From the NCBI GenBank assembly GCA_022827885.1, contig JAJEIP010000026.1, positions 1 through 44,538 on the forward strand: 44,538 nt of DNA. Reading direction: 5' to 3'. Under the pieces are notes generated by a model. It ran no database searches, was not told where the DNA came from, and saw only the letters and a program-made list of their open reading frames with translations. The DNA is from Candidatus Poribacteria bacterium (GTDB taxonomy: Bacteria > Poribacteria > WGA-4E > WGA-3G). Below are positions 1 to 44,538 of this stretch, piece after piece. How positions within the stretch are numbered: position 1 is the first letter of the stretch; every line of letters begins with the position of its first letter. Position numbers and translations under genes: made by a program.

Positions 1-226
1 GATGCACACTATCATCGGGAATTGCGGACATGTCTGTGCTGGAAACGCAATGGAGTCGATTGAGACTTTCGGGGGGAACAGGGTTTTCCACCCATGTATC
101 GGGGGCTGGGGGTTCCTGATCGGCGTAGAGTTTGCTCCCATAAAACGCACTGGCATCGTGATTGATTCTTCCGGGTGTTCCGAATGCACTGGTCTGCGTG
201 CCCTGCTTCTGAGATTCCGAACCCAT
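1..226 (-). CDS. Site-specific DNA methyltransferase, N-terminal part (cut by window edge)
   Basis: Reading the minus strand from an ATG at 226-224 gives 75 open codons running off the window. The translation contains AFYGSKLY and then NRLHCVSSTDMSAIPDDSVH. This is the usual lead-in of amino-methyltransferases (N4-cytosine/N6-adenine type), where a few residues later the catalytic TSPPY motif follows; that motif would lie outside the window. A GGGAGGG stretch about 10 bases upstream could be the ribosome site; an in-frame GTG nine codons earlier is an alternative start. The gene begins 23 bases after the GNAT gene stops, so the two may be co-transcribed. Function as a methyltransferase is inferred from this short lead-in only; whether it belongs to a restriction system cannot be seen. 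Confidence 0.72.
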   Translation of the reverse strand, partial: MGSESQKQGTQTSAFGTPGRINHDASAFYGSKLYADQEPPAPDTWVENPVPPESLNRLHCVSSTDMSAIPDDSVH

Positions 227-249
227 GCTGCTGATACCCTCCCACTCCC

Positions 250-1509
250 TCAATACCGATCCGGGGACCAGAAGATGACATCGCGTTTCGGAAACAGTGT
301 ACCTAAAAACGCCGATACTTCCGACGATAGCGAGGCTTCGGAACGTACCTGCTCCCACCCTATCTCACCGAACAGCAGTTGCCAGAAATCTGCTTCGGTT
401 AAGTCTACTTCAAAGTCAACAGCGTCGGCATCTTCAGGAACGATTTGGAGCGTGCCGTCGGCATTGTGTCGTAGGGCTGCTTGCTGATTGTTGAGGGCAG
501 GCAATTTAACCGTGAGGGGTGGAAACGTCTCTTCGGCATCGGCAATTTGCGATTCCCATCCGACGACCAGGCGACGCAAAAGCACCGGTAGGTTCACAGC
601 ATAGAACATCATTCCGGCATCTATGCAGCAAGCGGCATCCTTTATAGGTGTTAGTTCACCGTTGCATCTCGCCATGAGGTGTTCTGCAAACGGATGTTGA
701 GCAGAGAACGCGCCTTCTATTTTTTCAACTCCCGGCGCTTCACATACTCTCAGAAAATGGGATACGAGTGCCTCCAAGACTTCTGGATTATTTGGGATGT
801 ATCCCACCTCACGCACTTCTGCGGTCTTTGTGGGAGGGGTTTGTAACCCCGAATCACGTATCTCATAGTTGAGATACCCGCCGATGTGTCCATCTCGGCG
901 TGCGACGACGGTCGGTAGAACACCGCGAATACGGGAGGGTGCCATATCCCAGTAAGCACGCGTCCGGGCAATCGTTCCACTCTGGTGCGCGTTGGCGAGA
1001 TCATGTAGGGCTGCGACAGCGTCTAAATCCGTTTCCGAGTTAAAATCGCTTATCTGCCATCCGAATGGTGCTTCTGCCGGCGTTACCGAGTCAAGCGTCA
1101 GTTGGAATCCATATAAAGGGAAGGAGGTCCACCTGAGCCGGCGGTAAAACCCTTCTGGAATGATACTAAACAGTGCGCCGATGTCACACCCCGTCGTCCG
1201 TAGATAGTCAACGGTATCTTGCATGAGGGCAGATGCGTACCCAACGCCCCGATACTTCGGATGTGTGCAGACCCCGCCAATGCCCCCCATTGTTACGAGA
1301 GACGCACCGACCCGCAGCCGACGCTCCCAAACGCGTAGGGTCGACACAACGGTGTCGTTCACGACGACAACCCGAGTCTGCGGCAGTCTGTAACTGCTGT
1401 CACCGCGGATATACTGCCAATAGCGTTCATGTCCATCGGGATTAAACGCCACACAACAAAGTTCAACGACCTGCTCTAATTCTGACTTGCGAACTGCTCT
1501 AATTTCCAT
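250..1509 (-). CDS. GNAT-family N-acetyltransferase, Eis-like two-domain type
   Basis: The 419-residue protein begins with a GNAT fold. The acetyl-CoA pyrophosphate-binding signature is seen as HPKYRGVGYASALM (residues 83-96, R-G-V-G-Y-A core), preceded by the beta-4 segment GGIGGVCT. The length and the long C-terminal half (about 290-419, ending in a sterol-carrier-like segment) match the Eis/enhanced-survival class, which acetylates amines on small molecules or proteins. No substrate can be deduced. A minus-strand TATAAT lies about 80 bases upstream. The gene is followed after 23 bases by a DNA methyltransferase start. Assignment to the GNAT superfamily is secure; Eis-like is by architecture. 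Confidence 0.85.
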   Translation of the reverse strand: MEIRAVRKSELEQVVELCCVAFNPDGHERYWQYIRGDSSYRLPQTRVVVVNDTVVSTLRVWERRLRVGASLVTMGGIGGVCTHPKYRGVGYASALMQDTVDYLRTTGCDIGALFSIIPEGFYRRLRWTSFPLYGFQLTLDSVTPAEAPFGWQISDFNSETDLDAVAALHDLANAHQSGTIARTRAYWDMAPSRIRGVLPTVVARRDGHIGGYLNYEIRDSGLQTPPTKTAEVREVGYIPNNPEVLEALVSHFLRVCEAPGVEKIEGAFSAQHPFAEHLMARCNGELTPIKDAACCIDAGMMFYAVNLPVLLRRLVVGWESQIADAEETFPPLTVKLPALNNQQAALRHNADGTLQIVPEDADAVDFEVDLTEADFWQLLFGEIGWEQVRSEASLSSEVSAFLGTLFPKRDVIFWSPDRY

Positions 1510-1586
1510 TTTTTAACTATTAAATCTGGGCTGCCTCCACTACGTTTTAGGCAGGTTCTCGGTTAAGTCATGGCTGGATTCGGACT

Positions 1587-1592
1587 ATTATA
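1587..1592 (-). promoter_or_regulatory. Possible -10 element (TATAAT) for the GNAT gene
   Basis: A perfect TATAAT lies on the minus strand about 80 bases before the GNAT start. No good -35 hexamer sits at the expected spacing, so this is a weak call. Confidence 0.3.
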
Positions 1593-1619
1593 TCCCTCTT
1601 TAATAGGATGTCCTGAAAA

Positions 1620-1638
1620 GCTTTTTTGCAAAAAAAGC
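1620..1638 (-). terminator. Possible A/T-rich hairpin terminator after the MDR dehydrogenase gene
   Basis: A GC-capped, A/T-rich inverted repeat (GCTTTTTT / AAAAAAAGC) lies about 20 bases beyond the stop at 1659 and is followed on the minus strand by a CTTTTC run. The stem is weak, so termination is only suggested. Confidence 0.3.
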
Positions 1639-1658
1639 CGACTCACAACCGCTAACTA

Positions 1659-2708
1659 TTATTGCATAGAAAAAACAACGCCTAATGCCTCATTCGGGGT
1701 TTGGATCAATTTCTCACACCCTTCAGGGGCTTGATCGATCGGGATAATATCTGTAATCAACGGTTTCACCTGGATTTTTCCTTCCGACATCAACCGCAGC
1801 GATAATTCCAGATTGCGTTGCGTGGGCCAGGGGACAAACACCGGTGGATAATCGGCGCCGTGTTCATACGCCTCGTCGTGATAACCGGGTCCCGTGCGAG
1901 CGGCACTGATAACATCGACGTTGCCGAGACCTGCTGCGAAACCGTGCGTAATGTTCGCACCCCCGACGATGACAATCCGTCCAACCTTATGCGTATCGGG
2001 TGCCGTCTTGAGCATGGCGCGAATTTGTTGAAACGCACCCGTCGCGTCGCCACCGAAGGCGATGATTCCGCAATCCATACCGTAACCGTTGGTGAATTCC
2101 TGCGCGATCGGAATCGGGTCTGTATCGGAGACGTTTATGGCGCGATGTATCCCAGCAGTCTCTGCAACGCCTATCCGTAGCGGCAGCCTATCCAATCCAA
2201 TAACATAGGCACCTGCGACTCTGGCGATCTGGCACGCGAATTGACCGACGATGCCCAATCCTGCAACGACGACATTCTCACCGATACGGATGCGCCCGCG
2301 TTGCACTGCGTGGAGTGCGGTTGCCGCGAGATGAATAGATGCGGCGTCTTCGGCCCTGACGTTATCGGGAACCTTCGCGCATAGATTGTGAGGGATACAG
2401 GCGGACGTGGCGTGAAGTGCGTATCCGCCCCCCATACCAGCCACCCGGTCCCCGATCTCAAATTCGTCGCAGTCTCCCTCTTTACCGACGACCACGCCAG
2501 CGTTTGTATAACCGAACGGACGTTGCCGCGCTTCGGAACCTGGATTCTCACGTCGCCTTTTGACCCCTCCAAGCTCGGTGCCGGGACTTACCATTGAGGC
2601 GTGAACTTCAATTAAGAGTTGTCCGGGTTTCGGTGCAGGCGTTTCCTGCTCTTCTGTCCAGATATGCCCGGCTTCATTCATCATCACAACTTTTCTGGTT
2701 TTGCTCAT
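1659..2708 (-). CDS. Medium-chain dehydrogenase/reductase (zinc-type alcohol dehydrogenase-like)
   Basis: The 349-residue protein has an N-terminal GroES-like domain containing SPGTELGGVK (41-50), then a Rossmann domain with GLGIVG at 150-155. The SPGTE motif is common in a subgroup of MDR enzymes acting on polyols or sugars. The four-cysteine structural zinc loop is absent and no clear catalytic Cys/His pair is visible, so zinc dependence is doubtful. The ATG at 2708 has GGAG seven bases upstream; an in-frame ATG 16 codons earlier lacks such a site. It lies 84 bases downstream of a PhyH gene that is tightly linked to an RmlB-like gene, suggesting a role in sugar or glycan-related metabolism. 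The substrate is unknown. Confidence 0.8.
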   Translation of the reverse strand: MSKTRKVVMMNEAGHIWTEEQETPAPKPGQLLIEVHASMVSPGTELGGVKRRRENPGSEARQRPFGYTNAGVVVGKEGDCDEFEIGDRVAGMGGGYALHATSACIPHNLCAKVPDNVRAEDAASIHLAATALHAVQRGRIRIGENVVVAGLGIVGQFACQIARVAGAYVIGLDRLPLRIGVAETAGIHRAINVSDTDPIPIAQEFTNGYGMDCGIIAFGGDATGAFQQIRAMLKTAPDTHKVGRIVIVGGANITHGFAAGLGNVDVISAARTGPGYHDEAYEHGADYPPVFVPWPTQRNLELSLRLMSEGKIQVKPLITDIIPIDQAPEGCEKLIQTPNEALGVVFSMQ

Positions 2709-2792
2709 AAAAATTCTCCATACTTTTGAATTTGGATAATAACACGAAACCCACATCCTAATACCGAACTCACATTATGATTCAAGGAGTCC

Positions 2793-3758
2793 CTACCGGT
2801 AAGGCTCCAAATCAATGCCTGGATATGCCTGTTCAAGACGTGCGAGTGCCTCCGGTGTATAGTATGCATCCCCAAGAGGGGGCCATCCCAGGACGTGTCG
2901 CACAGCGGGGGTCGTTTGGGTGACAAATTTCATATACTGCGGGGTGCCCCACCCCGGGACCGGACGCGTTGTTTTGCACCAATCGTCATTATCGGCGCGA
3001 TGGAAGTGAAAGCCCATCCACCCGCGTTGTCTGCTCTTGTTCTCAAACGGTTGTGCGGCATGAACCAAGTAACTGGATCGGAACGACACACTCCCGGCTT
3101 TCGCTGTAAGGGGCACCGGATCTGCGAGTTCTCCTTTAAATTCACGTAGGTCAGGAATACCCATGCCACCTGCTCTGCCTGGGTACCGCGCCCATACTTT
3201 ATCCAACTGGTTCTGTGAACCGGGGCAGACCAGCATCGGGGCGCCGTCTAATTCGATGTCGTGTAGGAAGATAGCGGTCAGAACATATCCGTAGCGTTGC
3301 CAATACGGGTGCGGGGGTAAGGGTGAGTTCGTCGCATTGTCAATATGGTAACCTTGCCACGGGTGTTCACTATGACGGCTATCGGTGAGCCCCTCTCGAA
3401 GGAAGATTTGCCCATACCCGAGTCGAATTTCCTCCGTGCCTAAGAGTTGTTGTGCGATTGCGAGATACGTCTCGTTTTCGATGAGCGTATCCAACGCTTC
3501 CAAGCCTGTCGGAAAATGCACTGCTTTACCGAACGGACCGGCAAGCAGTTGCAGATCGCTGTTCTTCTCATAAGCACTTTTCAGGGCATCGGGTTGCGGA
3601 TCCCACTTTGCTCGATATTCGGCGTAGGTCAAACCATCGTAAGCATTGTGCTCCATCTCTTCTAATGCAGGTGCAATTGTATCCGGAGAAAACACGTTGG
3701 GGACCACGATAATTCCATCTCGTTTCCATGCTGCCAATTGTTCTGTTGTCAGTTGCAT
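2793..3758 (-). CDS. Phytanoyl-CoA dioxygenase (PhyH) family protein
   Basis: This 321-residue protein is a putative Fe(II)/2-oxoglutarate-dependent oxygenase. The iron-binding HxD motif is visible as YHID (H138, D140), and the distal histidine in SYLVHAAQPF (H233) is followed by arginines near 243-245 that could bind 2-oxoglutarate. The ATG at 3758 is preceded by GAGAGG at good spacing; the open frame upstream overlaps rmlB and lacks such a site. The start is only four bases beyond the stop of the RmlB-like gene, so the two are almost certainly one transcript. PhyH members hydroxylate lipids, sugars or small metabolites; coupling to a nucleotide-sugar dehydratase hints at a modified sugar or glycolipid, but that is inference. 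Confidence 0.88.
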   Translation of the reverse strand: MQLTTEQLAAWKRDGIIVVPNVFSPDTIAPALEEMEHNAYDGLTYAEYRAKWDPQPDALKSAYEKNSDLQLLAGPFGKAVHFPTGLEALDTLIENETYLAIAQQLLGTEEIRLGYGQIFLREGLTDSRHSEHPWQGYHIDNATNSPLPPHPYWQRYGYVLTAIFLHDIELDGAPMLVCPGSQNQLDKVWARYPGRAGGMGIPDLREFKGELADPVPLTAKAGSVSFRSSYLVHAAQPFENKSRQRGWMGFHFHRADNDDWCKTTRPVPGWGTPQYMKFVTQTTPAVRHVLGWPPLGDAYYTPEALARLEQAYPGIDLEPYR

Positions 3759-3762
3759 AGCG

Positions 3763-4800
3763 TTACCTCTCTGAAAACGTTTCCCATTTGTCCTCTTGGA
3801 CGGCTTCAGCATCTATCTTTTGTTGAATTGTTTGCCACCATTTCCGATTTTCGATGTACCACCGGATCGTTTCGCGCATTCCATCCTCAAATGCAATCCT
3901 CGGTTTCCAACCGACATCACGGGCGATCTTGCTTGAATCCAAGAGATAACGGCAATCGTGCCCGGGTCGGTCCGGCACATAAGTTTTCAGGTGTTGCGGT
4001 TTGTTAAGAACATCCAATATAAAATTGCTAATTTCCTCAATGCTTTTCTCCACGCCACTTCCGACGTTGTAAGTTTCACCGATTTTGCCGTGTTCGAGGA
4101 CTGCCGCGATTGCGCGGGAATGATCCTCAACGTGTAACCATTCTCGTCGGTTATGACTGCTTCGGTAAAGCGTTAAGGGTAAATCCTGGATTGCATTCGT
4201 TGTAAAAAGCGGAATGAGTTTTTCTGGATGTTGATAGGGACCGTAATTGTTCGCGCAATTGGAAATCGTTATCGGCATACTGAAACTATGGAAATAGGCG
4301 TTCACGAGATGATCTGCTGCTGCTTTAGAGGCGTTGTAGGGGGTCTGCGGCCGATACGGTGCGTTTTCACTGAACCTATCGGGTGAATCTAAGGGCAGTT
4401 CACCATATACCTCGCATGTGGAGATGTGATGAAATCGCTGCACGTCGTATTTTTGAGATGCCTCCAGTAATACCTGCGTCCCCATGACGTTCGTTTCAAA
4501 GAACCGCCGCGGCTGTAGAATCGCTCGACTGTTATGTGATTCTGCAGCGAAATTGACGATAACATCCGGTCGCTCTCTGTTCAGTACACTTTCCACAAGC
4601 GCGGCATCCAGAATATCACCCTGCACAAATCTATACCGCTCTGGAGAGTGGGTTTCCGCTATGTCCGTCAGATTGGAGAGATTTCCAGCGTACGTCAGTT
4701 GATCAAAATTGATGATAACATCATCCGAATCGCGTTGCAGATAGTATCGGATGAAGTTGGTACCGATAAACCCAGCACCACCCGTGACCAATAATTTCAT
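3763..4800 (-). CDS. dTDP-glucose 4,6-dehydratase-like extended SDR (RmlB-like)
   Basis: The 345-residue protein has the NAD-binding GGAGFIG (7-13), the RmlB-type LTYAGN (36-41), AAESH (85-89), and the SDR pair Y155/K159 in PYNASK. It ends with the C-terminal sugar-nucleotide-binding half, including RPGHDCRY. The family removes water from a dTDP-hexose to give the 4-keto-6-deoxy sugar. The catalytic segment, normally S-T-D-E-V-Y-G, reads STCEVYG (127-133), with Cys129 in place of the acid Asp. AAESHNSRAI replaces the usual AAESHVDRSI. No rmlA, rmlC or rmlD is nearby. The start codon is directly preceded by repeat-derived leader sequence. Dehydratase family is clear; exact substrate is open. 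Confidence 0.85.
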   Translation of the reverse strand: MKLLVTGGAGFIGTNFIRYYLQRDSDDVIINFDQLTYAGNLSNLTDIAETHSPERYRFVQGDILDAALVESVLNRERPDVIVNFAAESHNSRAILQPRRFFETNVMGTQVLLEASQKYDVQRFHHISTCEVYGELPLDSPDRFSENAPYRPQTPYNASKAAADHLVNAYFHSFSMPITISNCANNYGPYQHPEKLIPLFTTNAIQDLPLTLYRSSHNRREWLHVEDHSRAIAAVLEHGKIGETYNVGSGVEKSIEEISNFILDVLNKPQHLKTYVPDRPGHDCRYLLDSSKIARDVGWKPRIAFEDGMRETIRWYIENRKWWQTIQQKIDAEAVQEDKWETFSER

Positions 4801-4910
4801 GTTTTAATTTTTCCTTGCGGAGAAATGGCACGATTTGAAACTTGGAGATTCACGCGTTCGAGCCGTCCTCCACTTCGTTTCGGACTCGGTTCTCGTTACT
4901 ATTTCAACTC
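4801..4910 (-). repeat. Interspersed composite repeat, copy 1 (modules A and B)
   Basis: On the plus strand it starts with TTTTAATTTTTCCTTGCGGA (module A) directly at the rmlB start codon. About 67 bases further comes a diverged module B (ACTTCGTTTCGGACTCGG at 4872-4889). Read on the minus strand, module A ends in AAGGA plus an A/T stretch before ATG. Related copies occur at 11576, 24099 and 27140. Between 4911 and 5108 nothing recognisable is seen; small open frames there overlap the repeat and lack ribosome sites. Confidence 0.7.
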
Positions 4911-5108
4911 TGATACATCCAATTATAGAGTCTATGTTTGTGCCGATGCCATTCAAACGAAATTTACCGCGTTTTTTACCCATCAACCTCTCCTTCTTAA
5001 ATGAATAATTCTATCTTATCAAAAATGAGTGGGGTCTGTCAATCTAAATTCGTTTTTATGTAGCGGTAATGAACGGAAATTCCGAGCCGCGGCGCGGAAT
5101 AAAATTTG

Positions 5109-5137
5109 TTGACAATTTCTCGTAAATGTCATAAGAT
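5109..5137 (+). promoter_or_regulatory. Sigma-70-type promoter for the aldo/keto reductase
   Basis: TTGACA at 5109-5114, a 17-base spacer and TAAGAT at 5132-5137, 67 bases before the start of the downstream gene. Confidence 0.75.
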
Positions 5138-5203
5138 GGATGGCAAATTTTAATCGTAATACTTTAATAGTGCAGGGTCCCGTGCCTTGCGAAAGGGGGA
5201 ACA

Positions 5204-6142
5204 ATGCGCCAACGCAAATTAGGGAATACAGGGTTAACCGTTTCTGAAATCGGCATGGGAACATGGGAACTCGGAGGTCGCGAATGGGGAGACATCGGTG
5301 AAACCGATGCCGTGGATCTCCTCCGATACGCCTTTGAAAGTGGTGTCACCTATTACGATACAGCAGACCAATATGGTGGGGGTCGCGCGGAACGGTTACT
5401 GGGTGAAGCCTTCTCAGCTCTCGGCGATAGAGTTATCATTGCCACGAAACTTGGCTATGAATTGGATTCCGATGGCTGGATTAGCCATGGATGGGAGCAT
5501 CCATCGTTCAACGTCGCACCGGATTATATCCGTCTATCAGTCGAGGGGAGTCTCACGCGCTTGAAGCGGGATGTTATAGACTTTTACCAATTTCACTCGC
5601 CGCCCCCTGCGGAGGCTTGGGACGATGCATTCGGGACCATGGAGGCACTCAAAACCGAGGGCAAAATCCGCTTTTATGGATTGTGTCTCGGGAGTGAGGC
5701 AGAGGCACTAAAGGCAATAGCAGAAACCGGTATCTCTTCGATGATGCTCACCTATAATATCCTCACCCAAGAGATGGCGACACCTGTGATGGAAACCGCT
5801 GCCGAGAACGGGATTGCCGTTACTGTCCGACAGCCGTTGTCGTCCGGTTTACTCTCTGGACACCTCGGCCCGGATACTGTCTTTGCGGAGAACGATTATC
5901 GGAAGACGTGGCCCCGTGAGAAATTCCTCTCCGATCTGGCGCGTGTGGAACAGATTAAGTCAATCGTTGGAAACAAAGCGCGCAGTCTCCCGCAAGCCGC
6001 CCTCAAATTCATTTTGGCGCATCCGGCTGTCTCCTGTGTTGTTCCGGGGATGATGACGCCGGCGCAAGTTGACGACGGCGTTGCGACTTCGGGTGCCGCA
6101 CTTTTACCTGCGGGCATTTTGGAACAACTCCGCAACGATTAA
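5204..6142 (+). CDS. Aldo/keto reductase
   Basis: The 312-residue protein has the AKR tetrad: D52 and Y57 in YDTADQYGGG, K82 in ATKLGY and H131 in FYQFHSPP. The N-terminal KLGNTGLTVSEIGMGTW is typical of the AKR subgroup of predicted oxidoreductases, which reduce aldehydes or ketones with NADPH in a TIM barrel. The ATG follows AAGGGGG at short spacing, and a strong promoter lies upstream. It faces away from the RmlB gene and precedes a separately promoted secreted-protein gene. No substrate can be read from the sequence. Confidence 0.88.
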   Translation: MRQRKLGNTGLTVSEIGMGTWELGGREWGDIGETDAVDLLRYAFESGVTYYDTADQYGGGRAERLLGEAFSALGDRVIIATKLGYELDSDGWISHGWEHPSFNVAPDYIRLSVEGSLTRLKRDVIDFYQFHSPPPAEAWDDAFGTMEALKTEGKIRFYGLCLGSEAEALKAIAETGISSMMLTYNILTQEMATPVMETAAENGIAVTVRQPLSSGLLSGHLGPDTVFAENDYRKTWPREKFLSDLARVEQIKSIVGNKARSLPQAALKFILAHPAVSCVVPGMMTPAQVDDGVATSGAALLPAGILEQLRND

Positions 6143-6150
6143 AAAAATAA

Positions 6151-6180
6151 TTGGACTTCTCTGGTAACTTGTGCTAAACT
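6151..6180 (+). promoter_or_regulatory. Probable sigma-70 promoter for the first secreted paralogue
   Basis: TTGGAC at 6151-6156 and TAAACT at 6175-6180 are separated by 18 bases, placed about 50 bases before the next start codon. Confidence 0.5.
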
Positions 6181-6231
6181 ATTCTCGTTAGTTGAACAGA
6201 AACAATAACTAAAATATGGAGGCTAAAAAAA

Positions 6232-6924
6232 ATGAAAAGCAGATTTATGCTTTTGGCAGTGTGTGCTGTCGGCGTTCTTCTCATGGCACAATTCGCTGCT
6301 GCGCTTGATAAAATTGAAGGTCCTTGGTATTGGATGATCACCGAAAGTCCTGCTGGCGGTGGTGGTGCTGCCGTAACAGATGAAGACGGTATCGACGAGG
6401 CAACAAAAGGTAAATTGACCGAGGAAGATGTCGCAGAACAGGGCATTACAAAAGAGATTCTGAAGGTCAAATTTGCCGAAAATTACAAATGGACCGAGGG
6501 AGAAATCGCGGCAGTTGGTGGAAACAACATCAACGACATGCTCATAAAGATTAAGTTGGGCCCCGGTGGCGATGTCAATGACCACTGTTCCTACGCCGTC
6601 ATCAACGCCGTATCAAAGGTTACGAAAAAAGGTGCTGAAGCCCGTGTCGGCAGTGATGATTCCGTTAAGGTCTGGATGAACGGTGAAGAGGTGCACAAAA
6701 ACGCTGTCAACCGCGGTGCTGGCGATTTTCAGGACACATTCGAGGTTGATATAAAGAAAGGCGATAACGTGTTCATGGTTAAAGTATGCGAACGCGGCGG
6801 TGGCTGGAGCATGTTCGCCGGTATCGACGCGCCTTTGGAATACAATCTGGAGTTTAAGGGACTTCCTGTTGAGCCTGCTGGTAAATTAGCGACGCAGTGG
6901 GCAGAGATTAAACGTTCCTACTAA
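6232..6924 (+). CDS. Secreted single-domain protein with conserved C-terminal tail
   Basis: The 230-residue protein opens with a signal peptide (basic start, hydrophobic stretch, likely cleavage after AAA near 24). One domain follows, starting KIEGPWYWMI and containing GSDDSVKVWMNGEEVH, NRGAGDFQDTFEVDI and ERGGGWSMF. The DDSVKVWMNG segment resembles beta-sandwich ligand-binding domains attached to carbohydrate enzymes, so glycan or surface binding is possible but unproven. The end reads VEPAGKLATQWAEIK and matches the ends of the next gene and of the LamG gene at 39745. GGAGG upstream of the ATG sets the start. It is a paralogue of the neighbouring two-domain gene. No enzymatic motif is visible. 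Confidence 0.82.
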   Translation: MKSRFMLLAVCAVGVLLMAQFAAALDKIEGPWYWMITESPAGGGGAAVTDEDGIDEATKGKLTEEDVAEQGITKEILKVKFAENYKWTEGEIAAVGGNNINDMLIKIKLGPGGDVNDHCSYAVINAVSKVTKKGAEARVGSDDSVKVWMNGEEVHKNAVNRGAGDFQDTFEVDIKKGDNVFMVKVCERGGGWSMFAGIDAPLEYNLEFKGLPVEPAGKLATQWAEIKRSY

Positions 6925-6932
6925 GTTGGTAT

Positions 6933-6991
6933 TTTTAGCCGGTATTCGCGTTCTGGCTTTCACGGTTCGGAACCCTTTTTATCGGCTAAAA
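6933..6991 (+). other. Inverted repeat between the two secreted paralogues
   Basis: TTTTAGCCG at 6933-6941 pairs perfectly with CGGCTAAAA at 6983-6991 around a 41-base interior. It follows the stop codon of the first paralogue and precedes a T-run, so it could end that transcript, but the loop is large. Confidence 0.3.
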
Positions 6992-7011
6992 TTGCCCAAA
7001 TTTTTTTATCC

Positions 7012-7040
7012 TTGATTTAATCTTGGTATATTTGTTAGAC
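7012..7040 (+). promoter_or_regulatory. Possible promoter for the two-domain secreted protein
   Basis: TTGATT at 7012-7017 and TTAGAC at 7035-7040 with a 17-base spacer. The 5' leader to the start codon would be about 145 bases. Confidence 0.35.
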
Positions 7041-7188
7041 TACTTTAAAGAGGTTGTCCTATCTTTCATGAACGTCGGGCAGCATTGTAACCTTGATCGG
7101 TTGATTGAGGCACGACCCGACCCATAAGGGCAGGCAACACTAATTTTATTGTGTTTGATTTAAAAATAAAACTAATTGGAGGATTTTC

Positions 7189-8412
7189 ATGTATAGAAAA
7201 TTGTTCACAATAGGGTTCGCATGTCTCATAGCACTTTTCGTTATGGCACAAACTGCCGATGCCCAAGACAAAATTACAGGTCCGTGGCTCTGGATGATCG
7301 CCCCGACCGAAGCCGGTCAAGGCGGCGCAGCTGCTACCGATGTCGATTCGCTTGCTGAAGCCAGTGGTGGTGATGTGACCGAAGAGATGATCGCCAATAA
7401 CGGTGCCAATGAAGGCGATGCTGTCGGCGATTTGGTATGGACGCTCGGTGAGATTTCCGAAACCGGCGGTAACAACGTCAACGATACAGTCACTGAAATT
7501 GGCTTGGGTGAAGGCGATGTCAACGACCATTCGTCTTACGCACTCATCACACTTGAATCCGATTCAGATCAAGACGGCGTGGATATGAGAGTCGGCAGTG
7601 ATGACTCCGTCAAGGTCTGGCTCAACGGTGAAGAGGTTCACAACAACCCTGTTAACCGTGGTGCTGGCGACTTTCAGGACACATTTCAGGTTGATATAAA
7701 GCAAGGCGATAACCTGTTGCTCGTGAAGGTCAGTGAACGTGGTGGCGGTTGGAGTATGTTCGTCGGTGTCGATGCCGACGTGAACGCTGTCTTTAAACCC
7801 GCTACTCCGGGTGTCGCTGGAAAAATTACGGGTCCGTGGCTCTGGATGATTGCCGCGACTGAAGCCGGTCAAGGTGGCGCGAATTCGACCGATATCGATT
7901 CGCTCGCTGAAGCCAGTGGTGGTGCCGTTACCGAAGATATGGTCGCTACAAACGGTGCCAGCGAAGGCGATGCTGTCGGTGATTTGGTATGGACAGTCGG
8001 TGAAATCTCTGAAACTGGCGGTAACAACGTCAACGATCTCGTCAACGAGATTGGCTTGGGTGAAGGTGATGTCAATGACCATTCGTCTTATGCATTGATT
8101 ATCCTTAACGCTCCCGAAGATCAGAGTGGCGTTCCGGCGAAAGTCGGTAGTGATGACTCCGTCAAAGTCTGGCTCAACGGTGAAGTGGTTCACACAAACG
8201 CTGTCAACCGCGGTGCTGGCGATTTCCAAGACGATTTCAAAGTTAACTTGATGGCGGGTCCCAATGTTCTGTTGGTGAAGGTCAGTGAACGTGGCGGCGG
8301 TTGGAGCATGTTTGCTGGTGTCGGCGGCGTATGGTCTATCGGACCTGGTTTCGTTTCGGTCGAACCCGCTGGTAAACTCTTCACAACTTGGGGAAGCCTG
8401 AAAGCCAAGTAA
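7189..8412 (+). CDS. Secreted protein with two tandem copies of the same domain and a conserved C-terminal tail
   Basis: The 407-residue protein has a signal peptide (cleavage likely after ADA, residue 25) and two copies of the domain also seen in the preceding gene. Copy 1 spans about 27-205 and copy 2 about 212-385. Each begins KITGPWLWMIA and carries GLGEGDVNDHSSYALI, VGSDDSVKVWLNGE, NRGAGDFQD and VSERGGGWSMF. The copies are very similar at DNA level too, implying recent internal duplication. The end, VEPAGKLFTTWGSLK, matches two other secreted proteins in this window. GGAGG precedes the ATG and a strong terminator follows. No known catalytic signature was found; an extracellular binding or surface-layer role is only a guess. 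Confidence 0.82.
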   Translation: MYRKLFTIGFACLIALFVMAQTADAQDKITGPWLWMIAPTEAGQGGAAATDVDSLAEASGGDVTEEMIANNGANEGDAVGDLVWTLGEISETGGNNVNDTVTEIGLGEGDVNDHSSYALITLESDSDQDGVDMRVGSDDSVKVWLNGEEVHNNPVNRGAGDFQDTFQVDIKQGDNLLLVKVSERGGGWSMFVGVDADVNAVFKPATPGVAGKITGPWLWMIAATEAGQGGANSTDIDSLAEASGGAVTEDMVATNGASEGDAVGDLVWTVGEISETGGNNVNDLVNEIGLGEGDVNDHSSYALIILNAPEDQSGVPAKVGSDDSVKVWLNGEVVHTNAVNRGAGDFQDDFKVNLMAGPNVLLVKVSERGGGWSMFAGVGGVWSIGPGFVSVEPAGKLFTTWGSLKAK

Positions 8413-8441
8413 GGTTTAGGTTCACCATACATAGTAAAAAG

Positions 8442-8482
8442 AAAAGGACGCAGCCGATACGTTTTGGCTGCGTCCTTTTTTT
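8442..8482 (+). terminator. Strong intrinsic terminator between convergent genes
   Basis: A 14-base arm AAAAGGACGCAGCC (8442-8455) pairs with GGCTGCGTCCTTTT (8466-8479) around a 10-base loop and runs into further T residues. The A-run on the other side could let it work for the convergent minus-strand gene as well. Confidence 0.93.
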
Positions 8483-8490
8483 AAGTCTTG

Positions 8491-9342
8491 CTATCGTCCC
8501 ATGAGCTCCATAAAGACAGGTAGCGATTCCCGAAATCCGTCCTCACGCGTCCCGCCTACTGGGGTGTAGACGCTCTCTAAGGAGATCGCGCCCTCGTATC
8601 CGTCCCGTTTCAGCGCATTCACGATGTGGTTGTAGTAAAGATCCATCTGTCCTTGGCGCATGGCACAGAAATCGAATGTCGCGGCTGGAAGGTTCACAAC
8701 ACCATCCTTGAGATGAACGTGGGCAATGTGCTCACGAATGGCCTCATACCCATTCGGATAGGGAATTTCGGTACAATAGAGCGAGCTGCACGGATCCCAG
8801 AGGACTTTCAGGTGTGGCGCGTCCAATTCATCAATCAACTTTCTTGCGAGATGTGCGGATGTGACGTTCCCTGAGATTGCGGTTTCAAGAACAAGCGTGA
8901 TACCGGCTGCATCGGCGATTCGCAACGGTTCTTCTAATTTGTTCAGGAGTGTCGTCCAAGCACCTTCAGAGATAATGGGTTCTGCCCCGAAAAGCACCAT
9001 CTCCTTTCGGAAACTGAAAATGCGAACCAGCTTCGTGCCGAGTGCCTGCGCGACATCAATACAGCGTTGTAATGTCGTAATGTGTGCTCGATACGCAGGA
9101 GCATCGACTGCTGTATCCACAGGCAGTGCCGAGAGATTGTGGTGAGAAATACACGACACCTTTAAATCACGTTCCTCGATTAACCCCTTGACCCGTTCGA
9201 TGTCGGCATCTGTCAGATCTCCAACCTGTTTTTCCCAAAGATACTGTAATTCAACGTATTCCAATCCAGTTTCTACCATCGTGTCGAGTGCATACTCGAA
9301 GTTCCGGCTGATTCCATCTGTGATCGTTCCCAATTTGAACAT
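8491..9342 (-). CDS. Sugar phosphate isomerase/epimerase (xylose isomerase-like TIM barrel)
   Basis: The 283-residue protein matches the AP-endonuclease-2/xylose-isomerase-like barrel family. The expected metal ligands can be placed: E153 in LVLETAISG, D183 in VLWDPC, H210 in HVHLKD and E256 in SLESV. Such enzymes isomerise or epimerise ketoses or inositol derivatives in the cytoplasm. It shares a strand with, and lies downstream of, a hydroxyacid dehydrogenase gene, and faces an oxidoreductase cluster, consistent with a sugar or polyol degradation setting. The exact substrate cannot be assigned. Confidence 0.87.
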   Translation of the reverse strand: MFKLGTITDGISRNFEYALDTMVETGLEYVELQYLWEKQVGDLTDADIERVKGLIEERDLKVSCISHHNLSALPVDTAVDAPAYRAHITTLQRCIDVAQALGTKLVRIFSFRKEMVLFGAEPIISEGAWTTLLNKLEEPLRIADAAGITLVLETAISGNVTSAHLARKLIDELDAPHLKVLWDPCSSLYCTEIPYPNGYEAIREHIAHVHLKDGVVNLPAATFDFCAMRQGQMDLYYNHIVNALKRDGYEGAISLESVYTPVGGTREDGFRESLPVFMELMGR

Positions 9343-9419
9343 TCAATTCCTCTCAATTTCTGTGTCTCTGTAGGCTTCAAAAGTGCTAAATACATTTTTG
9401 CAAGATTCCGAAATTATAA

Positions 9420-10313
9420 TTATTCTGTCTTTCGGACCTCGACACCTGCGATGTTTTCAAGGATTTTGATAATCGTCCAGTTATCCTCATCAGGGTTTAC
9501 TGCTTTTCCGGCTTGAAAGAGTTCAAAAGCGGCACTTGCTGCGAAAAGCGGCACGCCACAATCGCCTGCCATATTTTTTGCCAAAGTGAGATCCTTATAC
9601 ATCGTGCCGATATTACTTTGTCCCTTGAAATTCCGATCCAATATATTTTGCGTTGTGTCTCTGAAGAGGAAATTACCAGCAACACTCGTGCTCACTACGT
9701 CGCGCAGTGTTTCCGGCGTTACACCTGCCTTTACTGCTAACGTCAATGCTTCAAAGATACCGGCATAGTTCACACCGATGAGGACTGCGAGTGCCGACTT
9801 GACGGTTTGACCCATCCCAATCTCCTCGCCAACGTGATAGATATCCCGTCCGACGGCTTCAAGCACGGGTTTCGAGGCTTCAAAGGTTTCATTTGGTGCC
9901 GACACCATCATTGTGAGGGTCCCCGCGGCTGCGCCCGGTGCCCCGCCACTGACAGGCGCGTCGACCATATTAAACCCTTTTTCTGTTACGAGTTCAGCGG
10001 CCTCCATCACCTGTGCGCGTCCGATGGTTGCCGTACAGATGACCGTGCCGCCCGGTTTGAGTCCCGCCAGCAGCCCATCTTCCGTGAGAAGTGCTGCTTT
10101 GACCTGTTCAACATTCAGGACCATAATAAAGACGGTGTCCGCGGCTGCCCCTACTTCACGCGGTGATGTCGCGGTATATGCGCCCTCTTGTGCAAGGGTT
10201 TCCAACGGCTCGGGACGGACATCATACACTGTGAGTTCGTGTCCGGCTTTCAGGATGTTTCTTGACATCCCCATCCCCATGTTGCCAACGCCGATTAATC
10301 CAACTTTTGCCAT
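9420..10313 (-). CDS. NAD(P)-dependent beta-hydroxyacid dehydrogenase (3-hydroxyisobutyrate/tartronate-semialdehyde type)
   Basis: The 297-residue protein has the N-terminal Rossmann motif GLIGVGNMGMGMS, the substrate-binding DAPVSGGAPGAAAGTL (118-133) and the catalytic lysine K172 in GMGQTVKSALAVL. The family oxidises 3-hydroxyisobutyrate or reduces tartronate semialdehyde. The Asn usually found four residues after the lysine is Ala here, which may shift substrate preference. The last position fits an all-helical C-terminal domain of normal length. It could act with the sugar isomerase-type gene 77 bases downstream, but that is inferred from position alone. Confidence 0.87.
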   Translation of the reverse strand: MAKVGLIGVGNMGMGMSRNILKAGHELTVYDVRPEPLETLAQEGAYTATSPREVGAAADTVFIMVLNVEQVKAALLTEDGLLAGLKPGGTVICTATIGRAQVMEAAELVTEKGFNMVDAPVSGGAPGAAAGTLTMMVSAPNETFEASKPVLEAVGRDIYHVGEEIGMGQTVKSALAVLIGVNYAGIFEALTLAVKAGVTPETLRDVVSTSVAGNFLFRDTTQNILDRNFKGQSNIGTMYKDLTLAKNMAGDCGVPLFAASAAFELFQAGKAVNPDEDNWTIIKILENIAGVEVRKTE

Positions 10314-10509
10314 AAATTACCTCAAGGAGTTTGTAAAGAATAGTCTGTAGAATCGACACAGATCGCTCATCCCTTAGGAGTTGCATTTTTCTAAACAATC
10401 GGGATGCAATTGTGTCAATAAACATCGGTTGAGTTTATCATAAATCTTCGGAAATGTCAACGGGTGTGTAAAGTTTAAGGGAATTGTTATGCGATTTTTT
10501 TCGGGTTTA

Positions 10510-10518
10510 TGCTATAAT
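10510..10518 (+). promoter_or_regulatory. Extended -10 promoter (TGC-TATAAT) for the Gfo/Idh gene
   Basis: TG at 10510-10511 and TATAAT at 10513-10518 lie 38 bases before the start codon. No good -35 element is visible, typical of extended -10 promoters. Confidence 0.55.
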
Positions 10519-10555
10519 TAGGCATTCCTACAAGAAAAAGAAGGAGCCAAAATAA

Positions 10556-11581
10556 ATGGCAGATACTATCAAAGGTGCCGTCCTCGGGTATGGAGCGGCA
10601 TTCAATATGGGTAAAGCCCATGCAAATATGATGCAAAATACAGACGGTATTGAATGTGTTGCCATCTGTGACATTGATCCGGAGCGAACAAAAGCAGCGA
10701 CAGAGGATTTTCCGGGTGTCCGCACCTATAACTCGGTTGAGGAACTCAATGCAGACGATGGTGTCGATCTGATTGCGAACGTCCTCCCGCACAGTCTGCA
10801 CTGTGGTCCCACTGTAGCGAGTCTTGAAGCAGGTAAACATGTCGTCGTTGAAAAACCGATGTGTGTCACCATCGCAGAAGCCACTGAAATGATTACGACT
10901 GCCGAGGAAAACGGTGTTATGTTGTCCGTTCATCACAACCGACGGTGGGATGCCGACTTCTGGACACTTCGTGAACTCGTCCATTCCGGTGTTATCGGTA
11001 AAGTCTTTAGCGTTGAGATGTGGGGTGGCGGCTATGGGAGACCGAATCCAGATTGGTGGCGGAGTGTGAAAGCGATCTCCGGTGGCCAATTCTACGATTG
11101 GGGTGCCCACTACCTCGATTGGCTGCTCAATGTCCTTGAGGCACCGATGATTAACGTGACAGGTTTCTATCAACCGAACCTCGTCTGGGACGATATTACA
11201 AACGAGGACCATGTCCAAGCCATCATTCGGTTCGCAGGTGGAGAAGTGGTGGCGGACGGAGCGGCAGCGAATATCCAGATGTCTAACATCGCGAAAATTG
11301 GGGGTTCACGATGGAAACTACTCGGCTCACACGGCGCGATTACCGACGGAGATGGCGGGTTTAAGGTCTTATCCGAAGTCGAGGGACACCCCAAAGAGCA
11401 GCAGGTCGGTTACCATCGTAGACCGGGACCTACCTACTATGAAAATATCGTCGCCCATTTAAACGATGGCACACCGTTGCTTGTGACACCGGAGTCGGCC
11501 CGCCGCGTCATCGCCATCATGGATTTAGCGGAAAAATCTGCAAAGACACATCAGGCAGAGACCGTGCCTTACGAATTTTAA
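10556..11581 (+). CDS. Gfo/Idh/MocA family NAD(P)-dependent sugar oxidoreductase
   Basis: The 341-residue protein starts with a Rossmann segment (AVLGYGAAFNMGKAHA) and carries the family EKP motif at 99-101 (VVVEKPMCV). The second domain includes a DWGAHYLDWLL segment with the catalytic-type Asp/His. The family oxidises or rearranges sugars and inositols. GAAGGAGCC precedes the ATG. The stop codon overlaps the end of a composite repeat. An alcohol dehydrogenase on the same strand follows after 188 bases, so the pair may act on related alcohols. It is one of four Gfo/Idh genes in this window. Confidence 0.9.
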   Translation: MADTIKGAVLGYGAAFNMGKAHANMMQNTDGIECVAICDIDPERTKAATEDFPGVRTYNSVEELNADDGVDLIANVLPHSLHCGPTVASLEAGKHVVVEKPMCVTIAEATEMITTAEENGVMLSVHHNRRWDADFWTLRELVHSGVIGKVFSVEMWGGGYGRPNPDWWRSVKAISGGQFYDWGAHYLDWLLNVLEAPMINVTGFYQPNLVWDDITNEDHVQAIIRFAGGEVVADGAAANIQMSNIAKIGGSRWKLLGSHGAITDGDGGFKVLSEVEGHPKEQQVGYHRRPGPTYYENIVAHLNDGTPLLVTPESARRVIAIMDLAEKSAKTHQAETVPYEF

Positions 11582-11685
11582 TTTTTCCTTGCGGTTACAC
11601 AACGCGGCTCATAATTGAAAGTTATTTGCCTAAGAACCGCCCTCCATTTCATTTCGGGCTACGGTTTTGGTGCTATTTTAATACC
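11576..11685 (-). repeat. Interspersed composite repeat, copy 2 (modules A and B)
   Basis: Module A (TTTTAATTTTTCCTTGCGG, 11576-11594) overlaps the TAA stop of the upstream Gfo/Idh gene. Module B (ATTTCATTTCGGGCTACG, 11645-11662) follows at the same spacing, about 67 bases, as in copies 1 and 4. Unlike the other copies, module A does not point at a minus-strand start codon here. Confidence 0.7.
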
Positions 11686-11722
11686 GTTACGGCCTCTAAC
11701 CACGTTGAGAATGACAGGAAAC

Positions 11723-11769
11723 CCGCAAGGACAACGGACGCAGCGGCCCAGAGGTCCATAATTAAAAAT
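11723..11769 (+). promoter_or_regulatory. Leader element of the alcohol dehydrogenase, apparently split by a 26-base insert
   Basis: CCGCAAGGA (11723-11731) and ATAATTAAAAAT (11758-11769) are the two halves of the module A leader that is contiguous before obgE. Here 26 bases separate them, ending in CAGAGGTCC, which could supply a ribosome site (AGAGG) of its own. The start codon follows immediately. Confidence 0.5.
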
Positions 11770-12786
11770 ATGAAGGCTATTGTTTTTGAGAAAATTCAGC
11801 AACTACGGATCCATGAGAAACCCATCCCTACGCTTGCGACTGGTGATGTGCTCATCGAGATGGAACTCTGTGGCATTTGCGCGTCTGATCTCGCCGCGTT
11901 GCGTGGAGATGTATCGGATTATGCGCCCCCCGTTGTGATGGGACATGAACTCGCAGGCATAGTGGTAGAGAGTCGACACCCCGATGTCAAGACCGGTGAA
12001 CGGGTTACTGTGAATCCGATGCTTTCCTGTGGTGTCTGTCCTGAGTGTCAGAACGATTTAGATAAATATTGCAATACTATTGAAGGTATCGGTCACGATA
12101 TTGATGGGGGTTACGCTGAGTATATGCGGATGCCGAAACACGGCGTGGATACCGGTAAACTTATCCGAGTGCCTGACAGTATCCCACCTGAAGAGTTGCT
12201 CTTTCTGGAACCGCTGGGGTGCTGCCTGAATGCGATGCAGGAAACACTTTTCAAGGATTCTGTTGCTATTCTCGGTGCCGGTCCTATCGGCTTGATATTC
12301 ACGCAATTGGCAAAGCGAGCGGGTTTGGCAACATACGTGGTGGAACCGTTGGCGCACCGCAGGGCTGCCGCCGAAGTGCTGGGTGCCGATCACACGTTTG
12401 ATACTTCGCCGGAGGCTATTACGCAGTTTCAAGACATCACCCGCGGTGGCGTTGATACTGTTATCTCTTCCACAACCAATAAGGCATCCGTAATTGCGCT
12501 CGCTTTCGAGCTTGTCCGTAGAGGCGGATGCGTCAACTTCTTTGGACTTGCTCCGGATGGTGAAACGCTCCACATCGATTTAGAGGAATTCCACTATGCG
12601 GGTCATAAACTGATGGCTTCGTGGGCGTTTTCCCGTTCAAGTCTTGAAGAATCGCGGCAACTCCTGATAGAAAAAGCACTCAATTTTGAACCCTTGTTAA
12701 CAGATCGGTTTTCGCTTGCCCAGGGACTCGCGGCATTTGATAACGCCGCCGCTCAACACGGAATCAAGACTGTCGTGCATCCGTGA
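11770..12786 (+). CDS. Zinc-dependent alcohol/polyol dehydrogenase (MDR family)
   Basis: The 338-residue enzyme has all features of a zinc MDR dehydrogenase. Catalytic zinc residues are in CGICASD (34-40), GHE (58-60) and E147. The structural zinc cysteines are C87, C90, C93 and C101, and the Rossmann motif GAGPIG is at 169-174. It resembles sorbitol or threonine dehydrogenase-like enzymes that oxidise secondary alcohols with NAD. I chose the ATG at 11770 because homologous N-termini begin MKAIVF and a leader element abuts it; the open frame extends 48 codons upstream through repeat sequence. It likely works with the preceding Gfo/Idh gene in sugar alcohol metabolism. Confidence 0.9.
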   Translation: MKAIVFEKIQQLRIHEKPIPTLATGDVLIEMELCGICASDLAALRGDVSDYAPPVVMGHELAGIVVESRHPDVKTGERVTVNPMLSCGVCPECQNDLDKYCNTIEGIGHDIDGGYAEYMRMPKHGVDTGKLIRVPDSIPPEELLFLEPLGCCLNAMQETLFKDSVAILGAGPIGLIFTQLAKRAGLATYVVEPLAHRRAAAEVLGADHTFDTSPEAITQFQDITRGGVDTVISSTTNKASVIALAFELVRRGGCVNFFGLAPDGETLHIDLEEFHYAGHKLMASWAFSRSSLEESRQLLIEKALNFEPLLTDRFSLAQGLAAFDNAAAQHGIKTVVHP

Positions 12787-12817
12787 TAGATATGTCCGCA
12801 TTTCCGTTTTAGAAAAT

Positions 12818-12847
12818 TTGCTATCTGCGTTTGGGGTGTGTTATAAT
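12818..12847 (+). promoter_or_regulatory. Promoter for the PIN gene pair
   Basis: TTGCTA at 12818-12823 and TATAAT at 12842-12847 with an 18-base spacer; a TG dinucleotide sits one base before the -10, giving an extended -10. Confidence 0.6.
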
Positions 12848-12897
12848 TATCTCACTAAAATTTCGACAATTAGCAGCAATGGAGTCCGGATAGAGGC

Positions 12898-13359
12898 GTG
12901 CAAACCGATTTTCATTTCAGGAAGATTTATCTTGATACTTGTTGCTTAAGTCGGCTTTTTGATCCGCCAACACAAACGCGAATTCGTCAGGAAGCCGAAG
13001 CTATCTATCAGATTCTCACGTATTGCTTTAGTGGGCATTGGCATTGGATTGTTAGTGATGTTTTATCGGACGAAGTCGATCAATCCTCAAATCTCGGCAT
13101 GCGTTTTCAAATCAAAAATTGGATGACCTTTGCCCACCGGACTGTTTCCGTCCGGTCAAGCGAAAGTGAAAGAGGTAGTCATCTTGAAGGACTAGGGTTC
13201 AAGCGAAGAGATGCTTTACATCTCGCCTGTGCTGAAAGTGCCGAAGCAAACATCTTTCTAACAACCGATGACAGACTACTCAGAAGGGCAAAACGTTACG
13301 AAGTACAACTTCACACTCAGGTTGAAAACCCTTATATATGGTTACAATCGGAGGTTTGA
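12898..13359 (+). CDS. PIN-domain ribonuclease, toxin-like (VapC-type)
   Basis: The 153-residue protein has the PIN layout. The first acidic residue is in KIYLDTCCLSRLF (D13), with glutamates near 32-34 and in SDEV (59), then D105 in RRDALHLACAESA and D124/D125 in FLTTDDRLLRRA. These acidic residues bind metal for RNA cleavage. The GTG at 12898 is the first possible start after an in-frame stop. The usual purine-rich site is too close, so initiation is weakly supported. The next gene starts one base after the stop, the arrangement expected for a toxin-antitoxin pair, though here the nuclease comes first. RNA target unknown. Confidence 0.8.
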   Translation: MQTDFHFRKIYLDTCCLSRLFDPPTQTRIRQEAEAIYQILTYCFSGHWHWIVSDVLSDEVDQSSNLGMRFQIKNWMTFAHRTVSVRSSESERGSHLEGLGFKRRDALHLACAESAEANIFLTTDDRLLRRAKRYEVQLHTQVENPYIWLQSEV

Positions 13360-13360
13360 C

Positions 13361-13798
13361 ATGAATACCTTAGAAATGACAGAGCATCAACTATATGAAG
13401 CAGGGCTTAAAGAACTAATAATGCAAATGGGAACAGCCTATATGAAGCGGTTTCTCCAGCAGTGTAAACCTAATGATTATGACTACACCGCCGAGCGGCA
13501 TAAATGGTTGGATGATGACCCAGATATCCCAACAATGGTCAAGCGGATTCAAGAGCAGAAAATCCTACAAGAAACGGAAACACGTGTTACAGCCGAAAGA
13601 ATTGAGGCTTGGCGTAAGGGGCTACTTGAACTCACCGACATTGAAATCTATGAATTGGGTGCTAAAGTTCTTACAGATAAACTCGGCGTTCCCGGTTCTA
13701 TCGGATTTCTGCGCCATCATTTCAAACAAAACGAAAATCCCCTGCCGCAACAACCCATGCCAGATAAGGACATCAAGGAAAGGCAAATCGAAATATGA
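13361..13798 (+). CDS. Putative partner (antitoxin-like) of the PIN protein, with internal duplication
   Basis: The 145-residue protein has no catalytic motif. Two related segments are visible: residues 7-50 (TEHQLYEAGLKELIMQMGTA, then RFLQQ and YTAERHKWL) and residues 92-122 (TDIEIYELGAKVLTDKLG, then IGFLRHHF). Both follow a pattern L/I-Y-E-x-G-x-K-x-L-x-x-x-x-G then F-L. Similar short proteins are known to me beside PIN genes in cyanobacteria, where one copy is usual. GGAGG overlaps the end of the PIN gene and sets the ATG at 13361, one base after its stop. The stop overlaps the endonuclease IV start (ATGA). A role as antitoxin is inference from the context. Confidence 0.72.
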   Translation: MNTLEMTEHQLYEAGLKELIMQMGTAYMKRFLQQCKPNDYDYTAERHKWLDDDPDIPTMVKRIQEQKILQETETRVTAERIEAWRKGLLELTDIEIYELGAKVLTDKLGVPGSIGFLRHHFKQNENPLPQQPMPDKDIKERQIEI

Positions 13799-14634
13799 TT
13801 CTCGGTGCACACGTGTCCACAGCAGGTGGCTTACACAATGCCATCAAAAATGGCGATAAACTCCACTGCAATACAATCCAAATCTTCCTGAGAAACCCGA
13901 ACCGATGGGTGGCGAAACCGCCGCTCCCTGCAGTCATTGATAAGTTTCGTGATGCTTGGACAACATCTCCGATTGGGGAAGTGATTGTTCACGATATTCA
14001 CCTGAGCAACCTCGCTTCACCGAAAACAGAGGTCCGCGAAAAATCACGGCAGCAGTTTCAGGAGCAGATGGAACTTGCGGATACCCTCGGTCTCCGCTAC
14101 ATCGTGACACACCTCGGTGCCCATCTCGGCGAGGGTGAGGCACTCGGTTTAAAAGCGTTAAGCGAAAGTTTCGATTTCCTATTTGAAAACGCCGAGGCAC
14201 CGGATGTCACTGTTCTCCTTGAAACCACCGCTGGGCAAGGCACGAACCTCGGCTACTGCTTTGAACATTTGCGTGATGTCATCGGTATGTCGAAATACCC
14301 GGATCGGTTCGGGGTCTGTTTGGATACGTGTCACGTTTTCGCTGCTGGCTACGACCTCCGGACTGAGGTGGATTGTGAAGTAACATTCAATCAGTTTGAC
14401 GAAATTATCGGCTTAGCACGATTAAAGGCTTTTCACCTCAACGACGCAAAATCAACCTATCAGAGTCGCGTGGATCGGCATGAACACATCGGTGATGGCA
14501 ATATCGGTGCAGTCGCCTTCGCTTATATTCTTAACGATTCCCGGTTCGCGGAAATTCCGCTTATCATTGAAACACCACAGATGGAGACAATGCACGCGAC
14601 GAACCTCGAAACCTTACGCGGATTAAAGGCGTAA
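13795..14634 (+). CDS. nfo: Endonuclease IV (AP endonuclease)
   Basis: The 279-residue protein aligns along its length with Nfo. The full set of zinc ligands can be placed: H66, H106, E143, D177, H180, H214, D227, H229 and E259, each two or three positions before the E. coli numbers. Signature segments include LETTAGQGTNLG, DTCHVFAAGYD and RHEHIGDG. It cleaves DNA at abasic sites in base-excision repair. Its ATG overlaps the stop of the PIN partner gene by four bases, so translation is probably coupled to that pair, an unusual setting for a repair gene. Confidence 0.96.
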   Translation: MILGAHVSTAGGLHNAIKNGDKLHCNTIQIFLRNPNRWVAKPPLPAVIDKFRDAWTTSPIGEVIVHDIHLSNLASPKTEVREKSRQQFQEQMELADTLGLRYIVTHLGAHLGEGEALGLKALSESFDFLFENAEAPDVTVLLETTAGQGTNLGYCFEHLRDVIGMSKYPDRFGVCLDTCHVFAAGYDLRTEVDCEVTFNQFDEIIGLARLKAFHLNDAKSTYQSRVDRHEHIGDGNIGAVAFAYILNDSRFAEIPLIIETPQMETMHATNLETLRGLKA

Positions 14635-14686
14635 TGTAGTCTACAGGTTTACCCAATCGCGCGTAAATGACTGCGGAGCGTAAACA

Positions 14687-14866
14687 GTGTCTATCGGTTT
14701 TTGGGAAGTCGCCTTTCTTATTATTCTTTTTTTAGGTATCGTCATTGTGTCTCGTCTTGTGGAACGTTTTCGGGTGAAACGTATCTGTCCTGCGTGTGGA
14801 TTGGCGATTCGAACGCCTACGCAGACGTGTCCGTCATGCAAACATAGTTTTCCGAGAAAGGTATAA
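14687..14866 (+). CDS. Small membrane-anchored zinc-ribbon protein (59 residues)
   Basis: A GTG start at 14687, with GGAG nine bases upstream and an in-frame stop just before, opens 59 codons. The N-terminus is one hydrophobic helix (FWEVAFLIILFLGIVIVS). A basic linker (RLVERFRVKR) follows, then a zinc ribbon CPACG...CPSCKHSFPRK with two CxxC pairs. Positive charges after the helix suggest the ribbon faces the cytoplasm. It lies between endonuclease IV and a metal-chaperone gene, four bases from the latter's start, so it is probably co-transcribed. Function is unknown; the ribbon could bind nucleic acid or protein. Confidence 0.75.
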   Translation: MSIGFWEVAFLIILFLGIVIVSRLVERFRVKRICPACGLAIRTPTQTCPSCKHSFPRKV

Positions 14867-14870
14867 AATC

Positions 14871-15089
14871 ATGAAAAAAACGAAATTAAAAATCGGCATC
14901 AGCGGAATGTCCTGTCAACATTGTGTCAAAACCGTAACCGATGCCCTCACAGAACTGCGAGGCGTTCGGCGTGCAAAGGTCAACTTGCGTAAAGCCGAGG
15001 CTGTCGTTCATTTTGATGCGTTACGCGTTACGCCTGCACATCTCATAGAGGCGATAACCGAGGCGGGTTTTATTGCTAAAACCTTGTAA
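14871..15089 (+). CDS. Heavy-metal-associated (HMA) domain protein, CopZ-like metallochaperone
   Basis: The 72-residue protein is one HMA domain with the metal-binding GMSCQHC (residues 13-19), the family's usual size, and a beta-alpha-beta pattern ending in the typical ITEAGF. These proteins carry copper(I) or related ions to a P-type ATPase or regulator. AGAAAGG lies nine bases before the ATG. No copper ATPase or regulator gene is in the window, so the partner is elsewhere. The open frame runs on upstream, but the preceding codons overlap the zinc-ribbon gene in another frame. Confidence 0.88.
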   Translation: MKKTKLKIGISGMSCQHCVKTVTDALTELRGVRRAKVNLRKAEAVVHFDALRVTPAHLIEAITEAGFIAKTL

Positions 15090-15111
15090 GTCTTCTATAA
15101 CCAGAACCGTA

Positions 15112-15132
15112 GCCTGCAACAGCGGCGCAGGC
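15112..15132. repeat. Short palindrome upstream of obgE
   Basis: GCCTGC (15112-15117) pairs with GCAGGC (15127-15132) around AACAGCGGC. It sits 65 bases before the obgE start. Confidence 0.45.
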
Positions 15133-15176
15133 GGATGAACGTAAAGGCGCGTTAATATCCACCCCTCCTGATCGAA

Positions 15177-15196
15177 CCGCAAGGAATAATTAAAAG
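15177..15196 (+). promoter_or_regulatory. Module A leader with ribosome site before obgE
   Basis: CCGCAAGGAATAATTAAAAG abuts the ATG and is the plus-strand form of the leader found before rmlB, the GDPD gene and the flavin monooxygenase gene. AAGGA is the likely ribosome site, with an unusually long A/T spacer. Confidence 0.65.
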
Positions 15197-16486
15197 ATGG
15201 ACACAGCAAGAATTCAGGTCAAAGCAGGTGATGGCGGGAATGGATGCATCAGTTTCCGTCGAGAGAAATATGTCCCTCGTGGCGGTCCCGATGGGGGAGA
15301 CGGTGGAAACGGTGGAAACGTTCTCCTCATCGTTACCCCTGGGATGAGTACACTGATCGATTTGCGTCATAACCCACGTCAAGTCGCTGGAAATGGCGGA
15401 CATGGCATGGGCAAGCAGCGAGACGGTGCCGATGGCATAGATTGTATTGTTAGAGTCCCTGCTGGCACCCTCGTCAGAGATCTTGATACAGCCGAGTTAC
15501 TTGCCGATCTGACAGCGTATGATGAAACTGTTATTGTCGCCCGTGGGGGCATCGGCGGTAAAGGCAACGCCCGTTTTAAGAGCAGCACTTTTCAGGCACC
15601 CCGCGTTGCAGAAAGAGGGGAGCCGGGAGCAGAACGCGAAATCAGCCTCGAAGTTAAACTCATCGCTGATGTCGGTTTGGTCGGCTATCCGAACGCCGGT
15701 AAATCGACCCTGCTGGCGCGCACCTCCGCCGCGACTCCCAAAATCGCCGCCTATCCGTTCACCACACTCCGTCCGAATCTCGGGGTTGTCCGCATCAATC
15801 GGGAACAGAATTTTGTCCTCGCCGACATTCCCGGCTTGATAGAAGGCGCGCATAAAGGGGCAGGCTTGGGACACCAATTTCTGCGACACATTGAGCGCAC
15901 CAAGATGCTTATCCATGTCATCGATCTGAGTGCGACAGATGGACGGGATCCGATTGAGGACTACGAACAACTTAACCTGGAACTCGGGCATTACAACGAA
16001 CTTTTGACAAAACTCCCGCAAATCATTGCGCTGAATAAGACAGATATGCCGGAGGCTGAGGCGAATTTGGCGCGTGTCCAAAAATATTTCGGCAAGCGGA
16101 AGGTCTTCCCCATCTCTGCAGTTACAGGCGCGGGTGTGAACCCTCTGATACAGCAAGCCTACCGCTCCTTACAATACCTTGAAACGCGCGCCCGAAAGGA
16201 GGCGGAGACGACGATTGTCTTTGAAGCGGAACTCCCCCCAGAGCCACGCGCACGGTTTGAACTCGCTGAGACGCGGGAAGGGTTTGTTGTGAGTGGTGAG
16301 GAACCCCGTCGCGCTGTCCTTATGACTGACCTGGAAAATGAACAAGCATTGATTCTGCTGTATCGGAAGTTGAAAAAGATAGGCGTGATCAACGCCTTGG
16401 AACGCGCCGGTGCAGTAGAAGGAGACACCATTCAGATCGATGAATTTGAGTTCACCTATAGCCCACGAGCCATGCAATCCAACTGA
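15197..16486 (+). CDS. obgE: GTPase Obg/CgtA
   Basis: The 429-residue protein has the glycine-rich Obg fold at 1-158 (GGPDGGDGGNGGNV, 29-42). The G domain follows with GYPNAGKST (G1, 163-171), a Thr-rich switch I, DIPG (G3, 210-213) and NKTD (G4, near 285). A C-terminal OCT domain is at about 355-429. Obg binds the large ribosomal subunit and links GTP state to ribosome assembly and stress response. The start is set by the abutting leader with AAGGA. The 3' end overlaps the proB start by 47 bases, so these genes form one transcript. Confidence 0.97.
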   Translation: MDTARIQVKAGDGGNGCISFRREKYVPRGGPDGGDGGNGGNVLLIVTPGMSTLIDLRHNPRQVAGNGGHGMGKQRDGADGIDCIVRVPAGTLVRDLDTAELLADLTAYDETVIVARGGIGGKGNARFKSSTFQAPRVAERGEPGAEREISLEVKLIADVGLVGYPNAGKSTLLARTSAATPKIAAYPFTTLRPNLGVVRINREQNFVLADIPGLIEGAHKGAGLGHQFLRHIERTKMLIHVIDLSATDGRDPIEDYEQLNLELGHYNELLTKLPQIIALNKTDMPEAEANLARVQKYFGKRKVFPISAVTGAGVNPLIQQAYRSLQYLETRARKEAETTIVFEAELPPEPRARFELAETREGFVVSGEEPRRAVLMTDLENEQALILLYRKLKKIGVINALERAGAVEGDTIQIDEFEFTYSPRAMQSN

Positions 16487-17603
16487 ACAGCGTGCGCGTT
16501 TGTCAGACGTAAAGCGCATTGTGGTAAAGGTTGGGAGCAGCACCATTTCAAAAGGCGCGCACCTCAACGAAGATGCCCTCCATGGGCTGGTTCACGATTT
16601 AGCACTCGTTAAAGAGGACGGTGTAGAGGTGATCCTTGTCACCTCTGGTGCAATTGCGGCGGGTTGGCCCCGACTCGGTTTGACACAACGTCCGCAAACG
16701 CTACCACGCTTACAAGCGGCTGCGGCTGTTGGACAGATCGAGTTGATGGCGGTTTATGAGGCGTTATTTCGCAACTATGGGCAGCAGACGGCACTCATGT
16801 TGCTGACACGGGATGATTTCTCCAATCGGGAACGCTATACCCGCATGAACGACACACTGCGCGCCCTCCTCCACTTCGGCGTGATCCCGATTATCAATGA
16901 AAATGACACCGTCGCGGTGGACGAGATTCGGGTTGGTGATAACGATACCCTCTCTGCTTATGTGACCAATCTCGCCCAAGCACAACTCCTCGTTATTCTC
17001 TCAGATCAAGCGGGCTTCTACACCGCAGACCCAAGACACGATCCTGACTCGGAATTGATACACACTGTTACGACCATCTCAGACGGGGTCTGGAAAGCGG
17101 CTGGACGTGCTGGCACTACAAGCGGCACCGGCGGGATGGTGACGAAATTGCAAGCCGCTGATATTGTCACCGGATCCGGAGAGATGATGGTGATGGCATA
17201 CGGACAGGAACCGCTTGTTGTAACAAGGCTCTTGAAGGGTGAGCTTCTCGGAACGTTATTTCTTCCAAATTCGCGTATCTCCGGCAGGAAACGGTGGATC
17301 GCTTATTCACGTCCGCCGAGAGGTAGGCTCTTTGTGGACAACGGTGCGCGTGATGCCCTCGTGCGAGGGGGTAAAAGCCTATTACCTGCGGGTATCCGAC
17401 GCGTTGAAGGCGATTTTGACTATAGCGATACAGTCTCGTGCCTCACCGAAAATGGCACGGAATTCGCACGCGGTTTGGTGAATTATAATGCCGTGGAGAC
17501 CGCCAAACTCGCAGGAAAACACACGAAGCATATTGAGAATATTCTCGGCTACCGCGATTACGATGAAATTATACATCGAGATAATCTGGTATTACTCGAC
17601 TGA
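16440..17603 (+). CDS. proB: Glutamate 5-kinase
   Basis: The 387-residue protein has the amino-acid kinase domain (RIVVKVGSSTISKG, TSGAIAAG, INENDTVAVDEI, FGDND-like VGDNDTLSA, GTGGMVTKLQAA) followed by a C-terminal PUA domain from about 295. It phosphorylates glutamate in the first step of proline synthesis and is usually feedback-inhibited by proline. The ATG at 16440 lies inside obgE, giving an N-terminus about 24 residues longer than usual. A TTG at 16500 would give the usual length, but neither has a strong ribosome site. proA follows after 140 bases with its own promoter. Confidence 0.95.
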   Translation: MNLSSPIAHEPCNPTEQRARLSDVKRIVVKVGSSTISKGAHLNEDALHGLVHDLALVKEDGVEVILVTSGAIAAGWPRLGLTQRPQTLPRLQAAAAVGQIELMAVYEALFRNYGQQTALMLLTRDDFSNRERYTRMNDTLRALLHFGVIPIINENDTVAVDEIRVGDNDTLSAYVTNLAQAQLLVILSDQAGFYTADPRHDPDSELIHTVTTISDGVWKAAGRAGTTSGTGGMVTKLQAADIVTGSGEMMVMAYGQEPLVVTRLLKGELLGTLFLPNSRISGRKRWIAYSRPPRGRLFVDNGARDALVRGGKSLLPAGIRRVEGDFDYSDTVSCLTENGTEFARGLVNYNAVETAKLAGKHTKHIENILGYRDYDEIIHRDNLVLLD

Positions 17604-17661
17604 TTTCGTTACTTCGTCGGGTCCCGCACTCTTCTACAACAAATGAGGTTGTGCAATTCCA

Positions 17662-17691
17662 TTGAAAATTTTCCGAGACTGATGTTATAAT
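17662..17691 (+). promoter_or_regulatory. Promoter for proA
   Basis: TTGAAA at 17662-17667, 18-base spacer, TATAAT at 17686-17691 with a TG one base before it. It suggests proA can be transcribed apart from obgE-proB. Confidence 0.65.
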
Positions 17692-17743
17692 ACCAACTAC
17701 TATTTCCAATTAACATCCATGGACGACCTCTCAAAGGAATACT

Positions 17744-19006
17744 ATGAGTCAAAACATTCAAAAACTGATCCAATCACAGGCGCGAAAGGCGAAATCGGCA
17801 ATGCGTGTTTTATCACGGAGTTCCGCCGATATCCGCAACAACGCGCTTTTAGCGATGGCTGAAAGCCTCCAGAATTCTAAATATAAAATTCAGGCAGCAA
17901 ATCGTATTGATCTCGAAAAAGGCGAAAAAACTGGACTCGCTGCCCCGCTGATGCAACGCCTCCTCTTGGACGACCAGAAAATTGAACGGATGGTAGACAA
18001 CCTCCGCCAAGTCGCTGCACTCCCTGACCCGATCGGCGCGGTCATCAGTATGGGAGAACGCCCTAATGGACTCAAAATCGGTACAGTGCGCGTCCCTATC
18101 GGTGTCGTGGCTGTGGTCTATGAGTCGCGTCCCGACGTTACTGTTGAGGTATCGGCACTCTGCATCAAATCCGGAAACGGGGTTATCCTCCGCGGTGGCT
18201 CTGAAGCGATTCACTCCAACGCAACACTTGCGGATATCCTCAGTAAGACCGCTGCTTCAGAAGGCGTGCCAGATGCCATCCAATTCGTTAACACGACCGA
18301 CCGACAGGCGGTTTATGAGCTCATCCGATTGCCAGACGAGGTTGACCTCATTATTCCACGCGGTAGCAACGAATTCGTCCAGTTTTTGATGAAAGAATCC
18401 GATGTCCCGGTGTTAGGACACGCCGATGGCATCTGTCACATCTATGTCGACGAAGCCGCTGATCTCGATATGGCTACAAGGATCTGTATGAATGCGAAAG
18501 TTGGCTACAAAGTGGCTGTTTGCAATGCCGTAGAGACCCTTCTCGTCCATACCGATGCTGCCGAGAGATTTCTTCCGACTTTTTGTGACAAGTTACAAGG
18601 TGCGGATGTCGAAATCCGCGGATGCGAGCGAACACAACAGATTTACCCCACAGCGAAACCTGCAACTGAAGAAGATTGGCGAACAGAATACCTCGATTAT
18701 ATCTTATCCGTTCGAGTTGTAGACGACATGGATACGGCAATTGACCACATCGAAACTTACGGCTCGCATCACTCCGATGCGATTATCACCGAAAGTTACA
18801 GCGCGGCACAACGGTTTATTAAAGAGGTGGACTCCGCCGCAGTCTACGTCAACGCCAGCACTGTCTTCACGGACGGCTATGAATTTGGATTAGGTGCCGA
18901 GGTCGGGATTAGCACACAAAAACTCCACTCTCGTGGTCCGATGGGGCTTGAGGGGTTGACGACTTACAAGTATACCGTCTATGGAGACGGTCAAGTGCGT
19001 GAGTAG
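17744..19006 (+). CDS. proA: Gamma-glutamyl phosphate reductase
   Basis: The 420-residue protein shows the ProA aldehyde-dehydrogenase-like fold: VVYESRPDVT (124-133), LRGGSEA (149-155), DLIIPRGSNEFV and the catalytic cysteine C260 in VAVCNAVETLL. HSRGPMGLEGLTTYK near the end is diagnostic. It reduces glutamyl-5-phosphate to glutamate semialdehyde, the step after ProB. AAAGGA is placed eight bases before the ATG. The order proB then proA is the common one; the 140-base gap holds a promoter. Confidence 0.97.
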   Translation: MSQNIQKLIQSQARKAKSAMRVLSRSSADIRNNALLAMAESLQNSKYKIQAANRIDLEKGEKTGLAAPLMQRLLLDDQKIERMVDNLRQVAALPDPIGAVISMGERPNGLKIGTVRVPIGVVAVVYESRPDVTVEVSALCIKSGNGVILRGGSEAIHSNATLADILSKTAASEGVPDAIQFVNTTDRQAVYELIRLPDEVDLIIPRGSNEFVQFLMKESDVPVLGHADGICHIYVDEAADLDMATRICMNAKVGYKVAVCNAVETLLVHTDAAERFLPTFCDKLQGADVEIRGCERTQQIYPTAKPATEEDWRTEYLDYILSVRVVDDMDTAIDHIETYGSHHSDAIITESYSAAQRFIKEVDSAAVYVNASTVFTDGYEFGLGAEVGISTQKLHSRGPMGLEGLTTYKYTVYGDGQVRE

Positions 19007-19054
19007 TTGCGCTGGTGTCGCCTCTAAAAATCTATTGCATGATAGCGTCATAGG

Positions 19055-19072
19055 TGCCTCAACACTGAGGCA
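19055..19072 (+). other. Hairpin after proA
   Basis: TGCCTCA pairs with TGAGGCA around ACAC, 49 bases after the proA stop. There is no following T-run, so termination is uncertain. Confidence 0.35.
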
Positions 19073-19117
19073 TCTATAACGCCTTCTACTTCAAGTCCAC
19101 CTTTCCCCAATTGCGTC

Positions 19118-20506
19118 ATGTCCACTCATGTATCCGAGTCCCAAGCTTCCCTCCTCAAGAACGTCCTTATTATTACGCCGCTGAGCCTGGTTGGACGTAT
19201 GGGAACATTTCTCATCTACGTCGTCCTTGCGAATTGGTTCGGTGCCCCGGCAGAAATGGATTTTATCTACTATTACTGGGGGATCGCGGTATTTCTGATT
19301 GAATTGCTCAGTGCGGCTTCCGCCTATTCCGTCCTCGTCCCGATGTTAGCGGAAGCGCGTGCGAAAGGTGAAACTGAGGCACGCCGTTGTGTCCAATCGA
19401 TTTTTTCCCGGTATATCGTATTCATGCCGGGACTTTGCTGCGTGCTTGTCTCCGTTTCATGGGTCGTCTCTTACCCTTTTTTGCCGAGCACAGGACTTTC
19501 ACTCGCTACGACAATCGGTCTTGTGTGTGGGTTCCTCTGCTTTACGATTATCGCTGCAGCCCGCTGGATGCTCAAGGCAATCTTAGACACGTATCAAGCC
19601 TTTCACCTACCGGTCATCGTGCAAGGACTCCGTGCTCTCCTTGTCATCGGTGTGATATACTTCTGCCAGCCGTTCCTAACATGGTTTAGCATACCTCTCG
19701 GCTTGATTATCGGTGAACTGTTTCAACTGATTGTCCTGTTTTGGCGATGTTGTGTTGTTCTGAATGTATCTGCGCTTCATCTTAAACCCAGCTGGCAGAC
19801 GACCCCCTACACGACGCAATTTCTGCGGCAATGTCTGCTGATGATGGGTGCAGCGATCTCAGACGGGTTAAACCCAGTCGTCGACAGAGGCATGGCAAGT
19901 TCATTGGGGGCAAGTTCTGTCTCGAAACTGGATTACGCGCTCCGTCTGTGCGCAATCCCTGAAACGCTTACGGGTGTAACGCTTCCAGTTTTACTTTCGC
20001 ATTGGGCAAAGATATCGTCCACAGACCCGCAATCCGGGAAGCGTTTAAAAACAGGTCGGGAATCGGAGGGTTTTTCCTTGGATGTTTCCACCCCTCCTAC
20101 AAGAACGCAGTTACAGCGAAGTGTCTGGCAAAGTGTCGTTGTGCTACTCATCCTGATGGTCCCGTTCCTGATAGGTTTTTACCTTTTCCGAGTGGACATT
20201 GTTAAGCTGTTATATGGACACGGTGAGTTGTCGGCGGCGGGACAATTCCATATTGCTTCATTGCTCGGCATCTACCTATTAGGAATGCTCCCGCGTTTAA
20301 TCAGCCGCTTGCTAATCCGCGCGCATCTCGCACGTCAGGCGCACCGGACAGTTTTTACGGCAACGCTTATCAGGCTTATTCTAAATCCCTTTCTCAATTG
20401 GTTCTTCATGCAGCACTGGGGATTAGAGGGCATCGCTTGGTCAACGGCGTTGTTATCTTACCCAATTCTTGTGTATATTGCATTTATGTTTTGGAGGCGG
20501 AGATAA
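19118..20506 (+). CDS. MOP-superfamily flippase (MurJ/MviN-like)
   Basis: The 462-residue protein is almost wholly hydrophobic, with about a dozen predicted membrane segments. Its N-terminal part (LVGRMGTFLIYVVLANWFGAPAEMDFI) resembles the first two helices of the MurJ/MviN branch (transport of lipid-linked saccharides). At about 305-330 there is a polar insert between halves (DPQSGKRLKTGRESEG). Loss of charge conservation relative to MurJ is not assessable here, and the length is somewhat short of MurJ, so an O-antigen or exopolysaccharide flippase is possible. No convincing ribosome site precedes the ATG. It is followed after three bases by a PhyH gene. Confidence 0.8.
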   Translation: MSTHVSESQASLLKNVLIITPLSLVGRMGTFLIYVVLANWFGAPAEMDFIYYYWGIAVFLIELLSAASAYSVLVPMLAEARAKGETEARRCVQSIFSRYIVFMPGLCCVLVSVSWVVSYPFLPSTGLSLATTIGLVCGFLCFTIIAAARWMLKAILDTYQAFHLPVIVQGLRALLVIGVIYFCQPFLTWFSIPLGLIIGELFQLIVLFWRCCVVLNVSALHLKPSWQTTPYTTQFLRQCLLMMGAAISDGLNPVVDRGMASSLGASSVSKLDYALRLCAIPETLTGVTLPVLLSHWAKISSTDPQSGKRLKTGRESEGFSLDVSTPPTRTQLQRSVWQSVVVLLILMVPFLIGFYLFRVDIVKLLYGHGELSAAGQFHIASLLGIYLLGMLPRLISRLLIRAHLARQAHRTVFTATLIRLILNPFLNWFFMQHWGLEGIAWSTALLSYPILVYIAFMFWRRR

Positions 20507-20508
20507 CA

Positions 20509-21432
20509 GTGAACACACCTAAAAAAATCCAAACAGGAACTCCGTTTGAATTCGGCGAGCATCTTTTTCATTTCGGTGGAGAGATCGTCGAATTAGCAGA
20601 TTCCACCCCTCTTCTGAATAATTTCAGTGCGTTGCATGGAAAGATGCGGGAAGATGGGTATCTCTTTATTCGAGGCTTTCATCCGCGGGAAGATGCAGAG
20701 AAAGCTGCACATTGGACATTGCAAGCCATTGCGCAAAGCGGTGGATTAAAGCCGGACACTCCGGTTGAAGCGGGTATCATCGGCGAAACGAATCAGACAT
20801 TTAGTTTTTTTCGGCAAACTGAAGTGGCGCATGCCACACCGATTCTCGATGTTGTGGATAGCGAGCGAACGATGCAGTTTTACGAAGAATTCCTCGGTGG
20901 TCCAGTCATTACATTCGACAAACGATGGCTTCGCTGTATGGCACAAGGTGGACACAACCATTTTCATTACGACAGCGTATATGTCGGGCGTGGCACGCAG
21001 AACCGTTACACGATGTGGAGCGCATTGACGGACATCGACTTGGAAAATGGACCCCTCGTCATCTGCCTCGGTTCCCACCGCCACAATCGGTTAAAGTCGA
21101 CCTATGGTGCGACCGATATGGACCGCGATTTGACGGAAGCCGTGTTCAGTACCGATCCACGAGAAATGGTTGAGAAATTCGGATTTACGCTGGCAACGGC
21201 GCATTTTCAACCGGGTGACGTTATTATTTTTGGACTTTACATGATGCACAGCAGTGCTCCCAATCTCTCTGACCGTTATCGTATCAGCATTGATACGCGA
21301 TACCAACTTGCCCACGAAGAGAAGGACGATCGCTTCTTTTTCCGTGCAGACGGCAGTTGGCTTGGTAATTTTTACAACAAAGGTGTGGATTATAGGTCAA
21401 TAGTGGAACTCCGTCGGGAGTGGGGATTGTAA
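20509..21432 (+). CDS. Phytanoyl-CoA dioxygenase (PhyH) family protein
   Basis: The 307-residue protein has the Fe(II) site HxD in NHFHYDSVYV (H153, D155), the distal histidine in MMHSSAPNL (H247) and an arginine in DRYRISIDTRY (256-258) for 2-oxoglutarate. It begins with GTG at 20509, two bases after the flippase stop, with GGAGA five bases before it. Translation is probably coupled to the flippase, which suggests a substrate that is exported or membrane-linked, but this is inference. It is unlike the PhyH protein at 2793 in length and sequence, so the two are distinct subfamilies. Confidence 0.88.
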   Translation: MNTPKKIQTGTPFEFGEHLFHFGGEIVELADSTPLLNNFSALHGKMREDGYLFIRGFHPREDAEKAAHWTLQAIAQSGGLKPDTPVEAGIIGETNQTFSFFRQTEVAHATPILDVVDSERTMQFYEEFLGGPVITFDKRWLRCMAQGGHNHFHYDSVYVGRGTQNRYTMWSALTDIDLENGPLVICLGSHRHNRLKSTYGATDMDRDLTEAVFSTDPREMVEKFGFTLATAHFQPGDVIIFGLYMMHSSAPNLSDRYRISIDTRYQLAHEEKDDRFFFRADGSWLGNFYNKGVDYRSIVELRREWGL

Positions 21433-21754
21433 TAATCCATGATTTGCGCCAGATGCCACTTATGACGAGACTTCCTTCGGCACATATCCGATTTTTAGTG
21501 TATAGCGGTACTCTGACAATATTCACGAAAATATCGCGGAAATGTTGCCGCTCCGTAACCTCGGCATGTTAGAATATTAGGCGTATGAAAAACATCATTC
21601 AATGCGCTGATGTTATAGTAGATTTTAGAATTACTTTTACACGTTGCACCGGTGCGGTTAGAAACCGCACCTACCAGGGGAGGAGAACCCTTTCCTTGAG
21701 GTTCATTTAAGTGTCAACTTATTTGCGTAATCCACTATAAAAGGAGAATTTCGT
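21433..21754 (+). other. Intergenic stretch with a short perfect palindrome
   Basis: This 322-base gap has no supported gene. It contains GGTGCGGTT-AGA-AACCGCACC (21651-21671), a perfect nine-base inverted repeat with a three-base loop. A TATAAA lies at 21736-21741 and AAAGGAG precedes the next start, so a promoter is likely near the end of the gap. Confidence 0.6.
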
Positions 21755-23389
21755 ATGATTTACAAGCACTGGAATTGTGTGGTTTTAATTGCCACCTTGA
21801 TTTTTTGCTGGATTGGAAACGGTATAGCAGCAAATTCAACCGCAACCGGCACTGTATTTTTGGATACAAACGGCAATCAGGTGAAAGACGACAATGAGAA
21901 AGGACTGCCTGGGGTTCGCGTCTCAAACGGGCAGGACATTGTAAAAACCGATGCCGATGGACAATACTCGCTTGCGGTCAGTGATGACACTATTCTCTTT
22001 GTCATTAAGCCCCGTGGGTTTATGACACCGATTGACGAAAATCGGCTTCCACGATTTTATTACGTTCACAAACCGCACGGTTCCCCAGAAGGCCTGAAAT
22101 ATGCCGGTATTGCCCCAACAGGTCCGCTACCGGAATCGGTTGATTTCCCGCTCATTGAACAGGCCGAGGCTGATACCTTCAAGGTCCTTGTCTTCGGGGA
22201 TACACAACCCTATAACATGCAAGAGATTGAGTGGTTAGCACACGACGTAATTGAAGAAGTGATTGGTATTGATGCGGTGTTCGGGGTCAGCCTTGGTGAC
22301 TTGGTAGGTGACGATTTAAACTTATTCCATCCCCTTAACGAAGTGATGGCTACCGTCGGGATCCCCTGGTATAACGTCCACGGTAACCACGATATGAATT
22401 TCCTTGCCACCGATGATCGCTACGCCGATGAAACCTTTGAACGCGTTTATGGACCCGCGTGCTATTCATTTGATTGGGGACCTGTCCATTTCATCAACAT
22501 TGACAACGTGTATTTTTATCAGGACGAAGAAAATAGACCTCGCTACTCGAGTGAGGTCGGAGAACGGCAGTTAACGTTCATTCGAAACGACCTTGCCCTT
22601 GTGCCGAAAGATCAACTTGTTGTTGTATCCCTACACATTCCGTTGACCGAGATGCGTGATGTGAAGGAATTGATGAATCTACTCGGGGATCGCCCGTACA
22701 CGTTATCCCTGTCAGCGCACACGCACTTCCAACGGGATGACTTCGTCGGTCCGGAACACGGTTGGCATGGAGACGATGCACATCATCACCACAATCATGC
22801 GACCACATCGGGCAGTTGGTGGCGGGGCACGCTTGATGAAATCGGTATCCCGCACACAACCATGCGTGATGGTGCTCCGAATGGATATGGCATTTTCACA
22901 TTCAGCGGGAATCAATACGCAATTCGATTTAAAGCCGCCCGTCGTCCAGCAGATTATCAGATGAATATATGGGCACCCTGGGAAGTTGCGTCTACAGACA
23001 CGGGCACAACAGATATCATCGTTAACGTTTTTGGGGGCACCCAACGCTCAACGGTTGAATTCCGTCTGGGTGAAGTCGGAGAATGGCGTCCGATGGCCTA
23101 TATGCCTCAGGAAGATCCATACTATAAAGCACTCAAGGCACGGGACGCTACGAACCATCTTGAGCGGCAACTGCATAACGCTCTTCGAGAAACACTGAAG
23201 TCAGCATTGAAGGAAAACGGCGAACTGCCCCAAAGGGGGCAAGCACTGAGCGGGATTACAAAATCATCGCACATCTGGCAAGCGCAGCTTCCGGAAAATG
23301 TCCGCAAAGGCACACACGTTATTCACGTTCGGACAACTGATATGTTTGGTCAAACTTCCACAGGACGCCGAATTATCCGCGTGCAATAG
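21755..23389 (+). CDS. Secreted calcineurin-like metallophosphoesterase with N-terminal SdrD-B-like domain
   Basis: The 544-residue protein has a signal peptide (cleavage near 25). A repeat-like beta domain follows (GTVFLDTNGNQVKDDNEKGL and DADGQYSL, about 30-90), then the phosphoesterase domain with GDTQ (148-151), GDLVGD (181-186), GNHD (210-213) and a later SAHTH. The metal-binding residues of the calcineurin fold are therefore present. A C-terminal beta domain (about 400-544) is typical of this secreted class. It probably cleaves phosphoesters outside the cytoplasm. Its stop is one base from the stop of the convergent glycerophosphodiesterase gene; both act on phosphate esters, but on opposite strands. 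Confidence 0.9.
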   Translation: MIYKHWNCVVLIATLIFCWIGNGIAANSTATGTVFLDTNGNQVKDDNEKGLPGVRVSNGQDIVKTDADGQYSLAVSDDTILFVIKPRGFMTPIDENRLPRFYYVHKPHGSPEGLKYAGIAPTGPLPESVDFPLIEQAEADTFKVLVFGDTQPYNMQEIEWLAHDVIEEVIGIDAVFGVSLGDLVGDDLNLFHPLNEVMATVGIPWYNVHGNHDMNFLATDDRYADETFERVYGPACYSFDWGPVHFINIDNVYFYQDEENRPRYSSEVGERQLTFIRNDLALVPKDQLVVVSLHIPLTEMRDVKELMNLLGDRPYTLSLSAHTHFQRDDFVGPEHGWHGDDAHHHHNHATTSGSWWRGTLDEIGIPHTTMRDGAPNGYGIFTFSGNQYAIRFKAARRPADYQMNIWAPWEVASTDTGTTDIIVNVFGGTQRSTVEFRLGEVGEWRPMAYMPQEDPYYKALKARDATNHLERQLHNALRETLKSALKENGELPQRGQALSGITKSSHIWQAQLPENVRKGTHVIHVRTTDMFGQTSTGRRIIRVQ

Positions 23390-23390
23390 T

Positions 23391-24098
23391 CTAAACCTTG
23401 GCGAAATGTTCAGGGTAATTTGAGGTGATACCTTGCACACCGAATGCTTTCATTTCGCGCATACGGTGAAGGTCGTCGACAGTCCAACACCAGAGTGTGA
23501 TCCCGCGCCGTTGGACTTCATAAGCGAATTCTGCTGTAATCAAGTGGTGATCGACATTTAGTAGGTTGCTGCCGAGTTCCCCGAGTTGCTGGCACAATTG
23601 GACAGGAGAGACGTGGTTGTTGTGATTACCGATGAGCCATCCCGTTGGAATGCGAGGCTCTAACGCACGAACGGTCTGTAAAACAGCGGTATGGAAGGAG
23701 ATAATAACGGTGAGATCTCGTGTGCCGGTCTCTCGGATTCCTGTGACGACTGCCTCTGCGATCAAAGGGTCTTTAATTTCCAAAACGGCAATAGTCTTCT
23801 TTGCGATACATTCCAGTGCTTCCATAAGCGTCGGCACGGGTTCACCAACAAATTCCGGAGCGAACCAGCCGCCAGCATCAGCACGTTGAATCGTCTCCAA
23901 AGTGGTTTGATTGACGGGTCCCTGGTGATTCGTCGTTCGATCCAAGGTGGTATCGTGTATCACGACGACTTCGCCATCAGCGGTTCCGTGTAAATCAAGC
24001 TCAACGGCATCGACACCGATGTCAATTGCCTTTTTGAATGCCACGAGCGTATTTTCCGGGGCGGTTCCTGATGCCCCACGGTGTGCAATCCGAATCAT
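23391..24098 (-). CDS. Glycerophosphodiester phosphodiesterase
   Basis: The 235-residue protein has the GDPD hallmark at its start (IAHRGASGTAPENTLVAF, with H6 R7 G8 and E15 N16 T17). ELDLHGTADGEVVVIHD follows, where the Glu/Asp and His-Asp residues bind metal and act in catalysis. The family splits glycerophosphodiesters to glycerol-3-phosphate and an alcohol. No signal peptide is visible, so it is likely cytoplasmic. The start codon is abutted by the module A leader of a composite repeat. The gene converges with the phosphoesterase gene with no gap. Confidence 0.92.
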   Translation of the reverse strand: MIRIAHRGASGTAPENTLVAFKKAIDIGVDAVELDLHGTADGEVVVIHDTTLDRTTNHQGPVNQTTLETIQRADAGGWFAPEFVGEPVPTLMEALECIAKKTIAVLEIKDPLIAEAVVTGIRETGTRDLTVIISFHTAVLQTVRALEPRIPTGWLIGNHNNHVSPVQLCQQLGELGSNLLNVDHHLITAEFAYEVQRRGITLWCWTVDDLHRMREMKAFGVQGITSNYPEHFAKV

Positions 24099-24289
24099 TT
24101 TAATTATACCTTGCGGAGAAATAACGTGGATCTGAAATTTAACATCCCTTTCTCAAATCCGCTCTCCAAATGTAAAGCTAAGACAAATTATGCCATTTAA
24201 GGAAACCTAATTTCATTACGAGCTACGAGCCTGGTGAAAACCTTTGAAAACACACAACCTAACAGGTTATGCTACAAGTAACCTGAAAT
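24099..24289 (-). repeat. Interspersed composite repeat, copy 3 (modules A, B and C, with an insert)
   Basis: The repeat fills the whole gap between the regulator and GDPD genes. Module A (24099-24118) abuts the GDPD start codon. CCGCTCTCC (24159) and ATTTCATTACGAGCTACG (24210-24227) make module B, here interrupted by about 43 bases relative to copy 4. Module C (24247-24275) is identical over 29 bases to 27339-27367 and contains the palindrome AACCT-AAC-AGGTT. Confidence 0.75.
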
Positions 24290-25717
24290 CTAAAAATTGC
24301 TATTGCTCTGTTTAATCTTCTTTAAAAGCGTGGTTCGACTTATCCCGAGCAATTCCGCTGTTTTACTGTGGTTTCCCGAAAATTCATCTAACACCAGTTC
24401 AATGAGTGCTTTATCTAACAACGCAACAACTTCCTCGTAAAGTCCCCGTCTCTCTTGCGTGATAGCCGCCTTCGTCATGTCTTGTAAAACAGATTTGAGG
24501 GACTCATGTAGATATGAGGTGCTGGTAGGATCTATCTGATGTCCCGTTCGGATTTCTGGTGGCAGATCATCCGGGAGAATCACATCCGCACGACAGAGTG
24601 TCCCTGCGCTTCGGATGCAGTTCTCCAACTCACGCACGTTGCCGGGCCAGTGATAGTCTTGTAGCAATTCCATTCCTTCTTTAGAGATACCGCGGATCGA
24701 CTTCCCAAGTTCTTCCTGTATGAGTTGCAGGAAATGTGTAATCAGTAACGGGATATCCTCTTGGCGTTCCCGTAACGGCGGCAGATGCAGCGCGATGCGC
24801 TTGAAACGGTAGTAGAGATCTTCGCGAAACTGTCCGCGCTTCACCATCTCACTGAGTTCCTGATTCGTGGCAGCGATGACACGAACGTCCACATTCAGCC
24901 GTCGCGTTCCCCCTAACCGTTCAATCTCCTGTGTTTGGAGGGCACGAAGGAGTTTCACCTGTAATGTCGGGGTCATATTGCTGACTTCATCGAGAAAAAG
25001 CGTCCCACCATTCGCCAGTTCAAACCGTCCGGGTTTCCCCTCCCTTTTTGCCCCCGTGAACGCGCCTGCTTCGTAACCAAAGAGTTCGCTCTCTAAGAGT
25101 TCATCGGGCAGCGCGCCACAATCAACAGGGACGAAGGGTGCCTCCTTGCGAGGACTACCTGTGTGGATTGCGCGTGCGACCAGATCCTTGCCTGTCCCAG
25201 TTTCCCCCTCAATCAACACAGTCATGGTGTTGCTCGCCATGATCCCGATGAGTTTGTATATTTCGCGCATCTGGCTGCTCTTTCCAACCAATCGGTGGCC
25301 AATCTCTGCTGTTGGTGATTGGTCTGCTGTCTCTACGGGCAAAGTACTTCGGACGGATTGTGTGCGGAAAGCCCGTTCCAGGACGCTCTTGACGATATCC
25401 AGATCGATCGGTTTTGGGACGAAATCGAACGCCTGTAAGCGCATTGCTTCTATTGTTGTTTCGACATCGTCGTACGCCGTGATGATAATTACAATTACCC
25501 ACGGGTGATGCGCTTTAATTTCGGCTAACGCTTCCAGACCGCTCATCCCCGGCAATTTCACATCGAGGAGGACAATATCCGGCTTGTCGGCTGCGATACG
25601 GCGCAAACCTTCCTCGGCATTGTTCGCAATGCTCGGGCAATAGCCTTCGCCTTCTAAGAATTGCTCGAAAGCCCAACAGATTTTTTCGTCGTCATCAATC
25701 ACCAACACGTTTTTCAT
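24290..25717 (-). CDS. Sigma-54-dependent response regulator, NtrC family
   Basis: The 475-residue protein has three domains. The receiver has D9-D10, phosphoacceptor D52 in [11 protein letters not shown], and K102. The AAA+ domain has GETGTGKD (171-178), the sigma-54-contacting GAFTGA (218-223), and FLDE (241-244). The Fis-type helix-turn-helix at the C-terminus reads [20 protein letters not shown]. It activates RNA polymerase with sigma-54 when phosphorylated. No sensor kinase gene is adjacent, so its signal is unknown. The ATG is abutted by a leader variant. Spacing and gap content separate it from the flavin monooxygenase gene upstream. Confidence 0.95.
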
Positions 25718-25739
25718 TTTTTTAATTATTGGCCTCTGG
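25718..25739 (-). promoter_or_regulatory. Leader variant before the NtrC-family gene
   Basis: Read on the minus strand, CCAGAGGCC then AATAATTAAAAAA abuts the ATG. The same two blocks occur before the alcohol dehydrogenase gene at 11748-11769. AGAGG is the probable ribosome site. Confidence 0.5.
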
Positions 25740-25858
25740 TCTGCCTTCCTCTACATACATACCGTCCCGCTGGCACTGAAATTGGGTGTTTCCCCAATTT
25801 TTTGAATTTCCCAAGGAAACTTCGCTCAGCGATCCCCTTATGTATCGAGGGAGTGTTG

Positions 25859-27139
25859 CTAAGTTGTTCGTTTTCCACCCTCTATTGACAACAAAAACTT
25901 TTTGCCATCCTCGCTCATCTCATTGGCATCGGTTTCTTCCGTTTTCTCCTCTAATTTTCGCCTGAGAACGGGATAGGAATCCACGGTTGGGATTTCACTG
26001 AGGGATGTTAAAGCCGGTTTTCGTTCCTCCGCTCTCTCGGTTGCTTCAGCGAATCGTTCATTTTTCTGAGCAACGTGTGCTGCATCTCGCGCTTTGAAGT
26101 CTGGGAGTACGCGTTCTGCAAACAGTTCCAACGATTCCATTATGTCCTCATGACGGTTCGCGCCAGCCTGCTGAATAAAGACGACTTGGTCCACACCAGC
26201 GTCTTCCATAATCTCCAAGTGTTCACGGACCTGATCAGGCGTGCCGATGCCGGCTCTACCTTCAGCTGGATCCTGTGGTGTTTGTTTATACAACTGCCAA
26301 ATATCCGTCTCCCCCGGTATTTGCGAACCGTTGTGATAGTAGTGTGCGAGCCCAAATCGGAAGAAGCGTAGCCCGTCTAAACCGCGGGCGATAGCCGTCT
26401 CTTCATCGTCATGACACGCAAAGCCTGACACCATGGCGATATTCGGATTCACCCGCTGTGTCAAGGGTTCACACTCTTTCTCGAAAATCTCATAATATTC
26501 TTCCACCCAGAATTTTGCTTCGTTTGCGTCGACGAATGCAAAAGTTAACGCACCGAGCCCGTATCTGGCAGCGTATCGAAGGCTATCACGGCTGGAACAG
26601 GCGACCCACGGTGGTGGATGCGGTGTCTGTAACGGTTTTGGAACGACGTTGCGCGTCGGCATAGAAAAATACTGTCCCTCATATCCGGCGTAAGGGGATT
26701 GACTCATCATTTTCGCGGTTTCGCGTGTGCATTCCGCCCACATCTCGCGCTTACATTTCGGATCAACGTTGAACCCATCGAGTTCCATACGCGAAGCGGA
26801 TTCTCCGGTGCCCCATTCTACACGTCCATTTGAGACGAGGTCAAGCGTGGCAATGCGTTCAGCGACGCGCGCAGGATGATTGTAAGCCGGAGGCATGAGC
26901 ACAATTCCGTGTCCTAACCGAATCTGTGTTGTCCGCTGGCTACACGCTGCGAGAAATACCTCCGGTGCTGAAGAGTGCGAATACTCCTCAAGGAAATGGT
27001 GTTCAACCTCCCAAATATAGTCGAAGCCCAGTCGGTCAGCGAGTTCTACTTGCGCTAAGGCATCTTGGAAGAGTTTATGTTCCGCTCCATCGTGCCACGG
27101 ACGCGGAATCTGATGTTCATAAAACAACCCAAATTTCAT
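25859..27139 (-). CDS. LLM-class flavin-dependent monooxygenase (luciferase-like)
   Basis: The 426-residue protein starts MKFGLFYEHQIPRPW and contains DRLGFDYIWEVEHHFLEEYSH and GHGIVLMPPAYNHPARVAERI, the family's usual flavin and active-site segments. Members use FMNH2 and oxygen to oxidise aldehydes, alkanes or related compounds. A charged tail from about 350 to the end, which is longer than normal, is rich in Glu and Lys and is probably disordered. Translation starts within the module A leader of repeat copy 4. Neighbours on the same strand are an aldo/keto reductase upstream and the regulator downstream. Confidence 0.9.
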   Translation of the reverse strand: MKFGLFYEHQIPRPWHDGAEHKLFQDALAQVELADRLGFDYIWEVEHHFLEEYSHSSAPEVFLAACSQRTTQIRLGHGIVLMPPAYNHPARVAERIATLDLVSNGRVEWGTGESASRMELDGFNVDPKCKREMWAECTRETAKMMSQSPYAGYEGQYFSMPTRNVVPKPLQTPHPPPWVACSSRDSLRYAARYGLGALTFAFVDANEAKFWVEEYYEIFEKECEPLTQRVNPNIAMVSGFACHDDEETAIARGLDGLRFFRFGLAHYYHNGSQIPGETDIWQLYKQTPQDPAEGRAGIGTPDQVREHLEIMEDAGVDQVVFIQQAGANRHEDIMESLELFAERVLPDFKARDAAHVAQKNERFAEATERAEERKPALTSLSEIPTVDSYPVLRRKLEEKTEETDANEMSEDGKKFLLSIEGGKRTT

Positions 27140-27373
27140 TTTTTAATTTTTCCTTGCGGAGGAACAGCGTGCGTTTGTACTCTCATGGACGTTCCTCGAA
27201 TCCGCTCTCCATTTCATTACGAGCTACGGTTCCGGTTAAAAAAAAGAGGGTAAGGTTCACAGAAACCTGCTCGTAACGTAACGAAGCACAATAGAGTCTC
27301 CCTAAATTAAAACTTTGTGGTGAAATGACGTGGCAATCAAAACACACAACCTAACAGGTTATGCTACTAACCC
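27140..27373 (-). repeat. Interspersed composite repeat, copy 4 (modules A, B and C)
   Basis: The repeat fills the gap between the aldo/keto reductase and monooxygenase genes. Module A (27140-27162) abuts the monooxygenase start, and CCGCTCTCC followed by ATTTCATTACGAGCTACG (27209-27226) forms module B. Module C (27339-27367) lies seven bases from the reductase stop and is identical over 29 bases to that of copy 3. Confidence 0.78.
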
Positions 27374-28147
27374 CTACATTTCGGTATTGAGTCTATGCAT
27401 CTCTTCGTCAGTCAATTGCCATGCGAAAACATCTAAATTCTCACGTAAATGCGGCACCGAACCGGATTTGGGGATTGTGATGATGTCTTGCTGCACTAAC
27501 CACCGGAGTGCGACTTGTGCTGCAGTCTTTCCGTGATTCTCTCCAATGGCACGTAGGACTGTATCACTGGCAAGGTTTCCAACAGCCAGGGGCCGGTGTG
27601 CTGTCATTACTATATTGCGAGCCTGACAGTAGTCTCGCAACTCTGATCGGTTCCTACGCACATGATATTCTACCTGATTTGTGCAGATCGGGAGTTCGGA
27701 GACTTCACACGCCTCTTCAACTTGAGCGATGCTAAAATTGCTGATACCGATGCTTTTGACTTGCCCCGCCTCGTAAAGCTTCTGGAAAGCCTCAAAGGTT
27801 TCGGTAACCGGAACAGAATCGCTTGGATGGTGAATCAGCAAGAGGTCGACGTAATCCATTTGCAAATCGTTGAGACACTCCTCAAATTGGGCAAGCACAT
27901 CGGCGTGTCTGAGATGGGTCCCCCAAATTTTGGTAGTCAGAAAGATTTCTTCGCGGTCTATACGAATATCGCGGAGTGCCTTTCCAATCTCACGCTGGTT
28001 TTGGTACATCCACGCCGTGTCGATATGTGTATAGCCCAATGCGACGGCTTCCTTGACGATGCGTCGACACTGTCTGCCCTTTAACTGCCAAGTTCCCAAG
28101 CCGAATATCGGTATTTCATGTCCTGATGCGAGTGTAATGTTTTTCAT
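27374..28147 (-). CDS. Aldo/keto reductase
   Basis: The 257-residue protein belongs to the short AKR group with the tetrad D43, Y48 (HIDTAWMYQN), K73 (TTKIWG) and H106 (LLIHHPSD). The C-terminal part has the NADPH-binding IPKSGS segment. Such enzymes reduce keto or aldehyde groups of sugars or 2,5-diketogluconate-type compounds. It is unlike the reductase at 5204, which is a different AKR branch. No good ribosome site is visible before the ATG. It lies upstream of the monooxygenase gene across repeat copy 4. Confidence 0.9.
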   Translation of the reverse strand: MKNITLASGHEIPIFGLGTWQLKGRQCRRIVKEAVALGYTHIDTAWMYQNQREIGKALRDIRIDREEIFLTTKIWGTHLRHADVLAQFEECLNDLQMDYVDLLLIHHPSDSVPVTETFEAFQKLYEAGQVKSIGISNFSIAQVEEACEVSELPICTNQVEYHVRRNRSELRDYCQARNIVMTAHRPLAVGNLASDTVLRAIGENHGKTAAQVALRWLVQQDIITIPKSGSVPHLRENLDVFAWQLTDEEMHRLNTEM

Positions 28148-28190
28148 AATATCCCATGATAGACGATTTGGGAAAAAAAGTCAAAAAAAG

Positions 28191-28219
28191 TTGACAAACC
28201 CTTGGAGATAGTGTATACT
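28191..28219 (+). promoter_or_regulatory. Strong promoter for the tRNA cluster
   Basis: TTGACA at 28191-28196, a 17-base spacer and TATACT at 28214-28219, fifteen bases before the first tRNA. It probably drives all three tRNAs and possibly tilS-hpt. Confidence 0.85.
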
Positions 28220-28233
28220 ATTAAAGTATTAGT

Positions 28234-28319
28234 GGTCGAGTGGTGGAATCGGTAGACACAACGGACTTAAAATCCGTCGCCTGTAAAAAGGTGTGAGGGT
28301 TCAAGTCCCTCCTCGACCA
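28234..28319 (+). tRNA. tRNA-Leu (anticodon TAA)
   Basis: The acceptor stem GGTCGAG/CTCGACC, a D arm with GGTAGACAC, and anticodon loop CTTAAAA (anticodon TAA) can all be placed. A long variable arm CGCCTGTAAAAAGGTGT and a T arm GAGGG-TTCAAGT-CCCTC complete the cloverleaf. The discriminator is A and no CCA is encoded. Confidence 0.96.
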
Positions 28320-28342
28320 TGGTTTAGCATAACGATTCTTGC

Positions 28343-28416
28343 CGCAGGGTAGAGCAGCCAGGTAGCTCGTCGGGCTCATAACCCGGAGGACGGGGGTTCA
28401 AATCCCCCCCCTGCAA
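28343..28416 (+). tRNA. Initiator tRNA-fMet (anticodon CAT)
   Basis: The acceptor pairs CGCAGGG with CCCTGCA, so the first base pair is the C-A mismatch that marks initiator tRNA. The anticodon stem has the three GC pairs of initiators (GTCGGGCTCATAACCCGG). No CCA is encoded. Confidence 0.95.
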
Positions 28417-28453
28417 CTTCTTGAACTTTGCTCCTAATACTATTCAGACAGGT

Positions 28454-28527
28454 GCCGGTGTAGCTCAGTGGTTTAGAGCACACGACTCATAATCGTGCTG
28501 TCCGGAGTTCGACTCTCCGCACCGGCA
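28454..28527 (+). tRNA. tRNA with CAT anticodon, elongator Met most likely (Ile2 not excluded)
   Basis: GCCGGTG/CACCGGC acceptor, CACGA-CTCATAA-TCGTG anticodon arm and CGGAG-TTCGACT-CTCCG T arm form a normal cloverleaf. The anticodon is CAT. It sits 59 bases before tilS, whose product modifies the CAT-anticodon tRNA-Ile, so the assignment as Met or Ile2 is not certain from sequence alone. Confidence 0.9.
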
Positions 28528-28586
28528 TCGCCTTTTTGGCATCCCTTCAAGTTTCCTAAACTTGCTGTCAAAAATAGGCACCTTCC

Positions 28587-30062
28587 ATGAAAGTCGATTT
28601 TGTGCGTCAGATGCACCGCTTCATTTTGCGGCACGCGATGATCAAGAATGGTGAAACAGTGCTTGTTGCAGTCTCAGGCGGCGCGGATTCTCTTGCACTT
28701 TTATACGGTTTACACGAATTACACTCGCGACTCAACTGCCACCTTCACGTCGCCCACTTAAATCACTGCCTCCGCCCGGACGCTGATGCAGATGCGGACT
28801 TTGTTCAACGGCACGCGGCGCAGTTAGGATTAGCGTGTACTCTCCAGCGCACTGAAGTGCCTCATTTAGTGAAGGTGTGGAAACTCTCGGTAGAAGCAGC
28901 GGCTCGAAAGGCACGTTATCAATTTTATGAAGAGGTCTCCACGCACATCGGTGCGACCAAGGTGGCTCTGGGACACCATCAGGATGACACCGCCGAGACG
29001 GTGTTGATGAACCTCATTCGCGGGAGCGGCTCTACTGGACTGAAAGGGATTCCCCCTGTCAGGAATTTTAAGTTTATTCGACCCCTCATGGGGTTCACAC
29101 GGCAACAGATTGAAGCGTTCCTGACCGCCAAAGGGTTAGTGCCACGGCATGATTCAACGAACACGGATATCCGCTATCTCCGCAATCGTATTCGTCATGC
29201 GTTAATACCGAGGCTTGAAAGCGACTATAATCCGAACATCAGAGTCGGATTAAGCCGGACTGCTGATGTATTAGGTGCCGAATCGGAATACCTCGACACA
29301 GTCGCGCAAAAGGCATTTGAGACCTGCCGTGTTCGAGATCCAGATAAGATTAAGACGCTCGCAACATCGGAAAGTGTCGTGTTGGACAGAGTGAAGTTCC
29401 AACAGTTTCACATCGCAGTCCAGAGACGGGTACTTCGGCAGAGCTTCTTTGAAATGTTAGCGGATACGGGGGATATCTATTTTACGCATTGTGAAGCGAT
29501 GCTGGGTCTTATTGAAGGGGATGCCCCGAGTGCTATATTGGCACTTCCAAACGGTTTGCGATTCCGACGAGTATATCAGTATCTTATCTTTGAGGTAAAC
29601 ACAAGTTCCAGCGTGTCGCTTCCGATAGGGATTGAGAACTTCGCTTATCCGTTGGTTGTTCCGGGTAAAACGTTTATCGATGCTTTAAATACGGAAATTA
29701 TCGCTGAATTGGGCGATATCCAGTCGCGTAAGGTGCGGACGTTCCCGGATGGAAGATTTGAAGCAATTTTTGATTATGAAAAGGTAAGGGAAGCGTTCGC
29801 AGATTCCTCCTCAGAAACCTTTCTGCTCAGGATACGCAATCGACGGCAAGGCGACCGATTTCAGCCTTATGGTATGCAAGGAACGAAAAAGATTAAGGAT
29901 TTCATGATAGATGCCAAGGTGCCGCGCGACGCACGCGAGCGCATTCCAATGCTTGTTTGTGGCGATGCGGTTCTCTGGATTGTGGGTTATACCACCAGTG
30001 AACCGTTCAAGATTCATTCGGGTACACGGCAATATCTTCACCTACGTTATGTCAGCGACTAA
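28587..30062 (+). CDS. tilS: tRNA(Ile)-lysidine synthase
   Basis: The 491-residue protein has the PP-loop SGGADS (30-35), followed by LHVAHLNHCLR and the motif GHHQDDTAETVLMNLIRGSG. A long C-terminal half with TilS-type domains ends in RRQGDRFQPYG and KIKDFMIDAKVPRD. It places lysine on C34 of the CAU-anticodon tRNA-Ile so that it reads AUA. Length and domains match the family. Three tRNA genes lie directly upstream, and hpt overlaps the 3' end by 14 bases, the tilS-hpt order also seen in Bacillus. Confidence 0.95.
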   Translation: MKVDFVRQMHRFILRHAMIKNGETVLVAVSGGADSLALLYGLHELHSRLNCHLHVAHLNHCLRPDADADADFVQRHAAQLGLACTLQRTEVPHLVKVWKLSVEAAARKARYQFYEEVSTHIGATKVALGHHQDDTAETVLMNLIRGSGSTGLKGIPPVRNFKFIRPLMGFTRQQIEAFLTAKGLVPRHDSTNTDIRYLRNRIRHALIPRLESDYNPNIRVGLSRTADVLGAESEYLDTVAQKAFETCRVRDPDKIKTLATSESVVLDRVKFQQFHIAVQRRVLRQSFFEMLADTGDIYFTHCEAMLGLIEGDAPSAILALPNGLRFRRVYQYLIFEVNTSSSVSLPIGIENFAYPLVVPGKTFIDALNTEIIAELGDIQSRKVRTFPDGRFEAIFDYEKVREAFADSSSETFLLRIRNRRQGDRFQPYGMQGTKKIKDFMIDAKVPRDARERIPMLVCGDAVLWIVGYTTSEPFKIHSGTRQYLHLRYVSD

Positions 30063-30612
30063 ATCTTTTCCTGAATCCGTCCTCATTTCTGAATCCTGCC
30101 TTCAGAACCGCATTCGTGAACTCGGCGCGCAGATATTCACTGATTATGAGAACAAGGAGTTGGTCCTACTTGGTGTCCTTAGGGGCAGCGTCCTCTTTTT
30201 TGCGGATCTTGCGCGTGCTATTTTTAAGGCACAGGATGAAAATCGAACAAGAGAAGTCTTACTCCGTTTTGAGTTTGTGCAACTCATGAGTTATCAGGAT
30301 AGTACACGACCTTCAACAGTAAAACTCATCCGTGGCGGTAGCGATTATCTCACAGAGCGACATATCCTCATTGTAGAAGACATTGTTGATACTGGCCGGA
30401 CTTTAACTCTTCTCTGTGAACACCTTCAGACGTTGAATCCGAAAACCGTTAAGGTTTGTGCATTACTTGATAAACCTTCTCAACGTCAGGTACCTGTTGT
30501 TGTTGATTATATCGGTTTTGAAATTCCAGATACTTTCGTGGTTGGATATGGTCTGGATTATGCGCAACAGTATCGAAATCTACCCTATATCGCGGTTTTA
30601 GAGCCAATTTAA
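30049..30612 (+). CDS. hpt: Hypoxanthine phosphoribosyltransferase
   Basis: The 187-residue protein has the PRPP-binding motif VEDIVDTGRT (109-118), the RGSVLF loop (45-50) and the late VGYGLDYAQQYRNLPYI, all typical of HPRT. It salvages hypoxanthine and guanine to IMP and GMP. I chose the ATG at 30049, inside the end of tilS. A longer open frame upstream only shadows tilS. The 14-base overlap implies coupled translation, as no separate ribosome site is seen. In many bacteria ftsH follows; here the next gene is a cytochrome with its own promoter. Confidence 0.94.
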   Translation: MSATKSFPESVLISESCLQNRIRELGAQIFTDYENKELVLLGVLRGSVLFFADLARAIFKAQDENRTREVLLRFEFVQLMSYQDSTRPSTVKLIRGGSDYLTERHILIVEDIVDTGRTLTLLCEHLQTLNPKTVKVCALLDKPSQRQVPVVVDYIGFEIPDTFVVGYGLDYAQQYRNLPYIAVLEPI

Positions 30613-30686
30613 TTAAGTGTTTTTCGCCAAAAATCGGGGCTGTATAAATACAAAATCCGGGGCAAACTACACTTTTCATTTTTCTG

Positions 30687-30715
30687 TTGACAATAAATTA
30701 TATATTTAGTAAGAT
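30687..30715 (+). promoter_or_regulatory. Promoter for the cytochrome c gene
   Basis: TTGACA at 30687-30692, a 17-base spacer and TAAGAT at 30710-30715. The same hexamers and spacing are found at 5109. Confidence 0.8.
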
Positions 30716-30747
30716 AGTTGACATTACATCTTGAAAGGAGATTCATA

Positions 30748-31530
30748 ATGCGTAAATTGGTTTCATTTGGTCTTTGTGGTGCTTTGATTGCAGGAGTTAT
30801 CCTTCTCGCCCAAGCCCAAATGTCAGACAAAGCGCAACTGGGGCGCGAACTTTTCCACGATCCAACTTTTAAGGGAACGCTTAAACCAGGTAATAGGTCA
30901 GGCTATGCGACCGGGCTTTCCTGTGCAAACTGCCACGCGGATTTCGATGAGACCGCAAATCCAGACGGTCTGATTCGAGCAGGTCACAGTGTCGTGGGTG
31001 TCCCGCACCGCGGCGAAGCGAAAGGTGGCATGATTAAAGGTGCGGATTTCGCACGTGCGGCTGGTGGCGGTGGTTTCTGTTATGAGCACTTCTTACAACG
31101 AGTCCCCCACGATAAAGTGAACCCGACTGCCATCCCAGCAGCGCATGCCGAAGCACTTATGGCTTATTTTGAGGTGATCTCTGGGGACAACAAGGGTCCC
31201 GAATTTGAGATCGCAATGCTGGATGCCGATGCGAAAAAAGCAGCGGGTGAGAAAATCGGTGCTATGAGTGGGGATTCAAGTAAAGGCTGGGAACTTTTCG
31301 GACGCGCCTGCATTGTTTGCCATCCGGCAGCCAATAAAGGCGGGATTGGTCCGCAACTTGTTCGTTCCAGAGCCCCGCGCGATATTGATAAAACAATGGT
31401 GCGGTGGGCTACTAAAATTCGCGGTGGCGGATCTCTGATGCCGTTCTATGCCGCTGATATTCTTAGTGACCAGGAGATCGCTGATATTCTTGCATTCCTG
31501 CGTCAAGAGTTAGAAAGCATAAAGAAATAA
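30748..31530 (+). CDS. Di-haem c-type cytochrome, exported
   Basis: The 260-residue protein has a signal peptide (about 1-24) and two haem c sites, CANCH (59-63) and CIVCH (188-192). The second is followed by a distal Met in GGSLMPFYAADILSDQE, a common c-type arrangement. An extra Cys111 in GGGFCYEHF is not a CxxCH. The arrangement resembles di-haem electron-transfer cytochromes of the periplasm rather than a peroxidase, but a subfamily cannot be named. AAAGGAG precedes the ATG by seven bases, and a strong promoter is upstream. No partner oxidase gene is in the window. Confidence 0.88.
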   Translation: MRKLVSFGLCGALIAGVILLAQAQMSDKAQLGRELFHDPTFKGTLKPGNRSGYATGLSCANCHADFDETANPDGLIRAGHSVVGVPHRGEAKGGMIKGADFARAAGGGGFCYEHFLQRVPHDKVNPTAIPAAHAEALMAYFEVISGDNKGPEFEIAMLDADAKKAAGEKIGAMSGDSSKGWELFGRACIVCHPAANKGGIGPQLVRSRAPRDIDKTMVRWATKIRGGGSLMPFYAADILSDQEIADILAFLRQELESIKK

Positions 31531-31541
31531 AGAACCGATTC

Positions 31542-31563
31542 GGCTGGAATCGCCCTTCCAGCC
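31542..31563 (+). terminator. Hairpin after the cytochrome gene
   Basis: GGCTGGAA pairs with TTCCAGCC around TCGCCC, eleven bases after the stop codon. A T-run is lacking, so it may work only weakly or as an RNA 3' end. Confidence 0.5.
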
Positions 31564-31704
31564 TCACATTCTATCTTTGAATCTGTTTGATTTTTTGTAA
31601 CCAACTCTCTTTGCTACTCGTTTTTTGGAAACGAAACAGTAACCGTATTCGTCTCAAAACGTATAAGCGTTTCGATTGATTAAAACATAAAGAGAGGTGG
31701 TGTC

Positions 31705-32235
31705 ATGAAAGGATCTCGATTCGTTACAATATCTTTTTACATTCTCCTTACAGGTTTCGTATTAAGTTTTGCGAGTTGTGGTGGGAGCAACCTCAACAAC
31801 CCGGTCTCGGAAGGGGATTCGGTCGCCGAGGGTAGTGAGAGTACCGACGGTGTCGTTGAACTTGCAGGAAACTTAGATGCTGAGGAGACGACGGAGCAGA
31901 TTGCCAATCTTGACGTAAAAGTCACCGTTACGAAAAAAACGGTGGAACCCGGTGAAGAAGTGGAATTGGCTGCTTCCGTCAAAGGAGTTAGAGGTAGCAG
32001 TGTCACATTGAACTGGCTGAATATTACAAAGTATGGGAAACTTTCCGCCGCCAGCGAAAATCCAATTACTTGGACTGCTCCGCAAACATTAAATGGGGCG
32101 AACGCTCAAGTTGAAGTCATCCAACTTATTGTGACAGTGATTAGCGAAGTTGTTTCAGTCGGTGCCTCTGGAATTGATACTGATACCCAAATTATTTCGG
32201 AAACAAAAACGGTTTTACTAACCGTTAGAGATTAG
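31705..32235 (+). CDS. Lipoprotein with a beta-sandwich domain, function unknown
   Basis: The 176-residue protein has a lipoprotein signal peptide, with the lipobox near LSFASC (Cys25) followed by GGSN. An acidic linker about 25-65 leads to a beta-rich region (LDVKVTVTKKTVEPGEEVELAASV, SVTLNWLNIT, ITWTAPQ). The WTAP segment and the GEEVELAA pattern resemble Ig- or PKD-like domains. No enzyme motif is seen. GAGAGG is placed before the ATG. It is expected on the inner or outer membrane, facing the periplasm or surface. It precedes two peptidoglycan-active genes, so an envelope role is likely but not shown. Confidence 0.75.
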   Translation: MKGSRFVTISFYILLTGFVLSFASCGGSNLNNPVSEGDSVAEGSESTDGVVELAGNLDAEETTEQIANLDVKVTVTKKTVEPGEEVELAASVKGVRGSSVTLNWLNITKYGKLSAASENPITWTAPQTLNGANAQVEVIQLIVTVISEVVSVGASGIDTDTQIISETKTVLLTVRD

Positions 32236-32336
32236 TTCGCAGAAACAAAACCTGTCCTAACAAGCGATAGTTGTATCCGATACGTTTGACATGCTGACAG
32301 AGTTTGCCTCTGCTTTGCATTGTCTTAGGGTATCAA

Positions 32337-33119
32337 ATGAAGAGAAAATTGATTCGTACGTTTATTGTAATTGTGTCTGTGGTGATAATCTCTGGAATGG
32401 AATTGAGTGCTGGTGGACAACAGCATTTGGTGCAAAAAGGCGATACATTATGGGGGATTTCTCGGAAATATAAAGTACCTCTGAAAAAGATTATTCAGGC
32501 GAACAGTATTCAACCAACGAATCCGTTGCAGATTGGGAAAAAGCTTTTAATCCCTGGAGCGCCGGTTGAAGGGGTCTGGTATCGGGTTAAAGCCGGGGAT
32601 ACGTTGTCTGGTATTGCGAGTCGTCATAACGTTGACTGGCAAGACCTTCAGCGCATTAATGGTATAACTTCACCGCGTCGCCTCCAGATTGGCACAAGAA
32701 TCCGTATTCAACGAGATAACAGTCTGCATTTTGGAAATCCGCTTCGGGTCCCTTTAGTCGTAACCTCAAAGTATGGTTACCGGCATCATCCTGTGACGAG
32801 ACGTTACCAACTTCATGAGGGTATAGATTTTCGTGCTGCTACAGGCACACGCGTATATGCATCCAGAGCGGGTAAGGTGATTTTTGCGGGTCGCAGAAAC
32901 GGCTACGGTAAAGTTATTGGTATCGAACACGAGGGCGATTTTACGACATGGTATGGGCATTTGTCAGGTATTAGAGTAAGAGTTGGGCAAACTGTCACAA
33001 AGGGAAAGGTAATTGGGCTTTCCGGGAACACGGGTGTTTCGACAGGACCCCATTTACATTTTGAAATTAGGTACAAAGACAGAAGTGAAAATCCAACGAA
33101 TTACATTACTATACCATAA
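32337..33119 (+). CDS. LysM-M23 peptidoglycan endopeptidase
   Basis: The 260-residue protein has an N-terminal membrane or signal segment (6-25) and two LysM domains (30-73, LVQKGDTLWGISRKY; 82-125, YRVKAGDTLSGIASRH). The M23 metallopeptidase domain (140-250) has zinc ligands H160 and D164 (HEGIDF), H239 and H241 (PHLHFE). LysM binds glycan strands, and M23 cuts peptide crosslinks or regulates amidases. ATG at 32337 is preceded by AGGG. The 3' end overlaps the next gene by 35 bases, so the two enzymes, an endopeptidase and a transglycosylase, are produced together. Confidence 0.93.
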   Translation: MKRKLIRTFIVIVSVVIISGMELSAGGQQHLVQKGDTLWGISRKYKVPLKKIIQANSIQPTNPLQIGKKLLIPGAPVEGVWYRVKAGDTLSGIASRHNVDWQDLQRINGITSPRRLQIGTRIRIQRDNSLHFGNPLRVPLVVTSKYGYRHHPVTRRYQLHEGIDFRAATGTRVYASRAGKVIFAGRRNGYGKVIGIEHEGDFTTWYGHLSGIRVRVGQTVTKGKVIGLSGNTGVSTGPHLHFEIRYKDRSENPTNYITIP

Positions 33120-34527
33120 ACGGGGTTTGCTACTCGTAGCGATTGTTTTTCTCTCATTAGCGTATTTTCTGGGTCAAGAAAACACATCATCGGATTCTTT
33201 TAACCTGAGACCCGAAGTTGGTACGCGTGGACTTGGGTTGAGCGGTGCATTTATCAGCAGTGCAGACGATGCAACGAGTCCCCTCTGGAATCCCGCCGGA
33301 CTTGCCACGTTGGAGCGTGGAAACCTAATTTACGACCTCTCCCAAGGTGCCGTTTCCATTGCCTATCCTATCAAATATATTGGCACATTTGGTATAAATT
33401 TCCTTGATTTAAACCGCAACGATCGATTCCTCGTAGAACATACGGCGAACCCGATTGGCAGTTTCAAACTCGGCAATAATCAAGCACTTTTCTCTTATGC
33501 CAGGAGGTTCGGCAGTTTTCAACTGGGTGCCAGCACAGGGTATAGCCGAGCGCCGTATTATGGTAGCCTCTGGGCACAAAATTATGATGTTGGCGTGCTC
33601 ACAGAACTTACCCCTTACCTTGCTGTGGGGATGCGATTACGCGACCTTGCTGGTGTAACCATTCGCCATAGAGATGGTCAGGTATTGCAAACTTTCGATC
33701 AGCAACTTGCGCTCGGTGCAGTCCTAACGCCTCACCCGATTATCCGATGGCACAATCGACTCGATATTCTCCATCCGTGTTTTGGTACAAGCATAGAAAT
33801 CGGAAATAGAACGATCGCGGCTCGCATCGGCTCAATGTTCACTTTTGGCACTGAAACCCCTTCTCAATCTTGGAGTGTTGGGTTTTCCCTGAACCAATTG
33901 GGGAAGCAGTTCCATTATACATATTTGAATCACCACGATTTCGAGCATAGACATCTCGCTTCGATAGGCATGTCTTTCGGTCTCCCCCACCCTATTTCAC
34001 AGTCAGCACTCAACAAAGAAGTGTCCGAAAGCGGGCGACCGATGGCTGATCGTCCGTATAAAGCTGCCCACATCGCGAAGGAATACGACATTGATGTGGC
34101 ACTCATGCTTGCTATTATTCATACGGAATCCAACTTTAATCCGCTCGCCGTGTCGAAAAACGGTGCAGCAGGTTTAATGCAGCTCATGCCTGATGCTGCA
34201 CAAGACCTTGGACTCAAGGTGCCGCAGTATAAAAATAGAAGGAAACCGAACCGTAATCCGAAGATAGATGAACGATTTGATCCGAACATAAACTTGCACG
34301 CGGGTTTAACTTATTTCAAGATGCTGTATAAAAAATATTTGAACAATTTGACTTTGGCACTCGGCGCATACAACGTTGGTCCCGCCAAAGTGAAAATACG
34401 TGGTCCCCTTATTAGCAGAGGTAAAAGATATGCGAAGAAGGTGATGAACCGCGCCCAATATTACCGTGATAAGTCGGCACAAATGGAGACGGATCTCAAG
34501 CGTTTAGAGAGAATTCTTAATGAATAA
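33085..34527 (+). CDS. Outer-membrane-barrel/lytic transglycosylase fusion (PorV/UPF0164-like plus SLT)
   Basis: From the GTG at 33085 the protein has 480 residues. An N-terminal hydrophobic segment (14-29) precedes a region with the PorV/UPF0164-type motif WNPAGLA (68-74) and a run of alternating strands to about 310, as in outer-membrane beta barrels. A soluble lytic transglycosylase domain fills the C-terminus, with catalytic E348 in IHTESNFNPLAVSKNGAAGL and GLMQLMP and LGAYNVGP motifs. Such a fusion would place a glycan-cleaving domain on the periplasmic side of the outer membrane. The start overlaps the M23 gene and is not strongly marked by a ribosome site. Confidence 0.82.
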   Translation: MKIQRITLLYHKRGLLLVAIVFLSLAYFLGQENTSSDSFNLRPEVGTRGLGLSGAFISSADDATSPLWNPAGLATLERGNLIYDLSQGAVSIAYPIKYIGTFGINFLDLNRNDRFLVEHTANPIGSFKLGNNQALFSYARRFGSFQLGASTGYSRAPYYGSLWAQNYDVGVLTELTPYLAVGMRLRDLAGVTIRHRDGQVLQTFDQQLALGAVLTPHPIIRWHNRLDILHPCFGTSIEIGNRTIAARIGSMFTFGTETPSQSWSVGFSLNQLGKQFHYTYLNHHDFEHRHLASIGMSFGLPHPISQSALNKEVSESGRPMADRPYKAAHIAKEYDIDVALMLAIIHTESNFNPLAVSKNGAAGLMQLMPDAAQDLGLKVPQYKNRRKPNRNPKIDERFDPNINLHAGLTYFKMLYKKYLNNLTLALGAYNVGPAKVKIRGPLISRGKRYAKKVMNRAQYYRDKSAQMETDLKRLERILNE

Positions 34528-34563
34528 AGACGGCGCGAAGCGCGCCAGCTGCGGGGAGATAGC

Positions 34564-35826
34564 ATGGATAAAATTAGATTAGCAATCGTTGGATGTGGCG
34601 GTATGGGACACCGCCACATGTACGGGTTAGCGGAACTGCATCGGGCAGGATGGACGCGGTTTAACCTTGTTGGTGCTTGTGATCCTGTCCTCGCGAATGC
34701 CGAGTCGCTGGCTTCGCAAGCAGAAGAACGTTTCGGGGAGAAACCTGCTGTTGTTGGGAGTCTGGAAGAGCTCGCTGCAGTCGGGGTGGATGCTGTGGAC
34801 GTGACGACTACGCCACCGTATCATCACACCGTTGCTATTGAAACCCTTGAACGTGGCTGGCACACTATGGTCGAAAAGCCGATGGGGTTAACTGTTCGAG
34901 CCTGTAATCTCATTCGTCGTGCTGCCGATGCGTCGGATGCGATCCTGAGCGTCGCGGAAAACTATCGGCGCGACCCGATTAATCGGCTCGCAAGAGCACT
35001 GATAGATGCAGAGGTCATCGGCAAACCGCGTTTTCTCATCCACCAGGCCATCGGTGGCACAAACCGTATGACGATCTCCGTCTGGCGACACCAGAAAGAC
35101 CAAAGTGGTGTATTGCTTGATGTCGGTGTTCACTATGCGGACATGATCGAGTATCTGCTTGGTGATATCGACACAATCTATGCCCAGACCCGACTCCATG
35201 AACCCATCCGGTATAATGCCGCGGCAGTGACGGGTGAATCTGGCTCTAATCCTGCGGGGGTCTATACGAAATGGCAACGTCAGATGCCTGCTGAATTCGA
35301 GGCGACTGCAGAGGATGCGGCGTATGCGACCTTGACTTTCAAAAGCGGGGTTGTGGGGCAATATATTGAGGACCACGGGGCATGGGGAGAAGGCGGTTGG
35401 CTTCGGAAAATTCACGGATCCCAAGGCTCTATGACGCTTCCTGGCGATCGGAGCGGCGGCATTATCACCCTCAATATTAACGGACAGGAAACGATTAATG
35501 ACGAGCGACTCTTGGATCTCGTTCCAGATTTTCGTTTAGATGCCGTCACAACGGACCTCTTCGGTGGGGATCGGTTGTGGAAATATGAATTGCCGTTTAC
35601 GCAAATTGACCCGAAGATTATCGCTATTGAATATGGAGACTTCGCTGAAGCTATCGCTGGCAACAGTGAGGTTGAGGTCGATGCGGATCAGGGGACCCGG
35701 TCTGTCGCGCTTTCATACGCGATGCTTGAGTCGGGGGCAACGGGACAGATCGTTCACATAGATCAGATGTTGGATGAATCCATTAATACATACCAGCGCG
35801 AAATTGACGAAGGGTTAGGTATCTAA
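34564..35826 (+). CDS. Gfo/Idh/MocA family oxidoreductase
   Basis: The 420-residue protein has the Rossmann start AIVGCGGMGHRHMYG and the EKP motif at 104-106 (MVEKPMG). The second domain includes GVLLDVGVHYADMIEY, where the catalytic-type Asp and His lie. It is longer than the family average because of an insert around 215-260. The substrate is not predictable. GGGGAGA is placed before the ATG. A second Gfo/Idh gene follows after 37 bases on the same strand. Confidence 0.9.
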   Translation: MDKIRLAIVGCGGMGHRHMYGLAELHRAGWTRFNLVGACDPVLANAESLASQAEERFGEKPAVVGSLEELAAVGVDAVDVTTTPPYHHTVAIETLERGWHTMVEKPMGLTVRACNLIRRAADASDAILSVAENYRRDPINRLARALIDAEVIGKPRFLIHQAIGGTNRMTISVWRHQKDQSGVLLDVGVHYADMIEYLLGDIDTIYAQTRLHEPIRYNAAAVTGESGSNPAGVYTKWQRQMPAEFEATAEDAAYATLTFKSGVVGQYIEDHGAWGEGGWLRKIHGSQGSMTLPGDRSGGIITLNINGQETINDERLLDLVPDFRLDAVTTDLFGGDRLWKYELPFTQIDPKIIAIEYGDFAEAIAGNSEVEVDADQGTRSVALSYAMLESGATGQIVHIDQMLDESINTYQREIDEGLGI

Positions 35827-35863
35827 CCGTCTCGCAGTTGTGCGTTGGAGGGCAATCGACACA

Positions 35864-36928
35864 ATGACAAGCAAGCAGGAATTCGGGATCGGTTTGATTG
35901 GGTTGGGTATCGGACAGCAGCATTTGCTTGGTTATCAGCGTCAAGGTTTACGCGTTGCTGCAATCTGTGATAAAGATACAGGACGGCTTAACGAGGTTGG
36001 CGACCAATTTCACATCGATCAGCGATATACTTGTATCGCTGATCTGATTGCGGATGCTGACGTCGATGTGGTTGATATGGCAGTGCAGCCGTGGATCCGT
36101 TCCCCCATCGTTAAAGCCGCTGCTGCGGCTGGTAAGCATATTCTCTGTCAAAAACCGTTTTCAATGTCGATGCGACAAGCGGTTGAAATGGTGGAGATCT
36201 GTGAGCGACACAATGTGCAGCTTATGGTGAACCAGAATTCCTGCTTTGTTCCGGGTTTCCTCGCGATTGAACCCTACATCACTGCTGAGTATCTCGGCGA
36301 CATCTATCATGTCTCAATCACCTGTAACGGGTTCTACACGGAGTTCCCTGAACGTCATCTGATTCCAGCGATGCAGGTGCATCACATTGGACTTATCCAT
36401 AAATGGTTCGGGGAATATGAGAGCGTTTATTGCCAAGCACACGGACATAACCGCCCTATTGAGGACGGAGAAACTGTTTCCGTCGCGCTTTTCAAGAGTC
36501 GGAGCGGTGTCCAAGGTTTGCTTTCGTGTAACTGGGCATTTCTCGCCGATTCCGGACGCAATTTACAGCATCCGCACGAGGAAATCCGCATTCAAGGTAC
36601 CAAAGGGGCAATCTACGGAAACAGCGAGGATATGACGGTTCACCTCACGGAGCCGGAAGTGCGTGAGATTAAACCGTCAATAGAGGGAACGTGGTTTCCA
36701 GATGCCTTTGGAAACGTGATGGCTCACTTTCAGGAGTGTCTACGCACCGGAGAAACGCCTATCACACATGGACGTGACAACTTGCACGTCGTCCAAACGG
36801 TGTTTGCCATGCACCAATCTGCGCGTTCCGGGGAGATCGTCCTGCTTGACGATATTTCCTTGGATGGCGACTATGACCTGAGTCCCCACCCTGTTCACAG
36901 CGTAGATGATACAACTATCCTACAGTAA
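35864..36928 (+). CDS. Gfo/Idh/MocA family oxidoreductase, QKP variant
   Basis: The 354-residue protein has the Rossmann segment GIGLIGLGIGQQH. Where most members have EKP it has QKP (96-98, ILCQKPFS). The conserved Lys is kept, so cofactor binding is probably retained. A HHIGLIHKWF segment forms part of the second domain. The ATG at 35864 is chosen because GGAGGG lies 11 bases before it. It follows the previous Gfo/Idh gene by 37 bases and converges with an enolase-superfamily gene, forming a sugar-acid-type cluster. Confidence 0.88.
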   Translation: MTSKQEFGIGLIGLGIGQQHLLGYQRQGLRVAAICDKDTGRLNEVGDQFHIDQRYTCIADLIADADVDVVDMAVQPWIRSPIVKAAAAAGKHILCQKPFSMSMRQAVEMVEICERHNVQLMVNQNSCFVPGFLAIEPYITAEYLGDIYHVSITCNGFYTEFPERHLIPAMQVHHIGLIHKWFGEYESVYCQAHGHNRPIEDGETVSVALFKSRSGVQGLLSCNWAFLADSGRNLQHPHEEIRIQGTKGAIYGNSEDMTVHLTEPEVREIKPSIEGTWFPDAFGNVMAHFQECLRTGETPITHGRDNLHVVQTVFAMHQSARSGEIVLLDDISLDGDYDLSPHPVHSVDDTTILQ

Positions 36929-36944
36929 AGCCATCCGCTATTTT

Positions 36945-38132
36945 CTACCATTCGCCTCTTCGATCGGGCCAAGGGTGTGCTTTGGCTACCTCTTCGTTGA
37001 GATCCGTTCCCCATCCGGGGCGCGTCGGGATTTTCATGTAACCATCCGTAATGTCCGGGACGTGCGTCGTTAAGTCGTCTTTCCATGGGACATCGTCAAT
37101 GTCTATCTCCATGATTCGCACGTTGGGTAGCACGGCACAGAGACTTGCACTCATGTGGGTTGCAAGGTGGCTGTAGTAGTTGTGGGGCGCGACGTTGAGT
37201 TGGAACACGTTTGCTAAATCACCGATTTTCTTTGAGGGTGCGAATCCGTTCCACGGCACGTCTATCATGAACACATCGGCGGCACGGCACTCAAAGTAGG
37301 GGAGGTACTCGCGCATGTAATAGAGATTTTCGCCGGTGCATATCTTCGTGGTCGTAGAATCCTTGATTTGGCGGATAGCCTCGTGGTCGTACATATCAAT
37401 CTCTAACCATAGCATGTCGAACTGTTCAAGGACTTTGGCGATACGCATGCAGGCTTCCGGTTTGAAGTTAAAGTTCAGATCAAGATTGATACTGACATCA
37501 GGACCTACGGCTTCCCTGAAAGTGCCGATTAAGGTTTCAATGTGGCGTAGTACTTGAGACGTTACGTTTCCATCCGTCGTGCCGGGTCCACCTCCGAAGC
37601 CGCCGAAATGGATAGATGCGGTGTCGCCGGGGAAAATGACGTTGGTTTTGAGGGCGGTGAAGCCTCTCTCAACGACTTCGCGACCCAATGCTGCAATGGA
37701 ATCCATGCTTTTTAAGGGTGGGACCCCGATGAGTTCATAGTTGCGTACGCGGGACGAACCACAATGCGACCAGTAAACCCGGACATCATCACGTGTGGGG
37801 CCACCGAACAGCTCAACAACCGAGATTCCTAACGCCTTCGCCTTAATATCCACTAAGGCACACTCAATGCCGGCAATCGCTTTCGCCGCAATACCGCCGG
37901 GACTTTGTCGAGAGCCTCGAATCATGTCCCAAAATCGCATCTCATAGGCGCGTGGATCTCGTCCAACCATCAGTGGCGTAAAGTCTTTGATAGTCCCTAC
38001 CACGCCGTTAGGGTTCCTGCCGTCGCTACATTCACCGTAGCCGGTGACACCTTCGTCGGTTTCGACCTTCACAAAAGTCCACGGACGCCATCCAGCGTCC
38101 ACAATAAACGTTTCAATGTTTGTAATTTTCAT
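36945..38132 (-). CDS. Enolase-superfamily sugar acid dehydratase (mandelate racemase/muconate lactonising type)
   Basis: The 395-residue protein has the three metal ligands of the enolase superfamily: D218 in INLDLNFNF, E244 in LWLEIDMYD and E268 in CTGENLYY. The likely catalytic base is K162 (FTALKTN), and H317 in APHNYYSHL is also in place. The N-terminal capping domain is present (TDEGVTGYGECS). Such enzymes dehydrate sugar acids such as galactonate, or racemise related acids. It faces a Gfo/Idh pair and is itself followed by repeats and another Gfo/Idh gene on the same strand, in line with sugar-acid breakdown. The exact substrate is unknown. Confidence 0.9.
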   Translation of the reverse strand: MKITNIETFIVDAGWRPWTFVKVETDEGVTGYGECSDGRNPNGVVGTIKDFTPLMVGRDPRAYEMRFWDMIRGSRQSPGGIAAKAIAGIECALVDIKAKALGISVVELFGGPTRDDVRVYWSHCGSSRVRNYELIGVPPLKSMDSIAALGREVVERGFTALKTNVIFPGDTASIHFGGFGGGPGTTDGNVTSQVLRHIETLIGTFREAVGPDVSINLDLNFNFKPEACMRIAKVLEQFDMLWLEIDMYDHEAIRQIKDSTTTKICTGENLYYMREYLPYFECRAADVFMIDVPWNGFAPSKKIGDLANVFQLNVAPHNYYSHLATHMSASLCAVLPNVRIMEIDIDDVPWKDDLTTHVPDITDGYMKIPTRPGWGTDLNEEVAKAHPWPDRRGEW

Positions 38133-38204
38133 AGCAATTTTTCCTACAGTTTAATGTAAATTCGATGAAGGGTTTCGTAGAACAGACTTTTAGTTTGTGC
38201 CAGT

Positions 38205-38233
38205 CGCTACGCAAACTAACAGTTTGCGCTACA
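38205..38233. repeat. CTAACAG-type palindrome, copy 1
   Basis: A 29-base unit with CGCTACGCAAACT on the left, AAC as loop and AGTTTGCGCTACA on the right. The inner arms GCAAACT and AGTTTGC are perfect. It is identical to the copy at 38281. Confidence 0.85.
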
Positions 38234-38280
38234 GCGGAGTTTCTATCCAACCCAATGTCCCGACACTTCATACATCATTT

Positions 38281-38309
38281 CGCTACGCAAACTAACAGTT
38301 TGCGCTACA
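38281..38309. repeat. CTAACAG-type palindrome, copy 2
   Basis: An exact second copy of the 29-base unit at 38205-38233, 76 bases downstream. It lies seven bases from the stop of the Gfo/Idh gene at 38317. An imperfect relic (AGTTTGTGCCA) is at 38192. Confidence 0.85.
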
Positions 38310-38316
38310 ATTGAGG

Positions 38317-39318
38317 TTACAGTTTAACAATTTCCTTACGTCGATCTGATTCAAGTAAGGCATCACAGACACGCATTGTGTCTACTGCCACTTCGGACCA
38401 CTGCGTTTCAAGGTTCCCGGATTGCACAATCTGAGAGAATCTTTCAATCATTTTGACCTCCTGAATGCACCCATCAACCGTGTTCTGCTCGTTTCCGTCC
38501 GGTCCATGCACCCAAAACCGAGCGGTGTCTTCAGAGGTCGGAACGGTGAAATCATCACAAACGATTGATGCCTGTGTGCCGGCGACCTCAAACCACTTCC
38601 GAAGCCCTGTATCAAACCCACAATCTAAGGTAGCGATGCGTTCATCGCTGAACCAGAGGATCCCCGCAAGGTTAAAATCCACACCGACTTTGTAACGCGC
38701 TGTCGCGAACACCTGTGTCGGCAGCGCCTCGAATGCCCAGAGAATGGCGCGGACACAGTAGTAGCCTAAATCTCCGAGACTGCCCCCTGCGAACTCTTTC
38801 ATTGCGCGGATATTCCCGACAGGAATCGTGTCCCAATTGAAAGTAAACGCTGCTGTCACGCGTCGGAGCCGTCCGAGGGTGCCGTCTCCTAATTTCTCCT
38901 TCATCACGGAGGTGCGTTCATGGTGAACCCACATCACACCGTCCATGAGTTGTACCCCGTTTTGGCGACAGGCATCTGCCATTGCGATCGCCTCATCGGT
39001 GTTTGCAGCGAGCGGTTTCTCACAGAGGACGTGTTTGCCGTGTTCGGCGGCTTTGATTGTCCATTCGGCGTGAAGTGAGGGTGGTAAGGGGATGTAGATG
39101 GCATCAAGCGATTCGTCGGCGAGGAATGCGTCGTAGGTGCCGTAAGCCGTGGGAATATTGTGTTCTTGGGCCCATGTTGCAGCGCGTTCCTCTGTCCGAC
39201 TCGCAACTGCAACTAAATCCGAGTTTTCGGCGAGATGGATTGCACGGGCGACTTTGGTTGCGATGTTTGCTGTGCTGAGGATTCCCCAGCGGACGGGTGA
39301 TTTTGCTTCAGTTGTCAT
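38317..39318 (-). CDS. Gfo/Idh/MocA family oxidoreductase
   Basis: The 333-residue protein begins RWGILSTANIATKVARA with the Rossmann motif, and has EKP in HVLCEKPLAA near residue 100. GSLGDLGYYCVRAILW lies in the second domain, typical of the glucose-fructose oxidoreductase branch. It is the fourth Gfo/Idh gene here. Its stop is seven bases from the second palindrome. It shares a strand with the enolase-superfamily gene but is separated by repeats, so joint transcription is uncertain. Confidence 0.9.
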   Translation of the reverse strand: MTTEAKSPVRWGILSTANIATKVARAIHLAENSDLVAVASRTEERAATWAQEHNIPTAYGTYDAFLADESLDAIYIPLPPSLHAEWTIKAAEHGKHVLCEKPLAANTDEAIAMADACRQNGVQLMDGVMWVHHERTSVMKEKLGDGTLGRLRRVTAAFTFNWDTIPVGNIRAMKEFAGGSLGDLGYYCVRAILWAFEALPTQVFATARYKVGVDFNLAGILWFSDERIATLDCGFDTGLRKWFEVAGTQASIVCDDFTVPTSEDTARFWVHGPDGNEQNTVDGCIQEVKMIERFSQIVQSGNLETQWSEVAVDTMRVCDALLESDRRKEIVKL

Positions 39319-39413
39319 ATTACTCCGTTCGATGTCAAGTTGCCTGTTCTGACGCTTTAATTCCTTATAATATACCGCGGACCAGAAAATTGGTCAAGCA
39401 TAGAGGTGTTAAC

Positions 39414-39442
39414 TTGACAGGATATATCGAATTGGGTATAAT
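39414..39442 (+). promoter_or_regulatory. Perfect consensus sigma-70 promoter
   Basis: TTGACA at 39414-39419, exactly 17 bases, TATAAT at 39437-39442. It lies at the edge of a decayed LamG relic and may also serve the LamG gene 300 bases downstream. Confidence 0.88.
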
Positions 39443-39463
39443 TGGATAATACAGTTTGGAAAC

Positions 39464-39664
39464 CAACGTGGAAGTGGTGGTGTGAATCTGGGTGATCTCA
39501 GCGTAGGATCGTTTTTTCAACGGTGTCATCAATGAGGTCGCCCTTTTCAATATCGCTCTATCCGATGCTGATATTAGAACTCTGATGCGGGGCTGGCAGT
39601 TTCCATGACGGTTGTCAAACTGTCTGGTAATCTTGCCATTACATGGGTAAGATTAAGTTGTAAG
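39464..39664 (+). pseudogene. Degenerate LamG protein relic
   Basis: Three short reading blocks, each in a different frame, match the end of the LamG gene at 39745. GVNLGDLSVGS is followed, after one extra T in a six-T run, by FFNGVINEVALFNIALSDAD. After another frame change, LAVS and NLAITW appear, which mimic the conserved tail. Compare FFNGVIDEVAVF in the intact neighbour. Multiple frame shifts show the copy is dead. The rest of the gap to 39744 holds a promoter and a tandem repeat. Confidence 0.7.
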
Positions 39665-39670
39665 AGGACG

Positions 39671-39724
39671 GTTTTTCCATTGTCTATTCTATCTCAGGTT
39701 TTTCCATTGTCTATTCTATCTCAG
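39671..39724 (+). repeat. Perfect 27-base tandem repeat
   Basis: Two adjacent exact copies (39671-39697 and 39698-39724), each beginning GTTTTTCCATTGTC and ending TATCTCAG, lie 20 bases before the LamG gene start. Confidence 0.9.
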
Positions 39725-39744
39725 AAAGTAGGGAGGAACTATCG

Positions 39745-40557
39745 ATGATACGGGTATTGGTGATAACGGTCATAACTTACGCATGTTTAGCGTCTGCGTT
39801 TCCTTTACTAAGCGCAGCTGAAGTCAGCGTAGATGACGCAATCGGGGTATGGCTCTTTGACGAAGGTAGAGGAAATGTCGCTAAAGATTCCTCACCCAAC
39901 GGCAATGACGGTGAGCTCATAGCCGGACCCAAATGGGTTGAAGGGAAGTTCGGCGGTGCTCTGGAATTTGATGGCAGCGGGACCTCGGTTGAAACGGAAA
40001 GTGCTGACAAACTGAATGAATTTGAACTCGGCGATAAGACCGACTTTACTGTTACCGCTTGGTTTAAAACGGATACGGGCACGGGTTTCCTAATGAGTAA
40101 AACACGGCTGGCTGGAGACTGGACTGGGTTTGAAGTCAAGTTCAGTGACGGTGGACAAATCAGGACCTGACTGCAGACAGAACCTGTCACAGTTTGTGAC
40201 AACAGAGGCGCGGGTCTTGACGACGGAAAGTGGCATCATGTTGCGGTGGTTTTTAGCAGAGCAAAGGGTGAGCGCTATGTCTACGTCGATGGAGAACAGC
40301 AGGGCAACCCGATTGATCATAGTTCGGTCAAAGGTAGCATTGATCATGAGAACGGCTTTGCAATCGGCGTCAGCATGGGTGATCACAGAGGCGGTTCATT
40401 TTTCAACGGCGTTATTGACGAGGTCGCTGTTTTCAAAGGCGAGTTGGATAAAGACGATATCGAGACGGTCATGAATAATATGGAGGAATTTCTCCCAGTT
40501 TCTCCATTGGGGCACTTCACTACCACATGGGGTCAGGTTAAGCAGGCTTCCCAATAG
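39745..40557 (+). pseudogene. Secreted LamG-domain protein interrupted by one in-frame TGA
   Basis: A signal peptide (about 1-24), then a LamG/concanavalin-like domain (VWLFDEGRGNVAKDSSPNG, DFTVTAWFKTD). The frame is open to codon 141, then TGA at 40168-40170, after which the same frame continues with LDDGKWHHVAVVFSRAKGE, FFNGVIDEVAVF and the tail VSPLGHFTTTWGQVK. Nothing is frame-shifted. A nonsense change (for example from CGA or TGG), a sequencing error, or stop recoding could explain it; TGA is used as an ordinary stop elsewhere in this window. GGGAGGA marks the start. LamG domains bind glycans or other ligands, but the partner is unknown. The tail links it to the proteins at 6232 and 7189. 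Confidence 0.78.
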
Positions 40558-40630
40558 ACCCACCCTTTCATAAACTTATGGCGCAACCGGCAGATGAGAG
40601 GCTCTGCGAAGCGCATAAGCCGAGTTTTTG

Positions 40631-40668
40631 GAATTGAGAAAGCGGCGGTTTCGCCGCTTTCTCAATTC
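40631..40668. other. Perfect 17-base-pair hairpin
   Basis: GAATTGAGAAAGCGGCG pairs with CGCCGCTTTCTCAATTC around the four-base loop GTTT. It lies between the LamG gene and the propeller gene. No T-run follows on either strand (a T5 precedes it on the plus strand), so it is not a normal intrinsic terminator. Confidence 0.85.
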
Positions 40669-40736
40669 GGCGATTCAAGGATCAGGGGATCCCCAAATCC
40701 AATGTATGAGCATTAAAATAAGGAGGCTTTCAAATA

Positions 40737-42344
40737 ATGGAAAACAGTGAGAAAGAAACTCTATATAATGGAATTCGTCTGCCGGAAGAGTGGCCCCCAC
40801 GAAATTTTTGTGACACAACCCTTTCACCTATCTCAGAACCCTACTTAGAAAATCCGCCAACAGTTATTTATATAGATAAGGGAAGACAACTGTTTGTAGA
40901 TGACTTTCTCATTGAAAATACCACTCTAAAAAGGGATTTTCACAACCCACGCTTATATGAAGGTAATCCGGTTTTAAAGCCTGAAACGCAACTGGAGCTC
41001 AATGATGGGAAATATCCGGTTGCCTCTCCGTTTAATGACGGCGTTTTTTATGATGCCGAAGACCAGTTATTTAAAATGTGGTATCATGCTGGATGGTTCG
41101 ATGGTCTGGGTTATGCAATCAGTGAAGATGGCTTACATTGGGATAGACCCATGTTAGATGTCCTGCCAGCGACGAACAGGGTCCTTCCGGTAAGGGAAGG
41201 CTATCGGCGAGATGGTGTCGCAGTCTGGTTAGACCCCCACACAGACGATCCGAATCAAAGGTTTAAAATGTTTGCATACTTCCGTTCTCCTGACTGGTCA
41301 GGCGGGGAAGTTTATACCTCATTTGATGGTATCCACTGGGGGCAGCCGGTCAGAACGGGTCCTTGTGGGGATAATACGACTTTCTTCTATAATGCCTTCA
41401 GGAAAAAGTGGGTTTACAGTATTAGGACCTCGAATCGGACGCTTGGACGCACCCGAAGTTATCGCGAACATGAGGATTTTATCAAAGGCGCTTCATGGCA
41501 GAAGGAAGATGTGGTCTTCTGGACGAGAGCGGATGAACTGGACGAAACTGACCCTGACCTCGGATACGCACCTCAGCTCTATGACGTTAACGCAGTTGCC
41601 TATGAGAGCGTGCTTCTGGGCTTGTTTGCGATTTTTAAAGGTCCACCGAATGAGCTATGTGCCATAGGGGGATTCCCTAAGACGAATGAACTGGTGTTAG
41701 GGTATAGCCGCGATGGTTTCCACTGGGATAGACCTGTTCGCAGTCCTTTTATAGCCGCATCGCGACAGGAAGGCAGCTGGAATAGGGCTTATATTCATGC
41801 AGCAGGGGGTGGATGTTTGGTAGTGAACGACAAGATTTACTTTTATTTTGGCGCCTGGTCCGGAGAGTCACCGACACTTGGTAGACATATGTATGCCGGA
41901 GGCACGACTGGCCTCGCGATACTTCGCCGAGACGGTTTTGCTTCCATGAACGCCGGTTTATCTACTGAATCTTTAACAACTCGACCCGTGATATTTAATA
42001 AGGGCAAGCATCTTTTTGTGAATACGAATACAAAAAAGGGCATGCTCCAAGTTGAAATTTTAGACGATCAAGGCAATGAGATTGCGCCATATTCCCATAT
42101 AAACTGTGTTCCCATAAGCAAGGATACGACCTGTCAATTAGTCAGGTGGAAAGAAGGAGAAGATTTATCTGCTCTGGCGGGTAAGTCGGTGAAATTTAGG
42201 TTTTATTTAACAAACGGACAGTTATATTCTTTCTGGGTCAGTCCCGATTTAACAGGTGCCAGCGATGGCTATGTGGCGGGTGGAGGTCCAGGATTTAGCA
42301 CTGCCATTGATACCGTTGGCTCTTCTGTATTGGCGAATCCTTAA
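40737..42344 (+). CDS. Glycoside hydrolase-like beta-propeller protein (GH32/GH43-like fold)
   Basis: The 535-residue protein shows at least three copies of the blade motif SxDGxHW: SEDGLHWDRP (129-138), SFDGIHWGQP (195-204) and SRDGFHWDRP (324-333). DDF lies near 55, and FKMWYHAGWFDGLGYA between blades. This repeated motif is typical of five-bladed propellers related to GH32, GH43 and GH130, but the catalytic acids cannot be placed with confidence. No signal peptide is seen, and AAGGAGG precedes the ATG. It is followed after 29 bases by a PhyH-like gene and then a membrane gene, all on the same strand. Carbohydrate cleavage or binding is inferred. Confidence 0.72.
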   Translation: MENSEKETLYNGIRLPEEWPPRNFCDTTLSPISEPYLENPPTVIYIDKGRQLFVDDFLIENTTLKRDFHNPRLYEGNPVLKPETQLELNDGKYPVASPFNDGVFYDAEDQLFKMWYHAGWFDGLGYAISEDGLHWDRPMLDVLPATNRVLPVREGYRRDGVAVWLDPHTDDPNQRFKMFAYFRSPDWSGGEVYTSFDGIHWGQPVRTGPCGDNTTFFYNAFRKKWVYSIRTSNRTLGRTRSYREHEDFIKGASWQKEDVVFWTRADELDETDPDLGYAPQLYDVNAVAYESVLLGLFAIFKGPPNELCAIGGFPKTNELVLGYSRDGFHWDRPVRSPFIAASRQEGSWNRAYIHAAGGGCLVVNDKIYFYFGAWSGESPTLGRHMYAGGTTGLAILRRDGFASMNAGLSTESLTTRPVIFNKGKHLFVNTNTKKGMLQVEILDDQGNEIAPYSHINCVPISKDTTCQLVRWKEGEDLSALAGKSVKFRFYLTNGQLYSFWVSPDLTGASDGYVAGGGPGFSTAIDTVGSSVLANP

Positions 42345-42373
42345 CTGTCGAACTTCTATCAAAGGAGCATCGA

Positions 42374-43498
42374 ATGGACACAGCATCTATACATCAGCGT
42401 CAAACCGACACCGTCGTCCCAGCAAGCCGCGTGCCTGACCTGCTGCGGCCGGAAGTGCTTCAGGCATTTGACCGCACCTTCTTCGAGCGCGAAGGCTATT
42501 GGGTGTGGGAGGGTATACTCACCGATGCTGGTCGCAAGCGGTGGACGGAAAGCTTGCAGAAGTTACAGCAGATGAACGATGAGATCGTCATGGACACCGA
42601 CTGGGCTGCCATCGACTTCGCGGGCCGAGGGCTACAGCCGCCGTTGCCGGAGCAAATCACCCCGGAGTTTTTGGCGACGTGTTGCGGGGGCTCAGAGCAG
42701 ATGCGCTTCATGCCACGAGGACTAATGCAATACATGCGCGAACACGGGCTGTTCGGGCCAGGTCCTGCGTTGGTGACACGCGGGTACGCGTCGCAGGGCA
42801 TCATGCCGGAGCATTTCTCGATTGGATACGACGACTTCATCAGGGATGTCGCCACCGCCCACCCTCAGATGATGGCGCTATTCACCAAACTTTTCGGTGA
42901 CCGCTTCATACTCGACCACTGCAACATGCTCAACCGGACGCCGGGCTCAATAGGGCGGCGATGGCATGCGCACCAGTATCGGCAGGGGCAGTACGAGGTC
43001 GAAGATCCTATCGGTACCGGAGACGCCCTGACCACCGAGTATCTGCAACGGCAGTGTATTCGGACGCTTTGCTACCCAGAAGGTGCAACCCTCGAGGAGG
43101 GTGGGGAACTTGGGGTCATCCCGGGTGCGCATCTCTACCGCATTCCGTACAAATGGAACACCGAGCGACCCGATGATGACGCCGCCATGAAAGCGGGCTG
43201 GCTGAAGGGAAAGGTCCACGCCTTCACCGGCAAGCCGTTGGAAATGGTACGCTTCTCGCTACCGCCCGGGAGCATGGTCTCGTTTCCGCATCACATGCCG
43301 CATCACGTCGGCCATCGCAAGTTAGGAACCCCGACCCGATGGGGCTTGCTGATAGCGTATCGGACCCCAGACCCCGACGCAAGCCCGGCCAAGTGGACAA
43401 ATGGCATACCTGCCCATTGGGTGGAACGGGCCGCGGCGGAAGGAAGGCTCTCCTCTGCGGCACGCCGAGTGCTTGAGGCGGACAATCCGCTCGACTGA
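42374..43498 (+). CDS. PhyH-like oxygenase, GC-rich compared with its neighbours
   Basis: The 374-residue protein has the PhyH-like core: RRWHAHQYRQGQY (H198, H200), GGELGVIPGAHLYRIP, and then LPPGSMVSFPHHMPHHVGHRK with TRWGLLIAYRTPDP. The first motif reads HxH, not the usual HxD, so iron ligation may differ. AAAGGAG precedes the ATG. Base composition stands out: two of its 60-base rows were counted at 63% and 65% GC against 40% for a row of the propeller gene before it. Such contrast suggests separate or more recent acquisition. Subfamily and substrate are unknown. Confidence 0.75.
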   Translation: MDTASIHQRQTDTVVPASRVPDLLRPEVLQAFDRTFFEREGYWVWEGILTDAGRKRWTESLQKLQQMNDEIVMDTDWAAIDFAGRGLQPPLPEQITPEFLATCCGGSEQMRFMPRGLMQYMREHGLFGPGPALVTRGYASQGIMPEHFSIGYDDFIRDVATAHPQMMALFTKLFGDRFILDHCNMLNRTPGSIGRRWHAHQYRQGQYEVEDPIGTGDALTTEYLQRQCIRTLCYPEGATLEEGGELGVIPGAHLYRIPYKWNTERPDDDAAMKAGWLKGKVHAFTGKPLEMVRFSLPPGSMVSFPHHMPHHVGHRKLGTPTRWGLLIAYRTPDPDASPAKWTNGIPAHWVERAAAEGRLSSAARRVLEADNPLD

Positions 43499-43506
43499 TT
43501 CGACAG

Positions 43507-44538
43507 ATGAACACGTCAAAACGGTTCGATCCTTACCTAAACCGCACGAGCAAATCTGTTAGCGTATCATCGCGGGCAGTTGTCATTGGGCTGGTCTGTG
43601 CCGCCGGGGAATGTCTGATCGCGCCTTACAATGATTACGTGATTCGCAATGTCTTTCTCGCTGGCGGTCATTTTCCTGTCGGTCCATTTTTTGTCCTGAC
43701 CTTCCTGGTGCTGGTTGGCAACCGCATCTTGAGCGCGGTTTCTCCCAAACTCACACTGTCGGCGGGTGAATTGGTAACGATCTGGTGTATCATGACAGCC
43801 GCCTCCGGCATTCCTTCGACAGGCATGATGCGATATGCGTTTCGCCCGCTTGTCGCCTACCAGTATTTTGCAACCCCCGAAAATGATTGGGAAGCACTTT
43901 TCCATCAACATATTCCCGACTGGCGCGTTGTTCGTGATGAGAATGCTATCAAACTCTTTTATGAAGGCATCTCTGTGGGTGAATCCATTCCGTGGGGGGC
44001 ATGGCTGATACCTCTATTCGCTTGGACCCTTTACGTGTTTGTCCTCTACTTCGTTGTGATATGCCTCTCGGTGCTGCTACGCAGACAATGGGTCGAGATT
44101 GAGCGGTGTAGTTTTCCGCTGGTTGTGTTGCCTGTGGAGATGGCAAAGAACCCGCCGGGATCGAGAAATTCACTCTTCAGGCACAAAGCATTATGGGTCG
44201 GACTTGCCGTTCCCGTATGCATTCACACGTTGAACGGTCTTCATGCGTTCTTCCCTGGCGTGCCGGAATTTCCCGTCCGATTCAATCCCCATCCCTACTT
44301 AACTGAAAAGCCTTGGAGTGCACTGAGACCTTTGCAACTCAACTTGTATTGTTCGATAGTGGGGTTCAGCTATTTACTGCCGCTTGAGGTGTCGTTGAGC
44401 CTGTGGTTTTTCTTTCTATTCTTCAAACTCCAATGTCTTATCGGCTCAATGCTCGGTTTCCAAATCACCAAAGGTCCAGGCGTGCAGCACAACGCGTATT
44501 CGTTCAGTGCTTCTCAGGAAATCGGTGCGTGCCTCACC
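43507..44538 (+). CDS. DUF6785-type multi-pass membrane protein, C-terminal part outside the window
   Basis: From the ATG at 43507, 344 codons stay open to the window edge. The protein has several membrane segments and the family motifs NDYVIRNVFLAGGHFPVGPFF-like start, LSAGELVTIW, ASGIPSTGMMRY, ATPENDWEALFHQHIPDW and FYEGISVGESIPWGAW. These match, in my memory, the DUF6785/DUF6784 family of large membrane proteins in Poribacteria, Planctomycetes and Lentisphaerae; its function is unknown, perhaps transport. It follows the GC-rich gene after eight bases, so the three genes from 40737 look like one unit. Confidence 0.85.
   Translation, partial: MNTSKRFDPYLNRTSKSVSVSSRAVVIGLVCAAGECLIAPYNDYVIRNVFLAGGHFPVGPFFVLTFLVLVGNRILSAVSPKLTLSAGELVTIWCIMTAASGIPSTGMMRYAFRPLVAYQYFATPENDWEALFHQHIPDWRVVRDENAIKLFYEGISVGESIPWGAWLIPLFAWTLYVFVLYFVVICLSVLLRRQWVEIERCSFPLVVLPVEMAKNPPGSRNSLFRHKALWVGLAVPVCIHTLNGLHAFFPGVPEFPVRFNPHPYLTEKPWSALRPLQLNLYCSIVGFSYLLPLEVSLSLWFFFLFFKLQCLIGSMLGFQITKGPGVQHNAYSFSASQEIGACLT

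Follow-up and report, generated by a model that had tools for sequence, protein, structure and literature searches.

A single open reading frame in the genome of a Candidatus Poribacteria bacterium joins an outer-membrane barrel domain of the PorV/PorQ type to a family-1 lytic transglycosylase (SLT) domain. Judging from its sequence, the product is likely an outer-membrane-tethered lytic transglycosylase that would act within a wall-remodelling module, together with a lipoprotein and an endopeptidase encoded upstream. Lytic transglycosylases of Gram-negative bacteria are classically soluble or lipid-anchored. The stretch of DNA analysed here (the window) comprises the 44,538 nt of contig JAJEIP010000026.1 (GenBank assembly GCA_022827885.1), and the features of interest, with positions counted within the window, are as follows.

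31705..32235, + strand: predicted lipoprotein gene, 176 aa; bears a signal peptide, a lipobox followed by C-G-G-S and a single predicted beta-rich domain
32337..33119, + strand: LysM-LysM-M23 endopeptidase gene; ATG start, 260 aa (PF01551, PF01476)
33085..34527, + strand: barrel-SLT fusion gene; GTG start, 480 aa, single open frame
33085..33119, + strand: overlap of the M23 gene end and the fusion gene start; 35 bases, conserved GTG
33085..33204, + strand, preceding position 33205: N-terminal segment, residues 1–40; basic n-region and hydrophobic stretch, with a helix over residues 3–31 in the model
33205..33987, + strand: PorV/PorQ-type outer-membrane barrel domain, residues 41–301, with the WNPAGLA motif (NF033709, HHalign, Foldseek)
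33988..34071, + strand: variable linker rich in P, T, S, K and Q (pLDDT < 50)
34072..34524, + strand: SLT domain with Glu348, GLMQ and AYN motifs (PF01464, structure model, motif counts)

The enzyme domain is matched by the Pfam SLT model PF01464 over residues 330–437 (E 4.7e-29, 100.8 bits), above the gathering cut-off of 21.3 bits. The catalytic glutamate, residue 348 within I-H-T-E-S, aligns with that of MltC and Slt70 and is invariant in 78 distinct orthologues, as are S349, G363, L364, Q366 and Y429, with N430 being kept in 75 of the 78. This agrees with a preliminary description of the window, which had read the domain as a complete SLT domain with its catalytic Glu. AlphaFold2 modelled a lysozyme-like helical fold at a pLDDT of about 90, for which Foldseek returned Slt, MltD, MltF and MltE structures. 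Since the motifs are conserved, we infer that the domain is enzymatically active as a lytic transglycosylase. The fusion shares its SLT domain, catalytic Glu, GLMQ and AYN motifs with MltC, MltD, MltE, MltF and Slt70, yet it is an equivalog of none of them, scoring far below the respective cut-offs. The source genome holds only three SLT proteins in all.

Residues 1–40 constitute a probable export signal with a non-canonical cleavage site, and the domain that follows was assigned by profile comparison. The PorV family model NF033709 matches residues 42–172 directly (E 4.7e-12), i.e. the first half of the barrel only. An HHalign comparison of the 78-orthologue profile with an alignment of 30 PorV-type ORFs extended the match to residues 41–301, including the last strand (probability 100%, E 2.5e-39). 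In line with this, hmmsearch with the same orthologue profile retrieved PorV-type proteins of other phyla, the best full-length alignments reaching E values of about 1e-27, and those targets that were checked (L127, L128, L120, L198) exceed the curated 90-bit cut-off of NF033709. Searched directly against PDB chains, the fusion barrel gave no profile match at E ≤ 10; a paralogue encoded in the source genome served as a bridge, matching 6h3i, a solved PorV chain (E 4e-5). All 19 members of the close alignment of the fusion match both PorV-family and SLT-type models. Taken at the level of sequence profiles, homology of the N-terminal domain to PorV is firm: it runs over the whole length of the domain when compared to PorV/PorQ (NF033709; PDB 6h3i, 8gl6), with the WNPAGLA region in common. 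The fusion barrel differs from this family in scoring below its cut-off and in spanning about 260 residues, as opposed to 367–402 in the solved PorV chains. The label "PorV/UPF0164-type" given in the preliminary description thus holds for its PorV/PorQ half, whereas membership in Pfam UPF0164 (PF03687) was rejected, as that model gave no match to the fusion at E ≤ 1. The UPF0164 model does match some relatives of the protein.

Whether the barrel closes is a separate matter, for which structure prediction had been proposed as a check. Its outcome was divided, being strong for the SLT domain and weak for the barrel, which was modelled with about 13–14 strands, next to the 14 expected of a closed barrel in the PorV/PorQ family, at a pLDDT of 57 and a pTM of 0.60 from an input of 19 rather close sequences. 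This low confidence, together with the low NF033709 score (46.1 bits against the cut-off of 90) and the lack of a strand-alternation signal in a simple test (z 0.5, where the SLT control gave 1.4, rendering the test uninformative), would fit a degenerate PorV relative that forms no barrel, i.e. a soluble periplasmic domain on a plain periplasmic SLT enzyme. We regard this as improbable, given that homology covers the entire barrel up to its last strand and that mean pairwise identity among orthologues is nearly as high in the barrel as in the SLT domain (54.6% vs. 57.5%). Moreover, Foldseek searches with the low-confidence barrel model returned mostly membrane barrels, PorV (8gl6_F) having the highest TMq among the matches listed (0.54, E 5.5e-3). 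Both homology and model therefore leave closure of the barrel likely. The divergence of the barrel correlates with that of the SLT domain (r 0.92), arguing that the two domains descended together.

Poribacteria are mostly known as sponge symbionts; they are uncultured, and their envelope has been little studied. The source genome (5.1 Mb) is itself spread over 148 contigs, and the preliminary description had asked whether a frameshift or assembly error might have joined two neighbouring genes. Across a sample of 85 Poribacteria genomes, all 85 match the barrel domain, the SLT domain or both, and 80 encode barrel and SLT domain in one open frame, among them six single-contig genomes (G023, G047, G080, G082, G083, G084). 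Of the remaining five, two are cut at contig ends (G052, G010), and two that lie outside the class (G001, G002) have no demonstrable fusion, the SLT ORF of G002 running off its contig. In the fifth, G006 (L105 / L240), the barrel and the SLT domain occupy different, overlapping frames, reflecting a frameshift or sequencing error. This one genome is what an artefact would look like, but with a single frame in 80 of the 85 genomes, including the six assembled as one contig, such an origin of the fusion is refuted and its probability reduced to almost nil. Two separate genes, which would have spoken against the initial reading of one 480-residue protein carrying both domains, are thus not what other genomes show: both domain matches recur in a single gene in these 80 genomes.

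The linker joining the two domains measures 21–110 residues in orthologues and abounds in T, S, P, K and Q, which fits a flexible tether. In one orthologue (locus L051:2576-4126), the start of the protein's own SLT domain is tandemly repeated within the linker (DKAVQIAKQYDV).

The gene overlapping the fusion encodes two LysM stretches (PF01476, E 4.7e-33) and an M23 peptidase domain (PF01551, E 1e-34), with domain cut-offs being reached. Its zinc ligands, His160, Asp164, His208, His239 and His241, are invariant in 65 orthologues bar one gap. The 35-base overlap noted initially was reproduced, both same-strand frames being open over positions 33085–33119. Of the 80 genomes, 66 have a LysM-M23 gene directly upstream of the fusion, and 56 of them share the overlapping GTG start at an identical offset. 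In the remaining 14 of the 80, M23 is absent beside the fusion or reduced to a remnant. For instance, in G015 (L077:1457-1591) the last 45 M23 residues survive upstream of the fusion (47% identity, E 7.5e-9) and the rest is gone, so that there, at least, M23 was lost from an ancestral trio; weaker traces precede the fusion in G023 and G019 (L080, L095; E 0.004 and 0.02). Several genomes without M23 at the fusion locus encode a full-length LysM-M23 relative elsewhere, and for genera g5 and g9 the search for M23 elsewhere gave only M23-domain matches. The pairing claimed in the preliminary description is hence conserved, with both active sites intact, but it is not universal, and the description had overlooked a third gene. 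This gene (31705–32235) encodes what is by its sequence a lipoprotein of predicted processing: the N-terminus is signal-like, the lipobox Cys is aligned in all orthologues displayed, which keep the domain as well, and a Pfam search of the protein gave no match. Across the whole order, loci with enough sequence have this gene upstream of the fusion, including those where M23 is missing. Conservation of the flanking genes (tilS, hpt, cytochrome c, Gfo/Idh/MocA) is limited to nearer relatives.

In its combination of LysM and M23 domains, the partner protein resembles DipM, NlpD, MepM and ShyA; it differs from them in that its gene overlaps a barrel-SLT gene, and it is an equivalog of none. NlpD-type activators are without intact zinc ligands, whereas the partner M23 domain has them intact.

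Outside the phylum, a limited sample of 160 genomes (two sets of 80) contained no barrel-SLT fusion. PorV-type barrels as such were common there and frequently bore additional domains. Of about 68 long ORFs with such barrels (420 aa or more), a figure that includes some doubled in overlapping loci and one control from the source genome itself, none had an SLT domain; the extra domains of those scanned were mostly TPR, and also OmpA or CsgG/OmpA. Individual loci (L188, L170, L185, L186) combined PorV-type barrels with OmpA, FlgO/CsgG/OmpA or TPR, one showing a weak transglutaminase-like match. In a 654-aa paralogue from the source genome (L196:592-2553, – strand), a PorV-type barrel is combined with a stretch weakly resembling a CHU_C type IX tail, and a SPOR domain forms the C-terminus. 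As other PorV barrels carry TPR, OmpA, CsgG/OmpA or SPOR, the fusion is, by its predicted domain order, an enzymatic variant of an existing PorV-barrel-plus-domain architecture. It shares with these proteins (L188, L185, L170, L196) a barrel to which a periplasmic or peptidoglycan-binding domain is appended and differs in the nature of the latter: their appended domains bind or scaffold, that of the fusion is a wall-cutting enzyme. The OmpA and TPR C-termini of related barrels also fit a periplasmic C-terminus of the fusion. The initial remark, of knowing no described fusion of this kind, stands for the portion of the literature that our searches reached, in which no paper on PorV with a lytic transglycosylase was found and related combinations yielded nothing evidently relevant.

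PorV is a component of type IX secretion (T9SS), where it has a shuttle role, and the fusion departs from it in that a linker and an enzyme come after its barrel. The source genome probably possesses a type IX-like secretion system, as suggested by its sequence matches: 16 to the PorV family, 38 to TIGR04183, which models the T9SS type A tail, and one in a SprA-like protein of 2266 aa (L202:743-7540), which is divergent and is matched at E 8.1e-41, under the cut-off. SprA-like matches furthermore occur in nearly all Poribacteria genomes. With such a system at hand, the fusion might be a dedicated part of it, its barrel docking with the SprA-like translocon or with cargo tails and its SLT domain opening the wall, together with M23, for the large machine that spans the periplasm. 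We consider this unlikely. The fusion barrel is among the weaker of the 16 PorV-family matches, remaining under the cut-off that seven paralogues exceed, and the PorV equivalog model NF033710 did not match the fusion at E ≤ 1. No recognised T9SS gene was found beside the fusion when its locus neighbours were checked, and co-occurrence does not discriminate here, both the SprA-like protein and the fusion being near-universal in the phylum. The accessible portion of the literature on lytic transglycosylases with type IX secretion likewise held nothing evidently relevant. About as unlikely is the related scenario in which the PorV-type barrel of a non-Bacteroidota type IX-like system has become a wall-cutting unit; fusion, M23 protein and lipoprotein would then be an outer-membrane machine opening the sacculus at sites of assembly of the SprA-like translocon or of other large surface complexes. 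Given its near-universal presence in the phylum and the low PorV score of its barrel, we favour a role of the fusion in general remodelling during growth or division over service to a single surface machine, such as the placing of a surface complex suggested in the preliminary description.

Our preferred reading thus remains that of an outer-membrane-tethered lytic transglycosylase working in general wall remodelling. The PorV-type barrel would reside in the outer membrane, its C-terminus facing the periplasm as expected from the even strand number of the family, and the flexible linker would give the SLT domain access to the underlying peptidoglycan, whose MurNAc-GlcNAc bonds it would cut. 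The LysM-M23 endopeptidase may cut peptide crosslinks, working with the fusion, and the outer-membrane lipoprotein (31705–32235) may be a helper in this phylum-wide remodelling module. The fusion resembles the Mlt lipoproteins in its predicted tethering to the outer membrane; as their anchor is a lipid and that of the fusion a predicted beta-barrel, the barrel would stand in for the lipid anchor. The domains, the active-site residues, the gene overlap, the conservation and the membership of the module are seen in the sequences themselves; co-transcription, barrel insertion, the periplasmic side, the enzyme activities and physical cooperation are what we infer.

Together, these findings suggest a form of outer-membrane-tethered wall remodelling that is undescribed as far as the searched literature goes. 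If the reading is true, a phylum-wide enzyme built onto a barrel would represent a different way of keeping a hazardous wall-cutting activity in place at the outer membrane, its gene being clustered with those for an endopeptidase and a lipoprotein. It would also suggest that PorV-type barrels may have a general use outside secretion, in anchoring periplasmic domains to the outer membrane.
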